Source: Planotetraspora mira (lineage in GTDB: Bacteria; Actinomycetota; Actinomycetes; Streptosporangiales; Streptosporangiaceae). From it: a DNA stretch of 64,000 nt. The DNA is taken from contig NZ_BOOO01000002.1 in NCBI RefSeq assembly GCF_016863275.1, positions 186,001 to 250,000 on the forward strand. The letters are read 5' to 3'. Shown piece after piece: positions 1 to 64,000 of the stretch. The notes beneath the pieces were generated by a model. The model worked only from the letters and a program-made list of their open reading frames with translations. It had not been told where the DNA came from and did not search any database. How positions within the stretch are numbered: the stretch's first letter is position 1; every line of letters begins with the position of its first letter. The translations under genes were made by a program, and so were the position numbers.

Positions 1-561
1 AGCTCCGGCGAGCCGATGGCCCGGCGCCAGCAGCACGTACGGCCTGGCCTGCGTCAGCGGCTGGACATCGAGGTCCAGAGCGAGATCGATCGCGTAGACG
101 AGGGCCACCTCGCAGCGGCCGTCGAGCAGGGCGCTCTCCATCGCGGAGACCTCTCCCTCGGCCACGGTGACCCGCACCCCCGGATGACGCACGGAGAACT
201 CCCGCAACAACCGTGACAGGTAGAAGGGCGCGAGGGTCGTGACGCACCCGATGGCGAGCTCGCCCGTGAGCGAGCCCGCCAGCCCTCGGGCGGACGCGGC
301 GAGCGCCGCCGCGTGGGAGAGGAACTCACGCGCCTCGACGAGGAACCGCTCGCCGGAGCGGGTCAGCGACAGCCCTCTGGCGTGATGGCGGATCAGGAGC
401 TGCACGCCGAGCTCGCGCTCGACCTGGGCGATGGCGGCGGAGATCGCCGACTGCGCCACCATGAGCTCCCTGCTGGCAGCGGTCATGCTGCCGAGCTCGG
501 CCGCCGTTACGAAGTAACGCAGCTGGACGAGGGTGAAGTTGACGTCCGCCACGCAACCCAT
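1..561 (-). CDS. LysR-family transcriptional regulator, C-terminus cut by window edge
   Basis: Reading the minus strand from an ATG at 561 gives an open frame running off the window. Residues about 8-65 form a LysR-type helix-turn-helix: LRYFVTAAELGSMTAASREL followed by AQSAISAAIAQVERELGVQL. The start of the effector-binding domain follows (GELAIGCVTTLAPFYLSRLL). Family members bind DNA as tetramers and sense a small ligand. The target is unknown because the 3' half and the left neighbour are missing. A GTG three codons downstream is a possible alternative start. It is transcribed in the same direction as the DrrAB-type exporter but is not clearly in its operon (80 bp gap). Confidence 0.85.
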   Translation of the reverse strand, partial: MGCVADVNFTLVQLRYFVTAAELGSMTAASRELMVAQSAISAAIAQVERELGVQLLIRHHARGLSLTRSGERFLVEAREFLSHAAALAASARGLAGSLTGELAIGCVTTLAPFYLSRLLREFSVRHPGVRVTVAEGEVSAMESALLDGRCEVALVYAIDLALDLDVQPLTQARPYVLLAPGHRLAGA

Positions 562-640
562 TGTGACCGCCGCGGACCTTCCCGACTCCGGAACCCCCAG
601 GTGCGCGGCTACGAATTGCCTGAACCGTTCCAGCCTTTGA

Positions 641-1369
641 TCAGGTGTTTTCCCTTTGGAACACCTTCGTGCCGATCGTGAACCCCCCGCCGACGAACAC
701 CAGCGTCACCAGGACTCCCCACAGCACCGTGGGTGACGCGTACGAGCCGGCGAACAACTCGCGGAGCGCCTCGACGGCGTAACGGAAGGGAGTGAACCTG
801 GAGACCACGTCGAGCCACGCCGGGGCGAGGGACATGGGAAGCAGCGCGCCGGAGAGCAACATCAACGGGATCATCAGCGTCGACATGACGGGGGCGAAGA
901 GCTCCTGCCTGATCGTCAGCGCGGCCGCGTACGACAGCGCGGCCATCCCGACGGAGAGCACGGTGAGCAGCAGCAGGCCGAGCAGCACACCCGTCAGCCG
1001 CGCGTGCAGCCCGAGCGCGTAGCCGAGCGCGATGATCACCACGGCTTGGATCAGCAGGACGAGGCTGTCCTTGAGCACCCGCCCGAACAGCAGCGTCGAT
1101 CGGCGGGCCGGAGTGACCCGCAGACGTTCGAGGACCCCGAACCGCTGGTCGAAGACGATGCCGAAGCCGACCAGCCCCGAACTCATCAGGCCGAGCTGGA
1201 TGAGCAGACCGGGCACGAGCGTGTCCCAGGAGCCGACGCCGCTGCGGGAGAACAACGGGCCGAAGATCACGAGATAGAACACCGGCTGGACCGCGCCGAA
1301 GACGACGGCGAACTTGCTCTTGAAGCTCGCACGCAGGTAATAGCCCGTGAGGGCGGCGAGAGCGGTCAC
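641..1369 (-). CDS. ABC-2 type exporter permease (DrrB-like)
   Basis: About 242 residues with six hydrophobic segments (for example FAVVFGAVQPVFYLVIFGPL, LVLLIQAVVIIALGYALGL, LLLTVLSVGMAALSYAAAL), the profile of ABC-2 membrane subunits that pair with DrrA-type ATPases in drug or lipid export. I place the start at the GTG at 1369, because it overlaps the TGA of the upstream ATPase as GTGA, which implies translational coupling; the frame is open further upstream but only inside the ATPase gene. The last codons end at 641, just after the LysR gene start. The substrate cannot be read from the sequence. Confidence 0.88.
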   Translation of the reverse strand: MTALAALTGYYLRASFKSKFAVVFGAVQPVFYLVIFGPLFSRSGVGSWDTLVPGLLIQLGLMSSGLVGFGIVFDQRFGVLERLRVTPARRSTLLFGRVLKDSLVLLIQAVVIIALGYALGLHARLTGVLLGLLLLTVLSVGMAALSYAAALTIRQELFAPVMSTLMIPLMLLSGALLPMSLAPAWLDVVSRFTPFRYAVEALRELFAGSYASPTVLWGVLVTLVFVGGGFTIGTKVFQRENT

Positions 1370-2109
1370 GCTGCGACCCCCTCGCGAAGCTCGTGGCCGG
1401 TGACCGAGAGGAAGACCTCGTCGAGCGTGCCCGCGTCGTGGGCGGCCTTGAGCTCGGCCGGTGTGCCCGACGCCACGATCCGACCCTGGTCGATGATGAG
1501 GATCCGATCGCACAGGGCGTCGGCCTCCTCCAGGTAGTGCGTCGTCAGGAAGACCGTCATCCCGGCCTCCTCGCGCAACCGCCGGACGTGGCCCCACAGG
1601 TTCGTACGGCTCTGCGGATCGAGCCCGGTGGTCGGCTCGTCGAGGAAGAGCAACTCGGGCCGGTGAAGCAGTCCCATGGCGATGTCCACCCGGCGCTTCT
1701 GACCGCCCGAGAGCGATCCGGCGAGCCGCTTGTCCACGCCCGTCAGGTCGAGTTCGGCCAGGAGCCGGGTCACCCGGTCACGGGCGTCGGCCCGGCTCAG
1801 GCCGTACAGGCGGGCCTGGAGCACGAGTTCCTCTCCCACCTCGGAGAACGGGCCGACGGTGCCGCCCTGGGCGACGTAGCCGATCCGCCGCCGGACGCCC
1901 GCGGGGTCGGCGAACAGGTCGTGGCCCGCCACGGTGGCGGTGCCCGACGTGGGGCGCAGCAGTGTGGTGAGCATGCGAAGCGTCGTGGTCTTGCCGGCGC
2001 CGTTGGGGCCGACGAAACCGACGATCTCCCCCTTGGAGACGTCGATGTCGACGCCCTGGACCGCTTCGACGGAATCGAAGGATCTGGTGAGCCCTCTGAC
2101 ATGAATCAT
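1366..2109 (-). CDS. Daunorubicin-resistance type ABC transporter ATP-binding protein (DrrA-like)
   Basis: 247 residues with a complete ATPase set: Walker A GPNGAGKTTTLRML near residue 33, Q-loop region, signature LSGGQKRRVDIAMGLL, Walker B LLFLDEPTTGLDP, and switch histidine in VFLTTHYLEEAD. The C-terminal tail with ASGTPAELKA and the segment LDEVFLSVTGHEL is typical of the DrrA subfamily. It forms an exporter with the overlapping permease. The ATG at 2109 lies 65 bp from the divergent TetR gene, so the pair is probably repressed by that TetR protein. Confidence 0.93.
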   Translation of the reverse strand: MIHVRGLTRSFDSVEAVQGVDIDVSKGEIVGFVGPNGAGKTTTLRMLTTLLRPTSGTATVAGHDLFADPAGVRRRIGYVAQGGTVGPFSEVGEELVLQARLYGLSRADARDRVTRLLAELDLTGVDKRLAGSLSGGQKRRVDIAMGLLHRPELLFLDEPTTGLDPQSRTNLWGHVRRLREEAGMTVFLTTHYLEEADALCDRILIIDQGRIVASGTPAELKAAHDAGTLDEVFLSVTGHELREGVAA

Positions 2110-2119
2110 GTTTCTTAGA

Positions 2120-2141
2120 GTAACGCCAATTTTGGTGTCAC
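2120..2141. promoter_or_regulatory. Candidate TetR operator between exporter and regulator
   Basis: An imperfect 22-bp palindrome (GTAACGCCAA facing TTGGTGTCAC, 8 of 12 positions symmetric per arm) lies in the 65-bp divergent gap, which is unusually AT-rich for this genome. Position and symmetry fit a TetR-family operator controlling both the exporter and tetR-like gene. No footprint or orthologue alignment was available. Confidence 0.4.
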
Positions 2142-2174
2142 TTAAAAATTGGATGGCATACTAGAATCGGTCGC

Positions 2175-2852
2175 ATGGAAGAGGGACTGCGGGAGCGGAA
2201 GAAGCGGGAGACCCGCCAGCGGATCGCCGACATCGCGATGGGCCTGTTCCTGCAACGCGGGTTCGACAACGTCACGGTCGCCGAGGTGGCCAGGGCCGCC
2301 GACGTGTCCGTGAACACCGTCTTCAACTACTTCCAGACGAAGGAGGACCTGTTCCTCGACCGCAGTGACGAGGTCGAGAGCCTGCCGAGACGGATCATCG
2401 AGGAGCGACGCCTCGGAGAGTCGGCGGTCCAGGCCGTGCGACGCGACTTCTTCGACGCCCTCGACACCGGCGACTGGCGATACGGGATCCACGAGGGCAG
2501 CGACCTGTTCGCGCGGCGGGTCCGGGAGAGCCAGTCCCTGGTCGCCCGCCTCACCGTCCTGGACTACAACCGGGAGGAGCAGTTCGCCCGGGCGCTCGCC
2601 GACGCGGTGGACGCCGACCCGGACGACCTGACCCCGTGGCTGGTGGCGGCCCAGATCAATTCCGTCCTCCGTACGCTGACCCGGCGTTTCACGATCCGGC
2701 GGATGGCCGGCGAGGACATGGACCGGGTCGTGGAGGGCATCCGGCTGGACGCCACACTGGCCTTCGACCAACTGGAGTTCGGCGTGGGCGACTACGCCCT
2801 GCGACAGGCCGATCCCGGCACGCCGGTCGCCGGGGACCGGGTCCAGACCTGA
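2175..2852 (+). CDS. TetR-family transcriptional regulator
   Basis: 225 residues. The N-terminal helix-turn-helix is clear (ETRQRIADIAMGLFLQRGFD, then VTVAEVARAADVSVNTVFNYF, residues about 11-55), followed by an all-helical ligand domain without recognisable signature. It is divergent from the DrrAB-type exporter with a 65-bp shared gap, the standard arrangement for a repressor of a drug exporter. The ATG at 2175 follows directly after the candidate operator. Confidence 0.9.
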   Translation: MEEGLRERKKRETRQRIADIAMGLFLQRGFDNVTVAEVARAADVSVNTVFNYFQTKEDLFLDRSDEVESLPRRIIEERRLGESAVQAVRRDFFDALDTGDWRYGIHEGSDLFARRVRESQSLVARLTVLDYNREEQFARALADAVDADPDDLTPWLVAAQINSVLRTLTRRFTIRRMAGEDMDRVVEGIRLDATLAFDQLEFGVGDYALRQADPGTPVAGDRVQT

Positions 2853-2928
2853 GCCGTACCCCACGGCCGCGAGCACGGGACAGGACGTAGAAATCAGGAC
2901 ACGGGAATCGGGGACCCACGCGATCGCC

Positions 2929-3411
2929 GTGCCGGGCTCGGCGCCCGGTATACAGGTCCACGTGAAGTTGGACGAGCTGGATCGCACCATCATCCGGGCC
3001 CTGGTCGAGGATGCCCGTTCTACATATGCCGAAATAGGCGCTCAAGTTGGGTTGTCCGCTCCGGCGGTCAAGCGGCGGGTCGACCGGCTCGTCGCCACCG
3101 GCGCGATCACGGGATTCAGCGCGAGGATCGAGCCGTCGGCCCTCGGCTGGACGACAGAGGCCTACGTCGAGTTGTTCTGCCGGGGGAAGACCTCTCCCGC
3201 CGAGATCGGGGCCGCCGTCGCCGTGCATCCGGAGGTCATCTCGGCCTGCACGGTGACCGGCGAGGCCGACGCCCTTCTGCACATCCGCGCGACCGATGTG
3301 CGGGACGTGGAACGCATCATCGAGCGCCTGGCCGCCGAACCGTTCGTCGTGCGGACCAAGAGCGCCATCGTGCTTTCCCGGCTGGTTAACGGATCACCGC
3401 AAACAGGCTGA
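2929..3411 (+). CDS. Lrp/AsnC-family transcriptional regulator
   Basis: 160 residues from a GTG at 2929, or about 149 if the GTG at 2962 (which begins VKLDELDRTIIRALVEDARS) is the true start; neither has a strong ribosome-binding site. The N-terminal winged helix (YAEIGAQVGLSAPAVKRRVDRL) is followed by a RAM ligand domain (residues about 75-155). It sits directly upstream of ddaH-rocD on the same strand. Regulators of this subgroup beside these two genes are recurrent in actinobacteria, so the likely role is amino-acid responsive control of arginine/ornithine breakdown. Confidence 0.9.
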   Translation: MPGSAPGIQVHVKLDELDRTIIRALVEDARSTYAEIGAQVGLSAPAVKRRVDRLVATGAITGFSARIEPSALGWTTEAYVELFCRGKTSPAEIGAAVAVHPEVISACTVTGEADALLHIRATDVRDVERIIERLAAEPFVVRTKSAIVLSRLVNGSPQTG

Positions 3412-3420
3412 AGGACGCAA

Positions 3421-3455
3421 CCAATCCACGCCAAGGCGCAACGCGCACTGATTGG
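3421..3455. promoter_or_regulatory. Candidate Lrp operator upstream of ddaH
   Basis: CCAATC at 3421-3426 and GATTGG at 3450-3455 are perfect inverted half-sites 29 bp apart (start to start), in the 107-bp gap between the Lrp-type gene and ddaH. The position suits a site for the adjacent regulator. The evidence is symmetry and position only. Confidence 0.3.
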
Positions 3456-3518
3456 CCTGGTCTTTCGGCGTTCTTACGCTAAGGGGACCGTTGACCGGTT
3501 TTCCGCATGGAGTCCTGA

Positions 3519-4355
3519 ATGACCACACCTTTGGCCGTGACGACGCGTAGTGAACGAGCCGGTACGGCACGGCACTACCTGATGTGCCGACCCGAGTTCT
3601 TCGCCGTCTCGTACGCCATCAACCCGTGGATGGACCCGCTGGCCGGGGCCGACACCGCGACCGCCGTACGGCAGTGGGAGGGCCTCCGAGAGGCCTACGA
3701 GAGCCTGGGGCACACGGTCAGCCTGATCGACCCGATCCCGGGCCTGCCCGACATGGTGTTCGCCGCCAACGGGGCCCTGGTCGTCGACGGACGCGTCTAC
3801 GGCGCCAGGTTCACCCACCCGGAGCGGGCGGCGGAGGGTCCCGCCTACCTGCGGTGGTTCGCGGACCGCGGCTACGAGTCGATGGAAGCGTCGTTCACCA
3901 ACGAGGGTGAGGGCGACTACCTGACGCTCGACGAGATGATCCTGGCCGGGACCGGCTTCCGCACCGACGTGGCCGCGCACATGGAGGCCCAGGAGTTCCT
4001 CGGCCGCCCGGTGGTCACGCTCCGGCTGGTCGACCCGCGGTTCTACCACCTCGACACGGCGCTGTTCCCGCTCGACGGACACAACGTGGCCTACTACCCC
4101 GAGGCGTTCTCCTCTGGCAGCCAGAGGGTGCTCCAGCGGCTGTTCCCCGACGCCGTCATCGCCACGGCCGCCGACGCGGAGGTCCTCGGTCTCAACGCGG
4201 TCAGCGACGGACGGCACATCGTCGTGAACGCCGAGGCCAAGGAGCTGTCGCTGGAACTCGAGAACCGGGGCTACGAGGTCGTCCCCGTCGATCTGAGCGA
4301 GCTGCGCAAGGCCGGCGGCGGCCCGAAGTGCTGCACCCTGGAGATCCGCCGATGA
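3519..4355 (+). CDS. ddaH: Dimethylarginine dimethylaminohydrolase family protein (amidinotransferase fold)
   Basis: 278 residues. DDAH hydrolyses N-omega-methylated arginines to citrulline and methylamines; related amidinotransferases and arginine deiminases share the fold. Visible family marks are the N-terminal MCRPEFFAVSYAINPWMD, the FAANGALVVDG segment, a catalytic-type histidine near residue 233 (SDGRHIVVN) and the terminal cysteine pair 271/272 (GGGPKCCTLEIRR), one of which is the expected nucleophile. GGAG lies 7 bp before the ATG. The stop overlaps the rocD start as ATGA, so the two are co-translated; this pairing suggests the citrulline/ornithine branch of arginine catabolism. True substrate preference is not readable. 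Confidence 0.9.
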   Translation: MTTPLAVTTRSERAGTARHYLMCRPEFFAVSYAINPWMDPLAGADTATAVRQWEGLREAYESLGHTVSLIDPIPGLPDMVFAANGALVVDGRVYGARFTHPERAAEGPAYLRWFADRGYESMEASFTNEGEGDYLTLDEMILAGTGFRTDVAAHMEAQEFLGRPVVTLRLVDPRFYHLDTALFPLDGHNVAYYPEAFSSGSQRVLQRLFPDAVIATAADAEVLGLNAVSDGRHIVVNAEAKELSLELENRGYEVVPVDLSELRKAGGGPKCCTLEIRR

Positions 4356-5605
4356 GCGCGCCGACGAACGTGCCCCTGAGCACCGAGGACCTCATCCGGC
4401 TCGGCGAGAGCCGCAGTGCGCACAACTACCACCCGCTGCCCGTCGTCATCCGGTCGGCGGAGGGCGCCTGGGTGACCGACGTGGAGGGGAAGCGCTATCT
4501 CGACTGCCTTGCCGGCTACTCGTCGCTGAACTTCGGCCACGGCAACCCGGCGATCATCGCCGCCGCCCGTGAGCAGCTCGACCGGCTGACGCTCACCAGC
4601 CGGGCCTTCCTGCACGACCAGTTCGCGACGTTCGTCTCGGGCCTCGCCGACCTGTGCGGCAAGGACATGGTCCTGCCCATGAACACCGGCGCCGAGGCCG
4701 TGGAGACCGCGGTCAAGGTCGCCCGCAAGTGGGGCTACGAGGTCAAGGGCGTACCCGCCGACCAGGCGAACATCATCGTCATGGAGGACAACTTCCACGG
4801 CCGTACGACGACGATCGTCGGCTTCTCCACCGACCCGGACGCGCGAGGCGGTTTCGGCCCCTTCACGCCCGGCTTCCGGATCGTGAAGTACGGCTCGGCC
4901 GAAGCGATCAGGGAGGCCGTCGACGAGAACACGGTGGCCGTCCTCATCGAGCCGATCCAGGGTGAGGCGGGCGTGCTCGTGCCGCCGGACGGCTACCTGA
5001 CGGCGGTCCGCGAGATCTGCTCGGAGAACGACGTCCTGTTCATCGCCGACGAGATCCAGTCGGGCCTCGGCCGCACAGGCGACACCTTCGCCTGTGACCA
5101 CGAAGGGGTCGTCCCGGACATGTACGTCCTGGGGAAGGCTCTGGGCGGCGGAGTCGTCCCCGTCTCGGCGGTCGCGGCGAACGCCGACATCCTGGGGGTG
5201 CTCAAGCCGGGTCAGCACGGCTCGACGTTCGGCGGCAACCCCCTGGCATGCGCGGTCGGCAACGCCGTCATCGCGCTGCTGAACACCGGCGAGTACCAGA
5301 CCAGGGCCCGCGATCTCGGTGCGTTCCTCCACACGCGGCTGCGTGCGCTGATCGCCCCGGATGCGGCCGGACGCACGCCCGTGGTGGCCGTGCGCGGTCG
5401 TGGGCTGTGGGCGGGTGTCGACATCGACCCCTCTCTCGCCACCGGCCGCGAGGTCAGCGAGGCGCTCATGCGCCGGGGCGTGCTCGCCAAGGACACCCAT
5501 GGCTCCACGATCCGGCTCGCTCCGCCCATCGTCGTCACGGAAGAGGACCTCGGCTGGGCCGTCGATCAGCTCGCCGCTGTACTGTCCGAGTTCGCGAGTC
5601 GCTAG
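4352..5605 (+). CDS. rocD: Ornithine--oxo-acid transaminase
   Basis: 417 residues. It is a class III PLP aminotransferase converting ornithine and 2-oxoglutarate into glutamate semialdehyde and glutamate. Marks include MNTGAEAVETAVKVARKWGY (cofactor phosphate loop), FHGRTTTIVGFSTD, FIADEIQSGLGRTG (the D that contacts the PLP ring nitrogen) and the Schiff-base lysine about residue 262 in VLGKALGGGVVPVSA. Length is normal. The ATG at 4352 overlaps the ddaH stop by 4 bp; a frame continues 8 codons upstream but coupling favours 4352. Confidence 0.95.
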   Translation: MSAPTNVPLSTEDLIRLGESRSAHNYHPLPVVIRSAEGAWVTDVEGKRYLDCLAGYSSLNFGHGNPAIIAAAREQLDRLTLTSRAFLHDQFATFVSGLADLCGKDMVLPMNTGAEAVETAVKVARKWGYEVKGVPADQANIIVMEDNFHGRTTTIVGFSTDPDARGGFGPFTPGFRIVKYGSAEAIREAVDENTVAVLIEPIQGEAGVLVPPDGYLTAVREICSENDVLFIADEIQSGLGRTGDTFACDHEGVVPDMYVLGKALGGGVVPVSAVAANADILGVLKPGQHGSTFGGNPLACAVGNAVIALLNTGEYQTRARDLGAFLHTRLRALIAPDAAGRTPVVAVRGRGLWAGVDIDPSLATGREVSEALMRRGVLAKDTHGSTIRLAPPIVVTEEDLGWAVDQLAAVLSEFASR

Positions 5606-5638
5606 GCCCCTCAGAGCCTGAGACGTCAGGCATCGGAC

Positions 5639-5695
5639 CGTCGCGATCTGGCCGGATGTCGGGTTTGATCAACCCGCCGTCCGGCCGGTCGCGAT
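5639..5695. terminator. Nested hairpin after rocD
   Basis: Two nested inverted repeats: an inner stem CGGGTT (5660-5665) with AACCCG (5671-5676) around a 5-nt loop, and outer arms 5639-5658 and 5677-5695 that pair with a few mismatches (TCGCGA..GGCCGGA against TCCGGCC..TCGCGA). It lies 34 bp after the rocD stop and has no T-run. It probably stabilises or ends the ddaH-rocD transcript. The rest of the 319-bp gap up to 5924 is GC-rich with nothing else recognisable. Confidence 0.5.
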
Positions 5696-5924
5696 GAGAC
5701 GTTGGCCCGTCGACGTAGCCCGGTCGGCGTGCCTGGTCGCACGGACCCGGTTGCGGGCGACGTTCAGCCTCCCCCGTCGGCTTCGGCCGGACGGGTGGAG
5801 AACGGTCAGTGGCCACGGCGCAGCTGACTGCTGACCGGGCACCGCGACCCCGCCGCCGCGTCGGGCCACAGGCTGCTGACCGGCCAGGGAGGGCCGAGGA
5901 GCGGTCGTTGCCCCGGCGGTCTGG

Positions 5925-7973
5925 TCAGGGTGCGTTCGGCCCCCTCCCACCCGCTGACGCACTGTCTTGGGTGTCGCGTGGTCTGCTCTCGGGCGAAGAA
6001 GGCGATCTGCGGGTGGTGCAGCGGCGGCCGGTGTAGGTGTAGGCCCAGCGGTCTTTGCCTTCGCGGCGGCGTTGGTACCGGTCGGGGTGGCGGTAGCGGT
6101 CGCGGTTGTGGAACTGGCAGGCCGGTCCGAGCAGGCGCAGGTCGGTCAGGCCGCCGTCGGCCCAGTTGTCGGCGTGGTCGATCTGGCACAGCGTCGCCGG
6201 GAGCGGACAGCCGTCGATCCAGCAGGTGGCGTAGCGGGCGAAGACCGCCCTTCTCTGCGCTCCGGTTGCCAACCGTACAGCGCGTCCCATATCGAGGACC
6301 TGGCCATCGGCGTCCATCACCAGCCGCACCAGGGTCGAGGTGCGGGCGAGACGGCTTATGTCGTCGTGGGACAGGAGTTGGCCGGTGGCCAGCAACAATC
6401 CCGGCATCACACACCCCAGCCCGGACAGGCCAGGCACACTCCCCCAAGGTCCCCTGGAATCGGTCTGACCTCGAGCGGACTGACCACCCTTGGCCTGAGC
6501 GTCCGCAGCGTGTCCAGCCCCCTGACTGCCACTCCTGGCATGACCACCTGCGGCCTGGTCGCCTTCACCGGCCTCATCTGCGTCATCGTGGGCGGTGTGG
6601 TCTTTGGGGAGGGACTCGGCGTTGACCAGGACGAGCAACTCAGTAGTGATCTTGTTTTCCAACAGCGTGATCAACGCATCGGCATTGCGGACCCGCAGCG
6701 GCCGCTCATCACCCTCAACCCTGGGCTTGGCATAGGCGTCCAGCCAAGTCCGCAACCGGGCCGCCGCCTCACGGGGAAGCCGGAACTCGCCCTCCACCCC
6801 ACCAGAACCAGTCGGGCGAACCACCATGAACCGCTGCGCGTAATCAGCATCCCTGTCCTTGCCCGCCTGACCGGGATCCAGCAACTCCCGCAGATACCGG
6901 CCCGCCTTGGCCACCTCGGCCGGACTCGCCCGATCCGCCAACCCCACCAAGATCGGCTCAGCGAGCCTGGCCTGCTCATCAGTGAGCCCACTCGTCGCCG
7001 CGCAGATCGCACTCACCTGCCCCTCCGACAAACTCCCCTCAGCGAACCGCACCCGCACCACACCAAGACGCGCCAACTCCGTCGCCAACACGACAAGCCG
7101 CGACGCCGACCCCGCACTTGTCCCACACCCGCCCCGCAACCACATCCGGGTGCTGGCATGCCCCTGGGACCTGGCCGCACCCGCCCGATGCACCCATTCC
7201 ACCCGGGCGGCGATCGCCGAGGTCAACCGATCCCGCGCGAACACCAACTCCTGAACCTGCTCCACACACACCGCCACCGAACCCGGCAACCCCGCGAGCG
7301 CCAGCCCCGAGGCCGTCTCGACGATCGCGGCCACCAGCGCATCCGACTCGGCTGACGAACCACCCGAGCCGGCCCAACCGGCTGTGCTGGTTGTGCCGTG
7401 CCCATCAGCGGATCCGGCCGAATCCGAGCGGGCCGAGCCTGCGCCCGCCGAACCCGACATCGACGTCCCGGAGGTCGGTGCGCCCGAGCCCGCTCTTGAG
7501 TCCGAGTCCGAGGAAGGGGAGGAGGAGGAGGCCGGGTCTGTGCACGGGTTCGAGCCCCGGGCAGGCGACGGCGCTTCAGACGACCCCGCGCTGGACGACC
7601 CCGCGCTGGACGACCCCGCGTTGGACGACCCCGCGTTGGACGACCCCGCGTTGGACGACCCCGCGTTGGACGACTCCGGGCTGGGCGACTCTGGGTCGGG
7701 TGACTCTGCACTGGATGATTCCGGCCAGTCGGCATCCGGCCATGTCGCGTATGGCCGTGACGGCCTCGGCTCGGTGAAGTCGGGCCACACGTCCTCCAAC
7801 GGCGGGCGGCTCAAGGCCGAACTGCCGTCGGACGACCACGTCTGGGCCCGTGCCGTGACCTCCGCCCACCATCTCGGGCCACACGGCATCTCCTCGACAC
7901 CGGGATCGGCCACAGAAGAACCCGAGACGTGCCGCCCGTGTGAATTGACCACGTCCCTCTCCCTTCCGGTCAC
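5925..7973 (-). CDS. DUF222 and HNH endonuclease domain protein with Ser-rich repeat region
   Basis: 682 residues from a GTG at 7973. Residues about 85-200 are a low-complexity Ser/Ala/Gly/Asn region built from SSNAG repeats. A DUF222 (13E12-type) domain follows (ESDALVAAIVETASGLAL through the RTSTLVRLVMDADG segment), interrupted by a second disordered insert near residues 460-515. The C-terminus is an HNH motif: CWIDGCPLPATLCQIDHADN, then ADGGLTDLRLLGPACQFHNR, with the metal-binding His/Asn residues present. These proteins are multi-copy in actinobacteria and their function is unknown; nuclease activity is inferred from the motif. The start is uncertain because the N-terminus is low complexity. 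Confidence 0.85.
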   Translation of the reverse strand: MTGRERDVVNSHGRHVSGSSVADPGVEEMPCGPRWWAEVTARAQTWSSDGSSALSRPPLEDVWPDFTEPRPSRPYATWPDADWPESSSAESPDPESPSPESSNAGSSNAGSSNAGSSNAGSSSAGSSSAGSSEAPSPARGSNPCTDPASSSSPSSDSDSRAGSGAPTSGTSMSGSAGAGSARSDSAGSADGHGTTSTAGWAGSGGSSAESDALVAAIVETASGLALAGLPGSVAVCVEQVQELVFARDRLTSAIAARVEWVHRAGAARSQGHASTRMWLRGGCGTSAGSASRLVVLATELARLGVVRVRFAEGSLSEGQVSAICAATSGLTDEQARLAEPILVGLADRASPAEVAKAGRYLRELLDPGQAGKDRDADYAQRFMVVRPTGSGGVEGEFRLPREAAARLRTWLDAYAKPRVEGDERPLRVRNADALITLLENKITTELLVLVNAESLPKDHTAHDDADEAGEGDQAAGGHARSGSQGAGHAADAQAKGGQSARGQTDSRGPWGSVPGLSGLGCVMPGLLLATGQLLSHDDISRLARTSTLVRLVMDADGQVLDMGRAVRLATGAQRRAVFARYATCWIDGCPLPATLCQIDHADNWADGGLTDLRLLGPACQFHNRDRYRHPDRYQRRREGKDRWAYTYTGRRCTTRRSPSSPESRPRDTQDSASAGGRGPNAP
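7579..7713. repeat. 15-bp tandem repeat inside the HNH gene
   Basis: Six near-identical copies of GACGACCCCGCGYTG run from 7579 to 7668, followed by three degenerate copies to 7713. The 15-bp period keeps the frame and encodes SSNAG/SSSAG on the minus strand. Copies 1-2 differ from 3-6 only by C/T at one position, so expansion is recent. Copy number is likely to vary between strains. Confidence 0.95.
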
Positions 7974-8709
7974 CCTAATCGAAAACCTGTACGAATAATC
8001 TCACACTCCGTGACCGGTCAGCTACAAATCTCGAACAGGATTTCCATCCGTTCGCTCGCGGCGAGCAACCCCGCATAGATCGGCAGAGCTAAGCCCGGGA
8101 CCGGGACCTAATGGTCAAGGGAGGGCTGCGGGCTGACTGGGCGGATACGACCACATGGCGAGGTTCAGGACGAGCCAAGCGGAGCCGGGCAGCAACAGTT
8201 GGGCAGGCAAGGGCGGACCAAGGCGGGCCAGCCAGGCGGGCCAGCCATGCAGGCCGGCCGCCAAACGGCCCCAGGCAGCCCCTCTCTGCGGCCTTCACGC
8301 CGTTCGCGGTCGCCCCCGGCGAAGCGCGGCAGCCCCCGTTGCAGCCCCGTACCACCCCGTACCGCCCCCATGCCGCCCCCATGCCGCCCCGCGCCTCATG
8401 CCCGCGCCCCACGCCCCCCGCGCCTCATGCCCGCGCCCCACGCCCCCCCCGCGCCTCATGCCCGCGCCCAACGGCCCCATGCCGCCGCATGCCACCTCAC
8501 GGCGCCTCGTGCCAGCGCGTCCCAACCCAGCGTCCCGACCCGGCGTCCCAACCCGGCCTTTCCGACCGGTAGATCATTAACGACGACGCAACATGCCGTA
8601 ACACGCACCGGCAATCCAGGAATGATCTTATTCGGGCTGTAATGCACCAAACCCTGGCAAAAGTCCCTCGTCGGACCGGTACCAGGGCCATGCACCCGAA
8701 GGGGAAGAC
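7974..8709. other. 736-bp intergenic region, low complexity, no gene seen
   Basis: This lies between the divergent HNH gene and the secreted hydrolase. Open frames cross it on both strands, but their translations are Pro/Arg/Gly-rich without family features and are shadows of base composition. It contains a 13-bp direct duplication near 8221-8250 (GGCGGGCCAGCCA twice) and a C-rich tandem repeat at 8391-8480. The last 130 bp (about 8570-8700) are more AT-rich and presumably hold the hydrolase promoter. Confidence 0.7.
8391..8480. repeat. C-rich tandem repeat, three copies of about 29-31 bp
   Basis: GCGCCTCATGCCCGCGCC begins at 8391, 8420 and 8451, each followed by a C-rich tail of variable length; a degenerate continuation (GGCGCCTCGTGCC) appears near 8501. 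It is strongly strand-asymmetric (C-rich on the plus strand). It is not in a recognisable gene. Confidence 0.85.
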
Positions 8710-11157
8710 ATGCGCTCACCCGCGCAGGCCTGGAAGCGGACGGTCCTCGCCCTGGCGACCGCCACGACAATCTCCACAACCTTCTTCGCAGGACCCGCTC
8801 TCGCCGCCCCGGAGCCCGTCGGCGGCGACGGCCGCTGGTCGGTCGAACCCGTGGACGGCGGCCACCGGATCACCCTCCACCTGGACGAGCCGCTGCCCGT
8901 CCGCGACGCCGTTCCGGAACTCGCGGTCGACGGCACGTCACTCGGCCCCGCCGAGGAGTCGCCGGATGGCACGGCCCTGACCATCATCACCTCCGACCCG
9001 AGCGCCGCGGACCCGTCGTCCGTCGAGGTGGCCTGGAACGGCGAGGTGCCCTCCGGCGACACCGGGGTGAACTCCCGGACGACCGCTCATGCTCCGGAAA
9101 CTCCGAAAACCACTGCCTCTCCATCGACCGCTCCCGCTCCGCAGCAAACGACCAGTCCCACCAAGAGTCCCGTCGACCCCGCCACACCCGGGCCCTACCA
9201 CGTCACGCACGGCGAATACGACCTCGGCGACACCGCGATCACGCTCGAAGGCCTCGGCGGCCGCCCCGCGGAGATCCGTGCCGCCGTCTACCTCCCCGAC
9301 CACGCACGCGGCAAGCGGCCGTTGGTGGTCTTCCTCCACGGCCGCCACTCTGCGTGCTACAACCCCACGACCCCGGCCACGTCGAACTCCCAGTGGCCGT
9401 GCCCCGCCGGCCAGGTGCCCATCCCCAGCTACAAGGGCTACGACGGCGCGGCCGACGTGCTCGCGAGCCACGGATACGTCGTCGTGTCCGTCAGCGCCAA
9501 CGGCGTCAACGCGGCCGACAACCCCTTCAGCGACGACCGGGGAGCCCTCGCCCGCGGCGAAGTCGTCATGCGGCACCTCGACCTGCTGGCCGACGCCGCC
9601 AAGGGACGCGGCGACGCCACCATGGTCAAGCTCTTCAAGAACCGTCTCGACATGGACGACATCGGCCTGATGGGCCACTCACGCGGCGGCGAGGGCGTGG
9701 TCAAGGCGGCGCTGCTCAACGCCGGGCGGGCCAAGCCGTACGGGATCAAGGCGGTGTTGCCGCTCGCGCCGACCGACTTCGCCCGTGCGACGTTGCCCGA
9801 CGTCCCGATGGCCGTGATCCTCCCCTACTGCGACGGGGACGTCTCCAACCAGCAGGGCCAGCACTTCTACGACGACTCCCTGTACGCCGATCCGGACGAC
9901 TCCGCCTTCCGCTCCTCGCTGATGGTCATGGGCGCCGACCACAACTTCTTCAACACCGAGTGGACCCCCGGCGTGGCCGTCGCCCCCGCCTCGGACGACT
10001 GGAGCAACAGGAACGACCCGGTCTGCGGAAGCACCGCCCCGACCCGGCTGACCGCGGCCGAGCAGTACGCCGTCGGCACCGCCTACATCGCGGGTTTCTT
10101 CCGCCTCGTCCAGGGCCACGAGAAGGGACTGCTGCCGCTCTTCGACGGCAGTGGCGCCACGGCCGCGTCCGCCGGCCGGGCCGTCGTGCACGCCGTGGCA
10201 CAGGCTCCGGCACGTGATCGCCTGGACGTGGCGCCGTTCACCTCGGTCTCACCGTCCGTGCGGATCACCGGTGCGGCGACCGCGACGATCTGCGCGAGCA
10301 TGCTGGACCGTTCGCCGCAGAGCGGCCTCCCGTCCTGCGCCGCCGCGCTGACCACCTCGCAGGCGCCGTCGTGGACGCCCGCGACGTACGCGGGGAACGT
10401 CACCGCGACGCCGGTCCTCCGGTTCGCCTGGACCGACGCCACCGGCCAGGTGCGGATCGCTCTGCCCAAGTCGTCGCGGAACGTCTCCCGCTACGACGCG
10501 CTGACCTTCCGCGCGGCGCTGGACGAGAACGTCAAGACGAGCACGGACCTGACGGTCGGTGTCGTCGACGGACGGGGCCGGTCGAAGTCGGTCCCGCTGT
10601 CCAGCGTGAGCTCGGCGCTCACGCCGTTCCCCGGCACGACCTCGCCGCTGCCGAAGACCTGGCTGCGGACGGTCCGCGTCCCGGCGAAGTCGCTCGCCGG
10701 CGTCGACCTGCGGGACGTGCGTGAGATCCGCCTCATGGGCGCCGGTACGGCCGGCGGCGTCTATCTCGGCGACCTCGCGTTCTCCACGTCCAAGGTCGGT
10801 GAGACCGATCTGGCCGACCTGCCGCAGGTCTCGGTCCAGGGCCTCACCGTTCCGGAGGGCGACGGGCCGGGCACCGCGACGATGACGCTGACGTTGTCGG
10901 AGCGGAGCAAGGTGCCGGTCACGGTCAACATCCAGTCGATCACCAGTGGTGCCACCCCGGTGATCACCCAGCTGGCCGAGAAGGTGGTGATCCCCGCCAG
11001 GAGGACGTCGGCCACCTTCCAGGTGCCGCTCGCCGGAGACACGACACCCGCGGCCGCCGCCCAGTCCTACCAGGTGGTCGCGTCCGTGCCGACCAACGCG
11101 ACGATCGGCGCGGGCTTCACACGGCTGATCGTCACCGACGACGACCTTCTCCCCTGA
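8710..11157 (+). CDS. Secreted alpha/beta hydrolase with C-terminal Calx-beta-like domain
   Basis: 815 residues. A Sec signal peptide (KRTVLALATATTIS...PALAAPEP, cleavage near residue 34) is followed by a Pro/Thr-rich linker to about residue 155. The hydrolase core (residues about 160-480) shows RPLVVFLHGRHSACYN (oxyanion loop), nucleophile Ser324 in GHSRGGE, an acid candidate in LPYCDGDVSNQQ, and His411 in GADHNFF. A beta-rich region is followed by a Calx-beta-type repeat (VSVQGLTVPEGDGPGTATMTL, about 715-815). The substrate is unknown; the fold covers esterases, polyesterases and dienelactone hydrolases. GAAGGGGAAG before the ATG at 8710 supports the start. Confidence 0.85.
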   Translation: MRSPAQAWKRTVLALATATTISTTFFAGPALAAPEPVGGDGRWSVEPVDGGHRITLHLDEPLPVRDAVPELAVDGTSLGPAEESPDGTALTIITSDPSAADPSSVEVAWNGEVPSGDTGVNSRTTAHAPETPKTTASPSTAPAPQQTTSPTKSPVDPATPGPYHVTHGEYDLGDTAITLEGLGGRPAEIRAAVYLPDHARGKRPLVVFLHGRHSACYNPTTPATSNSQWPCPAGQVPIPSYKGYDGAADVLASHGYVVVSVSANGVNAADNPFSDDRGALARGEVVMRHLDLLADAAKGRGDATMVKLFKNRLDMDDIGLMGHSRGGEGVVKAALLNAGRAKPYGIKAVLPLAPTDFARATLPDVPMAVILPYCDGDVSNQQGQHFYDDSLYADPDDSAFRSSLMVMGADHNFFNTEWTPGVAVAPASDDWSNRNDPVCGSTAPTRLTAAEQYAVGTAYIAGFFRLVQGHEKGLLPLFDGSGATAASAGRAVVHAVAQAPARDRLDVAPFTSVSPSVRITGAATATICASMLDRSPQSGLPSCAAALTTSQAPSWTPATYAGNVTATPVLRFAWTDATGQVRIALPKSSRNVSRYDALTFRAALDENVKTSTDLTVGVVDGRGRSKSVPLSSVSSALTPFPGTTSPLPKTWLRTVRVPAKSLAGVDLRDVREIRLMGAGTAGGVYLGDLAFSTSKVGETDLADLPQVSVQGLTVPEGDGPGTATMTLTLSERSKVPVTVNIQSITSGATPVITQLAEKVVIPARRTSATFQVPLAGDTTPAAAAQSYQVVASVPTNATIGAGFTRLIVTDDDLLP

Positions 11158-11188
11158 CCGGGCCCCTCAAGAAAACCCTCCGAAAGCC

Positions 11189-11221
11189 CTCTGAGAAGAC
11201 CCTGAGAAGACTCTGAGACGG
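11189..11221. repeat. 11-bp tandem repeat in a convergent gap
   Basis: CTCTGAGAAGA, CCCTGAGAAGA and CTCTGAGACGG follow one another at 11189, 11200 and 11211, filling most of the 80-bp gap between the 3' ends of the hydrolase and PhoD-like genes. Confidence 0.85.
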
Positions 11222-11237
11222 GTACGGCCTGGCGCGC

Positions 11238-12818
11238 TCACGGCGCCAGCCGTACCCGGACTGTCTCCCCGAAGTCGGGACGCGCCGCATACCAGCGGAC
11301 GACGGCCGAACGGCCGTCGAGGTCGAGAGCGGCCAGCGCGTTGGGGAACCACGGGCCATCGGTGATCTTCCAGCGGAAGGAGCGGCGGGGCAGCCGCGCC
11401 AGACGCGCCAGGATCGCGCCCGCGACACCCGCGACGCCGAACGAGGCGACCACGTTGGCGAACCGCAGCGTACGGCTCAGCGGGTTGCGGATCGGCGAGC
11501 ACACCGCCTGGTAGATGCGGGCCGCGTCCAGGTCGGCGGACGCGGGTCCCGCCGCCGCCAGATACGAGTAGTGCACGTCACCGGAGAGCAGCACGATCGT
11601 GGCGGGCGCCCGCCCGCGCCGGCCCGCGGCGACGTCGACGAGCAGGCGGCCGAGGTCGTCGAAGGACCTGCGGAACGCGCCCCAGTGCTCGAGGTCGAGC
11701 CCTTGCCGGACCTTCTCCCCCCAGACGGCCGCGCGGCGGCCCCACACCCCGCCGGCGACGGCCTCGCTCCAGCTCTCCACGTCGAAGATGCCGCTCGGCA
11801 GGAACACCGGCACCGAGGATCCGATGAGCAGGTGGTCCACGCCGCCCGTGGCCAGATCGGTGAACCAGGACCATTCCTCGTCGTCGATCATCCTGCGGCG
11901 CCCGGGTTCGAGGCTCCTCGCGCACCGCGTGTCCAGCATGATCAGGCGCGTGCCGCCGATGTCGCGCGCGTAGCTCCACCGCGTCGAGGGGGGATCCTCG
12001 TCGGCCCGCTTCGCGAACGCGTCGAGGATCACCGCGCCATCGGCGTCGGCCGCCCGGATCGCCGCGAGCGTGGGATCGGCCTTGCGCTCGGACGGCGAGA
12101 GGTTCCCGAGATGCTGGTAGATCCAGTACGCGCCGAGCGCCGACACCACCCGGGACGGCCACCACTGCACCGCGGCCATCTGGCGCCGCCACACGTCGGA
12201 GGTGTTCCAGTCGTCGCGCACGTCGTGGTCATCGAAGATCATCGCTGTGGGCACGGTGGACAACACCCAGCGGACCACCGGTTCGGTCCAGGCCTGCCGG
12301 TACAGCTCGGCGTACTCCTCGAAGTCGACGATCTCGTCCGGCCCGTCCCGCCGTCGGGCCCGGATGAAGTCGATCATCTCCGGCGAGGGCTCGTCGGCGT
12401 AGACCTGGTCGCCGAGGAACAGCAGCAGGCTCGGCGGGTCCTCCCCCGCCATCAGGCGTAAGCCGTACCCCCTGAGCACGTCGGGGCCGTGGACGCTCTC
12501 GTGCGCGTCGTCGTGCGGGACGCTCGTACGGCAGGAGCCGAAGACGACCGTGCCCAGCTCCGCGAGAGGGCGTACCCGGCTCGGCGGGAAACCCTCGACC
12601 GGCCACACGGGCCGTCCGTCCAACTCGACGGTGTACTCGCCCGCACCCTCGGCGTCGACGATCGCGTAGTGATGGCCGTGCACGGTGAAGGTGCGCTCCG
12701 TGCTGCGTCCGCCGCCCAGGCCGACGGTGACCTCGCACGGCTCGCTCGTCTCCACCCAGACGGAGGCGCTCGTATCGTCGACGTGGCGCAACATCGGCCC
12801 CACCAGCAAGTCGGGCAC
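11238..12818 (-). CDS. PhoD-like alkaline phosphatase family protein (cytoplasmic)
   Basis: 526 residues. PhoD-type metallophosphatases are phosphodiesterases/monoesterases. Metal-site motifs are present: GDQVYADEPS, FDDHDVRDDWN and LSGDVHYSYL. There is no signal peptide or Tat motif, unlike classical PhoD, so it is probably cytoplasmic. I chose the GTG at 12818 because GAGGAGG lies 5 bp upstream and the protein then begins VPDLLVGPMLRHVDDTSASV; the frame is open 20 codons further, but that extension is Pro-rich and translates a small G-rich repeat. It lies upstream of nothing obviously phosphate-related; a MarR gene precedes it by 75 bp on the same strand. Confidence 0.88.
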   Translation of the reverse strand: MPDLLVGPMLRHVDDTSASVWVETSEPCEVTVGLGGGRSTERTFTVHGHHYAIVDAEGAGEYTVELDGRPVWPVEGFPPSRVRPLAELGTVVFGSCRTSVPHDDAHESVHGPDVLRGYGLRLMAGEDPPSLLLFLGDQVYADEPSPEMIDFIRARRRDGPDEIVDFEEYAELYRQAWTEPVVRWVLSTVPTAMIFDDHDVRDDWNTSDVWRRQMAAVQWWPSRVVSALGAYWIYQHLGNLSPSERKADPTLAAIRAADADGAVILDAFAKRADEDPPSTRWSYARDIGGTRLIMLDTRCARSLEPGRRRMIDDEEWSWFTDLATGGVDHLLIGSSVPVFLPSGIFDVESWSEAVAGGVWGRRAAVWGEKVRQGLDLEHWGAFRRSFDDLGRLLVDVAAGRRGRAPATIVLLSGDVHYSYLAAAGPASADLDAARIYQAVCSPIRNPLSRTLRFANVVASFGVAGVAGAILARLARLPRRSFRWKITDGPWFPNALAALDLDGRSAVVRWYAARPDFGETVRVRLAP

Positions 12819-12893
12819 GTAGCCTCCTCGGAGATCGGGGATCGGGGGTCTCGGGATCGGGGGTAAGACCGGGGACACCAGGACCCGCCGCGG

Positions 12894-13391
12894 TCAGCCT
12901 TCCAATGACCGCACGAGGACCTCCAGTTCACGCATGAGCTCCCCGGTCCTGGCCGTGCCGTACATCGCGAGGATCGCCCGGTGGTGCTCGGCGATCCCCG
13001 CTTCGAGACGGCCCAGGAGGTCACTGCCCCGATCCGCCAGGAATACCGCCACCTTCCGGCGATCGGCGGGATCGTGTCCCCGGTAGACGACGGCACGCTC
13101 GACGAGCCGGTCGACCGCCTTGGTCAGCGTGGGATGCGGCATCAGCGCGGCCTCGGCGAGGTCGCCCATCGAATGCCCGCGCCCGTCCGCGAGCGCCTGG
13201 AGGATGCGCCACTGCTCGACGGACACGTCCTCGGAGGCGAGTGCGGCGGCCAGCGCCCGGTTGACGCTCCGCTCGGCCCGGCTCAGCAGGTAGGCGAGTG
13301 AGGAACCGAGCCCGGTGACCGCCGGAGGGGGCTCCGTACGCACAGGGGGAAGGGGGGTCTCACGCCCCCCGTCGGGTCCCGCCGTCACCAC
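12894..13391 (-). CDS. MarR-family transcriptional regulator
   Basis: 165 residues. It has a winged helix: MGDLAEAALMPHPTLTKAVD (recognition region) followed by the wing PADRRKVAVFL, with the dimerisation helices at both ends. The start is placed at GTG 13391, where GGGAG lies 6 bp upstream; an open extension of 10 codons exists. It is divergent from the AmiC-like gene (41 bp apart), and 75 bp upstream of the PhoD-like gene in the same direction. The target could be either side. Confidence 0.88.
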   Translation of the reverse strand: MVTAGPDGGRETPLPPVRTEPPPAVTGLGSSLAYLLSRAERSVNRALAAALASEDVSVEQWRILQALADGRGHSMGDLAEAALMPHPTLTKAVDRLVERAVVYRGHDPADRRKVAVFLADRGSDLLGRLEAGIAEHHRAILAMYGTARTGELMRELEVLVRSLEG

Positions 13392-13432
13392 AGAGGGCTC
13401 CCTTCGTTCGCGAGCGCGCAAGCGCCATACTC

Positions 13433-14533
13433 GTGCACGTGGCCGATCCTGTCACGGTGGTCATCGACCCCCTCGAAGCGCATCTGCTGCGTGCCGAGAC
13501 GCTCCGCGTCGGCCTGGTGGTGCCCGTCTCCGGCGTGCTCGGGTTGCTCGGGCCGTGCGCGATCAACTGCGCGATGCTCGGCGCCGCCGAGGTCAACGCC
13601 GCGGGCGGGGTGCTGGGCAGGCCGGTGGAACTGGTGCTGGTCGACGGCGGAAAGCGCCCGGCGGAGGTCGCCCGCGAGGTCTCGGAACTGGTGCGCGCAG
13701 GGGTCGTGCAGGCGGTCGTCGGCACGCACGCCAGTGACGTGCGGGTCGCCGTCGAGCGTTCGCTGTCGGGCTCGGCGCCCTTCGTCTACACGCCGCCCTA
13801 CGAGGGAGGCGCCCGCAAACCAGGGGTGTACTTCCTCGGCGAGCCGGCCTCCCTCCAGGTGGGACCGGGACTCGACTGGCTGGTCGAGCATCGCAGGGCC
13901 CGGCGGTGGTTCCTGCTCGGCAACGACTACGTCTGGCCCCGGCTGGTGCACGCGTCGGCCCGGCGGCACCTGCGCGCGCGGTCCGCCACGATCGTCGGGG
14001 AAAGGCTCGTCCCCTCCGGCACGACGGCGATGGACGCGCTGATCGAGGAGCTCGCCGCGGCACGGCCTGACGCGGTGCTGCTCAACCTCATCGGGAGCGA
14101 TCTGGTCATGTTCAACCGCGCCTTCGCGCTGAGCGGCCTGCGCTGCGCGCGCCTGTGCGGGGCGCTGGAGGAGCACGGCCTGCTCGCCATCGGGGGCGAC
14201 ACCACAGGCGAGCTCTACGCGGCCATGGGCTACTTCGGCAGCCTCGCCACCGACGCCAACCTCGGCCTGGGCGAGCGTTACGCCCGGATGTTCGGGCCGG
14301 ACGCCCCGTCGCTCAACGGGCACGGGCACGGCTGCTATGAGGGGGTCCTCATGCTGGCGGCCCTGGCGGGCCGGGCGGGCACCCTGGTCGTGCCGGCCGT
14401 CGAGGCGGTGGCCGACGGCGTCACCGTCACCACGGGCCGCGGGCGGCTGACCCTCCGCGACCGCCACGTGCTGCAACGCGTTTACGTCGGGCGCGCCGAC
14501 GGGCTCGACTTCTCTCTCGTCACGTCCGCCTAG
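13433..14533 (+). CDS. AmiC-type periplasmic-binding-fold protein without signal peptide
   Basis: 366 residues from a GTG at 13433 (second GTG at 13439 possible). The fold is the Leu/Ile/Val-type binding protein (Peripla_BP_6), closest in style to amide and urea binders such as AmiC and UrtA: LRVGLVVPVSGVLGLLGP, NAAGGVLGRPVELVLVD, RRWFLLGNDYVWPR. There is no signal peptide or lipobox, and no cognate permease or ATPase follows. As with Pseudomonas AmiC, it may therefore be a cytoplasmic amide sensor rather than a transporter subunit. It lies directly upstream of the permease and formamidase genes on the same strand (148-bp gap). Sensor role is inference. Confidence 0.8.
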   Translation: MHVADPVTVVIDPLEAHLLRAETLRVGLVVPVSGVLGLLGPCAINCAMLGAAEVNAAGGVLGRPVELVLVDGGKRPAEVAREVSELVRAGVVQAVVGTHASDVRVAVERSLSGSAPFVYTPPYEGGARKPGVYFLGEPASLQVGPGLDWLVEHRRARRWFLLGNDYVWPRLVHASARRHLRARSATIVGERLVPSGTTAMDALIEELAAARPDAVLLNLIGSDLVMFNRAFALSGLRCARLCGALEEHGLLAIGGDTTGELYAAMGYFGSLATDANLGLGERYARMFGPDAPSLNGHGHGCYEGVLMLAALAGRAGTLVVPAVEAVADGVTVTTGRGRLTLRDRHVLQRVYVGRADGLDFSLVTSA

Positions 14534-14611
14534 ATCATCTCGGTGCGCCCGCGGTGGGGAGCCGCTGCCGGGCGCATTGGGGCCGTTATGTCCGTCGCGT
14601 AAAACTTTCAA

Positions 14612-14626
14612 ACGAAACCTTTTCGT
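14612..14626. promoter_or_regulatory. Palindrome upstream of permease-formamidase operon
   Basis: ACGAAA-CCT-TTTCGT is a perfect 6-3-6 palindrome lying 56 bp before the permease ATG, in a locally AT-rich stretch (14595-14650). This is a likely operator or promoter element for the permease-formamidase pair; which regulator uses it is unknown, and the nearby MarR is one candidate. Confidence 0.45.
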
Positions 14627-14681
14627 CTTAAAGGGTTCGCTCTATCGTACGGCTCCGTACCCGCGTGTTAAGGAGCCGTCA

Positions 14682-16106
14682 ATGTCCTCTCCCTCTGAGG
14701 CCTCCCCATCGCCCGCATCACCACCAGCCGCCGGAGTCGAGCAGTTCGGCTACAAGCAGGAACTCCGGCGCTCACTCAGCTTCACCGACCTGCTGATCTA
14801 CGGCCTGATCTTCATGGTCCCGATCGCGCCGTTCGGCATCTTCGGCAGCGTCTTCCAGGCGTCCGGCGGGATGGTGGCGCTCGTCTACATCATCGGCATG
14901 GTGGCGATGGCCTTCACCGCCCTGTCGTACTCGGAGATGGCCAAGGCCTTCCCGATGGCGGGCTCCGTCTACACCTACGCGGGCCGCGGCATCGCCGCCC
15001 CGGTCGGATTCCTCGCCGGCTGGGTCATCCTGCTCGACTACGTGCTCGTGCCCTCGCTGCTGTACTTGATCGCCAGCGCCGCGATGGCGTCGTTCGTCCC
15101 CGCCATCCCGATCTGGGCATGGCTGATCGGCTTCATCGTGCTCAACACGGTGGTCAACTACCTCGGCATCGAGATGACCGCCCGGCTGAACAAGATCATG
15201 CTGGTGGCGGAGCTCATCGTGCTCGCGATCTTCCTGGTCATCGGCGTCGTCGCCCTCGCCCATGGCAAGGGTCACGGCGGCGGGCTGACCCCGCTGTTCG
15301 ACTCCTCGACGTTCTCCTGGTCGCTGGTGTTCGGAGCGGTGTCCGTGGCGGTCCTCTCGTTCCTCGGCTTCGACGGCATCTCGATGCTCGCCGAGGAGAC
15401 CCGGGAGAACACCCGCCGCCTCGGTCGCTCCATGATCGCCGCCCTCGGGCTCGCGGGTGTGCTGTTCGTCGTGCAGACCTGGGTCGCGGCGCTGCTCGTG
15501 CCGAACCGCGCCGACCTGATCGCGAACGGCGACCCGGCGGGTTCGGCGTTCTACGACACCGCCGAATACGCCGGCGGACACTGGCTGAGCGTGCTCACCG
15601 CCGTCGCGACCGCCATCGCGTGGGGCTTCGCCAACTCCCTCGTCGCCCAGGCCGCGACCTCCCGTCTGCTGTTCGCCATGGCCCGCGACAAGCAACTCCC
15701 GAGCTTCCTCGGCAAGATCCACCCCACGCGCAAGGTGCCGGTCAACGCCACCTTCCTCGTGGCGGCGGTGTCGCTGGCCCTCGGCCTGTACATGAACTCG
15801 CGCGACGACGGCATCTCCCTGCTCACCACACTGGTGAACTTCGGCGCGATGACCGCCTTCCTCGCACTGCACGTCTCCGTCGTCGTCCACTACCTCGTAC
15901 GGCAGCGCAGCCGCGACTGGTGGCGCCACCTCGTCGCGCCTGTGATCGGGTTCCTGATCCTGCTCTACGTCGTGATCAACGCCAACATCGCCGCCCAGGC
16001 AGTCGGCCTGAGCTGGCTGGCCGTCGGCGTCGTCATCCTCATCGGCTCCTACCTGCTGGGCCGGCGTCCCACCCTTTCCGGAATCAACACGGAGGTCAAC
16101 GAGTGA
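14682..16106 (+). CDS. APC-superfamily amino acid/amine permease
   Basis: 474 residues with about 12 hydrophobic segments. It has the first-helix signature of APC permeases (FTDLLIYGLIFMVPIAPFGI), the conserved SYSEMAKAFPMAGSVYTYAG, and FLGFDGISMLAEETRENTRR in the middle. AAGGAG 11 bp before the ATG at 14682 decides the start; the frame is open upstream but lacks a signal. It overlaps the formamidase start by 4 bp (GTGA). It probably imports an amide, amine or amino acid feeding the formamidase; substrate unproven. Confidence 0.9.
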   Translation: MSSPSEASPSPASPPAAGVEQFGYKQELRRSLSFTDLLIYGLIFMVPIAPFGIFGSVFQASGGMVALVYIIGMVAMAFTALSYSEMAKAFPMAGSVYTYAGRGIAAPVGFLAGWVILLDYVLVPSLLYLIASAAMASFVPAIPIWAWLIGFIVLNTVVNYLGIEMTARLNKIMLVAELIVLAIFLVIGVVALAHGKGHGGGLTPLFDSSTFSWSLVFGAVSVAVLSFLGFDGISMLAEETRENTRRLGRSMIAALGLAGVLFVVQTWVAALLVPNRADLIANGDPAGSAFYDTAEYAGGHWLSVLTAVATAIAWGFANSLVAQAATSRLLFAMARDKQLPSFLGKIHPTRKVPVNATFLVAAVSLALGLYMNSRDDGISLLTTLVNFGAMTAFLALHVSVVVHYLVRQRSRDWWRHLVAPVIGFLILLYVVINANIAAQAVGLSWLAVGVVILIGSYLLGRRPTLSGINTEVNE

Positions 16107-17113
16107 ACGTCTTCTCCTACCGGCCGGCGCCAGAGGAGCTGTCCTACACCTTCGGCGGCCGACCGGCGGTGGCGAGGATCACCCCGGGCACGGTGGTGGA
16201 AATGTTCACCGAGGACTGCTTCGGCGGCCGGGTCCGCGGGCTGGACGACCTTCCCTCGAAGGTGTGCGAGTTCCCGTACCTGAACCCGGTCACCGGCCCC
16301 TTCCACGTCGAGGGCGCCGAGCCGGGCGACACCCTCGCGCTGCACTTCGTCTCCATCGAGCCGGCCCGCGACTGGGCGGTCTCGACCACGTTCCCGCACT
16401 TCGGAGCGTTGACCGCCACGCACACCACGGCGATGTTGCACCCGCCGCTCGACGAGGTCGTGTGGTTGTACGAGGTCGACGCCGAGAAGCGGACCGTGCG
16501 CTACCGCGCACGCCGGGGCGACTTCACCGTGGAGATGCCGCTCGACCCGATGCACGGGACGGTGGGCGTCGCGCCCGCCGCGTCCGAGGCGCGGATGACG
16601 ATCACCCCGGACGCCCACGGCGGCAACATGGACACCCCCGAGTTGCGTGCGGGTGTCACGGTCTACCTCGGGGTCAACGTGGAGGGCGGCCTGTTCTCCA
16701 TCGGGGACGGCCACTGCCGCCAGGGGCACGGCGAGGTCTGCGGCACCGCGGTCGAGGCCGCGATGAACACCGTCGTGGCCGTGGAACTCGTCAAGGGCGT
16801 CTCGACGCCGTGGCCGCGGCTGGAGGACGACGGCCATCTGATGTCGACGGGCTCGGCCCGCCCGCTCGAGGACGCCTACCGCATCAGCCAGCACGACCTG
16901 GTCACCTGGGCCTCCTCGCTCACCGGCCTCGACGAGCTGGACGCCTACCAGCTGGTCAGCCAGGGCGGCGAGGCCCCCGTGGGCAACGTGTGCGACACCA
17001 ACTACACGATGGTCGCCAAGCTGCCCAAGGCGTACCTCGGCGGTCCCGAGATCTACGAGTCGGCACACAGCCGTCTCCGGACGCTCGGCGAGGAGTACCT
17101 CTCCTCCCGCTGA
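16103..17113 (+). CDS. Acetamidase/formamidase family protein
   Basis: 336 residues. Members hydrolyse formamide or acetamide to ammonia and the acid and are metal-dependent in studied cases. Family marks are VEMFTEDCFGGRV, LNPVTGPFHVEGAEPGDTLA, PDAHGGNMDTPELRAGVTVY and LFSIGDGHCRQGHGEVCGTA (conserved Asp/His/Cys residues). The true start is the GTG at 16103, overlapping the permease stop, with GGAGG 7 bp upstream; the open frame extends nearly 1 kb upstream as a shadow of the permease. Together with the AmiC-type protein and permease it forms a nitrogen-scavenging unit. Confidence 0.92.
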   Translation: MNVFSYRPAPEELSYTFGGRPAVARITPGTVVEMFTEDCFGGRVRGLDDLPSKVCEFPYLNPVTGPFHVEGAEPGDTLALHFVSIEPARDWAVSTTFPHFGALTATHTTAMLHPPLDEVVWLYEVDAEKRTVRYRARRGDFTVEMPLDPMHGTVGVAPAASEARMTITPDAHGGNMDTPELRAGVTVYLGVNVEGGLFSIGDGHCRQGHGEVCGTAVEAAMNTVVAVELVKGVSTPWPRLEDDGHLMSTGSARPLEDAYRISQHDLVTWASSLTGLDELDAYQLVSQGGEAPVGNVCDTNYTMVAKLPKAYLGGPEIYESAHSRLRTLGEEYLSSR

Positions 17114-17142
17114 GCACCCGGCGGCATCGAGACATCGGGGAC

Positions 17143-17186
17143 ACGGCCCACTCTTGTCGGCGCTCAGCCGTACGAGGGTGGGCCGT
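17143..17186. terminator. Hairpin between convergent formamidase and oxidoreductase genes
   Basis: ACGGCCCAC (17143-17151) pairs perfectly with GTGGGCCGT (17178-17186), and a second short stem CGGC/GCCG nests inside. It ends 6 bp before the stop of the minus-strand gene. There is no clear T-run, so it may act in both directions as a factor-independent or stability element. Confidence 0.6.
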
Positions 17187-17192
17187 CACCTT

Positions 17193-18143
17193 CTAAGTCG
17201 CTGCGGCCACGATCTCCTCGCACAGGGCGTGGGTTCGCAGCGCGTCGTCGGCGGTGATCAGACGGCCTTCGCGCACCGACGACAGGAACTCCTGACAGGC
17301 CTGCTCGATGCCGCGCTGGCGGGCCACCGGCACCCAGTCGCCCCGGTGGCTGACCGCCTCCGTGCCCGAGTAGTCGACCACGCCCGCCAGGTTGACGACC
17401 CGGCGCTTGGCGCCGCCGCCGATGACCTCGCAGGTCTCCTCGTTCGCACCGCTGACCCTGCTCATGATGCCGATCGCGGTGAAGTCCGCGTTCCCCGATT
17501 CCCCGGTCGCGGCGGCGCCGCGCAGGTGGAGGACGACGTGCTCCAGCAGCCCGCCACGGACCCGTACGTCGATCGACACGTCGGAGACGTCGCCTGGGGC
17601 GAGGAAGCGCAGTGTGTCCACCACATGGATGAAGTCGTCGAACACGACGCGGCGCGGGTCGTCCGCCTGGCCCGCGCGGTTCTTCTGCATGACCACGAGG
17701 TCACGCGGCAGGTCCCGCAGGGCGGCGTACCCCGGCGCGTATCTCCGGTTGAACCCGACCATGAGCGACCGCCGGTGCTCCCCCGCCAGCCGTACGAGCC
17801 TGTCCGCGTCGGGGAGGCGGTCCGCGAGCGGCTTGTCCACATAGACGTGGACTCCCGCCTCGATCAACGCCGCCACGATGTCCACATGGGCACGCGTCGC
17901 CGCGTGGACGAACGCGGCCTCGACCCCCGCGGCGACGACCTCGTCGACCGAGGTGCACCTCGCGGGGACGCGGTAGGCGTCTGCCAGCCGGTCCAGCGTC
18001 GGCCTGTCCCGCGTGCAGAGGAGGAGGTCGATGCCCGGCGTCGCCGCGAGCACCGGGAGGTAGGCCTTCTGCGCGATGTCCCCGAGCCCGATCATCGCCA
18101 CGCGCATGGGGGGCCGGCTCGCGCCGTCCTGCGGCGACGTCAC
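17193..18143 (-). CDS. Gfo/Idh/MocA-family oxidoreductase
   Basis: 316 residues from a GTG at 18143. The N-terminal Rossmann domain is clear (MRVAMIGLGDIAQKAYLPVL), followed by the family lysine motif VYVDKPLADRLPDADRLV (EKP-type) and NRRYAPGYAAL, then the C-terminal dimerisation sheet. These NAD(P)-dependent enzymes act on sugars, inositols or bile pigments; the substrate here is not identifiable. No metabolic partner lies next to it. Confidence 0.88.
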   Translation of the reverse strand: MTSPQDGASRPPMRVAMIGLGDIAQKAYLPVLAATPGIDLLLCTRDRPTLDRLADAYRVPARCTSVDEVVAAGVEAAFVHAATRAHVDIVAALIEAGVHVYVDKPLADRLPDADRLVRLAGEHRRSLMVGFNRRYAPGYAALRDLPRDLVVMQKNRAGQADDPRRVVFDDFIHVVDTLRFLAPGDVSDVSIDVRVRGGLLEHVVLHLRGAAATGESGNADFTAIGIMSRVSGANEETCEVIGGGAKRRVVNLAGVVDYSGTEAVSHRGDWVPVARQRGIEQACQEFLSSVREGRLITADDALRTHALCEEIVAAAT

Positions 18144-18263
18144 TGGTCGTCCACGAGCAGCCGCGCGGAGTCCGCGTCGTCCGGCGTTGCTGTCACTCGT
18201 TCAGTCACGCGGATCACCCTGTCATAGTTTCGCCCTACTCTTCGTCTTTGCGGTGCTCTGTGA

Positions 18264-19193
18264 TCACTGCTCACGCCACCAGGCGATGGTGGCCTTCAGC
18301 GCGTCGTCCGTGGGCGTGGGGGCGAGGCCGAGCACGGCCTCCGAGGCCGTGGAGTCGAGGACGAACGGCCGGTCGAACTGGTAGCGCGTCTCCCTCATCT
18401 CCTTGAGCATCGGGACGGCGAGTCCCGCGGCGTTGAGGACCCACTCGGGGATGCGCCGCAGGCGCGGCGCGGGGGCTCCGCCGAGCGCCGCCAGGCTCCC
18501 GGCGATCTCCCGCAGAGTGAGGGGCGCGTTCGTCGGCACGTGCCACGCACGGCCCCAGGCCTTCTCTTCGGCGGCCGCGGCGATCAGCGCACGGGACACG
18601 TCCGGGAGGTAGGTCCAGCTGTGCGGGATGTCCGGGTCGCTCAGCACCATCGCCGGCTTTCCGCTCAGGACCGGTCCGAGGAACCGCCCACCCAGGTACG
18701 ACTGGTCGGACGAACGCGGGCCGAAGTAGTCGGAGCCCCTGACCTCGGTGACGCGCACTCGACCCGCCTGGTGGGCGGCCAGGGCCTGCGCCCACATCCC
18801 GGCGCGCACGCGGCCCTTCGTGCCGGTCGACGCCAGCGGCAGGTCCTCGGTCATCGGGCCGTCGACGGGGCCGTAGCCGTACAGGTTGCCGATCGTGGCC
18901 AGGACGGCGCCGGCGCCCTCCGCCGCCTCCAGGAGCGCGGTGGCGACGGGCGGCCAGTCCCGGACCCACTCGTGGTACTTCGGGTTCATGCAGTTGTAGA
19001 GCGCGTCGGCCCCTTCCGAGAGACGGCGCATCGCGGCCGCGTCCGCGGCGTGCCCGGCGACCAGGCTGATCCCCGGATGCTTCGGGCCGGAGCCCGACCG
19101 GGTGACGACGACCACCTCGTGGCCCTGCTCCGCCAGCGACTTCGCGACGTGTCCGCCGACCTGTCCTGCCCCGACGATGACGTGCTTCCCCAT
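18264..19193 (-). CDS. NAD-dependent epimerase/dehydratase family protein
   Basis: 309 residues. A glycine-rich nucleotide motif VIVGAGQVGGHVAKSLAEQG opens the protein and an atypical short-chain fold follows (LYNCMNPKYHEWVRDW, YGYGPVDGPMTEDLP, HSWTYLPDVSRALI). The canonical YxxxK of extended SDRs is not evident, so it may be an NmrA-like or atypical reductase. The ATG at 19193 has AAGGAGAAGG just upstream, so the longer open frame (to 19400) is not used. It lies 15 bp downstream of the YrdB gene in the same direction, and the TetR operators lie upstream of both. Confidence 0.85.
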   Translation of the reverse strand: MGKHVIVGAGQVGGHVAKSLAEQGHEVVVVTRSGSGPKHPGISLVAGHAADAAAMRRLSEGADALYNCMNPKYHEWVRDWPPVATALLEAAEGAGAVLATIGNLYGYGPVDGPMTEDLPLASTGTKGRVRAGMWAQALAAHQAGRVRVTEVRGSDYFGPRSSDQSYLGGRFLGPVLSGKPAMVLSDPDIPHSWTYLPDVSRALIAAAAEEKAWGRAWHVPTNAPLTLREIAGSLAALGGAPAPRLRRIPEWVLNAAGLAVPMLKEMRETRYQFDRPFVLDSTASEAVLGLAPTPTDDALKATIAWWREQ

Positions 19194-19207
19194 GATGACC
19201 TTCTCCT

Positions 19208-19546
19208 TCAGACCTGGTGCCAGACGAGCCGCAGCACGGCGTTGACGATGTAGACGGCGGCGAAGACGGCGCCGGCGGTGACCAGGCCGGAGGCGATCAG
19301 AGCCGCGGCCCCTCCCCCGAACCAGAGGATCTCCAGCACGGCGCGCGCGGCGCCCTTGAGCGGAACAGGCGGGTTGTTGGCGGCCCCGAAGACCGCCCAC
19401 ACCGCGATGAACAGGGCGAGAGCCCCGATGCCGGCCAGGAGTCGCAGGGCCAGGCTCTCGCTCACCGTGAATCCCCAGTAGCCGACCGAGAACAGGACTC
19501 CGATCTCCAGGAAGAACATCAGTGCGGCATTCGCTGCCTTGGCCAT
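19208..19546 (-). CDS. YrdB/DUF2568 family small membrane protein
   Basis: 112 residues with four hydrophobic segments (ALMFFLEIGVLFSVGYWGF, LLAGIGALALFIAVWAVFG, IASGLVTAGAVFAAVYIVNA) and the family motif AARAVLEILWFGGG. Function unknown. The start at ATG 19546 is preceded by GGAGG. It is the first gene of a two-gene minus-strand unit with the epimerase-like gene, driven from the operator-rich gap shared with TetR. Confidence 0.85.
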   Translation of the reverse strand: MAKAANAALMFFLEIGVLFSVGYWGFTVSESLALRLLAGIGALALFIAVWAVFGAANNPPVPLKGAARAVLEILWFGGGAAALIASGLVTAGAVFAAVYIVNAVLRLVWHQV

Positions 19547-19578
19547 TTCCGCCTCCGTCGTGCTCACCACTTCGTTAT

Positions 19579-19593
19579 GAGAGCAATGCTCTC
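19579..19593. promoter_or_regulatory. TetR operator, copy 1
   Basis: GAGAGCA-A-TGCTCTC is a perfect 15-bp palindrome lying between the divergent YrdB unit and the TetR gene. A further half-site GAGAGCA lies at 19598-19604. Confidence 0.7.
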
Positions 19594-19614
19594 GCTTGAG
19601 AGCACGGATCGTCA

Positions 19615-19627
19615 AGAGCAGTGCTCT
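19615..19627. promoter_or_regulatory. TetR operator, copy 2
   Basis: AGAGCA-G-TGCTCT is a perfect palindrome with the same half-site as copy 1, its centre 35 bp away. It is followed by a run of Ts and another half-site TGCTCT at about 19640. Two operators in a 114-bp divergent gap suggest autoregulation plus repression of the YrdB-epimerase unit. Confidence 0.7.
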
Positions 19628-19660
19628 CTTTTTTTCTCACTGCTCTGATAGCCTGCGAAC

Positions 19661-20371
19661 ATGAACGCGAGCCGTACCGCCAGAGAGCGGGTCAGAGCGG
19701 AGTTGATCCGGGAGATCACGGATATCGCGCGCCGCCACCTGGCGACGGACGGAGCCGGAGGCCTGTCGCTCCGCGCCGTGGCGAGGGACATGGGGATGGT
19801 CTCGTCGGCGATCTATCGGTACTTCCCGAGCCGCGACGACCTGCTGACGGCACTGATCATCGATGGATACAACGCCATCGGCGAGTCCGTGGAGATCGCC
19901 GACGCGGGATGCGCGCGGGACGACTTCACCGGGCGCTGGCTGGCCGTCTGCCATGCCGTACGGACCTGGGCCCTGGACCACCCCCACGAGTACGCCCTGC
20001 TGTACGGCTCGCCGGTACCGGGCTACCAGGCGCCCGAGGACACGATCGGACCGGCCGCCCGGGACGTCGTGGTCTACGGGCGGATCATCTCGGACGCACA
20101 GGCGGCGGGCCGGCTGACTCCGCCCGACATGTGTCCGGCGCCCCCCGAGGTGTTGTCGTCCGACGCTGAAGCGGTGCGGCAACTCATGCCCGGCGTCTCG
20201 GACGACGTGGTGGCGCGCGGGATCGTCGCCTGGACCGGACTGTTCGGGATGGTGAACTTCGAGCTGTTCGGCCAGTTCAACAATGTGATCACCCACCGGC
20301 GAGAGCTCTTCGAGCACAACATGCTCAGCCTGGCCTCCCTGATCGGCCTACCCCCCACCCCCCGGGCGTGA
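19661..20371 (+). CDS. TetR-family transcriptional regulator (WHG-type C-terminus)
   Basis: 236 residues. The N-terminal helix-turn-helix (RREITDIARRHL-like start, GLSLRAVARDMGMVSSAIYRYF) is followed by a ligand domain with HPHEYALLYGSPVPGY, seen in TetR proteins with the WHG C-terminal domain. It is divergent from the YrdB-epimerase unit across two near-identical palindromes. Its TGA stop (20369-20371) lies inside the first GTGATC of the 53-bp repeat array. Confidence 0.92.
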   Translation: MNASRTARERVRAELIREITDIARRHLATDGAGGLSLRAVARDMGMVSSAIYRYFPSRDDLLTALIIDGYNAIGESVEIADAGCARDDFTGRWLAVCHAVRTWALDHPHEYALLYGSPVPGYQAPEDTIGPAARDVVVYGRIISDAQAAGRLTPPDMCPAPPEVLSSDAEAVRQLMPGVSDDVVARGIVAWTGLFGMVNFELFGQFNNVITHRRELFEHNMLSLASLIGLPPTPRA

Positions 20372-20910
20372 TCATGCACAAGTTCGAGATCATGCCCCCT
20401 GACCAGCCCGAACACCGGCCGTGATCATGCACAGGTTCGTGAGGGTGGTGCCTGACCAGCGCACACACCGTTCGTGATCATGCACACTTTCGACGAAACA
20501 TGGTCCCACCTGCGCATACGCAAGTCGTGATCATGCACGGATTCGGCGGCACACCGCCTCGCCTGCCTAAACGCGAGCCGTGATCATGCAGTGAAGGCGG
20601 CACCCCAATACGGGGTGCCGCCTCCTGCCGCTCCATCACCACATCTCACGCGCCTGGTGTGCGCCCGACTCCGCGAATCACCCTTGCTGAATGATCACGG
20701 ACGCCGAACACGCTGGTCAGCGCGCATCTCCACGAATTCGCGCATGATCACGCCAGATATCAACACTGGTCAGCGCACACATCTCCGAAAGCATGCATGA
20801 TCACGAACAGTGTGTGCGCTGGTCAGGCCCCACTCTCACGAACCTGTGCATGATCACGGCCGGTGTTCGGGCTGGTCAAGGGCCATGATCCCGAACCTGT
20901 GCATGATCAC
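20368..20910. repeat. Two-armed array of ten 53-bp units, opposed orientation
   Basis: Plus-strand units start with GTGATCATGCA at 20368, 20421, 20474, 20527 and 20580, exactly 53 bp apart. Minus-strand units end with (G)ATCAC at 20698, 20751, 20804, 20857 and 20910, again exactly 53 bp apart. Conserved positions are 1-12 (GTGATCATGCAC), 16-19 (TTCG) and 32-40 (CTGACCAGC); the rest varies. The outermost unit pairs are near-identical inverted copies (49/53 and 50/53), the inner pairs are much more diverged. It fills the gap between TetR and leuA, which are convergent. I recognise no named element. Confidence 0.95.
20596..20622. terminator. Central hairpin of the 53-bp array
   Basis: GGCGGCACCCC (20596-20606), loop AATAC, then GGGGTGCCGCC (20612-20622): an 11-bp perfect stem at the inner end of the left arm. 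It is shaped like an intrinsic terminator without the U-tract and could stop transcription arriving from either flank. Confidence 0.6.
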
Positions 20911-20923
20911 GCGGGAGGGGGGG

Positions 20924-22726
<1,803 letters not shown>

Positions 22727-22777
22727 TCATTGACGGCCGACGCGCGTGAGCCTCACCGCGACGAGGGAGCCGACCTC

Positions 22778-22822
22778 TTACAGGCCCTCGACGCGGCGGA
22801 TAAGAAGGAGCCCGCGCAGCAT
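22778..22822 (-). CDS. leu leader peptide (attenuator)
   Basis: A 14-residue open frame, MLRGLLLIRRVEGL, sits on the leuA strand and ends 130 bp before the leuA ATG. Five of 14 residues are Leu, three in a row. Leu-rich leader peptides followed by alternative hairpins control leuA in several actinobacteria by ribosome stalling when Leu-tRNA is scarce. No strong Shine-Dalgarno precedes it, and the pairing of downstream hairpins was not computed. Confidence 0.75.
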   Translation of the reverse strand: MLRGLLLIRRVEGL

Positions 22823-22987
22823 GCCAGCGAGACTAGCAGACATCCGAACGCCGTCTGGACCGGGACCCCGCCCCGCATCCTCGCCCGTCCCACCACTCAC
22901 AGAACCACCTCCACGAATACTTATATACGGCCAAATGTTCTGATTACCTCGCACGCTAGGGTGACTCACAACGAAGGGGGTTGCGCC

Positions 22988-23233
22988 ATGAAGGACAACG
23001 AGATCCTTGATCAGATCGGTGAGCTCATCGACGAGGAGCACACCCTGCGCCGCCGCCTGGCGGCAGGTGAGCTGAACTCCGACGAGGAGCACACCAGGAT
23101 TCGCGATCTCGAGGAGTCGCTCGACCGCTGCTGGGACCTGCTGCGTCAGCGCCGGGCCCGTCGCGGCGCAGGCGAGGACCCCGACGACGCCGCCGCCCGC
23201 CCGGTCGGCGAGGTCGAGAACTACCTGCAGTAA
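22988..23233 (+). CDS. DUF2630 family protein
   Basis: 81 residues, mostly helical and acidic: DNEILDQIGELIDEEHTLRR and TRIRDLEESLDRCWDLLRQR. This matches the small actinobacterial DUF2630 family of unknown function. AAGGGGG before the ATG at 22988 fixes the start; an open frame continues upstream to 22730 but only through the leuA leader on the opposite strand. It is divergent from leuA. Confidence 0.88.
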   Translation: MKDNEILDQIGELIDEEHTLRRRLAAGELNSDEEHTRIRDLEESLDRCWDLLRQRRARRGAGEDPDDAAARPVGEVENYLQ

Positions 23234-23317
23234 CTCTAAGCCGCCTCGAATCCTCCGCCGTCTCACCAGCCGAAAAGCATTCGCGCCCGCGGACGGCGGT
23301 GCGATTGTCTTGATGGC

Positions 23318-24301
23318 ATGCAGATCGAGCGCCTCGACTTCGCCGTCCCCGACGATCGCATGTCCGGCCTCTACGCCGTCTACCGCGCCGATCTGAGGCG
23401 GGGGCCGGGAATGTCGTTGCGCCATTTCCAGGTCATGACCGAGCGCGGCTGGTCCGAGGAGCGCAGCGAGGCCTGGGTGGCTCGCGTGGCAGGCGAGATC
23501 GTCGGCGGGTACGCCCTCCACTATCCGCAGTCGGACAACACGCATCTGGCGCTGATCAGCACGCTGGCCGTCCATCCCGGCCACAGGCGCAACGGCGTGG
23601 GCAGTTCCCTGGTCACCCACGCGATCGGCCGGGTCAGAGCCGAGGGTCGGCGGGTGATCGTCGCGGAGGCTGCCGTCGACCGGCCGGGCGCGCCCTTCGC
23701 CAAGGCCCACGGATTCTCCCCCGCCACAACGGAGGCGCGGCGGGTCCTCGACCTGCGCACGGCCGACTGGTCCGGCTTCGAGCTCATGCGAGGCGACGCG
23801 GTACGGCACGCGCGTGACTACGTGATTGAACGCTGGGCCGGCCCGGTGGGCGAAGAGCAACTCGGCGACATGGCGACACTCATGATCGGCATGAACGACG
23901 AGCCGCTCGGCGACCTGGACATCGAGGACCAGCGCTGGGATCCCGCCAGGGTCCGAGCGCACGACCAGGTGATGGCTGCGGCGGGACTCAGGGCGTACAC
24001 GATGGTCGCGCGGCACGCGGCGACCGGCGAGCCCGCCGGATTCACCCGGATCGCCGTCGACGCCCACGAGCCGGAGGGGTGGGCCCGGCAACACGACACA
24101 GGGGTGTTGCGTCCCCATCGGGGCCGGCGGCTCGGCCTCATCCTGAAACTCGCCAACATCGCCTGGTTCCATGCCTGCGAGCCGTCCGTCGAGCAGGTGG
24201 TGACGTGGAACTCGACGTCGAACAGCCACATGCTCGCCATCAACGAGAAGATGGGCTACCAGGTGCTCGACGTGTGGAACGAGTGGCAGTTGCACATCTG
24301 A
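23318..24301 (+). CDS. Tandem GNAT-domain N-acetyltransferase
   Basis: 327 residues with two GNAT modules. The N-terminal one carries the acetyl-CoA loop STLAVHPGHRRNGVGSSLVT (about residues 80-105). The C-terminal one carries VLRPHRGRRLGLILKLANI and TWNSTSNSHMLAINEKMGYQ. The two-module layout resembles mycothiol synthase and relatives, but diagnostic MshD motifs are not evident, so the substrate is unknown. The TGA stop is the first triplet of a 10-bp direct duplication. Confidence 0.87.
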   Translation: MQIERLDFAVPDDRMSGLYAVYRADLRRGPGMSLRHFQVMTERGWSEERSEAWVARVAGEIVGGYALHYPQSDNTHLALISTLAVHPGHRRNGVGSSLVTHAIGRVRAEGRRVIVAEAAVDRPGAPFAKAHGFSPATTEARRVLDLRTADWSGFELMRGDAVRHARDYVIERWAGPVGEEQLGDMATLMIGMNDEPLGDLDIEDQRWDPARVRAHDQVMAAAGLRAYTMVARHAATGEPAGFTRIAVDAHEPEGWARQHDTGVLRPHRGRRLGLILKLANIAWFHACEPSVEQVVTWNSTSNSHMLAINEKMGYQVLDVWNEWQLHI

Positions 24302-24318
24302 GCCCGGATGAGCCCGGA
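24299..24318. repeat. 10-bp direct duplication starting at a stop codon
   Basis: TGAGCCCGGA occurs twice in tandem (24299-24308, 24309-24318); the first TGA is the GNAT stop. A degenerate third copy (CACGGCCCGG) follows. The rest of the gap to 24508 has one other inverted pair, GAGGAAGCGA (24336-24345) and TCGCTTCCTC (24426-24435), and no convincing gene. Confidence 0.8.
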
Positions 24319-24508
24319 CACGGCCCGGCGGCGATGAGGAAGCGAATCGGCCATGCTCAAGGCCAGGTCCACAGGACTTCCTGATCGATCAGTCCCGGCG
24401 AGGCCGAAGGCGTTCAGGCATACGATCGCTTCCTCCTTTCGACCATAACCCGGACGACGCCCCGGACCGCCGACCACCCCGTACGGCCGGCATCGGCCGG
24501 GCTTCGAT

Positions 24509-25204
24509 TCAGACCGCGAGCAGGCGGTGGACGTCCAGACCCTTGAGCTCTTCCGCGGCGCCGGAACGGACCACCCGCCCGGCGTCGAGGATCACGAAGT
24601 CGTCGGCCAGGCGCAGCGCGAGGTCGAGGTACTGCTCCACAAGCAACATGGTGAGCCCGGAGGCGTGCAGCCGCTCGATGGCCTCCTCGATCTCGATGAT
24701 GATCGACGGCTGGATGCCCTCGGTCGGCTCGTCCAGGATCAGCAGCCGGGGCCGTGTCACCAGGACCCTGGCCATCGCGAGTTGACGCCGCCGCCCGCCC
24801 GCGAGGAAGCCGGCCGGCCTGTTCAGCAGGGGCTTGAGCCCGGGGAACACCTCCAGCGCGTCGTCGACCGCCGTCGCGTCCTTGTGCGGCGAGGCCTCCA
24901 GCGTGACCATCAGGTTCCCCATCACGCTGAGCTGGGGGAAGGTGTCGTGGCCCTGGGGCACGTAGCCCATGCCGAGCCGTACGCGCTCGTCCGGGCTGAG
25001 GCCGGTCACCGGCCTGCCCTCGAAGACCACCGACCCGCCCGTCGCGGGGACGACGCCCATGATGGTGTTGAGCAGGGTCGTCTTGCCCACGCCGTTGCGG
25101 CCCATCACGCAGGTCAGCCGGCCTTCGCCGACCTTCACGCAGACCCCGAAGAGCACCCGCGCCCTGCCGTACCCGGCCTCGAGTCCCTCAACGGACAACA
25201 TCAT
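24509..25204 (-). CDS. urtE: Orphan urea ABC transporter ATP-binding subunit UrtE-like, degenerate signature
   Basis: 231 residues. It resembles UrtE of the UrtABCDE urea importer: LSVEGLEAGYGRARVLFGV, Walker A GRNGVGKTTLLNTIMG, MGYVPQGHDTFPQLSV, Walker B LLILDEPTEGIQPSIIIEI. The ABC signature is altered: LAGGRRRQLAMARVL replaces the usual LSGGQ-type sequence, losing the Ser that contacts ATP gamma phosphate and the Gln. GGAGG precedes two ATGs (25204, 25201). Its expected partners urtABCD are absent; only short remnants precede it. It is probably non-functional or recently orphaned. It faces away from the urease operon. Confidence 0.85.
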   Translation of the reverse strand: MMLSVEGLEAGYGRARVLFGVCVKVGEGRLTCVMGRNGVGKTTLLNTIMGVVPATGGSVVFEGRPVTGLSPDERVRLGMGYVPQGHDTFPQLSVMGNLMVTLEASPHKDATAVDDALEVFPGLKPLLNRPAGFLAGGRRRQLAMARVLVTRPRLLILDEPTEGIQPSIIIEIEEAIERLHASGLTMLLVEQYLDLALRLADDFVILDAGRVVRSGAAEELKGLDVHRLLAV

Positions 25205-25280
25205 CGGCCTCCTCGCGCGCCCGTCCCAGATGAATCTCCTGTACCCGCGGATCCGGCCTGACCTGCTCGACCGTCCCGGT
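25188..25280 (-). pseudogene. urtD: 3' remnant of urtD
   Basis: In a third frame, running into and out of phase with the urtE start, the translation reads TGTVEQVRPDPRVQEIHLGR then AREEADDVVR and a TGA at 25188. This matches the C-terminal tail style of UrtD (gate for the SLDQVQ.DP.V.EVYLGR pattern). No ATPase body precedes it, so most of urtD has been deleted. In an intact urt operon this tail would overlap the urtE start just as it does here, which supports the reading. Confidence 0.7.
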
Positions 25281-25330
25281 ACAGCGAGCAAAGCCGTCCG
25301 AACCCGTTGCGCGGGAGTTGCCGCGCCCCG

Positions 25331-25465
25331 ATATGGAGGGATGATTTCGCCCGCCGTTCCGGGGAAGCGCTGCCGGCCGGAGAACAGTTTCTTATTTCCC
25401 CGTTCCTTGACATAGTCGAGGCCCGGCACGATCCGCGGGAGTTCGGTCGCGCACGGGGAGAATGC
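25331..25465 (-). pseudogene. urtA: Internal remnant of urtA
   Basis: The frame upstream of urtE contains ATELPRIVPGLDYVKERG followed by NKKLFSGRQRFPGTAGEIIP. This resembles the middle of UrtA-type urea-binding proteins (ATxQQIVPxLDYLxxxGxKKLFLVGSDYVFPRTANxII). A short deletion lies inside KKLF..FP. Only about 45 residues remain, with no signal peptide or C-terminal half. Based on recalled family patterns, not on a search. Confidence 0.6.
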
Positions 25466-25742
25466 CAGCTCCGTGGGTGGTGGCCGATTCCCCTTCACCG
25501 GCGGCGAACGCCATCGCCGGAATCACGGCGGCACCCCGGCCCGCCAGGCTGAAGTGCGTAATTGCCCCTCCTTGCCGATATGGTCCCCGCGCCGATCCGT
25601 CTACGACCAAGGTGATACCGTGAGATTTCTCGAAAACCTCCGGAAAGTTAACAACTCATTAGCCTGCGCTCACGCCGATCTCGATACACGCTGGAAATGA
25701 ATAGGTAACGCGGGGGAAACGGCGATTATCTATCGTCCCGCC
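25466..25742. other. Gap between urt remnants and ureA
   Basis: No gene is recognised here. The part nearest ureA (about 25610-25740) is AT-richer and should hold the urease promoter; I see no clear -35/-10 pair. The left part may contain more eroded urt sequence on the minus strand that I cannot identify. Confidence 0.5.
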
Positions 25743-26045
25743 ATGCGGCTCACTCCACACGAACAGGAACGCCTGCTCATTCACGTCGCGGCCGGCGTGG
25801 CCCGCGACCGCAGGGAACGGGGTCTGCGCCTCAACCACCCCGAGGCGACCGCGATGATCGCGTCCTTCCTGTTGGAGGGCGCACGCGACGGCAGGAGCGT
25901 GGCCGACCTCATGGACGCGGGCCGCAAGGTGCTCCGCCGCGACGACGTCATGGACGGTGTGCCCGAGATGCTCGACTCCGTCCAGATCGAGGCCACTTTC
26001 CCCGACGGCACCAAGCTCGTCACCGTTCACAACCCGATCACATGA
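25743..26045 (+). CDS. ureA: Urease gamma subunit
   Basis: 100 residues, normal length. [60 protein letters not shown] and the terminal VTVHNPI are invariant family stretches. It is part of the heteromeric urease (gamma-beta-alpha trimers) that hydrolyses urea to ammonia and carbamate. It is first gene of the operon ureA-B-C-F-G-D. Confidence 0.97.
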
Positions 26046-26142
26046 GCACGGGCGCCGCACGCGGCAGCACGGTCCCGGGGCACACCGCCACAGGCCGGGG
26101 CCGCGTGGCGAGAGCCGTACCGCACCGAGAGGGAGGCGGCCG

Positions 26143-26487
26143 ATGAGCAGCCCGAGCACACCCGGCGTGCCCGGCGAGATCGTGTACGGCGACGCGCCCG
26201 TCCCGCTGAACCCGGGCAGGGAACGCGTGACCGTCCGGGTGGTCAACACGGCCGACCGGCCCATCCAGGTCGGCTCCCACTATCACTTCGCGGCGGCCAA
26301 CCCGGGCCTGGAGTTCGACCGGCAGGCGGCGTGGGGCACGCGCCTGGACGTCCCCGCCGGCACCGCGATCAGGTTCGAGCCGGGCGTCGAGCGCGACGTC
26401 ACGCTGGTGCCGATCGCCGGGAACCGCATCGTTCCCGGGCTGCGCTCCGAGTGGGCCGGCCCGCTGGACGGCGGCGCCCGTGCCTGA
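26143..26487 (+). CDS. ureB: Urease beta subunit
   Basis: 114 residues: [66 protein letters not shown] precedes the ATG at 26143. The 97-bp spacer after ureA has no gene. The 3' end overlaps the ureC start by 8 bp. The usual C-terminal GNRIVPGL(R) is present. Confidence 0.97.
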
Positions 26488-28204
26488 CATCGAACGGTCG
26501 CGTTACGCGGCCCTGTACGGCCCGACCACGGGCGATCGGGTGAGGCTGGCCGACACCGACCTGTTCATCGAGGTCACAGAAGATCTGTCGATGGGCCCCT
26601 CGGGGGCGGGCGACGAGGTGGTCTTCGGCGGCGGCAAGGTCATCCGCGAGTCGATGGGCCAGGCCCGCACGACCCGGGCGGACGGCGCGGCCGACCTCGT
26701 GATCACCGGGGCGGTGATCCTCGACCACTGGGGCGTCATCAAGGCCGACATCGGCGTGCGCGACGGGCGGATCGTCGCCATCGGCAAGGCCGGAAATCCC
26801 GACACGATGGACGGCGTGCACCCCGGCCTGGTCATCGGGCCGTCGACCGAGATCCTCGCGGGCAACGGGAAGATCATCACGGCTGGGGCCGTGGACTCCC
26901 ACGTCCATCTCATCGCCCCGCAGATCCTCGACGAGGCCCTCGCCTCCGGCATCACCACGATCATCGGTGGCGGCACCGGTCCGGCCGAGGGCACCAAGGC
27001 GACCACGGTGACGGGGACGTGGTACCTCGCCCGGATGCTGGAGTCCCTGGACTCGTATCCGATCAACGTGGCGCTGCTCGGCAAGGGCAACACGGTCAGC
27101 ACCGAGGGCCTGCTGGAACAACTGCGCGCCGGCGCCTCCGGGTTCAAGCTGCACGAGGACTGGGGCACCACTCCGGCGGCGATCGACGCCTGCCTGAGCG
27201 TCTGCGACGCCACCGGCGTGCAGGCGGCCATCCACACGGACACCCTGAACGAGGCGGGGTTCGTCGAGTCGACGCTGAAGGCCATCGCCGGCCGGGCCGT
27301 CCACGCCTACCACACCGAGGGCGCGGGAGGCGGGCACGCCCCGGACATCATCAAGGTCGCCTCCCACGCCAACGTGCTGCCCTCCTCCACCAACCCCACG
27401 CGGCCGCACACGGTCAACACCCACCACGAGCATCTCGACATGCTCATGGTCTGCCACCACCTGAACCCGTCGATCCCCGAGGACCTGGCCTTCGCCGAGT
27501 CGCGCATCCGGCCCACCACGATGGCGGCCGAGGACGTGCTCCACGACATCGGCGCGATCTCCATGATCGGCTCGGACTCGCAGGCGATGGGCCGGGTCGG
27601 CGAGACGATCATCCGTACCTGGCAGACCGCGCACGTCATGAAGGCCCGGCGTGGCACGCTGGGCGGCGAACCGGGCAATCCGGCGGACAATCTCCGCGCT
27701 CGCCGCTACATCGCGAAATATACGATCAATCCGGCTATCGCCCATGGGCTGGACGCCGAGGTCGGCTCGGTCGAGGTCGGCAAGCTGGCGGATCTCGTGC
27801 TCTGGAGCCCCGCCTTCTTCGGGGTCAAGCCCGATCTGGTCGTCAAGGGCGGCGTGATCGCCTACGCCCAGATGGGCGACGCGAACGCCTCCATCCCGAC
27901 CCCGCAGCCGGTCCTCCCCCGGCCGATGTTCGGGGCGGCCCCGGCCACGGCGGCTGCGACGTCCCTGCACTTCGTGGCGCCACTGGCCATCGAGGACGGT
28001 CTGGCCGACCGCCTGGCCGTACGACGTCGGCTGGTGCCGGTGGCCGACGTGCGGAGCCGGCACAAGGACTCCATGCCCCTCAACGGCGCCCTGCCGGCGA
28101 TCGAGGTCGATCCCGACACGTTCACCGTCCGCATCGACGGAGAGCTGATCGAGCCCGCCCCCGCGGAACGGCTGCCGATGGCGCAGCTCTACTTCCTCTT
28201 CTGA
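26480..28204 (+). CDS. ureC: Urease alpha (catalytic) subunit
   Basis: 574 residues from a GTG at 26480. Nickel-site residues are all visible: [11 protein letters not shown] (His pair), GFKLHEDWG with the carbamylated lysine about 223, [29 protein letters not shown], and the flap region [20 protein letters not shown] with the catalytic His around 326. [20 protein letters not shown] and the terminal MAQLYFLF are also conserved. It looks fully functional. Confidence 0.98.
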
Positions 28205-28219
28205 GCCGGAGGGGCCGGG

Positions 28220-29113
28220 ATGCGCCAGGACATCGGGGAAGGAAGGGGAGCCGGGATGCGCGACAGGCCGAGCGGCGACGCGGCGCTGCTGCTGCTGGCC
28301 GACTCCCGGCTTCCCGCGGGCGGCCACGCCCACTCGGGCGGCGCCGAAGAGGCGGTGCGGCTCGGCACGATCACCGGCCCGGAGGACCTGGCGCGGTTCC
28401 TCCGTGGCCGGCTGGCCACCGCGGGGCTGGTCACCGCGGCACTGGCCGCCGCCGCCTGCGAACTCGCCGCCGCCACCGCGGACCACCCCGCCGAGCCGTA
28501 CGGCCAAGCAGACGGCGACGGGAACACACCGGACGCGGGAACGGACGCCGATCCGGCCCGCCCCTGGCGGCGACTCGACGCCGAGGCCGACGCGAGGACC
28601 GCCTCACCCGCCCAGCGCGAGGCGAGCCGGGTCCAGGGACGGCTGCTCATCCGCACCGCCCGCAGGATCTGGCCGTCGGCCGTGCTCGACACGCTGGCGA
28701 AGGCCGTACCGGAAGGTGCACACCATCCCATCGCCCTGGGAGCGGCGGCGGCCTCGGCGGGCTGCGACCCCTACCAGGCGGCCATGGCGGCGGCGTACAA
28801 CTCGGTGACGGGCCCGGCAACGGCCGCGGTGCGGCTGCTCGGGCTCGACCCGGTGACCGTGCACCGGCTGCTCGCCGACCTCGCCCCGGCGCTGAACGAC
28901 GCCGCCCACGCCGCCTGCGCGTCGCTCATCGACGACGTCGTGCCGGACGGCGCACCTCAGAACGGCCCCGCCCATAACGCCGCAACACAGAACGGCGCGG
29001 CCGCGAAGACCCGGGGATCGGGATGGCCCGCTCTGCCCGGCCACACCGCCCCGGCCCTGGACCTGCTCGCCGAAGGCCATCTCAACAACCCGATGAAGCT
29101 CTTCGTCTCCTGA
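28220..29113 (+). CDS. ureF: Urease accessory protein UreF, with low-complexity inserts
   Basis: 297 residues, longer than the usual 210-240. UreF acts with UreD and UreG in loading nickel. Marks include [40 protein letters not shown] and the terminal [15 protein letters not shown]. Two inserts account for the extra length: an acidic stretch around residues 93-130 ([20 protein letters not shown]) and an Asn/Ala-rich stretch near 242-270. Two starts have good ribosome-binding sites: ATG 28220 (GGAGGGG) and ATG 28256 (GGGGAG); the shorter one removes a non-conserved GEGRGAG leader and may be correct. Confidence 0.9.
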
Positions 29114-29183
29114 CGAGGTCATCCCAGCCGAGAAACGACACCCCACCCGCATCGGATCGAAAAGCCAGAAGGACGGGCCACAT

Positions 29184-29882
29184 ATGGGCGCTCAGCACGA
29201 CGACCTCCACGACGCGGCCGACCCGCACGGGCGCGCGCTGCGCCTCGGCATCGGAGGGCCCGTAGGAAGCGGCAAGACCGCCCTGGTGGCGGCACTGTGC
29301 AGGAGTCTTGGTCCGTCGATGCGCCTGGGGGTGGTGACCAACGACATCTACACGACCGAGGACGCCGAGTTCCTGCGCCGTGCGGGGGTCCTCGACCCCG
29401 AGCGGATCCTCGCCGTGCAGACCGGCTGCTGCCCGCACACGGCGATCCGCGACGACATCGCCGCCAACCTCGACGCGGTGGAGACGCTGGAGGAGCGCTT
29501 CGGCCCCCTCGACCTCGTGATCGTCGAGAGCGGCGGCGACAACCTGACGGCGACCTTCAGCCGGGGCCTGGCCGACCGGCAGATCTTCGTGCTCGACGTC
29601 TCCGGCGGCGACAAGGTGCCCCGCAAGGGCGGCCCCGGCGTCACCACGGCCGACCTCCTGGTGGTCAACAAGACCGACCTCGCTCCGCTCGTCGGGGCCG
29701 ACCTGACCGTGATGTCCCGCGACGCCGCGGCCGTGCGGGACGGCAGGCCGGTGTTGTTCACCTCGCTCAGGGAGGACCGCAGCGCCCATTCCGTCGCCGA
29801 ATGGGTCACCAGCCTGGTGAACACCTGGAAGCACGCCAACGACCACGTCCACGAGCACACGACCCCGACGACGGCCGCCTGA
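29184..29882 (+). CDS. ureG: Urease accessory GTPase UreG
   Basis: 232 residues. It has P-loop [36 protein letters not shown], the metal-binding CPH motif in [37 protein letters not shown] and guanine-specifying NKTD in [14 protein letters not shown]. Short His-containing tails occur at both ends ([23 protein letters not shown]), as in other UreG proteins that store nickel weakly. It sits 70 bp after ureF. Confidence 0.97.
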
Positions 29883-29887
29883 GCGCC

Positions 29888-30748
29888 ATGACGACACCGC
29901 CCAGCGGCCCCGCGGCGTCCCGGGCTTCGGTGACGGCACGAGCGGTCATCACGACGGAGGCCGCGGGGGGCCGGACGCGTCTGGAGACGTTGCGGTCCGA
30001 TCCGCCGCTGACACTGCGCCAGACGGGTCCCGGCCTGGTCCATCTGGTCTCGACCGCGGCGGGCCCGCTCGGCGGCGACCACCTGCTGCTCGTGATCGAC
30101 GTCGCCCCCGGCACCGAACTGGAGGTGCGCTCGGTGGCGTCCACGCTGGTGCTGCCCGGCTCCTCCCCCGGCGACTCGGTCATGGTGGTCGACGCCCGCG
30201 TCGGCGCGGGCGCGTCGTTGCGCTTCTCGCCGGAGCCGACCGTGCTCGCCGCCGGGTGCTCGCACCGCATGGCCGTACGGCTCTCGCTCGCAGAGGACGC
30301 CAACGTCGTGTGGCGCGAGGAGATCGTCTTCGGACGGCACGGCGAACGGCCCGGCCGCTGCCGTACCAGGTTCGACGCCACCGTCGCCGGACGGCCGCTG
30401 CTGCGGCAGGAGCTTCTCATCGGGGATCCGGCGGTCGACGCGAGCCCCGCCGTGTACGGCGACGCCCGATGCGTCGGCTCCACCCTCATCGCGGGCCCGG
30501 CGTGGGATGCCGTACGTGACCAGAAGGGGGAACGCCGGGCCACGATCGGCGACGGGTGGGCCACATTGCCCCTGGCGGGGCCGGGAGTGCTCGCCTCCGC
30601 CCTCGCCCAGGACACCGTGGAGTTGCGCTCCCGCCTCGAACGCGCCGAGAGCATGGCCGATGTCTACGCCGGCCACATGGCAGGAGAAAACGGAGCTTGC
30701 CGTGCCGCAACGGACACCAGCGGTGGACGCCGGGCCGTAGCCTGGTGA
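29888..30748 (+). CDS. ureD: Urease accessory protein UreD (UreH)
   Basis: 286 residues. GPGLVHLVSTAAGPLGGDHL, FSPEPTVLAAGCSHRM and WREEIVFGRHGERPGRCRT are the UreD hallmarks; it is the scaffold that links apourease to UreF/UreG. The ATG at 29888 lies 5 bp after the ureG stop. The TGA overlaps the next gene's GTG as GTGA. Confidence 0.95.
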   Translation: MTTPPSGPAASRASVTARAVITTEAAGGRTRLETLRSDPPLTLRQTGPGLVHLVSTAAGPLGGDHLLLVIDVAPGTELEVRSVASTLVLPGSSPGDSVMVVDARVGAGASLRFSPEPTVLAAGCSHRMAVRLSLAEDANVVWREEIVFGRHGERPGRCRTRFDATVAGRPLLRQELLIGDPAVDASPAVYGDARCVGSTLIAGPAWDAVRDQKGERRATIGDGWATLPLAGPGVLASALAQDTVELRSRLERAESMADVYAGHMAGENGACRAATDTSGGRRAVAW

Positions 30749-31230
30749 TCGTGTCGGAACCCACCCTGCCGGGCTACGGAATGCCGGGCCGGAGCACCCC
30801 CAGTCTGCTGCTCGCCATCGGTGTGATCGTCGCCGGACTCGCGCTGGCCGTTACGGCGCTGCTGCCATGGGCGGGGGTGACGGCGCGGTTCAGCGTGCTG
30901 GACACCGAGGTCAACCATGTGGTGCGGGGCGTGGGCGACGGGGCGGGCTGGGCCGTCATGGTCGCCGGGCTCGTGGCGATGCTGCTCGGAGTGCTCGGCG
31001 TCGTGCGGAGTTGGCTGTTCACCGGGTTCGCGATCCTGCCGGGCGCGGTGGCCGCGTTCTCCCTGGCGATGTTCCTCATGGACCCCCAGGACCTGGCCGA
31101 CCGGCTGAACTTCCGCGTCCCCGGGCTGATCGACGTGCATCCCACGATCGAGTACGGCTGGTTCGCGGGACTGCTCGCCTCCGTCGTCGTCGCCGTGCTG
31201 GCCGCCGCCTCCCTCCTCCGCCGCCGCTGA
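30745..31230 (+). CDS. Four-helix membrane protein at end of urease operon, unknown
   Basis: 161 residues from GTG 30745 (overlapping the ureD stop) or 159 from GTG 30751. Four hydrophobic segments are seen: SLLLAIGVIVAGLALAVTAL, WAVMVAGLVAMLLGVLGVV, GFAILPGAVAAFSLAMFLM and FAGLLASVVVAVLAAASLL. The general pattern (first loop with LPWAG, small residues) recalls the Trp-biosynthesis-associated membrane protein family, but this is weak. Its position suggests co-translation with the urease genes; I do not propose a function. The TGA is part of a 13-bp tandem repeat. Confidence 0.8.
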   Translation: MIVSEPTLPGYGMPGRSTPSLLLAIGVIVAGLALAVTALLPWAGVTARFSVLDTEVNHVVRGVGDGAGWAVMVAGLVAMLLGVLGVVRSWLFTGFAILPGAVAAFSLAMFLMDPQDLADRLNFRVPGLIDVHPTIEYGWFAGLLASVVVAVLAAASLLRRR

Positions 31231-31290
31231 ACACCGCCGCTGAACACCGCCGCTGAACACCGCCGCTGAACACCGCCGCTGAACACTGCG
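31226..31290. repeat. 13-bp tandem repeat, five copies, starting at a stop codon
   Basis: GCTGAACACCGCC begins at 31226, 31239, 31252, 31265 and 31278 (period exactly 13; last copy slightly changed). The first copy contains the TGA of the membrane protein gene. All copies lie in the gap before the convergent LamG-type gene. Confidence 0.95.
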
Positions 31291-31314
31291 GCCGAGAGCC
31301 GGCCCCCGGAAGCA

Positions 31315-31350
31315 GCCGGCGCGGCGGGAGCGAATCCCCACCGCGCCGGC
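31315..31350. terminator. Hairpin between convergent genes
   Basis: GCCGGCGCGG (31315-31324) pairs perfectly with CCGCGCCGGC (31341-31350) around a 16-nt loop. It lies 28 bp from the stop of the minus-strand LamG-type gene. There is no U-tract. Confidence 0.6.
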
Positions 31351-31377
31351 CGAAATCAGGAACGTCGACCCGTCGGG

Positions 31378-33659
31378 TCAGGAGCCCTGCCGCTGCGCGA
31401 TCTCCGTCTCGGAGACCACTCCGTCGTAGAGGCGGACCTCGTCGATGTCGCCGGAGAAGTACCGTCCCGGCGCCGAGTCCGGGCCGCCGCTGCCCACGGT
31501 GATGGGTCCGTCGGCGTCGATCGGGTCGGAGACGGGCACCGGCGCGCACCCGGCGACAGTCCCGACGCCGGGGATCGCTTCCGAGCACTGGCCGTTCACA
31601 TACAGGCGAGCCGTGTGGTTCGCCGCGTCGTAGACGGCGGTGATGTGCGTCCAGTCGCCCCACTGACTCACCGGGTCATCCGACCAGATCAGGACCTGCC
31701 CGTCGGCGGCGCCGCCGGAGCGCACCAGCGCCCACCTCGGGATGGGGAACGGATCATCGGGGCTGACCCGCTCCTCGATGCTGAAGCCGGAGGTCGCGCC
31801 CCCGAACCGGCTGACCACGGTCATGCGGTCATCCGGCGTCTGCGGCAGGACTGTCTGCCTGGCCCAGGCCATGACCGAGAACGACCCGTCAGTGGACACG
31901 ACTCCACCTGGCGCGTCGGCATATCCGCCCGACTGCGCGTCGACCACCAGGTTGGATGAGCCCATCCACCCGCCCGGGCCGCCGTCCTCAGGCGACGGCT
32001 GCCAGGTTGCTCCGGATCGCAGTGTCATGGAGGGACCGCCGGGCACGGCGTTCGCCGCGCTCGATCCGGAGCCCTCGTCGAACGGCCAGTAGGAGCTCAG
32101 CGTGGCCTCGTCGCCGCCTCCGCCGGTCCCGCCGTCCGCCGCCACACTGAACCTGTAGCTGACTCGCGAACTCCAACGGCCGGCCACGTTCCTGTTGCGC
32201 ACCTCCAGGGTCTGCGTCCCGACGCTCGTGGGAGCCCACGTGATCGTCAGCGGGTCTCCGGGCGCGACGCTCGCGGTCACCGGCGCCTGGCCGACGAAGG
32301 TGTACTCGTAGGCGACCACGTTCGGGCTGCCCGCGGTGAAGGTGAAGTCTCCCGGACGGCCGACGCCGCCGTGGGCCTGCCCGTCATCCGGGTAGTCGGC
32401 CGACGAGACCGTCGGCGGTTGCGGCGTCGCGGTGGCGACCTTCAGATAGCACCAGCCGGACCAGTCCGACGTCGCGTTCTCGTCCGACGACCGGGCCCGC
32501 CACGCGATCGTCCGCCCGTCGGTGAACGCTCCGGAGGGAACCGTCGCGGAGAACGGCAGCCCGGAAGAGACGCCGGAGTTCGTGATGGGCGCGAAATCCC
32601 TGCCGCCCTTGCGGGTCTGGCCGTCCCACCATTCGATCGTCCCCCCGACCCGGTTGTCGGGATCCCGCAAAACCGCGGTCAGGTTGGGCGTGGCCGTGCT
32701 CGACAGCGCCGGAGCGGACGAGTCGGTCGCGCACGCCCCGCCCGGGTCGGACGACAGATCGGCGGCGCCGGGGGCCGAGGGCGGGTCGTTGTAGGTGATG
32801 ATCAGCCGGGGTTCGCGTTCGTCCGCGCCCGAATACTCGTCCGCCGAGTAGAACTTGGTCCACGAGTCGGGGTCGCTCTCGTCGGCCGCGGCGACCCGCA
32901 GGCCGTACCCGATGCCCAGGCCGAGACGATCGAGTCGATGTCCCAGCTCATGTAGGCGGCCGGGCAGGCCGCGGAGTGCCCGTGCCGTTCCCGGTTGGTC
33001 ACCGCGTCCGCGGTGGTGGCCGGGGGCTGCGTGGACCAGGTCAACGCGGCCGCATCCCATTCGCCGGTCACCCGGCTGACCTGCAGGCCCGTGCCCTCGG
33101 CGCAACTGGAGGCCCCCCAGGAGTAGAGCCACAGATCGGCGTCCAGGATCTGCTTGCCCACGATCGAGGAATCAGCGAATTTCAGGTACGACCGGGCGGT
33201 GCACCCCTCCGGGCACTTCGGCGCATGAGCCTTGTGCCCGACCTTGAGCACGTCCGACTCCTGCCGGGCGGCGGAAGCGGCACTGGACGTCCAGACGTCG
33301 GTCGCCGCCTGGAGCGACGTCGGCCCGCTGGTCACCTCCAGCCGGAACGAGCCGTCCGGCAGTGCGACGGTCCGCGACGAGGGCGTCGTCGCACCGTCGA
33401 CGGGCACCTCCTTGCCCGAGGTGCGGGCCAGCGTCGAAGCGGACGCCTTGTCCACCACGGACAGGCCCACGCCCTTCGACGGCCCGCTCGACGTCGCCGA
33501 GGCGGATGGAACGAGCGCGATCGTCGACGACGTGGTGACGAGGACGAACGCCGCGAAAGTTGCAGCCGCCCTCCGGACCGCTGGGTGACTCCGGGAGGAC
33601 GGACGATCTCGATGTGACGTCAAATCGGGGGAACTAGGCCTTAGCCAGGATGAACGCAC
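31378..33659 (-). pseudogene. Secreted DNRLRE/LamG-domain protein, frameshifted
   Basis: Two overlapping minus-strand frames make one protein of about 760 residues. Frame 1 (33659 to about 32908) has a signal peptide (VRRAAATFAAFVLVTTSSTI...) and the start of a DNRLRE-type domain (CTARSYLKFADSSIVGKQIL, MSWDIDSIVSAWASG). Frame 2 (about 32907 to 31378) continues with YGLRVAAADESDPDSWTKFY, Ig/fibronectin-like segments and a C-terminal LamG domain (FSVMAWARQTV, THITAVYDAANHTARLYVNG, DIDEVRLYDGVVSETEIAQR). The switch falls in TGGGCATCGGG|TACGGC, where the family usually has a few more residues, so a small out-of-frame deletion or a sequence error is likely. If intact it would be an extracellular or cell-wall adhesion/carbohydrate-binding protein. 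Confidence 0.8.
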
Positions 33660-33980
33660 TCAAACCCCGTTACAAGATCAGGAGCGACAAAACGCACTGA
33701 TCGTATGGAAGGTGACTAACAGCGGTAAAGCCGCTTTTAGTGACCCCACGAGTAAGCGTGTAACGGATCGAGCGGGCCAGCCGATAGCCACGGCCACTCG
33801 GCGGTAAGCGTACGGTTAACTCCCAGCTCGACAATGGCGGCACCTCTCGAGGGGCGGCCCCGAGCCGTTCTTTCGACCGTCCCTCCGGGCTCGATGTGAC
33901 CTTGATCACACAGTGAACGGTCGTCGACCCCGGAGTTGCCCTTCAGCGTCATCGAGATGACCGGGCGCGCAGGAAACGCG
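33660..33980. other. 321-bp gap between LamG-type gene and era
   Basis: No gene is seen. A short hairpin AGCGG-TAAAG-CCGCT followed by TTTT lies at about 33720-33738 on the plus strand; on the minus strand, the direction of both flanking genes, it lacks the T-run. The region is AT-richer than its surroundings (33700-33810 and near 33900-33920), so it probably carries the promoter of the LamG-type gene. Confidence 0.5.
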
Positions 33981-34904
33981 TCAGTCGTAGAAGCCCAGGC
34001 GGCGCAGTTGCTTGGGATCGCGCTGCCACTCCTTGGCGATCTTGATCCGCAGGTCCAGGTAGACGCGGCTGCCGAGCAGCGCCTCGATCTGCTGCCGAGC
34101 GCGGGTGCCGACGTCCTTCAGCCGGGCGCCGCCGGGCCCGATCACGATCGCCTTCTGCGACTGGCGCTCGACGTACATGAACGCGTAGATGTCCAGGAGG
34201 TCGTCGCGGCCCTCTCGTGGGCCCATCTCCTCCACCACGACCGCGATGGAGTGCGGCAACTCGTCGCGGACGCCCTCGAGCGCCGCCTCCCTGATCAGCT
34301 CCGCGACCAGGATCGCCTCCGGCTCGTCGGTCAGCTCTCCCCCGGCGTACAGCGGAGGCGACTCCGGCAGCCGGGCGATGAGCTGCTCGGCGAGCACGTC
34401 GAGCTGTTCCCCGCTCTCGGCCGACACCGGGACGATCTCCGCGAAGTCGGCCAGCTCCGACACCGCCAGCAACTGGCGGGCGATCTGCTCGCGCGAGGCG
34501 AGGTCGCATTTGGTCACGACGGCGACCACCGGGGTCTTCTTCACGGCGGCGAGCTTCTCGGTGATGAACTTGTCGCCCTTGCCGATCGGCTCGTTGGCCG
34601 GCACGCAGAAACCGATCACGTCGACCTCGGTCAGGGTGGACAACACGAGGCTGTCCAGCCGTTCGCCGAGAAGCGTGCGGGGCCGGTGGAAGCCGGGCGT
34701 GTCCACGATCACGAGCTGCGCCTCGGGCCGGTGCACGATGCCGCGGATGGCCCGCCGGGTCGTCTGCGGCTTCGACGAGGTGATGGCCACCTTGGTGCCG
34801 ACGAGGGCGTTCATCAGGGTGGACTTGCCGACGTTCGGCCTGCCGACGAAGCAGGCGAACCCGGCGTGGAAGTCATCAGGGAAGTCGGCGCGGAAATCGC
34901 TCAC
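33981..34904 (-). CDS. era: GTPase Era
   Basis: 307 residues. GTP-binding motifs are G1 GRPNVGKSTLMN, G3 DTPGFHRPRTLLGERL and G4 TKCD. A KH RNA-binding domain follows at the C-terminus (residues about 225-300, IVIGPGGARLKDVGTRARQQ). Era binds 16S rRNA and helps assemble the 30S subunit. The GTG start at 34904 lies 1 bp after the stop of the cytidine-deaminase-like gene, so expression is coupled within the ybeY-era cluster. Confidence 0.97.
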   Translation of the reverse strand: MSDFRADFPDDFHAGFACFVGRPNVGKSTLMNALVGTKVAITSSKPQTTRRAIRGIVHRPEAQLVIVDTPGFHRPRTLLGERLDSLVLSTLTEVDVIGFCVPANEPIGKGDKFITEKLAAVKKTPVVAVVTKCDLASREQIARQLLAVSELADFAEIVPVSAESGEQLDVLAEQLIARLPESPPLYAGGELTDEPEAILVAELIREAALEGVRDELPHSIAVVVEEMGPREGRDDLLDIYAFMYVERQSQKAIVIGPGGARLKDVGTRARQQIEALLGSRVYLDLRIKIAKEWQRDPKQLRRLGFYD

Positions 34905-34905
34905 G

Positions 34906-35241
34906 TCAGATGTACCGGCCCTTCAGGGAACCGTCGGGATCCGCCAGAAAGAGCGTGCCGTTGCCGAGGTCCTGCATGACCGACAGGTCCTGCTCCTCGG
35001 GGTCCTCCGCCTCGGAGACGAGCGCGACGGCCTCCAGGGCCTTCGCGCCGCTCGACACCGCCATCGCGACCGCGACCTGGACAGCCGACAGCTGGAGCGA
35101 GGGCAGATCGACACCGCTCGCGGCATACGTCCGCCCCGTCTCGTCACGCACCGCGGCTCCCTCGGCGGAGCCGTTACGGGCGCGGATCGAACGCGCCAGC
35201 GTGATGATCTTCGAGTCCTCGGGGTCCAGCGTCTCTGTCAC
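34906..35241 (-). CDS. Cytidine deaminase-like fold protein, zinc ligands lost
   Basis: 111 residues, DPEDSKIITLARSIRARNGS through VRDETGRTYAASGVDLPSLQ to AVALVSEAEDPEEQ. This family sits immediately upstream of era across actinobacteria and resembles cytidine deaminases, but the HAE and PCxxC zinc motifs are absent, so deaminase activity is unlikely. The GTG start at 35241 overlaps the upstream lipoprotein stop (GTGA). Confidence 0.82.
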   Translation of the reverse strand: MTETLDPEDSKIITLARSIRARNGSAEGAAVRDETGRTYAASGVDLPSLQLSAVQVAVAMAVSSGAKALEAVALVSEAEDPEEQDLSVMQDLGNGTLFLADPDGSLKGRYI

Positions 35242-35891
35242 GGGTCAAGGCTACCGACCTCCCGGACCAGTGACCGGGCCAGTTCCTCCGTACGGCCCGC
35301 ATCGGGCGGCGCCAGACCGGCGTGGACGAGGGCGACGAGGGTGTGCCGGACGTTGGCGACGACCAGATGCATCTCGTACGGGTATCCCCCGACGCGGCCG
35401 GTCAGCCGGCGGGCCTCGACGTCGTCGCCGACGTCCTCGATCGGGAACGGGGAGACCACGAGCCGGTCTCCGCGCCCCGCGCCACCACTTTGGGCGGTGA
35501 CACACTCGCCCATGGCCTCGCGCAATTCCTCCAGGTGGTCCTCGGCCTCATCTCCGAGGTAGACCGCCAGACCGACACCGGCCAGTTCCCCGATGCGGTC
35601 GCCTTCATAGGTGACCGTGGCCGTGCCGCCGAGCCCGTCCGGAGGCGGCTTGCCCGCCACGGCGTCGAAGAGCACGCGGCACGCCTTCTTCTTCGGCCGG
35701 AAGGGAGGTTGCCACCCGTCTCTGGCTTGATCGGAGAAACCGGCCGGCAGGTCGTCCATGGTGCCGAGCGCGGCACGCAGTCGAACGGTCTCGGCCGTGG
35801 ATCTCGCGCGTGCGTGGATCATGTCCTCGGTGCCGCACGCCCCCGTCATCGCGATAAGTCCGCATACGAGGGCCGCCTGGATGATCCGCAT
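35238..35891 (-). CDS. Putative lipoprotein, unknown function
   Basis: 217 residues. MRIIQAALVCGLIAMTGACGTED is a signal sequence with a probable lipobox (TGAC, Cys 19). The mature part has FRPKKKACRVLFDAVAGKPP, TVTYEGDRIGELAGVGLAVY and conserved-looking Cys residues, similar in style to actinobacterial secreted DUF proteins, but I cannot name the family. The ATG at 35891 is preferred over the longer frame that starts near 36158. It overlaps the next gene by 4 bp. Confidence 0.75.
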   Translation of the reverse strand: MRIIQAALVCGLIAMTGACGTEDMIHARARSTAETVRLRAALGTMDDLPAGFSDQARDGWQPPFRPKKKACRVLFDAVAGKPPPDGLGGTATVTYEGDRIGELAGVGLAVYLGDEAEDHLEELREAMGECVTAQSGGAGRGDRLVVSPFPIEDVGDDVEARRLTGRVGGYPYEMHLVVANVRHTLVALVHAGLAPPDAGRTEELARSLVREVGSLDP

Positions 35892-36194
35892 ACCCGTCGT
35901 CTCCTCCGCCGACCCGTTCCTTCCCCGGACGGAAATCGACAACCACCAGGAGTGACGAGCGACGACGTATGGGGCGCTCCCACCCGATCCGGCCGGGTGA
36001 GAGCCCCCACGAGCCCCCGAGCGAGGGTGCCGGTGCGCCGCGAACCCCTTCCGGCGCGCCGGGCTCCCCCCTCCGGCGTCCCGAACCCCTCCCGGACGCC
36101 TTGCAAGAACTGTGGCCCAACCCACTTGCAGAACGCTTAACGGACGCTTGCCGCCCAAGCCACATGAGGCACAAACCCGAACAATCGGGGTGGA
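35892..36194. other. 303-bp intergenic gap, no gene seen
   Basis: GC-rich spacer between two minus-strand genes. It contains a 12-bp palindrome CCGGCGCGCCGG at 36051-36062 and several C-runs. It breaks the ybeY-era cluster into two transcription units; no promoter consensus is obvious. Confidence 0.5.
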
Positions 36195-37490
36195 TCAGTC
36201 CCGCTCGGCCGAGGCCCTGACGACGTCGTCCCCCGGGGCGGGCTCGACCGGGCGGACGACCACGGTGCTGATGCGGTTGCGGCGCCCGGCCAGGGTCTCC
36301 GCCGTCAGCCGGAGACCGCCGACCGTGGTCTCGGAGCCCGCGATGGGCACGCGTCCCAGCGCGTGCGCCAGCAGCCCGCCCACGGTGTCGACGTCCTCCA
36401 CCTCGATCTCGGTGTCGAACAGCTCCGCCAACTCGTCGATCGGAAGCCGCGCGGTCACCCGTACGGCTCCGCCGTCGAGCCACTCGACCCGGGGGGCCTC
36501 CTGGTCGTACTCGTCGGCGATCTCGCCCACGATCTCCTCGAGCACGTCCTCGATCGTGACCAGGCCGGCGGTGCCGCCGTACTCGTCGATCACGATCGCC
36601 AGGTGGATCTGCCGGGCCTGCATCTCGCGCAGCAGTTCGTCGATCGGCTTGCTGTCCGGCACGTAGGTGGCCGGGCGCATGAACCCGTCGATCCGGGCTC
36701 CCGAGTCGCCGTTGTCCTGCATCCGCCTGACGATGTCCTTGAGATACGCGATGCCGACGACGTCGTCCTCGTTCTCGCCGACCACGGGGATGCGGGAGAA
36801 GCCGCTGCGCAGGGCCAGCGAGAGCGCCTGGCTCAGGGTCTTGCCGCGCTCGATGAAGATGATGTCGGTGCGCGGCACCATGACCTCGCGCACGAGCGTG
36901 TCGCCCAGTTCGAACACCGAGTGGATCATTTCCCGCTCGTCGGGCTCGATCACCCGGCGCTGTTCGGCCAGATCGACCAGGTCGCGCAGCTCGGCCTCGG
37001 AGGTGAACGGGCCCTCCCGGAACCCCCGGCCGGGCGTGAGCGCGTTGCCCAGCAGGATCAGCAGCTTCGGCAGCGGGCCGAAGATCCTGGTCAGGCCGTA
37101 CACGATGGGGGCGCCGGCCAGCGCGACCGGCTCGGCGTGCTGCCGGCCGAGGGTACGCGGGGAGACGCCGACGATGACGTAGCTCACCACGATCATGATG
37201 GCGGCCGCCACCGCGTACGCCTGTCCCTGGTCGCCGAGCCAGTCGACGGTCAGCAGGGTGGCGATGACGGTGGCCACCAACTCACAGCTCAGCCGGAGCA
37301 GGAGCAGCAGGTTGAGATAGCGCGGCGGGTCGGCGACGATCGCCCGGAGGCGCACCGCGCCGCGGCGGCCCTCCTTGACGAACTCCTCAGCGCGCACCCT
37401 GGAGATGCGCGTGAGGGCCGTTTCCGCACTCGCCAGCAGGCCGCCGATCACGATCAGGATGACGGCCGAAATCAGCCAGCCGTTGTTCAC
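36195..37490 (-). CDS. CNNM/CorC-HlyC family transporter-like protein (hemolysin family)
   Basis: 431 residues. There is an N-terminal DUF21 membrane domain (residues about 1-180, several hydrophobic helices), two CBS domains ([40 protein letters not shown]) and a C-terminal CorC_HlyC domain ([20 protein letters not shown]). Members are linked to Mg2+/cation export; the role in actinobacteria is unproven. I place the start at GTG 37490, overlapping the ybeY stop; a second GTG at 37514 would add 8 residues. Confidence 0.92.
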
Positions 37491-37963
37491 GGCTTCCGCC
37501 GCACCTCCCGCCACGCCTCGAGCAGCTCGCCCTGAAGGCCGAACATCTCGGCGTGTTCCTCTGGTTCCGCGTGGTCATAGCCCAGCAGGTGAAGGATGCC
37601 GTGGGTGCAGAGCATCTCCAGCTCGTCCTGGGCGCCGTGCCCGGCCTCCGCGGCCTGCTTGGCGGCGACCTGGGGGCAGAGCACCACGTCGCCGAGCAGC
37701 GCGGGGTCGGTGGAGGAGTCGTCCTCGCGGCCGCCGCCGGAATTGGGCCGCAGCTCGTCCATGGGGAAGGCCAGGACGTCGGTCGGCCCCGGCTCCCCCA
37801 TCCACTGCTCGTGCAGGACGGCCATCGCCGCCTCGTCGATGATCAGAATCGACAGCTCGGCCAGTGGGTGGATGCCCATGCGGCCGAGCACGTGTCCGGC
37901 CAGCTCGACGAGCGCCGACTCGTCGACCTCGACGCCGGACTCGTTGGCCACCTCGATGCTCAC
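37487..37963 (-). CDS. ybeY: Endoribonuclease YbeY
   Basis: 158 residues. It carries the zinc motif [11 protein letters not shown] (three His) and the family block [19 protein letters not shown] with an acidic insert ([10 protein letters not shown]). YbeY matures 16S rRNA and takes part in ribosome quality control. GTG 37963 with AGGAG 5 bp upstream is the start; the extra 20 upstream codons are not conserved. Confidence 0.95.
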
Positions 37964-37988
37964 CGGATCTCCTTCGTGCGCGTGCTCG

Positions 37989-39008
37989 TCATCGTCTGCC
38001 CCTGGACCGCTTGGCGATCTCACGGGGCTCGGACGCGACCGCCGCGTCGTAGCGTCCGTAGGCGTCCACGATGTCGCTGACCAGCCGGTGACGCACCACG
38101 TCGGCGCTGGTCAGCCTGCTGAAGTGAATGTCCTCGATGCCCTCGAGGATGGTCTGCACGACCTTGAGGCCGCTCTCCTGCCCGCCGGGCAGGTCGATCT
38201 GCGTCACGTCACCCGTGACCACGATCTTGGAGTTGAACCCGAGACGGGTCAGGAACATCTTCATCTGCTCGGGCGAGGTGTTCTGCGCCTCGTCGAGGAT
38301 GATGAAGGCGTCGTTGAGGGTGCGCCCGCGCATGTAGGCCAGCGGCGCGACCTCGATCGTGCCCGCGGCCATCAGACGCGGGATCGAGTCGGGGTCGAGC
38401 ATGTCGTGCAGGGCGTCGTAGAGCGGCCGCAGATACGGGTCGATCTTCTCGTAGAGCGTCCCCGGCAGGAACCCCAGCCGCTCACCCGCCTCCACGGCGG
38501 GCCGGGTCAGGATGATCCGGTTCACGTGCTTGTTCTGCAGGGCCTTCACTGCCTTGGCCATCGCCAGGTAGGTCTTGCCCGTGCCGGCGGGGCCGATGCC
38601 GAAGACGACCGTGTGCTTGTCGATCGCGTCGACGTACCGCTTCTGATTGACCGTCTTGGGACGGATCGTCCGTCCGCGAGAGGAGAGGATGTCGAGCGAC
38701 AGCACCTCGGCCGGACGGTCGGTGGTCATCCGCAACATCGCGATGCTGCGCTCCACGGAGTCGGGCGTCAGCACCGCGCCCGAGGTGACCAGCTCTACCA
38801 GCTCCTCGAACAGGCGCACGACGACGCCGCTCTCCTCGGGGCTGCCGGTGACGGTGATCTCGTTGCCGCGCACGTGGATGTCGGCGCGGAAGGCCTTCTC
38901 AATGACCCGCAGCAGCTCGTCGCGCGAGCCGAGGAGGCTGACCATCGGCTGCCCATCGGGGATGACCACCTTGGCCTGGGTTTTGTTGAATTCCTGTGAT
39001 TCGGACAT
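37989..39008 (-). CDS. phoH: PhoH-family ATPase
   Basis: 339 residues. An N-terminal KH-like region is followed by the PhoH ATPase core: [20 protein letters not shown] (Walker A), [37 protein letters not shown] (Walker B), [19 protein letters not shown]. PhoH partners with YbeY in RNA metabolism in many bacteria. Gene order phoH-ybeY-CNNM is conserved. Confidence 0.95.
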
Positions 39009-39062
39009 GGGCGGCCCTACGGCCTGCTCGCCTCCCTAGTTTCCTACCGTCATGCTAGCCGC

Positions 39063-39407
39063 TCACCCCGGTGGCCACAGGAGACTCCTGCCTCCGAGGA
39101 CGTGCGCGTGGACGTGGAAGACGGTCTGCCCGGCTCCGAGACCGGTGTTGAGGACCACGCGGTATCCGGATTCGGCCACGCCTTCCAGCACGGCCACGGC
39201 GTGACATGCCTGGAGCAGATCGTCGGCCAGGCCGTCGTCGGCCGCCGCCAGCGCCGCCGCGTTCTCGTGGTGGGCCTTGGGGATCACCAGGACGTGCGTG
39301 GGCGCCTGCGGGTTGATGTCGCGGAACGCGAGCGCCCGGTCGGTTTCCAGGACGATTTCCGCGGGAATCTCCTTGGCCGCTATGTTGCAGAACAGGCAGT
39401 CGGTCAC
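39063..39407 (-). CDS. HIT-family nucleotide-binding protein
   Basis: 114 residues from GTG 39407 (a TTG at 39431 would add 8). DCLFCNIAAKEIPAEIV at the start and the histidine triad HVHAHVLGG near the end identify a HinT-type phosphoramidase/nucleotide hydrolase. It is first gene before phoH on the minus strand and divergent from the sigma factor gene. Confidence 0.93.
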   Translation of the reverse strand: MTDCLFCNIAAKEIPAEIVLETDRALAFRDINPQAPTHVLVIPKAHHENAAALAAADDGLADDLLQACHAVAVLEGVAESGYRVVLNTGLGAGQTVFHVHAHVLGGRSLLWPPG

Positions 39408-39527
39408 GAGCGAAAGAGTAGCCGTTGCCAATCAGTGATGCCGTGGAAAGATCCGCGTAGATAGTCTGTGTGTGCGACACTGCACCGAAAAAACACCCCT
39501 AGTGTCGGGCGAGGACACCACTGGGTC

Positions 39528-40133
39528 ATGCCCCCTAATGATTCGGAAGAACGTAAACTTCCCGGGAGTGACGAGCGTCCTACTGACGTGACCACCGAAA
39601 CCCTCGTGGCCGACAGGTCGCTGGGGGCGGTGCCCGTCGGGTGGGATGCCGACATGGCCGTGACGGCGCTTTACAGCGCCCACTATCGGTCATTGGTGCG
39701 TCTCGCGGTGTTACTGGTCCGTGATGTGGCCAGTGCGGAAGAAGTCGTGCAGGACGCCTTCGTCGCCATCCATGGCGCGTGGCGGCGGCTTCGTGACACC
39801 GACAAGGCACTCGCCTACCTCCGCCAGTCGGTCGTCAACCGATCACGATCCGTGCTGCGCCATCGTGCCGTCGTCGAGAGATACGCGCCCAAGGGCCTTC
39901 CCGACGCGCCGAGCGCGGAGAACGGCGCTATCGGAGAGCTGGAGCGCACTGCGGTGATCGAGGCACTCCGTGGCCTGCCCACCAGGCAGCGGGAGGCGCT
40001 CGTGCTCCGCTACTACGGCGACCTGTCCGAGGCTGAGATCGCCAACGCGATGGGAATCAGCAAGGGCGCGGTGAAAAGTCACACGGCCCGCGGCATGGCC
40101 GCACTACGGATGGCACTGGAGCAGTTCTCATGA
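39528..40133 (+). CDS. ECF-type RNA polymerase sigma factor (SigE family)
   Basis: 201 residues from ATG 39528. Sigma region 2 is seen in YSAHYRSLVRLAVLLVRDVA and AEEVVQDAFVAIHGAWRR; region 4 in LPTRQREALVLRYYGDLSEA and IANAMGISKGAVKSHTARGM. A frame extends upstream to 39468, but the first segment is not sigma-like. It overlaps the downstream membrane protein by 4 bp (ATGA), the usual layout of sigma/anti-sigma pairs. It is inserted, on the opposite strand, inside the hrcA-to-era cluster. Confidence 0.93.
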   Translation: MPPNDSEERKLPGSDERPTDVTTETLVADRSLGAVPVGWDADMAVTALYSAHYRSLVRLAVLLVRDVASAEEVVQDAFVAIHGAWRRLRDTDKALAYLRQSVVNRSRSVLRHRAVVERYAPKGLPDAPSAENGAIGELERTAVIEALRGLPTRQREALVLRYYGDLSEAEIANAMGISKGAVKSHTARGMAALRMALEQFS

Positions 40134-40750
40134 CCTTCCCCGACGACGACTTCGAGGAGTTGCTCCGCGCTTCCATGCGCGCGGAGGCGGACTCCATCGT
40201 GCCGTCTCCCGAGGGACTGAACATCATCCGCGGCCGGATCGAGAAGCGCGGCCTGCGGGGCACGTTTTGGTGGCGAGCCGGAGTCTCCGTAGCCGGAGCC
40301 GTCCTCGTGGCCGGAACGGTCGTCATGCTGGTCCCCGACCTGCGCACTCAGGTGAGCCAGAGCACGGGCATCTCGGTCGCGGGAGCGGACGGCTCCGAGC
40401 TTCCCGACACCTCCTCGACGGGACGTCCCCCCGCCGGAACGGTTCCCACCCCCGTGATCTCCCCCAGTGGGACGCCGCACTCTCAGGTGACGCCGACTCC
40501 CTCGCACAAGCCGACCACGAGCATGCGGCCCTCACCTCCCAAGGCGACGGTCTGCGCCACGCACCCGCCCGGCAAGATCCCCCCGTCTCCGTCATGCCCT
40601 CCGGAGAAGGAGACGCCGTCTCCTCCGGTGCCCACGCCGACGCCGACACCCACCCCGACGCCGTCGGTCACCCCCACGCCCACGCCGACACCCACCCCGA
40701 CGGAGACGGCCACGCTCGACGCGGGCGACGAAGTCGCGGTGGCCTCCTGA
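40130..40750 (+). CDS. Single-pass membrane protein with Pro/Thr repeat tail, putative anti-sigma partner
   Basis: 206 residues. There is a short cytoplasmic part (DDFEELLRASMRAEADSIVP), one membrane helix (WWRAGVSVAGAVLVAGTVVM, residues about 47-67), and an outer tail dominated by Pro-Thr/Ser. PTPTPT tracts occupy about residues 166-192. No zinc-binding anti-sigma motif (HxxxCxxC) is present. It is translationally coupled to the sigma gene, so an anti-sigma or sensor role is likely by position only. The extended tail could span the wall. Confidence 0.75.
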   Translation: MTFPDDDFEELLRASMRAEADSIVPSPEGLNIIRGRIEKRGLRGTFWWRAGVSVAGAVLVAGTVVMLVPDLRTQVSQSTGISVAGADGSELPDTSSTGRPPAGTVPTPVISPSGTPHSQVTPTPSHKPTTSMRPSPPKATVCATHPPGKIPPSPSCPPEKETPSPPVPTPTPTPTPTPSVTPTPTPTPTPTETATLDAGDEVAVAS

Positions 40751-40756
40751 CCTCGA

Positions 40757-40778
40757 CCGTCTGAGGTCCGTCTGAGGT
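40757..40778. repeat. 11-bp direct duplication in a convergent gap
   Basis: CCGTCTGAGGT occurs twice without interruption (40757-40767, 40768-40778), 7 bp after the stop of the membrane protein gene and 5 bp before the end of rsmE. Confidence 0.85.
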
Positions 40779-40783
40779 CTCCG

Positions 40784-41515
40784 TCACCAGCGCCCGCACC
40801 GGGACAGCAGCACGGCCGCGGCGGCGACCCCCGCCGTCGAGGTCCGCAACACCGTCGGCCCCAGCAGGGCCGGTACGGCTCCCGCCTGCGCGAACCTGTC
40901 GAGTTCTTCGCCGGCGATGCCGCCCTCAGGGCCGACCACGATCACGATGTCGCCCTTCTCGGGAAGCGTGACGCCGGACAGCGAGGCCGTGGCCTCCTCA
41001 TGCAGGACGATCCCGAGGGCCGCCTGCGAGATCAGCTCCGCGACCTGGCCGGTCGTGGCCTGCTCCGTGACCTCGGGGAGATGGAAACGGCGGGCCTGCT
41101 TACCCGCCTCGCGGGCGGTGCTCCGCCAGCGGGCCGTCCCCTTGGCCGCCCGGTCGCCCTTCCACTGGGTCACGCAGCGGGCGGCCGACCAGGGCACGAT
41201 GACGTCCACGCCCGCCTCGGTCATCATCTCGACCGACAGCTCACCCCGGTCGCCCTTCGGGAGGCCCTGGACCACGACCAGGCGCGGCGCCGGCGCCTCG
41301 ACGCGGCGGCGTCCGACCACCTCGGCGGTGAGCGAATCCTTGCCCACCTCGAGGACCACGCACTCGGCGAGGAGGCCGGCGCCGTCGGTGAGGTCGATCC
41401 GCTCGCCCGCGCGCATCCGGCGGACGGCGGCCGCGTGCCGTCCCTCCGCGCCGTCGAGCACGACGTGGTCCGCCTCGAGGTCGGCTGCGTCGGCCAGGAA
41501 GACGGGAACGCTCAT
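40784..41515 (-). CDS. rsmE: 16S rRNA (uracil1498-N3)-methyltransferase
   Basis: 243 residues with the SPOUT C-terminal knot: VIVVGPEGGIAGEELDRFAQ and PALLGPTVLRTSTAGVAAAA. The N-terminal PUA-like part has VLDGAEGRHAAAVRRMRAGE. It lies downstream of dnaJ, a conserved order. Confidence 0.95.
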   Translation of the reverse strand: MSVPVFLADAADLEADHVVLDGAEGRHAAAVRRMRAGERIDLTDGAGLLAECVVLEVGKDSLTAEVVGRRRVEAPAPRLVVVQGLPKGDRGELSVEMMTEAGVDVIVPWSAARCVTQWKGDRAAKGTARWRSTAREAGKQARRFHLPEVTEQATTGQVAELISQAALGIVLHEEATASLSGVTLPEKGDIVIVVGPEGGIAGEELDRFAQAGAVPALLGPTVLRTSTAGVAAAAVLLSRCGRW

Positions 41516-41534
41516 GCGCCGCTCACAACGGACC

Positions 41535-42668
41535 TCAGCGGCCGTTGAAGGCGTCTCGCAGCCGGGAGAAGAAGCCCTGCTGCCCGGGCGTGAACTTGCC
41601 CGGGGGCCGCTCCTCGCCCCGCAGCTTCGACAACTCCTTGAGCAACTCCTCCTGCTGGGGATCGAGCTTGGTGGGGGTCTCCACGGTGACGTGGATCAGC
41701 AGGTCGCCGCGGCCCGTCTCGTTGAGACGCTGCACGCCCCTGCCGTACAGGGGGATGACCTGGCCCGCCTGTGTGCCGGGCCGTACATCGATGTCCTCGG
41801 CGCCGTCGAGGGTCTCGACGGTGAGCGACGTGCCGAGGGCGGCGGCCGTCATCGGAATCTGGACCGTGCAGTGGAGGTCGTCGCCGCGCCGCTCGAAGAT
41901 CTGGTGCGGGCGCTCGACGATCTCCAGGAAGAGGTCGCCGGCGGGGCCGCCACCGGGGCCGACCTCGCCCTCACCCGCGAGCTGGATGTGGGTGCCGTCC
42001 TCGACACCGGCGGGGATGCGCACCTTGATGGTCCGGCGCGTGCGGACCCGGCCCTCGCCGGAGCACTCCATGCACGGGTGGCGGATCACACTTCCGAAGC
42101 CGCCGCACTGCGGGCACGGGCGCGAGGTCATGACCTGGCCGAGGAACGACCGGGTGACCTGCGAGACCTCTCCGCGGCCGTGGCACATGTCACAGGTGTC
42201 CGGGTGGGTGCCCGCCGCCGCGCCGGATCCCTGGCAGACCTCGCACAACACGGCCGTGTCGACGACCAGCTCACGCGTGGTGCCGAACCCCGATTCCGCG
42301 AGGTCGAGTTCGACCCGGATCGTCGCGTTGCGGCCGCGCCTGGCGCGCGATCGCGGCCCTCGAGAGGTCCCCGAGGACCCGAAGAAGGCGTCCATGATGT
42401 CGCTGAACGGGAACCCGGCTCCGAAACCGCCCGCCCCGGCGCCCGCGCCGCTGCTGAACGGGTCGCCGCCGAGGTCGTACATCTGGCGCTTGCTCGTGTC
42501 CGAGAGGACCTCGTACGCCTGGGTGACCTCCTTGAACCGCTCCTGGGTCTCCGGATCCGGATTCACATCTGGGTGCAGCGCCCGGGCGAGACGGCGGTAC
42601 GCCTTCTTGATCTCTTCCTGGCTGGCGTCACGGCGTACCCCGAGGGTCGCGTAGTAGTCCTGGGCCAC
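41535..42668 (-). CDS. dnaJ: Chaperone DnaJ (DnaJ2 type)
   Basis: 377 residues. J domain ([23 protein letters not shown] motif in [11 protein letters not shown]), a G/F-rich linker ([17 protein letters not shown]), four zinc repeats ([32 protein letters not shown]) and the substrate-binding C-terminal domains. It is the co-chaperone of DnaK. The GTG start at 42668 abuts the hrcA TAA with no spacer, so hrcA and dnaJ are one translational unit under the CIRCE site. Confidence 0.97.
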
Positions 42669-43682
42669 TTATGACCCCGCCAGGATCTGGCCCACGTAGC
42701 GCGCCACGGCGCGCACCGCACCCATCGTCACGGGATAGTCCATTCGAGTCGGGCCCAGCACTCCGAGCCGGGCCAGTTCCTTGTCGCCCGAACCGTATCC
42801 CGCGGCCACGATAGAGGTGCCGCGAAGTCCGGTGTACGGGTTCTCCGAGCCGATCCGGACGGTCAGCTCGGACAGTCCGCCTGTCTCTCCGAGGAGACGC
42901 ATCAGGACGACCTGTTCCTCCAGCGCCTCCAGCACGTCGCGCAGGCCGACGCTGAAGTCGGCCGCCGCGAGGTTGGCGGTCCCTGCGAAGACGAGTTTCT
43001 CCTCGTGCCGCTCGACGAGCGTCTCGAGGAGCACGGACAGGATGGTCGCCGCCACCGACCTGTCCTCCTGCGGAAGCCGTTCCGGCAACTCGGCGACGGT
43101 CTCCGGGACGTTGGACAGGCCGCAGCCGTCGAGGCACGTGTTGAGGACGGCCCGCAGATTCGCGATCCGGTCCTCCGCCACGTCCTCGACCAGATCGATC
43201 ACGCGCTGCTCGACCCGGCCGGTGTTGGTGATCAGCACGAGCATCACCCGTCGCTCGCCGACGGGCACGATCTCCACATGCCGGACCGTCGACCTGGTCA
43301 GCGACGGATACTGCACCACCGCGACCTGGCGGGTGAGCTGGGCGAGCAGGCGGACCGTCCGCATGACGATCTCGTCGAGGTCGACCGCTCCCGCGAGGAA
43401 CGTCTCGATGGCGCGGCGTTCGGCTCCCGAGAGTGGTTTCACCTGTGAGAGACGGTCGACGAACAGGCGATATCCCTTGTCGGTCGGCACCCTGCCCGCG
43501 CTCGTGTGGGGCTGGTGGATGTACCCCTGCTCCTCGAGCGCGGCCATGTCGTTGCGGATCGTCGCAGGTGAGACGCCGAGATTGTGCCTGTCGGCAAGGG
43601 CCTTGGAGCCCACCGGCTCGTTGGTGGACACGTAGTCCTCGACGATGGCACGCAGCACGGCCAGCTTGCGGTCGTCGAGCAA
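42669..43682 (-). CDS. hrcA: Heat-inducible transcription repressor HrcA
   Basis: 337 residues: winged-helix N-terminus ([40 protein letters not shown]) and the HrcA ligand/dimer domain (residues about 90-330). I choose a TTG start at 43682 ([18 protein letters not shown]), with GGGAGG 7 bp upstream; the open frame continues 40 codons further but through the CIRCE operator. HrcA represses heat-shock genes through CIRCE and, by the site found 33 bp upstream, itself and dnaJ. Confidence 0.95.
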
Positions 43683-43714
43683 AGTGTCACCTCCCTGTGC
43701 GGGGAACACGGGCT

Positions 43715-43741
43715 CTGGCACTCTGTGTTCCCGAGTGCCAA
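43715..43741. promoter_or_regulatory. CIRCE operator for HrcA
   Basis: CTGGCACTC - N9 - GAGTGCCAA (43715-43741). This matches the CIRCE consensus TTAGCACTC-N9-GAGTGCTAA with the G/C variants common in actinobacteria. It lies 33-60 bp upstream of hrcA, so hrcA-dnaJ is autoregulated. Confidence 0.9.
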
Positions 43742-43970
43742 GTGTACGGCTACCGCCCACGGGGTGCGATAACACAGACGATGCCGCGGACAAACCATCC
43801 ACGAATCACTCTCAAGCCACATAACAGGAATACCCCTTCCGGAGAAGGTCCGAGCCCGATCCCCCGCGTCCTCTCGCCGGACTCTCGCCGGACTTCGTCG
43901 GACCCGAGATCCCGTGATCAGCACTCCGACCTCACGCCGCGCCTGTCCGCGATTTGCTAGCGTTCCCGGC

Positions 43971-44783
43971 ATGTACGGGCAGGACGTGCTTTCCGGAGAC
44001 TGGCGGCGCCCCAAGCGGGGGCAGATCCCCAAGATTCCGGCCGAACCGGACCTCGTGGTCGAGGACGCGGAAGGCCGCTTCTGCGGCGCCGTGGTGGCCT
44101 GCGACAAGGAGGCCGTCACCCTGGAGGACCGGTTCGGGCGACGGCGGATCTTCCCCCTGGTGCCCGCCGGATTCCTCCTGGACGGCAAGCCCGTGACGCT
44201 GGTACGGCCGGCCGCCGCGCCGCAGGGCGCCAAGCGGAGCGCCTCGGGATCCGTCGCGGTGGAGGGCCTGCGCGCCCGGGTGGCGAGGGAGAGCCGAATC
44301 TACGTCGAGGGCGTCCACGACGCCTCCCTCGTGGAGAAGATCTGGGGCCACGACCTGCGCGTGGAAGGCGTGGTGGTCGAGTTCCTCGAAGGCGTCGACG
44401 ATCTGCCGGCCATCGTGGCGGAGTTCGCCCCCGAGCCGGGCAGGCGCCTCGGGGTGCTGGTCGACCATCTCGTCCCGGGCTCCAAGGAGAGCAGGATCGC
44501 GGCCCAGGTGACCGGGGACCACGTGTTGATCGTGGGACACCCGTACGTGGACATCTGGCAGGCGGTCAAGCCGTCGGCGCTCGGCATCGCCGGGTGGCCG
44601 GACGTCCCTCGCGGGCTCCCGTGGAAGGAGGGCGTGATCGCCGCTCTCGGCTGGCGGATGGACCCCCAGGAGGCGTGGCGGCACATCCTCGGCCGGGTCG
44701 AGACGTTCGCCGACCTCGAGCCCGAACTCCTCGGACGCGTCGAAGAACTGATCGACTTCGTCACCGCCCAACCCCCCGCGTGA
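43971..44783 (+). CDS. DUF3097 family protein
   Basis: 270 residues from ATG 43971: MYGQDVLSGDWRRPKRGQIP, RIYVEGVHDASLVEKIWGHD, LGVLVDHLVPGSKESRIAAQ, VGHPYVDIWQAVKPSALGI. The central part resembles a Toprim-like fold (EGVHDA, LVDHLVPGSKE). It is conserved beside hemW and hrcA in actinobacteria; function unknown. Its TGA stop is formed by the first GTGATC of a 53-bp repeat unit. Confidence 0.88.
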   Translation: MYGQDVLSGDWRRPKRGQIPKIPAEPDLVVEDAEGRFCGAVVACDKEAVTLEDRFGRRRIFPLVPAGFLLDGKPVTLVRPAAAPQGAKRSASGSVAVEGLRARVARESRIYVEGVHDASLVEKIWGHDLRVEGVVVEFLEGVDDLPAIVAEFAPEPGRRLGVLVDHLVPGSKESRIAAQVTGDHVLIVGHPYVDIWQAVKPSALGIAGWPDVPRGLPWKEGVIAALGWRMDPQEAWRHILGRVETFADLEPELLGRVEELIDFVTAQPPA

Positions 44784-44850
44784 TCATGCACACCTTCGGC
44801 GACAGGCCGCCCGACCAGCACAACCATCAACCGTGATCATGCACGAAATC
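44780..44850. repeat. Second copy of the 53-bp repeat family
   Basis: GTGATCATGCAC at 44780 and again at 44833, exactly 53 bp apart, with the internal TTCG and CGACCAGC of the family at the expected offsets (16 and 33). The second unit is cut after about 17 bp by the hemW stop (44852-44854). As in the 20.4-kb array, the first unit starts on the stop codon of the plus-strand gene. Confidence 0.92.
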
Positions 44851-44851
44851 G

Positions 44852-46072
44852 CTACGGCGTCAGATCACGCACCAGAGCGTCGGCGAGCAGGCGCCCGCGC
44901 AGGGTGAGCACGGCCCTCCCCCGCTTGAACGGCTCGACCTCGAGCAGGCCGTCCCCCAGCGCCCTGGCACACGCCGTACGCGCCTGAGGGGGCAGGTCGG
45001 ACAGCGGGAACCCGGAGACGAGGCGGAGCTCCAGCATGATCCGCTCGACGGCCCGGTCCTCGGCGGTCAGTTCCTCCCTGGCGTGCCCGGGCGAGGCGCC
45101 CGACGCCAGGCGGGACGCGTAGGCCGCCGGATGCTTGACGTTCCACCACCGGGTGCCCCCGACATGGCTGTGCGCCCCGGGGCCGACGCCCCACCAGTCC
45201 CCACCGGTCCAATAGAGCAGGTTGTGGCGGCAGCGCGCCTCGTCGGCGGCAGCCCAGTTGGAGACCTCGTACCACTCGAGCCCCGCGGCCGAGAGCATCT
45301 CCTCCGCGATGAGGTAGCGGTCGGCGGCCACGTCGTCGTCCGGCATCGGCAGCTCACCCCGGCGGATGCGCGCGGCGAGCCGGGTGCCGTCCTCGACGAT
45401 CAGCGAGTAGGCCGACACGTGGTCGGGCCCGGCGGCGAGGGCGGCCGCCAGCGAGTCGCGCCAGTCGTCGTCGGTCTCCCCCGGAGTGCTGTAGATCAGA
45501 TCCAGGTTGACGTGCTCGAAGCCGGCCTTCCTCGCCTCCTGTACGGCCTGCTCGGGCCGCCCTCGGCTGTGCCTGCGGTCGAGCACCTTCAGCACGTGCT
45601 CGCTGGCGCTCTGCATGCCGAAGCTCATCCGGTTGAAGCCGCCCTCCCGCAACGCCTCCAGGTAGGCCTGGTCGACGGACTCGGGGTTGGCCTCGGTGGT
45701 CACCTCCGCGCCCGGCGCCAGGCCGAACTCGTCGTCGATCGCGCCGAGCACCCGCACCAGGTCGGCCGCGGGCAGCAGGGTCGGCGTGCCTCCCCCGAAG
45801 AACACGGTCTCCACGGGCAGGGCGGCCGCTCCGAGCACACGCCGCGCCAGCCGTACCTCTTCGATCGCCGTGGCGGCGTAGTCCCGCTGCGACGCCCCCG
45901 GGCCCAACTCGGCGGCGGTGTAGGTGTTGAAGTCGCAGTAGCCGCAGCGCGTGGCGCAGAACGGGACATGCACATAAAAACCGAACGGGCGTGAACCAAG
46001 CCCGTCGAGCGCGGTCTGCGGCAGGTCGCCGGACGCGGGAACGGGATCACCGTCGGGAAGGGCGGAAGGCAC
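44852..46072 (-). CDS. hemW: HemW-like radical SAM protein (heme chaperone family)
   Basis: 406 residues from a GTG. The radical SAM triad is in YVHVPFCATRCGYCDFNTY (CxxxCxxC). Other conserved parts are VETVFFGGGTPTLLPAADL, MSFGMQSASEHVLKVLDRRH and the C-terminal HemN-type domain. Formerly called coproporphyrinogen III oxidase-like; HemW proteins bind and transfer heme. It forms part of the conserved lepA-hemW-hrcA neighbourhood. Confidence 0.94.
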   Translation of the reverse strand: MPSALPDGDPVPASGDLPQTALDGLGSRPFGFYVHVPFCATRCGYCDFNTYTAAELGPGASQRDYAATAIEEVRLARRVLGAAALPVETVFFGGGTPTLLPAADLVRVLGAIDDEFGLAPGAEVTTEANPESVDQAYLEALREGGFNRMSFGMQSASEHVLKVLDRRHSRGRPEQAVQEARKAGFEHVNLDLIYSTPGETDDDWRDSLAAALAAGPDHVSAYSLIVEDGTRLAARIRRGELPMPDDDVAADRYLIAEEMLSAAGLEWYEVSNWAAADEARCRHNLLYWTGGDWWGVGPGAHSHVGGTRWWNVKHPAAYASRLASGASPGHAREELTAEDRAVERIMLELRLVSGFPLSDLPPQARTACARALGDGLLEVEPFKRGRAVLTLRGRLLADALVRDLTP

Positions 46073-46151
46073 ACCCCCAGTCTGCCGCCAGTCCCCCTAT
46101 GCCATCGACGCCGTGCCATTGACGGCCCGATCGCCCCGGTCTACGATCGGC

Positions 46152-46184
46152 GACAATTTACAAGAAAGTTTCCTAATAGTTGTC
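46152..46184. promoter_or_regulatory. 33-bp imperfect palindrome upstream of chitinase
   Basis: GACAA (46152-46156) and TTGTC (46180-46184) are symmetric about the same centre (46168) as an inner GAAA-G-TTTC. In all, 11 of 16 positions per arm are symmetric. The AT-rich site lies 25 bp before the chitinase GTG and looks like an operator for a carbohydrate-responsive repressor; it does not match the DasR site. Confidence 0.5.
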
Positions 46185-46208
46185 CCAACGACAGCAGGAG
46201 ACACAAAC

Positions 46209-47480
46209 GTGCGCCGATTCCTGAAGCACCTCCTCGTCGCGGCGGTCGCCGTCGGCCTCGCGGCCGTCGCCGTGCCTCCCGCGGCCCAGGCCCAGACAGG
46301 CAAGAACGACCGCTTCAAGCGCGTCGCCTACTTCATCCAGTGGGGCATCTACGCGCGGAACTACCACGTCAAGGACCTCGAGACCAGCGGCGCCGCCGCC
46401 AAGCTCACCCACATCAACTACGCGTTCGGGTTCGTGGGCCCCGAGGGCACGTGCTACTCCGCCGACCCGTGGGCCGACTGGCAGCGCGGCGTCCCCGCCG
46501 AGGAGAGCGTGGACGGCGTCGCCGACGCAGACGCCCAGCCGCTCAAGGGCAACCTCAACCAGCTGAAGAAGCTCAAGGCCAAGCACCCCGGCCTGAAGGT
46601 GCTGATCTCGCTCGGCGGCTGGACCGGCTCGAAGTACTTCTCCGACGCCGTCCTCACCCCCGCGGCGCGGTCCACGCTGGCCGCGTCCTGCGTCGACCTG
46701 TGGCTGAAGGGCAACCTGCCCGGGCTGCCCGCGGGCGCGGGCGCGGGCGTCTTCGACGGCATCGACCTCGACTGGGAGTGGCCCGGCTCCTCCGGCAACG
46801 ACGGCAACGTCATCCGCCCGGAGGACAAGCAGAACTTCACGCTGTTCCTCGCCGATCTGCGCCGCCAGATGAAGGCGGCCGACCGGAAGTCGGAGCTCAC
46901 CGCCTTCCTCCCCGCCGCGGCCACCAAGATCGACGCCGGCTTCGAGGTCAAGAAGGTCTTCAGCCAGCTCGACTTCGCCACCGTCCAGGGGTACGACCTG
47001 CACGGCCCGTGGGAGCTCCAGACCGGCCACAACGGCAACCTGTTCACCGACCGGCGCGACCCCAACCCCGTGCGGTACAGCGTCGACCAGACGGTCCGCG
47101 ACTACATCAGCCGCGGAGCTCCCGCCCAGAAGATCGTCGTGGGAGTCCCCGCGTACGGCCAGGGCTGGACAGGCGTGACGTCCAAGGGCAACGGCCTCTA
47201 CGCCCCGGCCACCGGACCCGCTCCGGGCACCTGGGCCCCCGGCAGTGACGACTACAAGAACCTCGTCGCCAAGCCGGGCAAGCGCTACCGCGACCTGCTG
47301 ACCGGAACGCTCTGGCTCTACGACGGCAACGAGTTCTGGTCCTACGACGACCCGGCCGTGATGGTGGAGAAGGCCGCCTACATCAGGCTCAAGGGCCTCG
47401 GCGGATCCATGTTGTGGTCCATCGACCAGGACGACGCCAAGGCGTCACTCACCTCGGCGCTGTACTCCGTACTGCGCTGA
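46209..47480 (+). CDS. Secreted chitinase, glycoside hydrolase family 18
   Basis: 423 residues from GTG 46209 with AGGAG 9 bp upstream. A Sec signal peptide (FLKHLLVAAVAVGLAAVAVP, cleavage after AQA) leads directly into a GH18 catalytic barrel: AYFIQWGIYARNYHVKDLE, LKVLISLGGWTGSKYFSD, catalytic FDGIDLDWEWPG with Glu190, YDLHGPWE, and terminal MLWSIDQDD. No chitin-binding or FnIII module is attached. It releases chitooligosaccharides outside the cell. Confidence 0.95.
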   Translation: MRRFLKHLLVAAVAVGLAAVAVPPAAQAQTGKNDRFKRVAYFIQWGIYARNYHVKDLETSGAAAKLTHINYAFGFVGPEGTCYSADPWADWQRGVPAEESVDGVADADAQPLKGNLNQLKKLKAKHPGLKVLISLGGWTGSKYFSDAVLTPAARSTLAASCVDLWLKGNLPGLPAGAGAGVFDGIDLDWEWPGSSGNDGNVIRPEDKQNFTLFLADLRRQMKAADRKSELTAFLPAAATKIDAGFEVKKVFSQLDFATVQGYDLHGPWELQTGHNGNLFTDRRDPNPVRYSVDQTVRDYISRGAPAQKIVVGVPAYGQGWTGVTSKGNGLYAPATGPAPGTWAPGSDDYKNLVAKPGKRYRDLLTGTLWLYDGNEFWSYDDPAVMVEKAAYIRLKGLGGSMLWSIDQDDAKASLTSALYSVLR

Positions 47481-47504
47481 TCCCGAACCCACCTGTGGGG
47501 GTGG

Positions 47505-47530
47505 GCCCGCCCGCCGCAGCACGGGCGGGC
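47505..47530. terminator. Terminator hairpin after chitinase
   Basis: GCCCGCCCG (47505-47513), 8-nt loop, CGGGCGGGC (47522-47530): a perfect 9-bp GC stem 24 bp after the chitinase stop, between convergent genes. There is no U-tract, as is usual in high-GC actinobacteria. Confidence 0.65.
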
Positions 47531-47589
47531 GGCACGAGGGGGCCGGGGCTCCTGGGTCGGGCTCCGGTCCCCTTCGTGATCCACGACGG

Positions 47590-48216
47590 TCAGCTCTTCA
47601 GCACTCTTTCCGCGATCGCGTCCCATTTCTCGCCGTGGCCGGGGTAGGCGAGGATCTTGCGCATCAGGTCCTTGTCCCCGTGATACGCGGCGAACGCCTC
47701 ACGGATCGTCGCGCCGTCCCGCGGCCGGACCAGCACCTCGATCTCGTCGCCCGCGCCCAGCTCACCCTGTTCGACGACCCGGAGGTACGCGCCCGGGCGG
47801 GCGGCCAGGGTGAAGCGCCTGACCCAGCCGGGCTCCCCCATCCACCCGCGGAACGTCACGCAGGGGATCCGGGGCGCCGTCACCTCGAGGAGGGCGGTCC
47901 CGATCCGCCACCGCTCCCCGATGAGCGCCTCCGTCACGTCGGCTCCCGACGTGGTGAGGTTCTCCCCGAACGCGCCGTCGCCGAGTTCCCGGCCCAGTCG
48001 CGCCTCCCACCAGTCGTGGTCCTCCCGCGCGTACGCGTAGACCGCCTGGTCAGGATGGCCGTGGTGGACGAGGTCGGCCCGCTCGTCCCCCGCCAGGCCG
48101 TTTTCGTGTACGGCGACGCGCCCCTCGGCCGCCCTCTTGTCGATGGCGGTCCGGCGAAGCGTCCCGGCCCACTCGGCGGCTACGGCACGGCCCACGTTCA
48201 CCGAAAGGATGCGCAT
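47590..48216 (-). CDS. MOSC-domain protein
   Basis: 208 residues. It has the MOSC core with the conserved Cys in VTAPRIPCVTFRGWMGEPGW and the block GDGAFGENLTTSGADVTEAL (YiiM-like). Such proteins act on molybdenum-cofactor-linked or N-hydroxylated substrates; here the target is unknown. It stands alone, convergent with the chitinase. Confidence 0.9.
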   Translation of the reverse strand: MRILSVNVGRAVAAEWAGTLRRTAIDKRAAEGRVAVHENGLAGDERADLVHHGHPDQAVYAYAREDHDWWEARLGRELGDGAFGENLTTSGADVTEALIGERWRIGTALLEVTAPRIPCVTFRGWMGEPGWVRRFTLAARPGAYLRVVEQGELGAGDEIEVLVRPRDGATIREAFAAYHGDKDLMRKILAYPGHGEKWDAIAERVLKS

Positions 48217-48289
48217 GAGCCGACGCTAATGAATCCGCATCGCCGCGGGCATCCGGTTTTCCGGCGGGCACGTCGAGGATCCACCCGGG

Positions 48290-48313
48290 GGGTGGAGAAC
48301 TGGATCTCCACCC
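48290..48313. promoter_or_regulatory. Perfect inverted repeat upstream of the DUF1453/two-component operon
   Basis: GGGTGGAG (48290-48297), 8 bp, CTCCACCC (48306-48313). An overlapping inverted copy TCCACCC-GGG-GGGTGGA precedes it, giving three half-sites in 35 bp, 45 bp before the DUF1453 start. Likely an operator, possibly for the NarL-type regulator encoded in the same operon (autoregulation). Confidence 0.5.
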
Positions 48314-48357
48314 GTGCTCCGATCCTCTCGCCGCCCGGCTTGCCTAATTTCAAGTCC

Positions 48358-48840
48358 ATGAACGAACAGCTCGCCATCCTCCTGGCCCTCGCCGTCCTCG
48401 CCCTGTCGATCTACCGCCAGATGCGCACCCGCCCCGTCGGGGAAGGCCGCGCCCTCGTCCTGCCGCTCGTCCTCATCGCCCTGGGGGCGGCCCAGGGACA
48501 CCTCGTCGACGGCGACCACTTCGCCCTGAGCGTCTGGCTGCTCGCCGGAGAACTGGTCGTCGGAGTCGCGCTCGGCCTCGTGCGGGCCTACACCATGCGG
48601 ATCTGGCGCGATGAGAGCGGCAGGCTCTGGCGCAGGGGCACGGCCTGGACGATCGCCGCGTGGCTCGTCGCGATCGCCGCCCGCGCCGGGTTCGTCGCCG
48701 CAGGAATCGCGGCAGGCGTGGCCATGGAGGCGGGAAGCATCCTGATCTTCTTCGGCCTCTCGCTGGTCGTCCAGGCCGTGGCGGTCACCACACGGGCGCG
48801 CTCGACCGCCCCGCCGGCGGCCGCTACCGTCAAGGCGTGA
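48358..48840 (+). CDS. DUF1453-like membrane protein
   Basis: 160 residues, four hydrophobic segments (LAILLALAVLALSIYRQM, ALVLPLVLIALGAAQGHLVD, WLLAGELVVGVALGLVRAYT, WTIAAWLVAIAARAGFVAAG). RPVGEGRALVLP, and the RAYTMRIWRDESGRLWRRG loop fit the DUF1453/CcdC-like family found with two-component systems. The ATG at 48358 is the start; it is the first gene of the operon and overlaps the kinase by 4 bp. Confidence 0.82.
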   Translation: MNEQLAILLALAVLALSIYRQMRTRPVGEGRALVLPLVLIALGAAQGHLVDGDHFALSVWLLAGELVVGVALGLVRAYTMRIWRDESGRLWRRGTAWTIAAWLVAIAARAGFVAAGIAAGVAMEAGSILIFFGLSLVVQAVAVTTRARSTAPPAAATVKA

Positions 48841-49907
48841 ACAGGGAGCGGACCATCAGGCTCGCCATACGAATCGCAGTAGTGGTGGTGTTCCTGATCG
48901 CCCTGCTGCAGTCCGACCCGGGGCCACGGCTCTCCGGTGCGAGCCTGGCGAACTCCCTGCTGTCCGTCTGCTTCGTCACGGCGGCCTTCTTCGCCGTCCA
49001 ACGGCGCGACCGGATGACGCCCCGCGTAATCGTCGCGTCGTACGCGATGGTCGCCAGCGCGCTCCTGCTCCATCTCCTGCGGCCGGAAGGCCCCGCGATC
49101 TCCGCCGTCTTCGTCGCGATCGGCGTCATCGCGTTGCGGCTGTCGCCCGCCTTCTCCCTGCCCGCCGCCGTCACGGCCCTGGCCGGACTGGCGGTGGGCA
49201 CCCTCGAAGAGGGGAAGGGCCCGTCGTGGGACGTGATCGCCATCGGCGGAGTGATCTACCTGCTCGCCTACGTCCGGCGGACCACCCTGGCCGCGCGGGC
49301 GGCGGAGGACCGCGAGGCGGTCCTGGCGGAGCGGGCGCGCATCGCGCGGGACATCCACGACATCCTCGCCCACTCCCTCTCCGCCCAGATCGTCCATCTC
49401 GAAGGGGCCCGGCTCCTGCTGCGGGCGGACAGGTCGGACGAGGCGCTGGAGCGGGTCGAGCTCGCGAGGGACATGGCCAAGCAGGGCCTGGAGGAGACCC
49501 GCAGGGCGATCACCGCGCTGCGGGAGGACATGCCGCCGCTCGTCGACGCCGTCTCCACGCTCACCGGGGAGTTCGAGACCGCCACCGGTGTGGGCTGCGA
49601 GCTCACGATGGCCGGAGACAGGCGCCGCCTCGATCCGGAGGCCGAGCTCGCGATCATCCGTACCACCCAGGAGGCCCTGACCAACGTGCGACGACACGCT
49701 CCGGGGGTGGCGCCCGGCGTCCGGCTGATCTTCGGTCCCGAGTCGTGCTCACTCGAGGTGACGAACGAACTGGCCGCCTCGCCGGGGACACCCGGCAGCG
49801 GCTACGGCCTCGTGGGCATGCGCGAACGGGCCGAACTGCTCGGAGGGCACCTGGAGGCGGGCGAGCGCGACGGCGTGTTCCGCGTACGGCTGGAGGTGCC
49901 CGCGTGA
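48837..49907 (+). CDS. Sensor histidine kinase (NarX/DesK-like, HisKA_3)
   Basis: 356 residues. Five or so N-terminal membrane helices (to about residue 150) are followed by the dimerisation helix with phospho-acceptor His174 (RIARDIHDILAHSLSAQIVH) and a HATPase (IIRTTQEALTNVRRHAPGV, GYGLVGMRERAELLGGHLEA). The GTG at 48837 overlaps the DUF1453 stop. The input signal is probably sensed in the membrane domain; unknown. Confidence 0.93.
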   Translation: MNRERTIRLAIRIAVVVVFLIALLQSDPGPRLSGASLANSLLSVCFVTAAFFAVQRRDRMTPRVIVASYAMVASALLLHLLRPEGPAISAVFVAIGVIALRLSPAFSLPAAVTALAGLAVGTLEEGKGPSWDVIAIGGVIYLLAYVRRTTLAARAAEDREAVLAERARIARDIHDILAHSLSAQIVHLEGARLLLRADRSDEALERVELARDMAKQGLEETRRAITALREDMPPLVDAVSTLTGEFETATGVGCELTMAGDRRRLDPEAELAIIRTTQEALTNVRRHAPGVAPGVRLIFGPESCSLEVTNELAASPGTPGSGYGLVGMRERAELLGGHLEAGERDGVFRVRLEVPA

Positions 49908-50572
49908 GCCACGTGACCCGCGTGCTGGTCGCCGACGACCAGACGGTCGTCCGCGAGGGACTCGTCCTGCTTCTCGGCCTGATCCCCGGCGTCGAGGTCG
50001 TCGGAACGGCGGCAGACGGTGAGGAGGCGGTCCACCTGGCCGGTGAGCGCCGCCCGGATGTCGTGCTCATGGATCTGCGCATGCCCCGGATGGACGGCGT
50101 CGAGGCCACCCGGCGGATCCGCGAGGGCTACCCGGACGTCCAGGTGGTGGTCCTCACGACGTACGCGGACGATCAGTCGGTGTTCTCCGCGCTGCGGGCC
50201 GGCGCACGAGGCTTCCTCACCAAGAGCGCGAGCGCGGAGGAGATCGCCCAGGCCGTCACCGTCGTGCACGAGGGAGACGCACAGCTCGACCCCTCGGTCC
50301 AGCGTCGCCTGCTGGAGAGCATGACGGCCAAGGAGCCGCAGCGGAACAGGACCGCCGGTCTCACCTCGCGGGAGGAGGACGTGCTCAGGCTGATCGCCCG
50401 GGGCAGGACGAACGCCGAGATCGCCCGGGAGCTGTTCATCAGCGAGGCCACGGTCAAGACGCACATCAACAACCTGTTCGCCAAGGCCGGCCTCCGCGAC
50501 CGCGCCCAGGCGGTGCGGTACGCCTACGAGCACGGCCTCGCTGAGCCGCCCGACGATCCGGGACCTCGCTGA
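49904..50572 (+). CDS. NarL/FixJ-family response regulator
   Basis: 222 residues. Receiver domain with phospho-acceptor Asp57 (VVLMDLRMPRMDGVEATRRI), TTYADDQSVFSALRAGARGF and the conserved Lys in LTKSASAEEI. The C-terminal LuxR helix-turn-helix is LTSREEDVLRLIARGRTNAE and ISEATVKTHINNLFAKAGLR. The GTG at 49904 overlaps the kinase stop. It ends 4 bp from the end of convergent lepA. Confidence 0.94.
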   Translation: MSHVTRVLVADDQTVVREGLVLLLGLIPGVEVVGTAADGEEAVHLAGERRPDVVLMDLRMPRMDGVEATRRIREGYPDVQVVVLTTYADDQSVFSALRAGARGFLTKSASAEEIAQAVTVVHEGDAQLDPSVQRRLLESMTAKEPQRNRTAGLTSREEDVLRLIARGRTNAEIARELFISEATVKTHINNLFAKAGLRDRAQAVRYAYEHGLAEPPDDPGPR

Positions 50573-50576
50573 CGCG

Positions 50577-52427
50577 CTACTTCTTGGCCTTGTCGGCCGC
50601 GGCGCCCGAGTCGGTGGACAGCGCCGCGACGAAGGCCTCCTGGGGCACCTCGACCCGGCCGACCATCTTCATGCGCTTCTTGCCCTCCTTCTGCTTCTCC
50701 AGCAGCTTGCGCTTACGGCTGATGTCGCCGCCGTAGCACTTGGCCAGGACGTCCTTGCGCATGGCCCGGATGTTCTCTCTGGCGATCACCCGGGCGCCGA
50801 TGGCGGCCTGGATGGGCACCTCGAACTGCTGCCGGGGAATGAGGTCCTTGAGCTTCTTGGCCATCTCGACCCCGTAGGCGTAGGACTTCTCCCGGTGGAC
50901 GATGGCGCTGAAGGCGTCGACGGGCTCGCCCTGCAAGAGGATGTCGACCTTCACGAGGTCGGCGTCCTGCTCGCCCGACGGCTCGTAGTCGAGCGAGGCG
51001 TAGCCGCGCGTCTTCGACTTGAGCTGGTCGAAGAAGTCGAAGATGATCTCACCGAGCGGCAGGGTGTAGCGGATCTCGACCCGGTCCTCCGAGAGGTACT
51101 CCATGCCCATGAGGTTGCCCCGGCGGCCCTGGCACAGCTCCATGATGGCGCCGATGAACTCGGAGGGCGCCAGCACCGTTGCCTTCACCATCGGCTCGTG
51201 GATCTCGGCGATCTTGCCGCCCGGGAACTCGGACGGGTTGGTGACCACGAGTTCCTTGCCGTCCTCCATCACCACGCGGTAGATGACGTTGGGCGAGGTG
51301 GAGATGAGCGAGAGGTTGAACTCCCGCTCCAGCCGCTCCCGGACGATCTCCATGTGGAGCAGGCCGAGGAAGCCGCAGCGGAAGCCGAATCCCAGCGCCG
51401 CCGACGTCTCCGGCTCGTAGACCAGCGCGGCGTCGTTCAGCCGGAGCTTGTCGAGGGCCTCGCGGAGCTCGGGGTAGTCGTCACCGTCGATCGGATAAAG
51501 GCCCGAGTAGACCATCGGCTTCGGGTGGTCGTAGCCGCCGAGCGCGTCGGTGGCGGGCTTCACCGCGCTGGTGACCGTGTCGCCGACGCGCGACTGGCGC
51601 ACGTCCTTCACCCCGGTGATCAGGTAGCCGACCTCGCCGACGCCGAGGCCCTTGTCGGACGGCACGGCCTCCGGCGAGATCACGCCGATCTCGAGGAGCT
51701 CGTGCTGAGCCTCGGTGGACATCATGAGCACCCGCTCGCGCTTGGACAGGTGCCCGTCGATGACGCGGACGTAGGTCACGACGCCGCGGTAGGTGTCGTA
51801 GACCGAGTCGAAGATCAGCGCGCGGGCGGACCGGTCGGGGTCGCCGACGGGCGCGGGCACGTGCTCGACGACGTGGTCGAGCAGTTCCTTGACGCCCACG
51901 CCGGTCTTCCCCGACACCCGCATGACGTCGCCCGGGTCGCAGCCGATGAGCCCGGCGATCTCCTCGGCGTACTTGTCCGGCTGCGCCGCGGGCAGGTCGA
52001 TCTTGTTGAGCACCGGGATGATGTGCAGGTCGGCGTTCATGGCCAGGTAGAGGTTGGCCAGCGTCTGCGCCTCGATGCCCTGGGCGGCGTCGACGAGCAG
52101 GATCGCGCCCTCGCACGCCTCGAGCGACCGCGACACCTCGTAGGTGAAGTCGACGTGGCCGGGCGTGTCGATCATGTTGAGGACGTGGCCGTCCCACGGG
52201 AGCCGCACGGCCTGCGACTTGATCGTGATGCCGCGCTCGCGCTCGATGTCCATCCGGTCGAGGTACTGCGCACGCATCGACCTGTCGTCGACCACACCGG
52301 TGAGCTGGAGCATCCGGTCGGCGAGGGTCGACTTGCCATGGTCGATGTGCGCGATGATGCAGAAATTGCGGATCAACGCGGGGTCGGTCTGGCCAGGCTG
52401 GGTGCGCACCGAAGTCCGTTTCAACAA
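50577..52427 (-). CDS. lepA: Elongation factor 4 (LepA)
   Basis: 616 residues. G motifs [37 protein letters not shown] and [11 protein letters not shown], then the LepA-specific C-terminal domain ([20 protein letters not shown]). EF4 is a ribosome-associated back-translocase and assembly factor. The start is a TTG at 52427; a GTG 18 bp further in ([16 protein letters not shown]) is a plausible alternative. The conserved order with rpsT is kept. Confidence 0.97.
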
Positions 52428-52528
52428 GGTAGGTGTGTGCCCGATCGGCCGAACCGCCTCGCCTCACGCTCAGCGCGCTCTCCGGTCGGGGCTGGCGGAG
52501 CAGCCACCCTCCATGGTGGCATGTCCGG

Positions 52529-53551
52529 ATGCTTGCCTTGACCATCAGACGGACCATCAGGCACGTTCTCCGCTGGACGATGATCGTCCTGGCCGTGGTG
52601 CTGGCCCTGGGGCTGATCGCGGCGGGCGCGCTGAGGCTCCAATTCACCGGCTCTCCGGCGGCCTGGGCCAGGACGACGGGACACGACGCGCTGTGGATGG
52701 GGCACGCCTGGGTGGACGGCAGGAAGACGGCCGCCGACGTGGACGCGCTGGCCGTCCGGTTACGCCAGAGCGGGATCCGTGACGTATACGTGCACAGCGG
52801 CCCGTTCGACGCCGACGGCACGCTCCCGGCCGGCAAGTACCCCAACGCGGCGAACTTCCTCAAGTGGTGGCGGGAGAAGCTCCCCGGAGTCCGGGTGTCC
52901 GCCTGGCTCGGCCAGGTCGTGGACGGCGGAGTCGCAGGCGGCCTGGACCTCGCCGATCCGGCGACCCGGACGAGGGTCGTCGCGGGGGCGAAGGCGCTGT
53001 CCGATCTCGGGTTCGACGGCGTCCACTACGACTTCGAGCCCGTGTCGGACGGTGACCGGTCCTTCCTGGACGTGCTGACCGAAACGCGGCAGGCGATCGG
53101 CTCCAAGCTCCTGTCGGTGGCCACGCAGCAGATCGAGCCACTGCCCGGCATGCGGTTCCCCCTCCGCCTCATCGTCGGCCACGACAAGTACTGGACGCCC
53201 GGCTACTTCCGGCAGGTCGCGGATCTCACCGACCAGGTCGCCATCATGACCTACGACTCCTGGACTCCCCTGCCGTCGCTCTACGGCGGCCATGTCGTAC
53301 GGCAGGCGAAGCTGGCCATGGGCCTGGTGCCCGAGGACAAGACCGTCCTCATCGGCGCCCCCGCCTACCACGACCACCTCGTCGGCCTGAGCGACTTCGC
53401 CGAGAGTGTCAAGGCGGCCGCCGACGGCGCCCGGCTCGCCCTCACGGATGACGGCCCCCGGTCCAACCTCGGCCTCGCCCTCTATGTGGACTTCGCGGCC
53501 ACGGAGGAGGACTGGAAGGAGTACGAGACGGCCTGGGTCCGGCCAGGGTGA
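52529..53551 (+). CDS. Membrane-anchored GH18-like hydrolase
   Basis: 340 residues from ATG 52529. One N-terminal membrane helix ([20 protein letters not shown]) anchors an outside domain with a GH18-like active-site pattern: [20 protein letters not shown], where D163, D168 and E170 match DxxxDxE. It also has [14 protein letters not shown] and [19 protein letters not shown]. Overall similarity to chitinases is low, and this could be an endoglycosidase-like or inactive relative. It is divergent from lepA and upstream of rpsT. Confidence 0.75.
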
Positions 53552-53747
53552 ACGCCGTTCACGTGGAATCGCGGATCCGGCTTCGGCCCCCGCCCGGCCG
53601 GCGCAGGGTAGGATCCAGAGACAGGCCCCTGCTCATGCGCGATTTGAGCGGCGAGCCGGACTGTTGGTAATCTGTTTCTCTGCGTGTGGCGCGCCCTCTC
53701 TCGAGCCCGCGCGCCCCATCCGACCAAGACTTTACCGAGGCTTCTTC

Positions 53748-54020
53748 GTGGCGAACATCAAGTCCCAGATCAAGCGCAACAAGCAGAACGAGAAGGCCCG
53801 GCTGCGCAATAAGGCCGTCAAGTCGTCTCTGAAGACGGCGGTCCGCAAGTTCCGCGAGACCGCAGACCAGGGCGACGTCGAGGCGACGGTCGCGGCTCTC
53901 CATGCCGCCTCCCGCCAGCTCGACAAGGCCGTCAGCAAGGGCGTCATCCACAAGAACCAGGCCGCCAACCGCAAGTCGGCGATCGCCAAGCGCGCCGCCG
54001 CTCTGCAGGCCGCCAAGTAG
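53748..54020 (+). CDS. rpsT: 30S ribosomal protein S20
   Basis: 90 residues, [50 protein letters not shown]. It binds 16S rRNA. GTG start with GAGG 9 bp upstream. It is a single-gene unit ended by the strongest terminator in the window. Confidence 0.97.
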
Positions 54021-54041
54021 CAGTCCCGTAGCGGACGTCCA

Positions 54042-54073
54042 CGCCGCATCCCGTCTTCGGGATGCGGCGTTTT
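54042..54073 (+). terminator. Intrinsic terminator of rpsT
   Basis: CGCCGCATCCCG (54042-54053), loop TCTT, CGGGATGCGGCG (54058-54069), then TTTT. A perfect 12-bp stem with a U-tract, 21 bp after the rpsT stop. Confidence 0.92.
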
Positions 54074-54245
54074 GACGTTCCCGCCTCACCTGGCGACTGG
54101 TGTGTACGGAACGTCCGGTTCATGTCTCGATTTCGATATCACAGCGGCATCCCCGCACCGTATCGGCTCGATCACCGATCATCCACGACCCGTTCCGGAT
54201 CCCTAGAGTGTCAAGCTCTGGATTCGGCGCGGACAGGGACGGTTC

Positions 54246-56891
54246 ATGCGGGGGCGTACACCGATGGTTGTCCGGCGCGCGCTGAGTGAGCCACTGCTAC
54301 TGGTCGCGGCACTCGGCTCGGTGCTTCTCGCCACGACCACACTCGTCGCCCTCATGGTCTACGCGGTGTCCGTGACCGAGGACGGCGTCCGCCGGGCGAT
54401 GGAGACCGCTCCGCTCGCCACCCGGGTCGTCACGGTCACCTCCTCCGTCACGGCGGGCGACTTCACCCGGATCGACGGGCTCGTCCGCGAACAGGTCGCC
54501 GCCCGGTTCGGCGACGTGCCGGCCCAGGTGACGTCGAGCGCGCTCTCCGACTCCTACGCGATGCCGGGCCAGGAGAGGGCTGAGCGGCCCGAGCTGACCA
54601 GGTTCGCCACCTATGAGGGCCTCGACCGGCACTCCACACTCCTCAGCGGAACCTGGCCGGCGGACGCGGGCGCCGGAACCACCGTCCAGGCGTCGGTGTC
54701 CGAGGCCGCCGCCCGGGCGATGAGCCTGTCGGCCGGTGACCGGCTCAGGGTCGTGGGGCGGCTCGACGGCCGACCGGTCACCGTGCGGATCACGGGAGTG
54801 TTCCGTCCCGGCGACCCGTACGGCGACGGCGGCATCGGTGACGAGCTGCTCCTGGCAGGCGTCCAGAACGGCGACTACACCACCTACGGCCCGCTCGTCG
54901 TGTCCGCCGGCACCTTCCTGGACCGGTTCACCACGTCCGTCTCCGCGAGCTGGCATGCCGTACCCGATCTGAGCGGCCTCCCCCGGGAGCGGCTGCGCCC
55001 CTTCGCCGGGTCGGTCGCCGCGATCGAACCGGGGGTCAGGTCGAGCTGTACCGACTGCACCGTCACCAGCCTCCTGCCCGACATGCTCACCCAGCTCGAC
55101 CGGGCGGCCCTGGTGGCGCGCTCGACGATGCTCGTCCCGGTCCTGCAACTGCTGCTCCTCGCGGCCTACGCGCTGACGCTCACCGCCCGCCTGCTGTCGG
55201 ACCACCGGCAGATGGAGGTCGCGCTGCTCCGGTCGAGAGGCGGCGGCTCGATCCGCCTCGCCGTACTGGCCGGAGGCGAGGCGCTGCTGGTCGCCCTGCC
55301 CTGCGCCGTCGCGGCGCCGTTCCTCGCACCCGTCCTGCTCCGGCTGACCAGCTCGACCGACGTACGGCTCTCGCCGCCGTCGGCGCCGGCCATGTTCGCG
55401 GTCTCCGCGGCCGTGGCGCTGGCCTGCGCCGTGCTCCTGGCGCTGCCCGCCATCAGGAGCGCCCGCCGCACCTACGTCGAGGAACGCGGGGCGCGGGGCC
55501 GCGGAGCGCGACAGGGCATCCTCCAGAGAGCGGGCGCCGACCTGGTGCTGCTCGTGCTGGCCGGGCTCGCGATCTGGCAGTTGCGCCACTACGGCGCGCC
55601 GGTGACCTCTACGGCGGGCGGCGGCCTGGGGATCGACCCGCTGATCGTGGCGGGACCGGCGCTCGCGCTGCTCTGCGGAGGGATGCTCGGCCTTCGCCTG
55701 CTCGCACCGGCGTCGGCCCTCGTGGAGCGGCTCACCGCGCGCGGCACCGGGCTCGCCTCGGCTCTCGGGTCGCGCCAGGTGAGCCGGCGCCCGACCCGGT
55801 ACTCCGGCCCCACCCTGTTGCTGACCATGGCGATCGCCATCGGAGTGCTCTCCCTGGCCACGGGCTCGACCTGGCGGGCGTCCCAGGACGACCAGGCCCG
55901 GCACCTGGCCGGAGCCGATCTCCGGATCGCGGTGCCCCCGGGAGGCGACGCCAGGGAGTCGGCCTACGAGTCGTTGCCCGGAGTGACCGCCGTGACCGGC
56001 GTCCACCGGAGTGTGGCGTCCATGGGCGGCGGCGACGTCACCCTCCTCGGCGCCGACGCCGCGAAACTGGGCACGATCATGTTGCTGCGGCCCGACCTGT
56101 CGGACGCCCCGCTCGCCACGCTGACCTCACGGCTTCAGCAGAAGGGCGCGGCGCTGCCGGTCGTGGTCACCCCCGGCCTGGCCCAGCTCAAGACGATCAC
56201 GATCGGCTCGCAGGTGGTGCCCGTCCACGTGGCGGGGACGATCGCCGCCATGCCCGGCACGGCCGCGGGGACCCCCGCCGTGCTCGCCGACCTGTCGGCG
56301 TTACGGGCGGCGAAGGTCCCCCGCGATCCCACGGAATGGTGGATCTCCATCAGCGGCCATGACACCTCGCGTGCGGTGACCGCACTGGGGGCGGATCCCG
56401 CGGAGACCGTCACCGATCTGGGCGCGCTCGCCCGGCGGCTCGGTGCCGACCCGCTGGCGGCCGGCCTCCAGGGGGCGTTGACGCTCGGCTTCGCCGCCGC
56501 CCTGGCGTTCGCGCTGCTGGGCTTCCTCGTCAACGCGGCGGTGTCGGCCAGAGAACGCCGGGCGGAGTTCGCCCTGCTGAGGGCGCTCGGCGTGACCTTC
56601 CGCCAGATGATCGCCCTACTGGCGGTCGAGCAGTCGTTCGTCATCGCCCTTTCCCTGGCGGGCGGAGTCCTCCTCGCGGGGGTCGTCGCCGCCGTCGTGG
56701 TGCCGGCCATCGTGCTGACCGGGCAGGCGACCGCCGTCACGCCCCCGGTCCTGCTGGACATCCCGTGGCCGACCGTGGCCGTCCTCATCCTGACGATCAC
56801 GGTGAGCCTCCTGGTGGTGGTCGGCGGCCTGGCCCGGTCGCTGCACCGGCGGGGACCGGGCGGCGTGCTGCGAACCGGGGAGGACCGATGA
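54246..56891 (+). CDS. FtsX-like ABC transporter permease 1
   Basis: 881 residues. MacB/FtsX architecture in duplicate: N-terminal helix (LLLVAALGSVLLATTTLVAL), a large outside domain to about residue 290, three helices (LQLLLLAAYALTLTARLLSD, AVLAGGEALLVALPCAVAAP), a helix pair around 420-490, a second outside domain (550-740) and a final three-helix bundle (GFAAALAFALLGFLVNAAVS, REFALLRALGVTFRQMIALL-like). RSRGGGSIRLAVLAGGEALL and RRAEFALLRALGVTFRQM are the coupling-helix segments. First gene of a four-gene operon; ATGA overlap with the next. Confidence 0.9.
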   Translation: MRGRTPMVVRRALSEPLLLVAALGSVLLATTTLVALMVYAVSVTEDGVRRAMETAPLATRVVTVTSSVTAGDFTRIDGLVREQVAARFGDVPAQVTSSALSDSYAMPGQERAERPELTRFATYEGLDRHSTLLSGTWPADAGAGTTVQASVSEAAARAMSLSAGDRLRVVGRLDGRPVTVRITGVFRPGDPYGDGGIGDELLLAGVQNGDYTTYGPLVVSAGTFLDRFTTSVSASWHAVPDLSGLPRERLRPFAGSVAAIEPGVRSSCTDCTVTSLLPDMLTQLDRAALVARSTMLVPVLQLLLLAAYALTLTARLLSDHRQMEVALLRSRGGGSIRLAVLAGGEALLVALPCAVAAPFLAPVLLRLTSSTDVRLSPPSAPAMFAVSAAVALACAVLLALPAIRSARRTYVEERGARGRGARQGILQRAGADLVLLVLAGLAIWQLRHYGAPVTSTAGGGLGIDPLIVAGPALALLCGGMLGLRLLAPASALVERLTARGTGLASALGSRQVSRRPTRYSGPTLLLTMAIAIGVLSLATGSTWRASQDDQARHLAGADLRIAVPPGGDARESAYESLPGVTAVTGVHRSVASMGGGDVTLLGADAAKLGTIMLLRPDLSDAPLATLTSRLQQKGAALPVVVTPGLAQLKTITIGSQVVPVHVAGTIAAMPGTAAGTPAVLADLSALRAAKVPRDPTEWWISISGHDTSRAVTALGADPAETVTDLGALARRLGADPLAAGLQGALTLGFAAALAFALLGFLVNAAVSARERRAEFALLRALGVTFRQMIALLAVEQSFVIALSLAGGVLLAGVVAAVVVPAIVLTGQATAVTPPVLLDIPWPTVAVLILTITVSLLVVVGGLARSLHRRGPGGVLRTGEDR

Positions 56892-59380
56892 TCCGGCTGC
56901 TGGCGGCCCACCGGGGCGTGGCGGCCCTGCTGGCCGCGCTGGTGCTGAGTGTCTCCCTGCTCGTGGCGGCCCTTCCCCGGATGCTGGAGGCGTCCTACGA
57001 CGAGGGCGCCCAGCGGCTTCTGTCGAACTCGCCCCCGCAGCTCACGTCGCTCGGCGTGGTCCTGAGCACGAGCTACTACGCCGAGCCGCTGGGCAGCATC
57101 GAGCAGGTCGTCGCGAAGGACGACGACTGGCGCGCGGAACTCCCTCCCGCCCTGCGGCAGGTGACGAACGCCGAGAAGCTGTTCAGCGTCGAAACCGAGC
57201 GGCAGCGGATCCTCAACAGGCGCAACGAGCATCTGACGCTCGCATGGGTCTCCTCCGCCGAATCCGCCGTCCGCTACGTCAAGGGCCGCCCGCCCGGGCC
57301 CAGGAAGGGCACCCGGTTCGACGTCGGCCTCGCCGCACCCGCGGCCGCGGAAGTCGGCATCAAGGTGGGTGACGTCCTCCGACTCGACGGCTTCTCCGCC
57401 AAGGTCACCGGACTGTATGAGCCGGTGACCGGCGCCAAGGCGTTCTGGGCCCACTACGACAGCCTCGGCCGTGTCATCAGGGCGCTCCCCGTCGGGGCGA
57501 TGGAAGAGCAGATGTACCTCGCCGGCCTCACCGACGGCGACAGCGTGGCGACCATGAACACCAAGCGGACTTACCAGTGGTTCATGACCGTGAAGTCCGG
57601 CGCGGTCACGGCCCGCAACGCGGAAGCCGTGCGCACCGGGGTCGCCGACTTCCGCTACCGCATCTCCGACAGCGGCTCCGGCATCTCCCTGTCGACCAAC
57701 CTCGACCGGCTCATGACGCAGTTCCTGGACCGGCTCGCCCTGACGCGGACGCTCATCGCGGTGCTCCTCGGCGGCCTCATCGTGGTCTGTGCCGGCACGA
57801 TCGCGCTCGCCGTACGCCTGCTCACCGAACGCGTACGCGGCGACCTCGCCTTGATGCGCGCCCGCGGCGCCTCGCTCCGGCAGGTCACCCTCATGGGCAC
57901 CGGAGCGGCCGCCCTCATGGCCGTGCCCGCGGCTCTCATCGGCTACCTGGTCTCCTTCGCCGTACCGGGGCCCGTCACGCCGATCGTCCACATCGGGCCC
58001 GCGCTGCTCGCCCTGGCGGCCGTCTGCTTCTGCGCCGTCTGGGTGGCCGGCGCACACCGGAAACCGCTGGACCAGCGCAGAGACGACATCGTGGCGGCGC
58101 GGCCCTCTCCACGGCGGATCGCCATGGAGGTGCTCGTGGTCGCGCTGGGCGTGGGAGGCGTGCAACTGCTGCGCACCCGCGGGCTCGGCACCGACGACCC
58201 GCTCCTCTCGCTGGCTCCCCTGCTTCTCGCCCTCGCCGCCGCGGTCGTGACGTTGCGGGTCTATCCCCTGCCGCTCAGGCTGCTGGTACGGCTGACCGCA
58301 CGAGGCCGCAACGCCTCCTCGTATCTGGGCCTGACCATGGCGGCGCGTGCGGCGGCGGGCGTCGCGCTGCCCGTGCTGGCGCTGCTTCCCGCCCTGTCCA
58401 TCGGCGCGTACGGCTCGGCCACCGTGCAGGGCATCGACACCGCCCAGCGGCAGGCCGCGTGGCAGATGATCGGCGCGGAGATCCGGGTGGAGGTGGATCG
58501 GGACACCCCCACCGGCCTGGTGGAAGAACTACGGCGGACACCGGGCGTGAACGCGGTGGTGCCGGCCTCCGTGGGCTCGATCACCGCCGATGTGGGCTTC
58601 CGCGGGCTTCCGGCAATCGTGGTCGCCGTCGATCTGGAGGCCTACCGCCGGCTGGTCGCCGGCAGCCCGCTGACCTTGCCGCGCGCGCCGGGCTCCGGAG
58701 CCCTCATCACCCGCGGTCTGTCCGCCATGTCGAGCTTCGACATCACCTGGCCGAAGCACATGACCGTGGTGCCGAAGGGCATCGTCACGTCGTTCCCCGG
58801 CGTGGACGTCGCGGGTCAGGATCTCATCGTCGTCCCCGCTGTCGCCGGGAAGGCCAACACCCTGCTCATCAGCGGAGACGCCGAGGCCGTCAGGTCGGTG
58901 GTCAAGGCCGGGATGCCGTCGGGCGCCGTGATCAGGACCGTGGACGGGGCGCTCGACGGCATCGCGGATGAACCGCTCGCGTCGGCACTCGTCACCGGCC
59001 TGTGGGTGGTCACCCTCGCACTCGCCGTGTACGCGCTGATCGGCGTGGCCATCGCCTTCGTGTCCCGCGCGCCGGAGCGTGCCCGGGCCCATGCGCTGCT
59101 GGCCGTGCTCGGCCTGACCGGACGGCAGGCGAGGGTCCTCACCCTCCTGGAGGTGACCCCGCTGCTCCTGCTGACGACCTGCGCGGGGGTCGCCCTGGGC
59201 ATCGGCCTGCCCTCATTGCTCGGAGCGGGCGTCGACCTGGCGGCCTACGCGGGCCTGCCGGACGGCGCCCCGTCGCTCGCCCCGCAGACGCCCGCGCTGC
59301 TGTTCGCGGCCGGCGTCGCGCTCATCGCCCTCGTAGGCTCCTACCTTGGAGGTGGCCATGCCAAGTCTGGCCGATCTTGA
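56888..59380 (+). CDS. FtsX-like ABC transporter permease 2
   Basis: 830 residues with the same layout as permease 1: one N-terminal helix (ALLAALVLSVSLLVAALPRM), outside domain to about residue 280, helices with coupling segment GDLALMRARGASLRQVTLMG, second outside domain and final helices (ARAHALLAVLGLTGRQARVL). It is probably the second half of a heterodimeric exporter. The ATG at 56888 overlaps the previous stop; its 3' end overlaps the ATPase gene by 23 bp. Confidence 0.9.
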   Translation: MIRLLAAHRGVAALLAALVLSVSLLVAALPRMLEASYDEGAQRLLSNSPPQLTSLGVVLSTSYYAEPLGSIEQVVAKDDDWRAELPPALRQVTNAEKLFSVETERQRILNRRNEHLTLAWVSSAESAVRYVKGRPPGPRKGTRFDVGLAAPAAAEVGIKVGDVLRLDGFSAKVTGLYEPVTGAKAFWAHYDSLGRVIRALPVGAMEEQMYLAGLTDGDSVATMNTKRTYQWFMTVKSGAVTARNAEAVRTGVADFRYRISDSGSGISLSTNLDRLMTQFLDRLALTRTLIAVLLGGLIVVCAGTIALAVRLLTERVRGDLALMRARGASLRQVTLMGTGAAALMAVPAALIGYLVSFAVPGPVTPIVHIGPALLALAAVCFCAVWVAGAHRKPLDQRRDDIVAARPSPRRIAMEVLVVALGVGGVQLLRTRGLGTDDPLLSLAPLLLALAAAVVTLRVYPLPLRLLVRLTARGRNASSYLGLTMAARAAAGVALPVLALLPALSIGAYGSATVQGIDTAQRQAAWQMIGAEIRVEVDRDTPTGLVEELRRTPGVNAVVPASVGSITADVGFRGLPAIVVAVDLEAYRRLVAGSPLTLPRAPGSGALITRGLSAMSSFDITWPKHMTVVPKGIVTSFPGVDVAGQDLIVVPAVAGKANTLLISGDAEAVRSVVKAGMPSGAVIRTVDGALDGIADEPLASALVTGLWVVTLALAVYALIGVAIAFVSRAPERARAHALLAVLGLTGRQARVLTLLEVTPLLLLTTCAGVALGIGLPSLLGAGVDLAAYAGLPDGAPSLAPQTPALLFAAGVALIALVGSYLGGGHAKSGRS

Positions 59381-60311
59381 GGCGCAGGCGGGAGTCACAC
59401 GTCCCGCCTTCGGTGAAAACGCCCATATCCTGTGCGACAACCTGGTTCGCATCTACAAGACCGAAGGCTCCTCCCGTGGCTCTGATCGGAGCGCCGCGGT
59501 CGAGGTGGTCGCCCTGCAGGGCCTCGACCTGCTGATCGACAAGGGTGAGCTGATCGCCATCGTGGGCGCGTCGGGCTCGGGCAAGTCCACCCTGCTCAAC
59601 GTGCTCTCGGGGCTCGACATCCCGACCGCCGGGCTGGCCCGCGTCGCCGGGATGGACCTGCTGTCGATGACCTCCCGCGACCGGCTGCGCTTCCGCCGCT
59701 CCATCGTGGGGTTCATCTGGCAGCAGACGGCGCGCAACCTCCTGCCGTACCTGACCGCGCGGGAGAACGTGACGCTCCCGATGCGGCTGGCCGGCCGCAA
59801 GGTCGACAAGGCACGGGCCGGCGACCTGCTGGAGCTTCTGGGCGTCGCCGAATGCGCCGCCCGGCGGCCCGGCGAGTTGTCCGGCGGCCAGCAGCAGCGG
59901 GTCGCCATCGCCGTGGCCCTGGCCAACTCCCCCGAGGTGATCCTCGCCGACGAGCCGACGGGCGAGCTCGACAGCGACACCTCCGAGGACGTCTTCGCCG
60001 CCCTCCGCGGCGCCAACCGCGAGCTCGGCGTCACCTGCGTCATCGTGACCCACGACCCGACGGTGTCGGAACAGGTGGACCGCACCATCGGCATCCGCGA
60101 CGGGCGCACGTCGAGCGAGACGCTGCGCCGCACGTCACAGGACGGCGGGGTGATCGCGGAAGAGTACGCCGTGCTTGACCGCGCCGGCCGTCTGCAGCTC
60201 CCCCGGGACTTCATGAACGAACTCGAGATGGAGCGCCGGGTCCGGCTGGAGCTCGAACGCGACCACATCGGAGTATGGCCGGCCGATCGCGAAGGTGAGC
60301 CGAATGACTGA
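59358..60311 (+). CDS. ABC transporter ATP-binding protein 1 (LolD/MacB type)
   Basis: 317 residues. Walker A IVGASGSGKSTLLNVLSGLD, Q-loop FIWQQTARNLLPYLTARENV, signature LSGGQQQRVAIAVALANSPE, Walker B VILADEPTGELDSDTSE, H-loop VIVTHDPTVSEQVDR. It is longer than usual owing to N- and C-terminal extensions (QLPRDFMNELEMERRVRLEL). GGAGG 5 bp before ATG 59358 sets the start inside the permease gene. Confidence 0.93.
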   Translation: MPSLADLEAQAGVTRPAFGENAHILCDNLVRIYKTEGSSRGSDRSAAVEVVALQGLDLLIDKGELIAIVGASGSGKSTLLNVLSGLDIPTAGLARVAGMDLLSMTSRDRLRFRRSIVGFIWQQTARNLLPYLTARENVTLPMRLAGRKVDKARAGDLLELLGVAECAARRPGELSGGQQQRVAIAVALANSPEVILADEPTGELDSDTSEDVFAALRGANRELGVTCVIVTHDPTVSEQVDRTIGIRDGRTSSETLRRTSQDGGVIAEEYAVLDRAGRLQLPRDFMNELEMERRVRLELERDHIGVWPADREGEPND

Positions 60312-60990
60312 GCCGCTGGTCGTCGTAAAGGGTCTGCGCAAGACCTACCAGAAGGGCCCCAAGGAGGTCGCGGCGCTGAAGGACGTCTCGTTCGAGGCGT
60401 TCCCCGGCGAGCTGATCGCCATCAAGGGACGGTCGGGCTCGGGCAAGACCACCCTGCTCAACCTGGTGGGCGGGCTGGACCGGCCGGACGCGGGGCAGGT
60501 CACCATCGCGGGCCGCTCCGTCACCGGCATGGCGGAGTCCGGCCTGGTGGAGCTGCGCCGGGACGTGGTCGGGTTCGTCTTCCAGACGTTCGGCCTGGTG
60601 CCGGTGTTGTCGGCGGCCGAGAACGTGGGCGTGCCGCTCCGGCTCGCGAAGGCTGCGGCGCAGGAGCGCGAGGAACGCGTCCGGGTGCTGCTGACGCTGG
60701 TGGGGCTGGCCGATCACGTCAACCAGCGGCCCTACGAGCTGTCCGGCGGTCAGCAGCAGCGGGTGGCGATCGCCCGAGCTCTGGCCAACCGGCCGCGCGT
60801 CCTCATCGCCGACGAGCCGACCGGGCAGCTCGACTCGCAGACGGCACGCCAGATCATGGAGCTGATCCGTGCCCTGGTCAGGAGCGAGGGGGTCACCGCC
60901 GTCGTCGCGACGCACGACCTCGGCCTGATCGCGCTGGCCGACCGGGTGCTCGAACTGCGCGACGGCCTGCTCGAGGAGGCCGCCTCCTAG
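60304..60990 (+). CDS. ABC transporter ATP-binding protein 2 (LolD/MacB type)
   Basis: 228 residues, standard length: Walker A IKGRSGSGKTTLLNLVGGLD, FVFQTFGLVPVLSAAENVGV, signature YELSGGQQQRVAIARALANR, Walker B VLIADEPTGQLDSQT, H-loop VVATHDLGLIALADR. The 8-bp overlap with ATPase 1 indicates coupling. Two ATPases plus two permeases give an asymmetric export complex; the cargo is unknown. Confidence 0.93.
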   Translation: MTEPLVVVKGLRKTYQKGPKEVAALKDVSFEAFPGELIAIKGRSGSGKTTLLNLVGGLDRPDAGQVTIAGRSVTGMAESGLVELRRDVVGFVFQTFGLVPVLSAAENVGVPLRLAKAAAQEREERVRVLLTLVGLADHVNQRPYELSGGQQQRVAIARALANRPRVLIADEPTGQLDSQTARQIMELIRALVRSEGVTAVVATHDLGLIALADRVLELRDGLLEEAAS

Positions 60991-60998
60991 CGTGCGGT

Positions 60999-62246
60999 TC
61001 ATCTCTCGGGAGCAGCCACGGGCGTGCCCACTTCGCGGACGTGGTCCGTACGCACTTGAGCCGGGTCCGTACGCTCTCGAGCCGGGTCCGTACGCTCTCG
61101 GACCTCGGGCAGGGCGACGACGGCGAGGTTGACCGAGGCGACGAGCACCGCTGCGGCGATCAGCGGGATCGCAGTCCCCGCCCAGGCGGCGAGGGGAGCC
61201 GCGACGGCGAGACCGATCGGACGCGACGCGAACGAGATCAGCGCGTCGAACGATCCGACCCGGCCGAGCGCCTCCTGCGGGATCCGGCGCTGCATGACGG
61301 TGTCCCACAGCGGGATCAGCAGGCCGAGGCCGAACATGGCGATGAAATAGGCGCACGCGACCACCACGAGCGGCGCCGGAATCGCCAGGGCCACCAGGGG
61401 GACGGCGTAGAGAGCGGCCGAGGCGTTCGCGACAGCGATCGGCCGTGAGATCGGAAGCCTCGGCGCGAGGAAGACGCCCGCGACCGTCGCCACGGTCCCG
61501 GCCTGGGCGATGACGATCCAGGCGGACTCCCCGCCCAGGCTGCGCACCGCGATGATGGGCCCGAGCGTGAGCAGGAAACCGGCGGCGAGGTGCCAGACGC
61601 CGTGACCGAGCAGGCTGGTGAGGAACCATCGGTGCCGCCTGGCCTCACGCCAGCCCTCACGCAGGTCGGCGAGGAAGTGCCGCCGCGGGCCGGCGGGCGG
61701 CGCCGTGACGAGCCCGCCCAGGGTGACGGCCGAGCCGGCGAACAGAATCCCCGTGATCACGAAGGACCAGCCCGGGCCGGCCCAGAGGGTCAGACCTCCG
61801 GCGAGCGCGGGCCCGCCGATCTGGGCGAACCCGTTGACCATCCCCAGTCGCGCGTTAAGCCTCAGCCTCCCGTCGGGCGGAGCCACCGCTACGACCAGTG
61901 GTGACACGGCCGGAATCCCGAACGCCACGGCCACACCCGTCAGTGCCGCCAGTCCGGCGATCTCACCGACGGAGGGATCACCGAGTAGCAGCCTCGCGCC
62001 GATCATCACCTGGGCCGCGCATCGCGCCAGGTCCGCGACGAGGATGACGCGTCTTGGAGGCAGCCGATCCGCCACCACCCCGCCGATCGGCAACAGCAGC
62101 AACATCGGAATCGTCTCGGCGGCGAGCACGATGCCGAGATCGAGCGCCGAGCCGGTGGCCCGGATGACGGCGAGGGTCAGCCCGGTGGGGATGAGTGCGG
62201 TGGCCAGTGCGGCGACCGCCCGTCCGGCGAGGAGTCGAGCAATCAT
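60999..62246 (-). CDS. MFS transporter (efflux type)
   Basis: 415 residues, about 12 hydrophobic segments; N-terminal MIARLLAGRAVAALATALIP and the loop motif GGVVADRLPPRRVILVADLA (motif A) mark the enterobactin exporter-like MFS group. The C-terminal tail repeats RERTDPA (VRERTDPARERTDPAQVRTD), encoded by 21-bp DNA repeats. It is divergent from a MarR gene, which probably represses it. Its end is 8 bp from the end of the ABC operon. Confidence 0.9.
   Translation of the reverse strand: MIARLLAGRAVAALATALIPTGLTLAVIRATGSALDLGIVLAAETIPMLLLLPIGGVVADRLPPRRVILVADLARCAAQVMIGARLLLGDPSVGEIAGLAALTGVAVAFGIPAVSPLVVAVAPPDGRLRLNARLGMVNGFAQIGGPALAGGLTLWAGPGWSFVITGILFAGSAVTLGGLVTAPPAGPRRHFLADLREGWREARRHRWFLTSLLGHGVWHLAAGFLLTLGPIIAVRSLGGESAWIVIAQAGTVATVAGVFLAPRLPISRPIAVANASAALYAVPLVALAIPAPLVVVACAYFIAMFGLGLLIPLWDTVMQRRIPQEALGRVGSFDALISFASRPIGLAVAAPLAAWAGTAIPLIAAAVLVASVNLAVVALPEVRERTDPARERTDPAQVRTDHVREVGTPVAAPER
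61041..61099. repeat. 21-bp tandem repeat in the 3' end of the MFS gene
   Basis: Two perfect 21-bp copies (61058-61078, 61079-61099; core CCGGGTCCGTACGCTCTC) and a partial third (61041-61057). In frame, it codes for the RERTDPA tail on the minus strand. It lies about 40 bp inside the gene end at a convergent junction. Confidence 0.9.
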
Positions 62247-62251
62247 GTTTT

Positions 62252-62295
62252 CGAAGGTATTTCGTCAGCAAACTATTCGTCAACTAAATATATTT
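62252..62295. promoter_or_regulatory. AT-rich operator region between MFS and MarR genes
   Basis: The 66-bp divergent gap is far more AT-rich than its surroundings and holds direct repeats TTCGTCAGCAAA and TTCGTCAACTAAA (starts about 16 bp apart) plus a third TTTCG. It is the probable site for the adjacent MarR protein and overlaps both promoters. Confidence 0.5.
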
Positions 62296-62312
62296 CGCCG
62301 TATGATCGGGAG

Positions 62313-62825
62313 GTGGACGACTCGGTGGACCGGCACATCGCCCGTTGGCGCGGCAAGGCGCCCTTCGACGAACGCGCGGAGGCGATCGTCACCAGGCTGC
62401 AGTTCCTGGTGAAACACCTCTACCGGAGCAAGGACACCGCGCTCGCCGTCGTCGGCCTCCAGGACTTCGAGTTCGAGACGCTGCATCAGCTCGCCTCACG
62501 TGGCGAGCACGGCCGAGCCACTCCCTCAGAGCTCGCCGCGGACCTCAAGCTGTCACCGGCCGGCATGACGGGGCGGCTCGACACCCTGGAGAAGGCCGGC
62601 CTCGTGCGGCGGGTCCGCAGTGAGGAGGACCGCAGGCGCGTGGACGTCGAACTCACCGAACAGGGGCGTGCGACCTGGCTGAGGGCGATGGACGTGCGAG
62701 GAGAGACCGAGACGGACATGGTCGGCGTTCTCACCCCGGCCGAGCAAGATGTGCTGGCCGCACTCCTCAAACGGATGTTGCTGCAGATGGAAGGACCCCA
62801 CGCTCCAGCGGCTCCGGCCGAGTGA
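62313..62825 (+). CDS. MarR-family transcriptional regulator
   Basis: 170 residues. Winged helix: TPSELAADLKLSPAGMTGRL (recognition), then VRRVRSEEDRRRVDVELTEQ (wing). GTG 62313 is the first in-frame start but lies only 1 bp after GGGAGG, so GTG 62325 (VDRHIARW) may be used. Probable repressor of the divergent MFS exporter. Confidence 0.9.
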   Translation: MDDSVDRHIARWRGKAPFDERAEAIVTRLQFLVKHLYRSKDTALAVVGLQDFEFETLHQLASRGEHGRATPSELAADLKLSPAGMTGRLDTLEKAGLVRRVRSEEDRRRVDVELTEQGRATWLRAMDVRGETETDMVGVLTPAEQDVLAALLKRMLLQMEGPHAPAAPAE

Positions 62826-62858
62826 GCTCGCGCCCCGCCAGGATCGGCGGCCGAAGCC

Positions 62859-63001
62859 GGTACGACGGCTCAGCTTGTTCGCGGCCGATACGGAGGCTCG
62901 GCTGTGCTCGAGCGGTACGACGGCTCAGCTTGTTCGCGGGCGGTACGGCGGCTCAGCTGTTCGCGGCCCGCCGGTACGGAGGCTCAGCGGCCGGTACGGC
63001 T
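62859..63001. repeat. About 28-bp tandem repeat running into the end of holA
   Basis: Units with core GGTACGACGGCTCAGC (or close variants) start at 62859, 62887, 62914, 62942, 62973 and 62993; spacing 28, 27, 28, 31 and 20. The later units shorten. The holA stop (62984-62986) lies inside unit 5, so the last few codons of holA are repeat-derived. Confidence 0.88.
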
Positions 63002-63949
63002 GGCAGCGATGACCTGGACGGCGCGTTCCAGGGCGTACGCCGGGTCCGTGCCGGCGCCCTTGACCTGCTCGTCGGCCGACGCGACCGCCTGCATGGCGAT
63101 GGAGATGCCCTCCGGCCCCCATCCGCTGAGCTGGCGCTTGACCCTGTCGATCTTCCAGGGGGGCATCCCGACGTGGCCGGCGAGCTGAGCTCCGCGCAGG
63201 TTTCGCGGCGCGCCCCCCACCTTCGCAAGTGAGCGGAGGCCCCCCGCGAGGGCACTGACGATCAGCACCGGCGCCACCCCGGTGGCCACTGCCCAGCGGA
63301 GCTGTTCGAGCGCCTCGCCGAGCCGTCCCTCGACGGCGAGATCGGAGATGGCGAATCCGGTGACCTCGGCCCGGCCACGGTGGTAGCGGGCGACCGCGGC
63401 CTCGTCGATGTTCTTCCCCGAGGTGTCGAACGCCAGCTGGCCGCAGGCGGCGGCCAGCTCGCGGAGGTCACTGCCCACCGCGTCGAGCAACGCCTGGGCC
63501 GCGGCGGGGGCGATCGTCCGGCCGTGCCGCCTGACCTCGGCCTTGATGAAGTCCAGCCGCTCCCCCGGCTTCGTCGGCTTGGCCACGGTGACGACCTCGG
63601 CGCCCGCCTTCTTGACGCCGTCGACGAGGGCCTTGCCCTTGACCCCGCCGGGGTGGGCCAGGATCAGGACGGTGTCGTCCGCCGGGTGAGCGGTGTACTT
63701 CACGATCTCGGCGATGACGTCCTTCTGGAGATCCTGAGCCGAGCGGATCACGACGACAGACCGGTCTTCGAACAGGGACGGCGAGGCGAGCCGGGTCAGC
63801 TCCCCGATCTCGACCTTCCCTCCCACGAGGTCGTGCACCTCCGCCTCCGGGTCGGTCCCGCGCACCGCCGACACGATCGACCCGACGGCGCGGTCCACGA
63901 GGAACTCCTCGTCGCCGACGACAAGGGTCACGGGAGCTGGGTTCGCCAT
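62984..63949 (-). CDS. holA: DNA polymerase III delta subunit
   Basis: 321 residues from ATG 63949 (ATGs at 63961 and further upstream are also in frame). PVTLVVGDEEFLVDRAVGSI, PSLFEDRSVVVIRSAQDLQK, KLDFIKAEVRRHGR-like and LAAACGQLAFDTSGKNIDEA, AISDLAVEGRLGEALEQLRW match the clamp-loader delta subunit, which opens the beta clamp. In many actinobacteria holA is adjacent to rpsT; here about 9 kb of transport genes lies between them. Confidence 0.93.
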   Translation of the reverse strand: MANPAPVTLVVGDEEFLVDRAVGSIVSAVRGTDPEAEVHDLVGGKVEIGELTRLASPSLFEDRSVVVIRSAQDLQKDVIAEIVKYTAHPADDTVLILAHPGGVKGKALVDGVKKAGAEVVTVAKPTKPGERLDFIKAEVRRHGRTIAPAAAQALLDAVGSDLRELAAACGQLAFDTSGKNIDEAAVARYHRGRAEVTGFAISDLAVEGRLGEALEQLRWAVATGVAPVLIVSALAGGLRSLAKVGGAPRNLRGAQLAGHVGMPPWKIDRVKRQLSGWGPEGISIAMQAVASADEQVKGAGTDPAYALERAVQVIAASRTGR

Positions 63950-64000
63950 GTCTGGCAGCATGCCACGCCGCGCCGGGTGTGGCACATCCGCCGGCGTATG

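Follow-up and report, generated by a model that had tools for sequence, protein, structure and literature searches.

The window, that is, the whole stretch of 64,000 nucleotides analysed, contains a repeat array (20350-20923) between two convergent genes, one for a TetR-family regulator (19661..20371, + strand) and leuA, encoding 2-isopropylmalate synthase (20924..22669, - strand). All ten cores listed in an earlier note on this DNA were found in place, and the step was exactly 53 bp each time. Five units per arm had been described there; five cores per arm were indeed present, but each arm was shown to consist of four full 53-bp units followed by a bare core (eight units and two end cores). 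In the left arm (+ strand), units 1 to 4 lie at 20368..20420, 20421..20473, 20474..20526 and 20527..20579, and the bare terminal core at 20580..20591. In the right arm (- strand), the bare terminal core lies at 20687..20698, followed by units 4, 3, 2 and 1 at 20699..20751, 20752..20804, 20805..20857 and 20858..20910, unit 1 being outermost. The TTCG block was found at offset 15 (given as 16 in the earlier note) in all eight full units, and was missing from both bare cores. The third block reads TGACCAG in six of the eight full units; the remaining two have CCACCTG or TCGCCTG, and the bare cores have no third block.

The two arms face inward, with a 95-bp centre (20592..20686) between them, and their outer two and a half units form a 138-nt inverted repeat of 91%. 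The TetR-family gene ends within the left arm, its TGA stop codon being part of the first core, and the right arm begins 13 bp from the leuA stop. By the composition of the arm-flanking positions, a C-rich, G-poor outer tract precedes the left arm (20350..20367, + strand), overlapping the end of the TetR-family gene, and the tract outside the right arm (20911..20923, - strand), which adjoins the leuA stop, is C-rich as well (G-rich on the + strand). The centre contains a GC-rich, terminator-like hairpin (20595-20623), for which the surrounding 161 nt gave a folding z of -4.41. Judged by eye, the locus retains a hairpin in congeners and in sp. A-T 1434 as well. The hairpin of the window is not followed by a T run; by the criterion of a GC-rich hairpin and then a T run, no intrinsic terminator was found at the array, and the count of T-tailed terminators in 20200-21100 of the window was 0.

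Core matches with up to two mismatches numbered 18 in the window, whereas 100 shuffles gave 4.42 on average and at most 11; these counts and the genome-wide reversed-pattern control given below exclude a chance origin of the array. A second array of one unit and a core (44780..44844, + strand) was also found between convergent genes, and two to three units were present at the same site in P. silvatica (G022) and in the genomes G125 and G077. An Rfam search over the window at gathering score gave one match, to the 5_ureB small RNA family (26640-26934, - strand, 69.7 bits), away from the array, which itself matched no Rfam family. A plasmid or phage origin was rejected, as a BLASTn search with 20355-20930 gave no match in either of the two collections. 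Nineteen stretches of viral contigs fitted a loose two-core pattern, and the ten inspected by eye seem to be unrelated repeats or coding sequence.

Number, geometry and position of the arrays

The genome (G000, a Planotetraspora relative; 9,025,981 bases) was found to contain 623 exact GTGATCATGCAC cores (316 and 307 by strand), compared to 0 for the reversed control. The unit is thus not restricted to this junction and 44.78 kb, a restriction that the earlier note would have taken to speak against a functional element. Stretches of 800 kb from G000 (about 9%), 560 kb from G022, about 732 kb from sp. A-T 1434 (G059) and 400 kb from Microbispora sp. H11081 (G186) were read, in addition to smaller ones from G125, G077 and G104. 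A 54-column profile detected 129 units in the 800 kb of G000 and 0 in the reversed control, and same-strand steps below 400 bp were 53 bp in 90 of 91 cases. With looser cores, the step was 53 bp in 232 of 254 cases in the stretches from genus g1 and in 86 of 137 in G059, where 28 more were 52 bp; the corresponding count of 56 out of 76 for Microbispora comes from stretches of which some overlap and some were chosen for their cores.

The consensus of 100 exact-core sites in G000 reads CGTGATCATGCAC-agg-TTCG, with YGACCWGC at offset 32 and C-rich positions ahead of the next core. Each unit has a nearly frozen core, GTGATCATGCA with a lineage tag (here CAGGTTCG), and the second block YGACCWGC at fixed distances, the bases between being free. 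Units are oriented away from the adjoining gene, and inward arms meet at a short centre (2-145 bp in two-armed arrays) that is sometimes a palindrome or hairpin. Head-out (-+) neighbours were found in 0 of 104 cases for the profile units of G000 and in 8 of 953 with looser cores. No clear helical period was detected in the centre lengths, 9.5 having the smallest P among seven periods tried. Single-armed arrays made up 11 of the 24 array-bearing junctions in G000, 10 of 17 in G022, 25 of 50 in G059 and 2 of 5 in G186.

A random position with respect to genes, which the earlier note had also counted against function, was not what was observed. Of 37 arm ends in G000, 26 adjoin the 3′ end of a gene and 11 the 5′ end, and 9 of 11 single arms were at 3′ gene ends. 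Six of the 26 lie at -4, with the TGA of the core as the stop codon, and 17 lie at 11-28 bp. In G000, arrays occupied 9 of the 123 convergent junctions, 13 of the 448 tandem ones and 2 of the 122 divergent ones, and the convergent excess was significant in G000, G022, G059 and G186 (P = 0.024, 0.0006, 0.0015, and 0.031, two of these genomes being congeners and not independent); the junctions were obtained with a purpose-made codon-model gene caller, a crude tool that may have assigned some neighbours wrongly.

Outside the arms, positions -15..-6 showed a C content of about 0.6 and a G content of 0.06-0.17 in four genomes (102 arms at 3′ and 38 at 5′ gene ends). Since the tract is present at 3′ and 5′ gene ends alike, it belongs to the element. 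Between the stop codon and the first core, the C content was 0.60 in G000, 0.55 in G022 and 0.57 in G059, compared to 0.38-0.39 after other stops; two short stretches in G186 (50 nt only) were not C-rich (0.16). A template G-quadruplex was predicted outside 16 of 140 arms (60-nt stretches) compared to 16 of 1125 control ends (48 nt), which is an enrichment, but in too few arms to be what characterizes the element.

Carriers, lineage tags and orthologous sites

In the family, with 150 genomes searched including G000, the counts of exact cores were 698, 652, 231, and 165 in the four congeners and 552 in G059. Lower numbers were found in G051 (37), G050 (31), and G090 (28), and the remaining 141 genomes had 0-6. 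A core-pair scan gave, among the matches listed, Planotetraspora silvatica, thailandica, kaengkrachanensis and phitsanulokensis, sp. A-T 1434 and two Microbispora. Single two-core matches in Lacrimispora (L097) and a Eubacterium MAG (L144), also among the matches listed, are probably due to chance. A wider pattern searched in 250 genomes gave 163-760 fits in genus g1, 43 and 137 in g34, 12, 94, and 121 in g50, and 6-151 in five genomes of g65, the rest of g65 having 0. G059, in which the tag ends in TTCC, showed only 5 fits to this pattern compared to its 552 exact cores. The core-to-block-2 pattern of the 53-bp form was found 28-94 times in g1, 34 times in g59, 16 and 40 times in g34, 7-37 times in part of g65 and 0-9 times elsewhere, with none above background in g50.

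Each lineage was found to carry a genome-wide version of its own: TTCG, TTCC, CAGAAG and, in Microbispora, GTGATCTTGTAGTTTGTCG. TTCC in G059 occupies the position of TTCG in G000. In G077, all four loci read showed GTGATCATGCAGAAGTTCG, and the whole genome gave 165 exact GTGATCATGCAC cores compared to 760 fits to the wider pattern. In Microbispora, GTGATCTTGTAGTTTGTCG is often outermost with other cores inside, and two abutting cores formed a 24-bp palindrome in 9 of the 13 centres measured. Short palindromes built from two cores were present in genera g50 and g48, and this two-core palindrome is possibly the simplest form of the element. Two head-to-head cores were seen as short palindromes in L235, L238 and L239 (G090, G114, and G048), one in G048 being 39 bp long. 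Extra degenerate GTGATCA repeats of about 20-30 bp were seen outside the 53-bp arms in G077 (C23, about 12525-13023 and 68989-69701). In two Microbispora species (L220 of G193, 1877-4653; L221 of G119, 1559-4335), inward arms about 2.8 kb apart, with identical spacing in both, enclose guanine-deaminase-like and glycerate-kinase-like ORFs (named by eye).

In a class-wide sample of 394 genomes, the core pair was found at any step of 38-68 bp in 13. Clear arrays outside the family were present in G278 (106 pairs), G337 (76), G276 (23), G484 (10), and G396 (8), from three other actinomycete families; G000 was also among the 13, Microbispora G119 had 30 pairs, and six genomes had single pairs. Each of the five genomes outside the family retains GTGATCATGCA with its own tag, the spacers being C-rich in most, and one genus is split, with arrays in G337 and none in G293. 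Their steps vary from about 22 to 68 bp, and searches limited to 53 ± 1, in which the spacing was preset by the pattern, recovered only part of these arrays. The constant core is thus wider than the 53-bp lattice, which is a trait of the Planotetraspora/Microbispora clade. The suggestion of the earlier note that 53 bp reflects helical phase, about five turns, therefore fits this clade but does not apply generally, and five-turn phasing is not a general need.

Conservation in close relatives, which the earlier note had asked for, was observed: 15 array sites were common to G000 and G022 and none was private among 414 orthologous adjacent gene pairs. Compared to G059, 3 sites were shared, 2 were found only in G000 and 6 only in G059 (175 gene pairs, P = 0.0009); the TetR-leuA array, seen apart from this count, is present in G059 with TTCC units. 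Compared to G186, 1 site was shared, between CoxS-like and guanine-deaminase-like genes (named by eye), and 4 and 3 were private (205 gene pairs), which was not significant (P = 0.09). By eye, G051 contains the TetR-leuA gene pair without an array. A region syntenic with G125 and G077 contains four array sites, with arrays in both genomes except for one "empty" site in G125, which was found to be a decayed core. The number of units differs between species at orthologous sites, and at one of the 15 sites common to G000 and G022, three of the four cores at G022:C2 346739-346989 are opposite in orientation to the five at G000:C2 7563-7809, as if this arm had been inverted in place. Between genera, arrays were gained and lost. 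At filled and empty sites the arrays reach close to both gene ends, and inspection by eye of 11 filled/empty and 2 filled/filled comparisons between genera showed no clear target duplication.

Constraint, copying and the level of action

Conservation of the sites was shown by a unit-by-unit comparison of G000 and G022, for which 62 unit pairs in 20 arm pairs were obtained from 66 G000 units (pairs below 0.6 similarity being dropped). In the 59 pairs of 53 bp, with 351 substitutions in total, core positions 0-9 differed at 5 of 590 sites and position 10 at 10 of 59, and the two spacers differed at 123 of 767 and 127 of 708 sites (16-18%). The spacer difference is about 2.4 times that of four-fold degenerate sites (0.070 of 26,677). 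Only 2 of the 62 pairs differed in length. Control intergenic regions (69) differed at 0.044 of sites and showed 0.119 short gaps per substitution, a ratio at which about 42 length differences would be expected (P = 7e-16); scaled by sites, about 16 would be expected (P about 1e-5). This supports the selection on length that the earlier note had proposed. In whole-region alignments with G125 and G077, which are not unit by unit and in which unit numbers differ, the indel deficit is weak or absent (short gaps per substitution, array compared to control: 0.134 and 0.218 for G125, 0.232 and 0.240 for G077). Differences in the spacers were near Poisson (mean 4.27 per unit, variance 5.54) with a ts/tv of 187/86 in 64 unit pairs, a pattern that resembles ordinary point mutation, so that block replacement is not the main process. 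Alleles were shared within an array somewhat more than expected (0.357 compared to 0.286), and local copying inside arrays could help to maintain the length without selection.

The spacers of different loci are unrelated, the share of pairs above 0.7 identity being 0.002, and 30 of 722 arm-to-arm comparisons within loci exceeded 0.65 identity. The comparison covered nine loci of sp. A-T 1434 whose centre measures 29-30 bp. Eight of the nine have an inner right unit, for which all 28 pairs showed similarities of 0.62-0.93; the values were 0.35-0.85 for the inner left unit and 0.28-0.90 for the centre. The closest pair showed 0.82 for the left unit, 0.93 for the right unit and 0.90 for the centre. 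Inner units of 20 other two-armed loci were 0.39 alike on average and 0.65 at most, with 0.5% at or above 0.62. This comparison shows that whole two-armed modules were copied to new places in sp. A-T 1434, in agreement with the mobile-like origin considered in the earlier note.

The arrays may be a non-autonomous, selfish mobile element of the MITE or REPIN type, with the units as sites of a trans-acting transposase, the arms as its ends and the junctions as places where insertion does least harm, a reading that we consider rather unlikely. Besides the alike modules at the eight sp. A-T 1434 loci, it is consistent with the symmetry of inward-facing arms, the gains and losses between genera, the patchy presence over genera and families and the short palindromic two-core forms in other genera. 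In dead copies, however, all positions would be expected to decay at the same rate, whereas G000 and G022 have no private arrays and the cores are intact between strongly changed spacers. A single arm is present at about half of the array-bearing junctions, and the pairs viewed gave no clear target duplication. The transposase search covered PF01797 (Y1_Tnp) alone, at E ≤ 0.001: nine of the 14 array-bearing genomes had no such Y1/RAYT match (G000, G022, G104, G125, G059, G186, G215, G050, and G090), and matches were found in the other five (G077, G193, G119, G084, and G034) and in five of eight array-poor ones. On this result, a RAYT-driven REPIN was rejected.

An action at the level of the transcript is improbable. 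The C-rich spacers and repeated motifs after the stop codon would in this case load a Rho-like terminator factor or an RNA-binding protein, the opposite arm serving opposing transcripts. The location directly after stop codons and the C-rich, G-poor tract that separates the stop codon from the first core are consistent with this, as are the hairpin in the centre of the window's array, the mild structure of the arms (z -1.55 compared to shuffles) and the centres at two loci, each in G000 and G022, that fold with z of -2.6 to -3.6. The remaining centres long enough to fold had z between -1.5 and +1.2, however, and single units are unstructured (z -0.30). Mutual information inside the unit (125 G000 and 115 G059 units) detected no covariation as a base pair, and strong 52-63 signals in G059 were attributed to the ends of arrays, which have no following core. 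In the G077 units seen, the possible stem GCACAGGT/ACCTGCGC is disrupted. The RNA with regularly spaced hairpins that the earlier note had offered as an alternative is thus not supported. Nor does the fixed 53-nt step have a clear use in RNA, the stop-to-core stretch of G186 is not C-rich, and the C-rich tract is present at 5′ gene ends too, where the units are about equally conserved: core identities at 5′ and 3′ gene ends were 0.974 and 0.975 in G000, 0.975 and 0.987 in G022, and 0.968 and 0.945 in G059, the second block in G022 being less conserved at 5′ ends (0.745 compared to 0.853). The absence of covariation, the unstructured units and the equal conservation at both gene ends favour double-stranded DNA as the site of action, without being proof of it.

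Long arm-to-arm pairing as RNA or cruciform was rejected; strong spacer matches are sporadic and not tied to the mirror register (11 of 207 at offset 0, 15 of 293 at ±1). A promoter array, for which one site with -35/-10-like geometry was found (0.1 in shuffles), was rejected as well, since it would leave the rigid first spacer unaccounted for. Block 2 TTGACC (unit offsets 31-36) and GATCAT of the next core were seen at an 18-bp promoter-like spacing at 20850-20879 (- strand) of the window. Neutral minisatellites, with a period kept by tandem duplication and conversion and no function, would agree with the variable unit number at orthologous sites and the local copying within arrays, but are very improbable given near-invariant cores beside fast spacers, two length differences in 62 unit pairs and genome-wide tag changes at separate loci.

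Interpretation and comparison with known systems

The reading that we favour, at slightly less than an even chance with its boundary role included, is that the array is a multi-site platform of double-stranded DNA for a putative co-evolving, sequence-specific DNA-binding protein. A nearly frozen core with its tag, units of rigid length with free spacers, arms that face inward and rewriting throughout a lineage fit such a DNA-protein platform more closely than they fit a dead mobile element or an RNA. One protein assembly would read both core and tag and, in the Planotetraspora/Microbispora clade, would stack on one helix face at five-turn intervals (53 bp, about 5 × 10.5), so that length would be selected and spacer sequence would not. 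The tag would have changed jointly at the loci of a lineage because the putative protein changed its specificity. It is position by itself that points to a boundary function: two arms after stop codons, preferably between convergent genes, may form a two-sided boundary between neighbouring transcription units, which could block read-through or colliding transcription or set the edge of a supercoil domain. The element would first have been dispersed by copying, as a mobile-like module, and would now be kept in place by selection. An old mobile-like repeat, now retained as a phased platform that marks transcription-unit boundaries, is thus the best reading.

More doubtfully, the arrays may represent a previously undescribed class of actinomycete elements, with GTGATCATGCA plus a genome-specific tag, inward arms at transcription-unit ends and a co-evolving factor, that is, a lineage-rewritten boundary or insulator code with a five-turn lattice in Planotetraspora/Microbispora. 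No description of arrays of this kind was found among the matches listed in the open literature, and we know of few dedicated boundary elements between bacterial transcription units. A large, dispersed set of sites with near-fixed core and period, conserved in place and rewritten by lineage, makes a co-evolving reader directly testable, and the arrays allow selection on DNA length to be told apart from selection on sequence. If the element is only mobile, it is a large family of tagged repeats without RAYT in several of the richest genomes.

The sopC site of plasmid F is a centromere array of tandem 43-bp units with a short core read by a DNA-binding protein. The arrays described here likewise have long tandem units with a short core, but are dispersed on the chromosome at gene ends and two-armed. 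Tn7-like and Mu-like elements have several directly repeated transposase sites at each end, the two ends being inverted. Directly repeated sites in each of two inverted arms are present here too, but the centres are too short for a transposase gene, no clear target duplication was seen and the sites are conserved in place. Copies related along their whole length, as in MITEs, were seen for one sp. A-T 1434 subfamily, the spacers being otherwise unrelated between loci. A predicted ArgR site of S. coelicolor contains GTGATCATGCAC, according to the entry cited (PMC5839063), but the fit is limited to one half of the ArgR box, and the lineage tags would not be explained by ArgR, so ArgR was rejected as the reader.

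REP, BIME and REPIN families, in the cited passages (PMC3116915, PMC3733652), share a constant tag, GTAG or CGTC, and are associated with RAYT transposases. As far as described there, the arrays resemble them in their many dispersed intergenic copies, inverted conserved ends around variable sequence, tandem clusters and constant tag (GTGATCATGCA here). They differ in the fixed 53-bp tandem step in this clade and in the unit, which has no hairpin or palindrome (z -0.30, no covariation) and no GTAG or CGTC in its consensus, and a cognate RAYT is missing from G000 and eight other of the 14 array-bearing genomes. MIRU/VNTR loci of mycobacteria are described in the cited passages (PMC4213456, PMC2734929) as tandem repeats in intergenic DNA, with units of 40-100 bp, among them one size of 53 bp, and a unit number that varies between strains. 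By description, not by sequence, the arrays resemble these as actinobacterial intergenic tandem units of 40-100 bp, with a copy number that here varies between species, and differ in their two-armed symmetry, which those passages do not describe for MIRU. REPINs and MIRUs are the closest known kinds.
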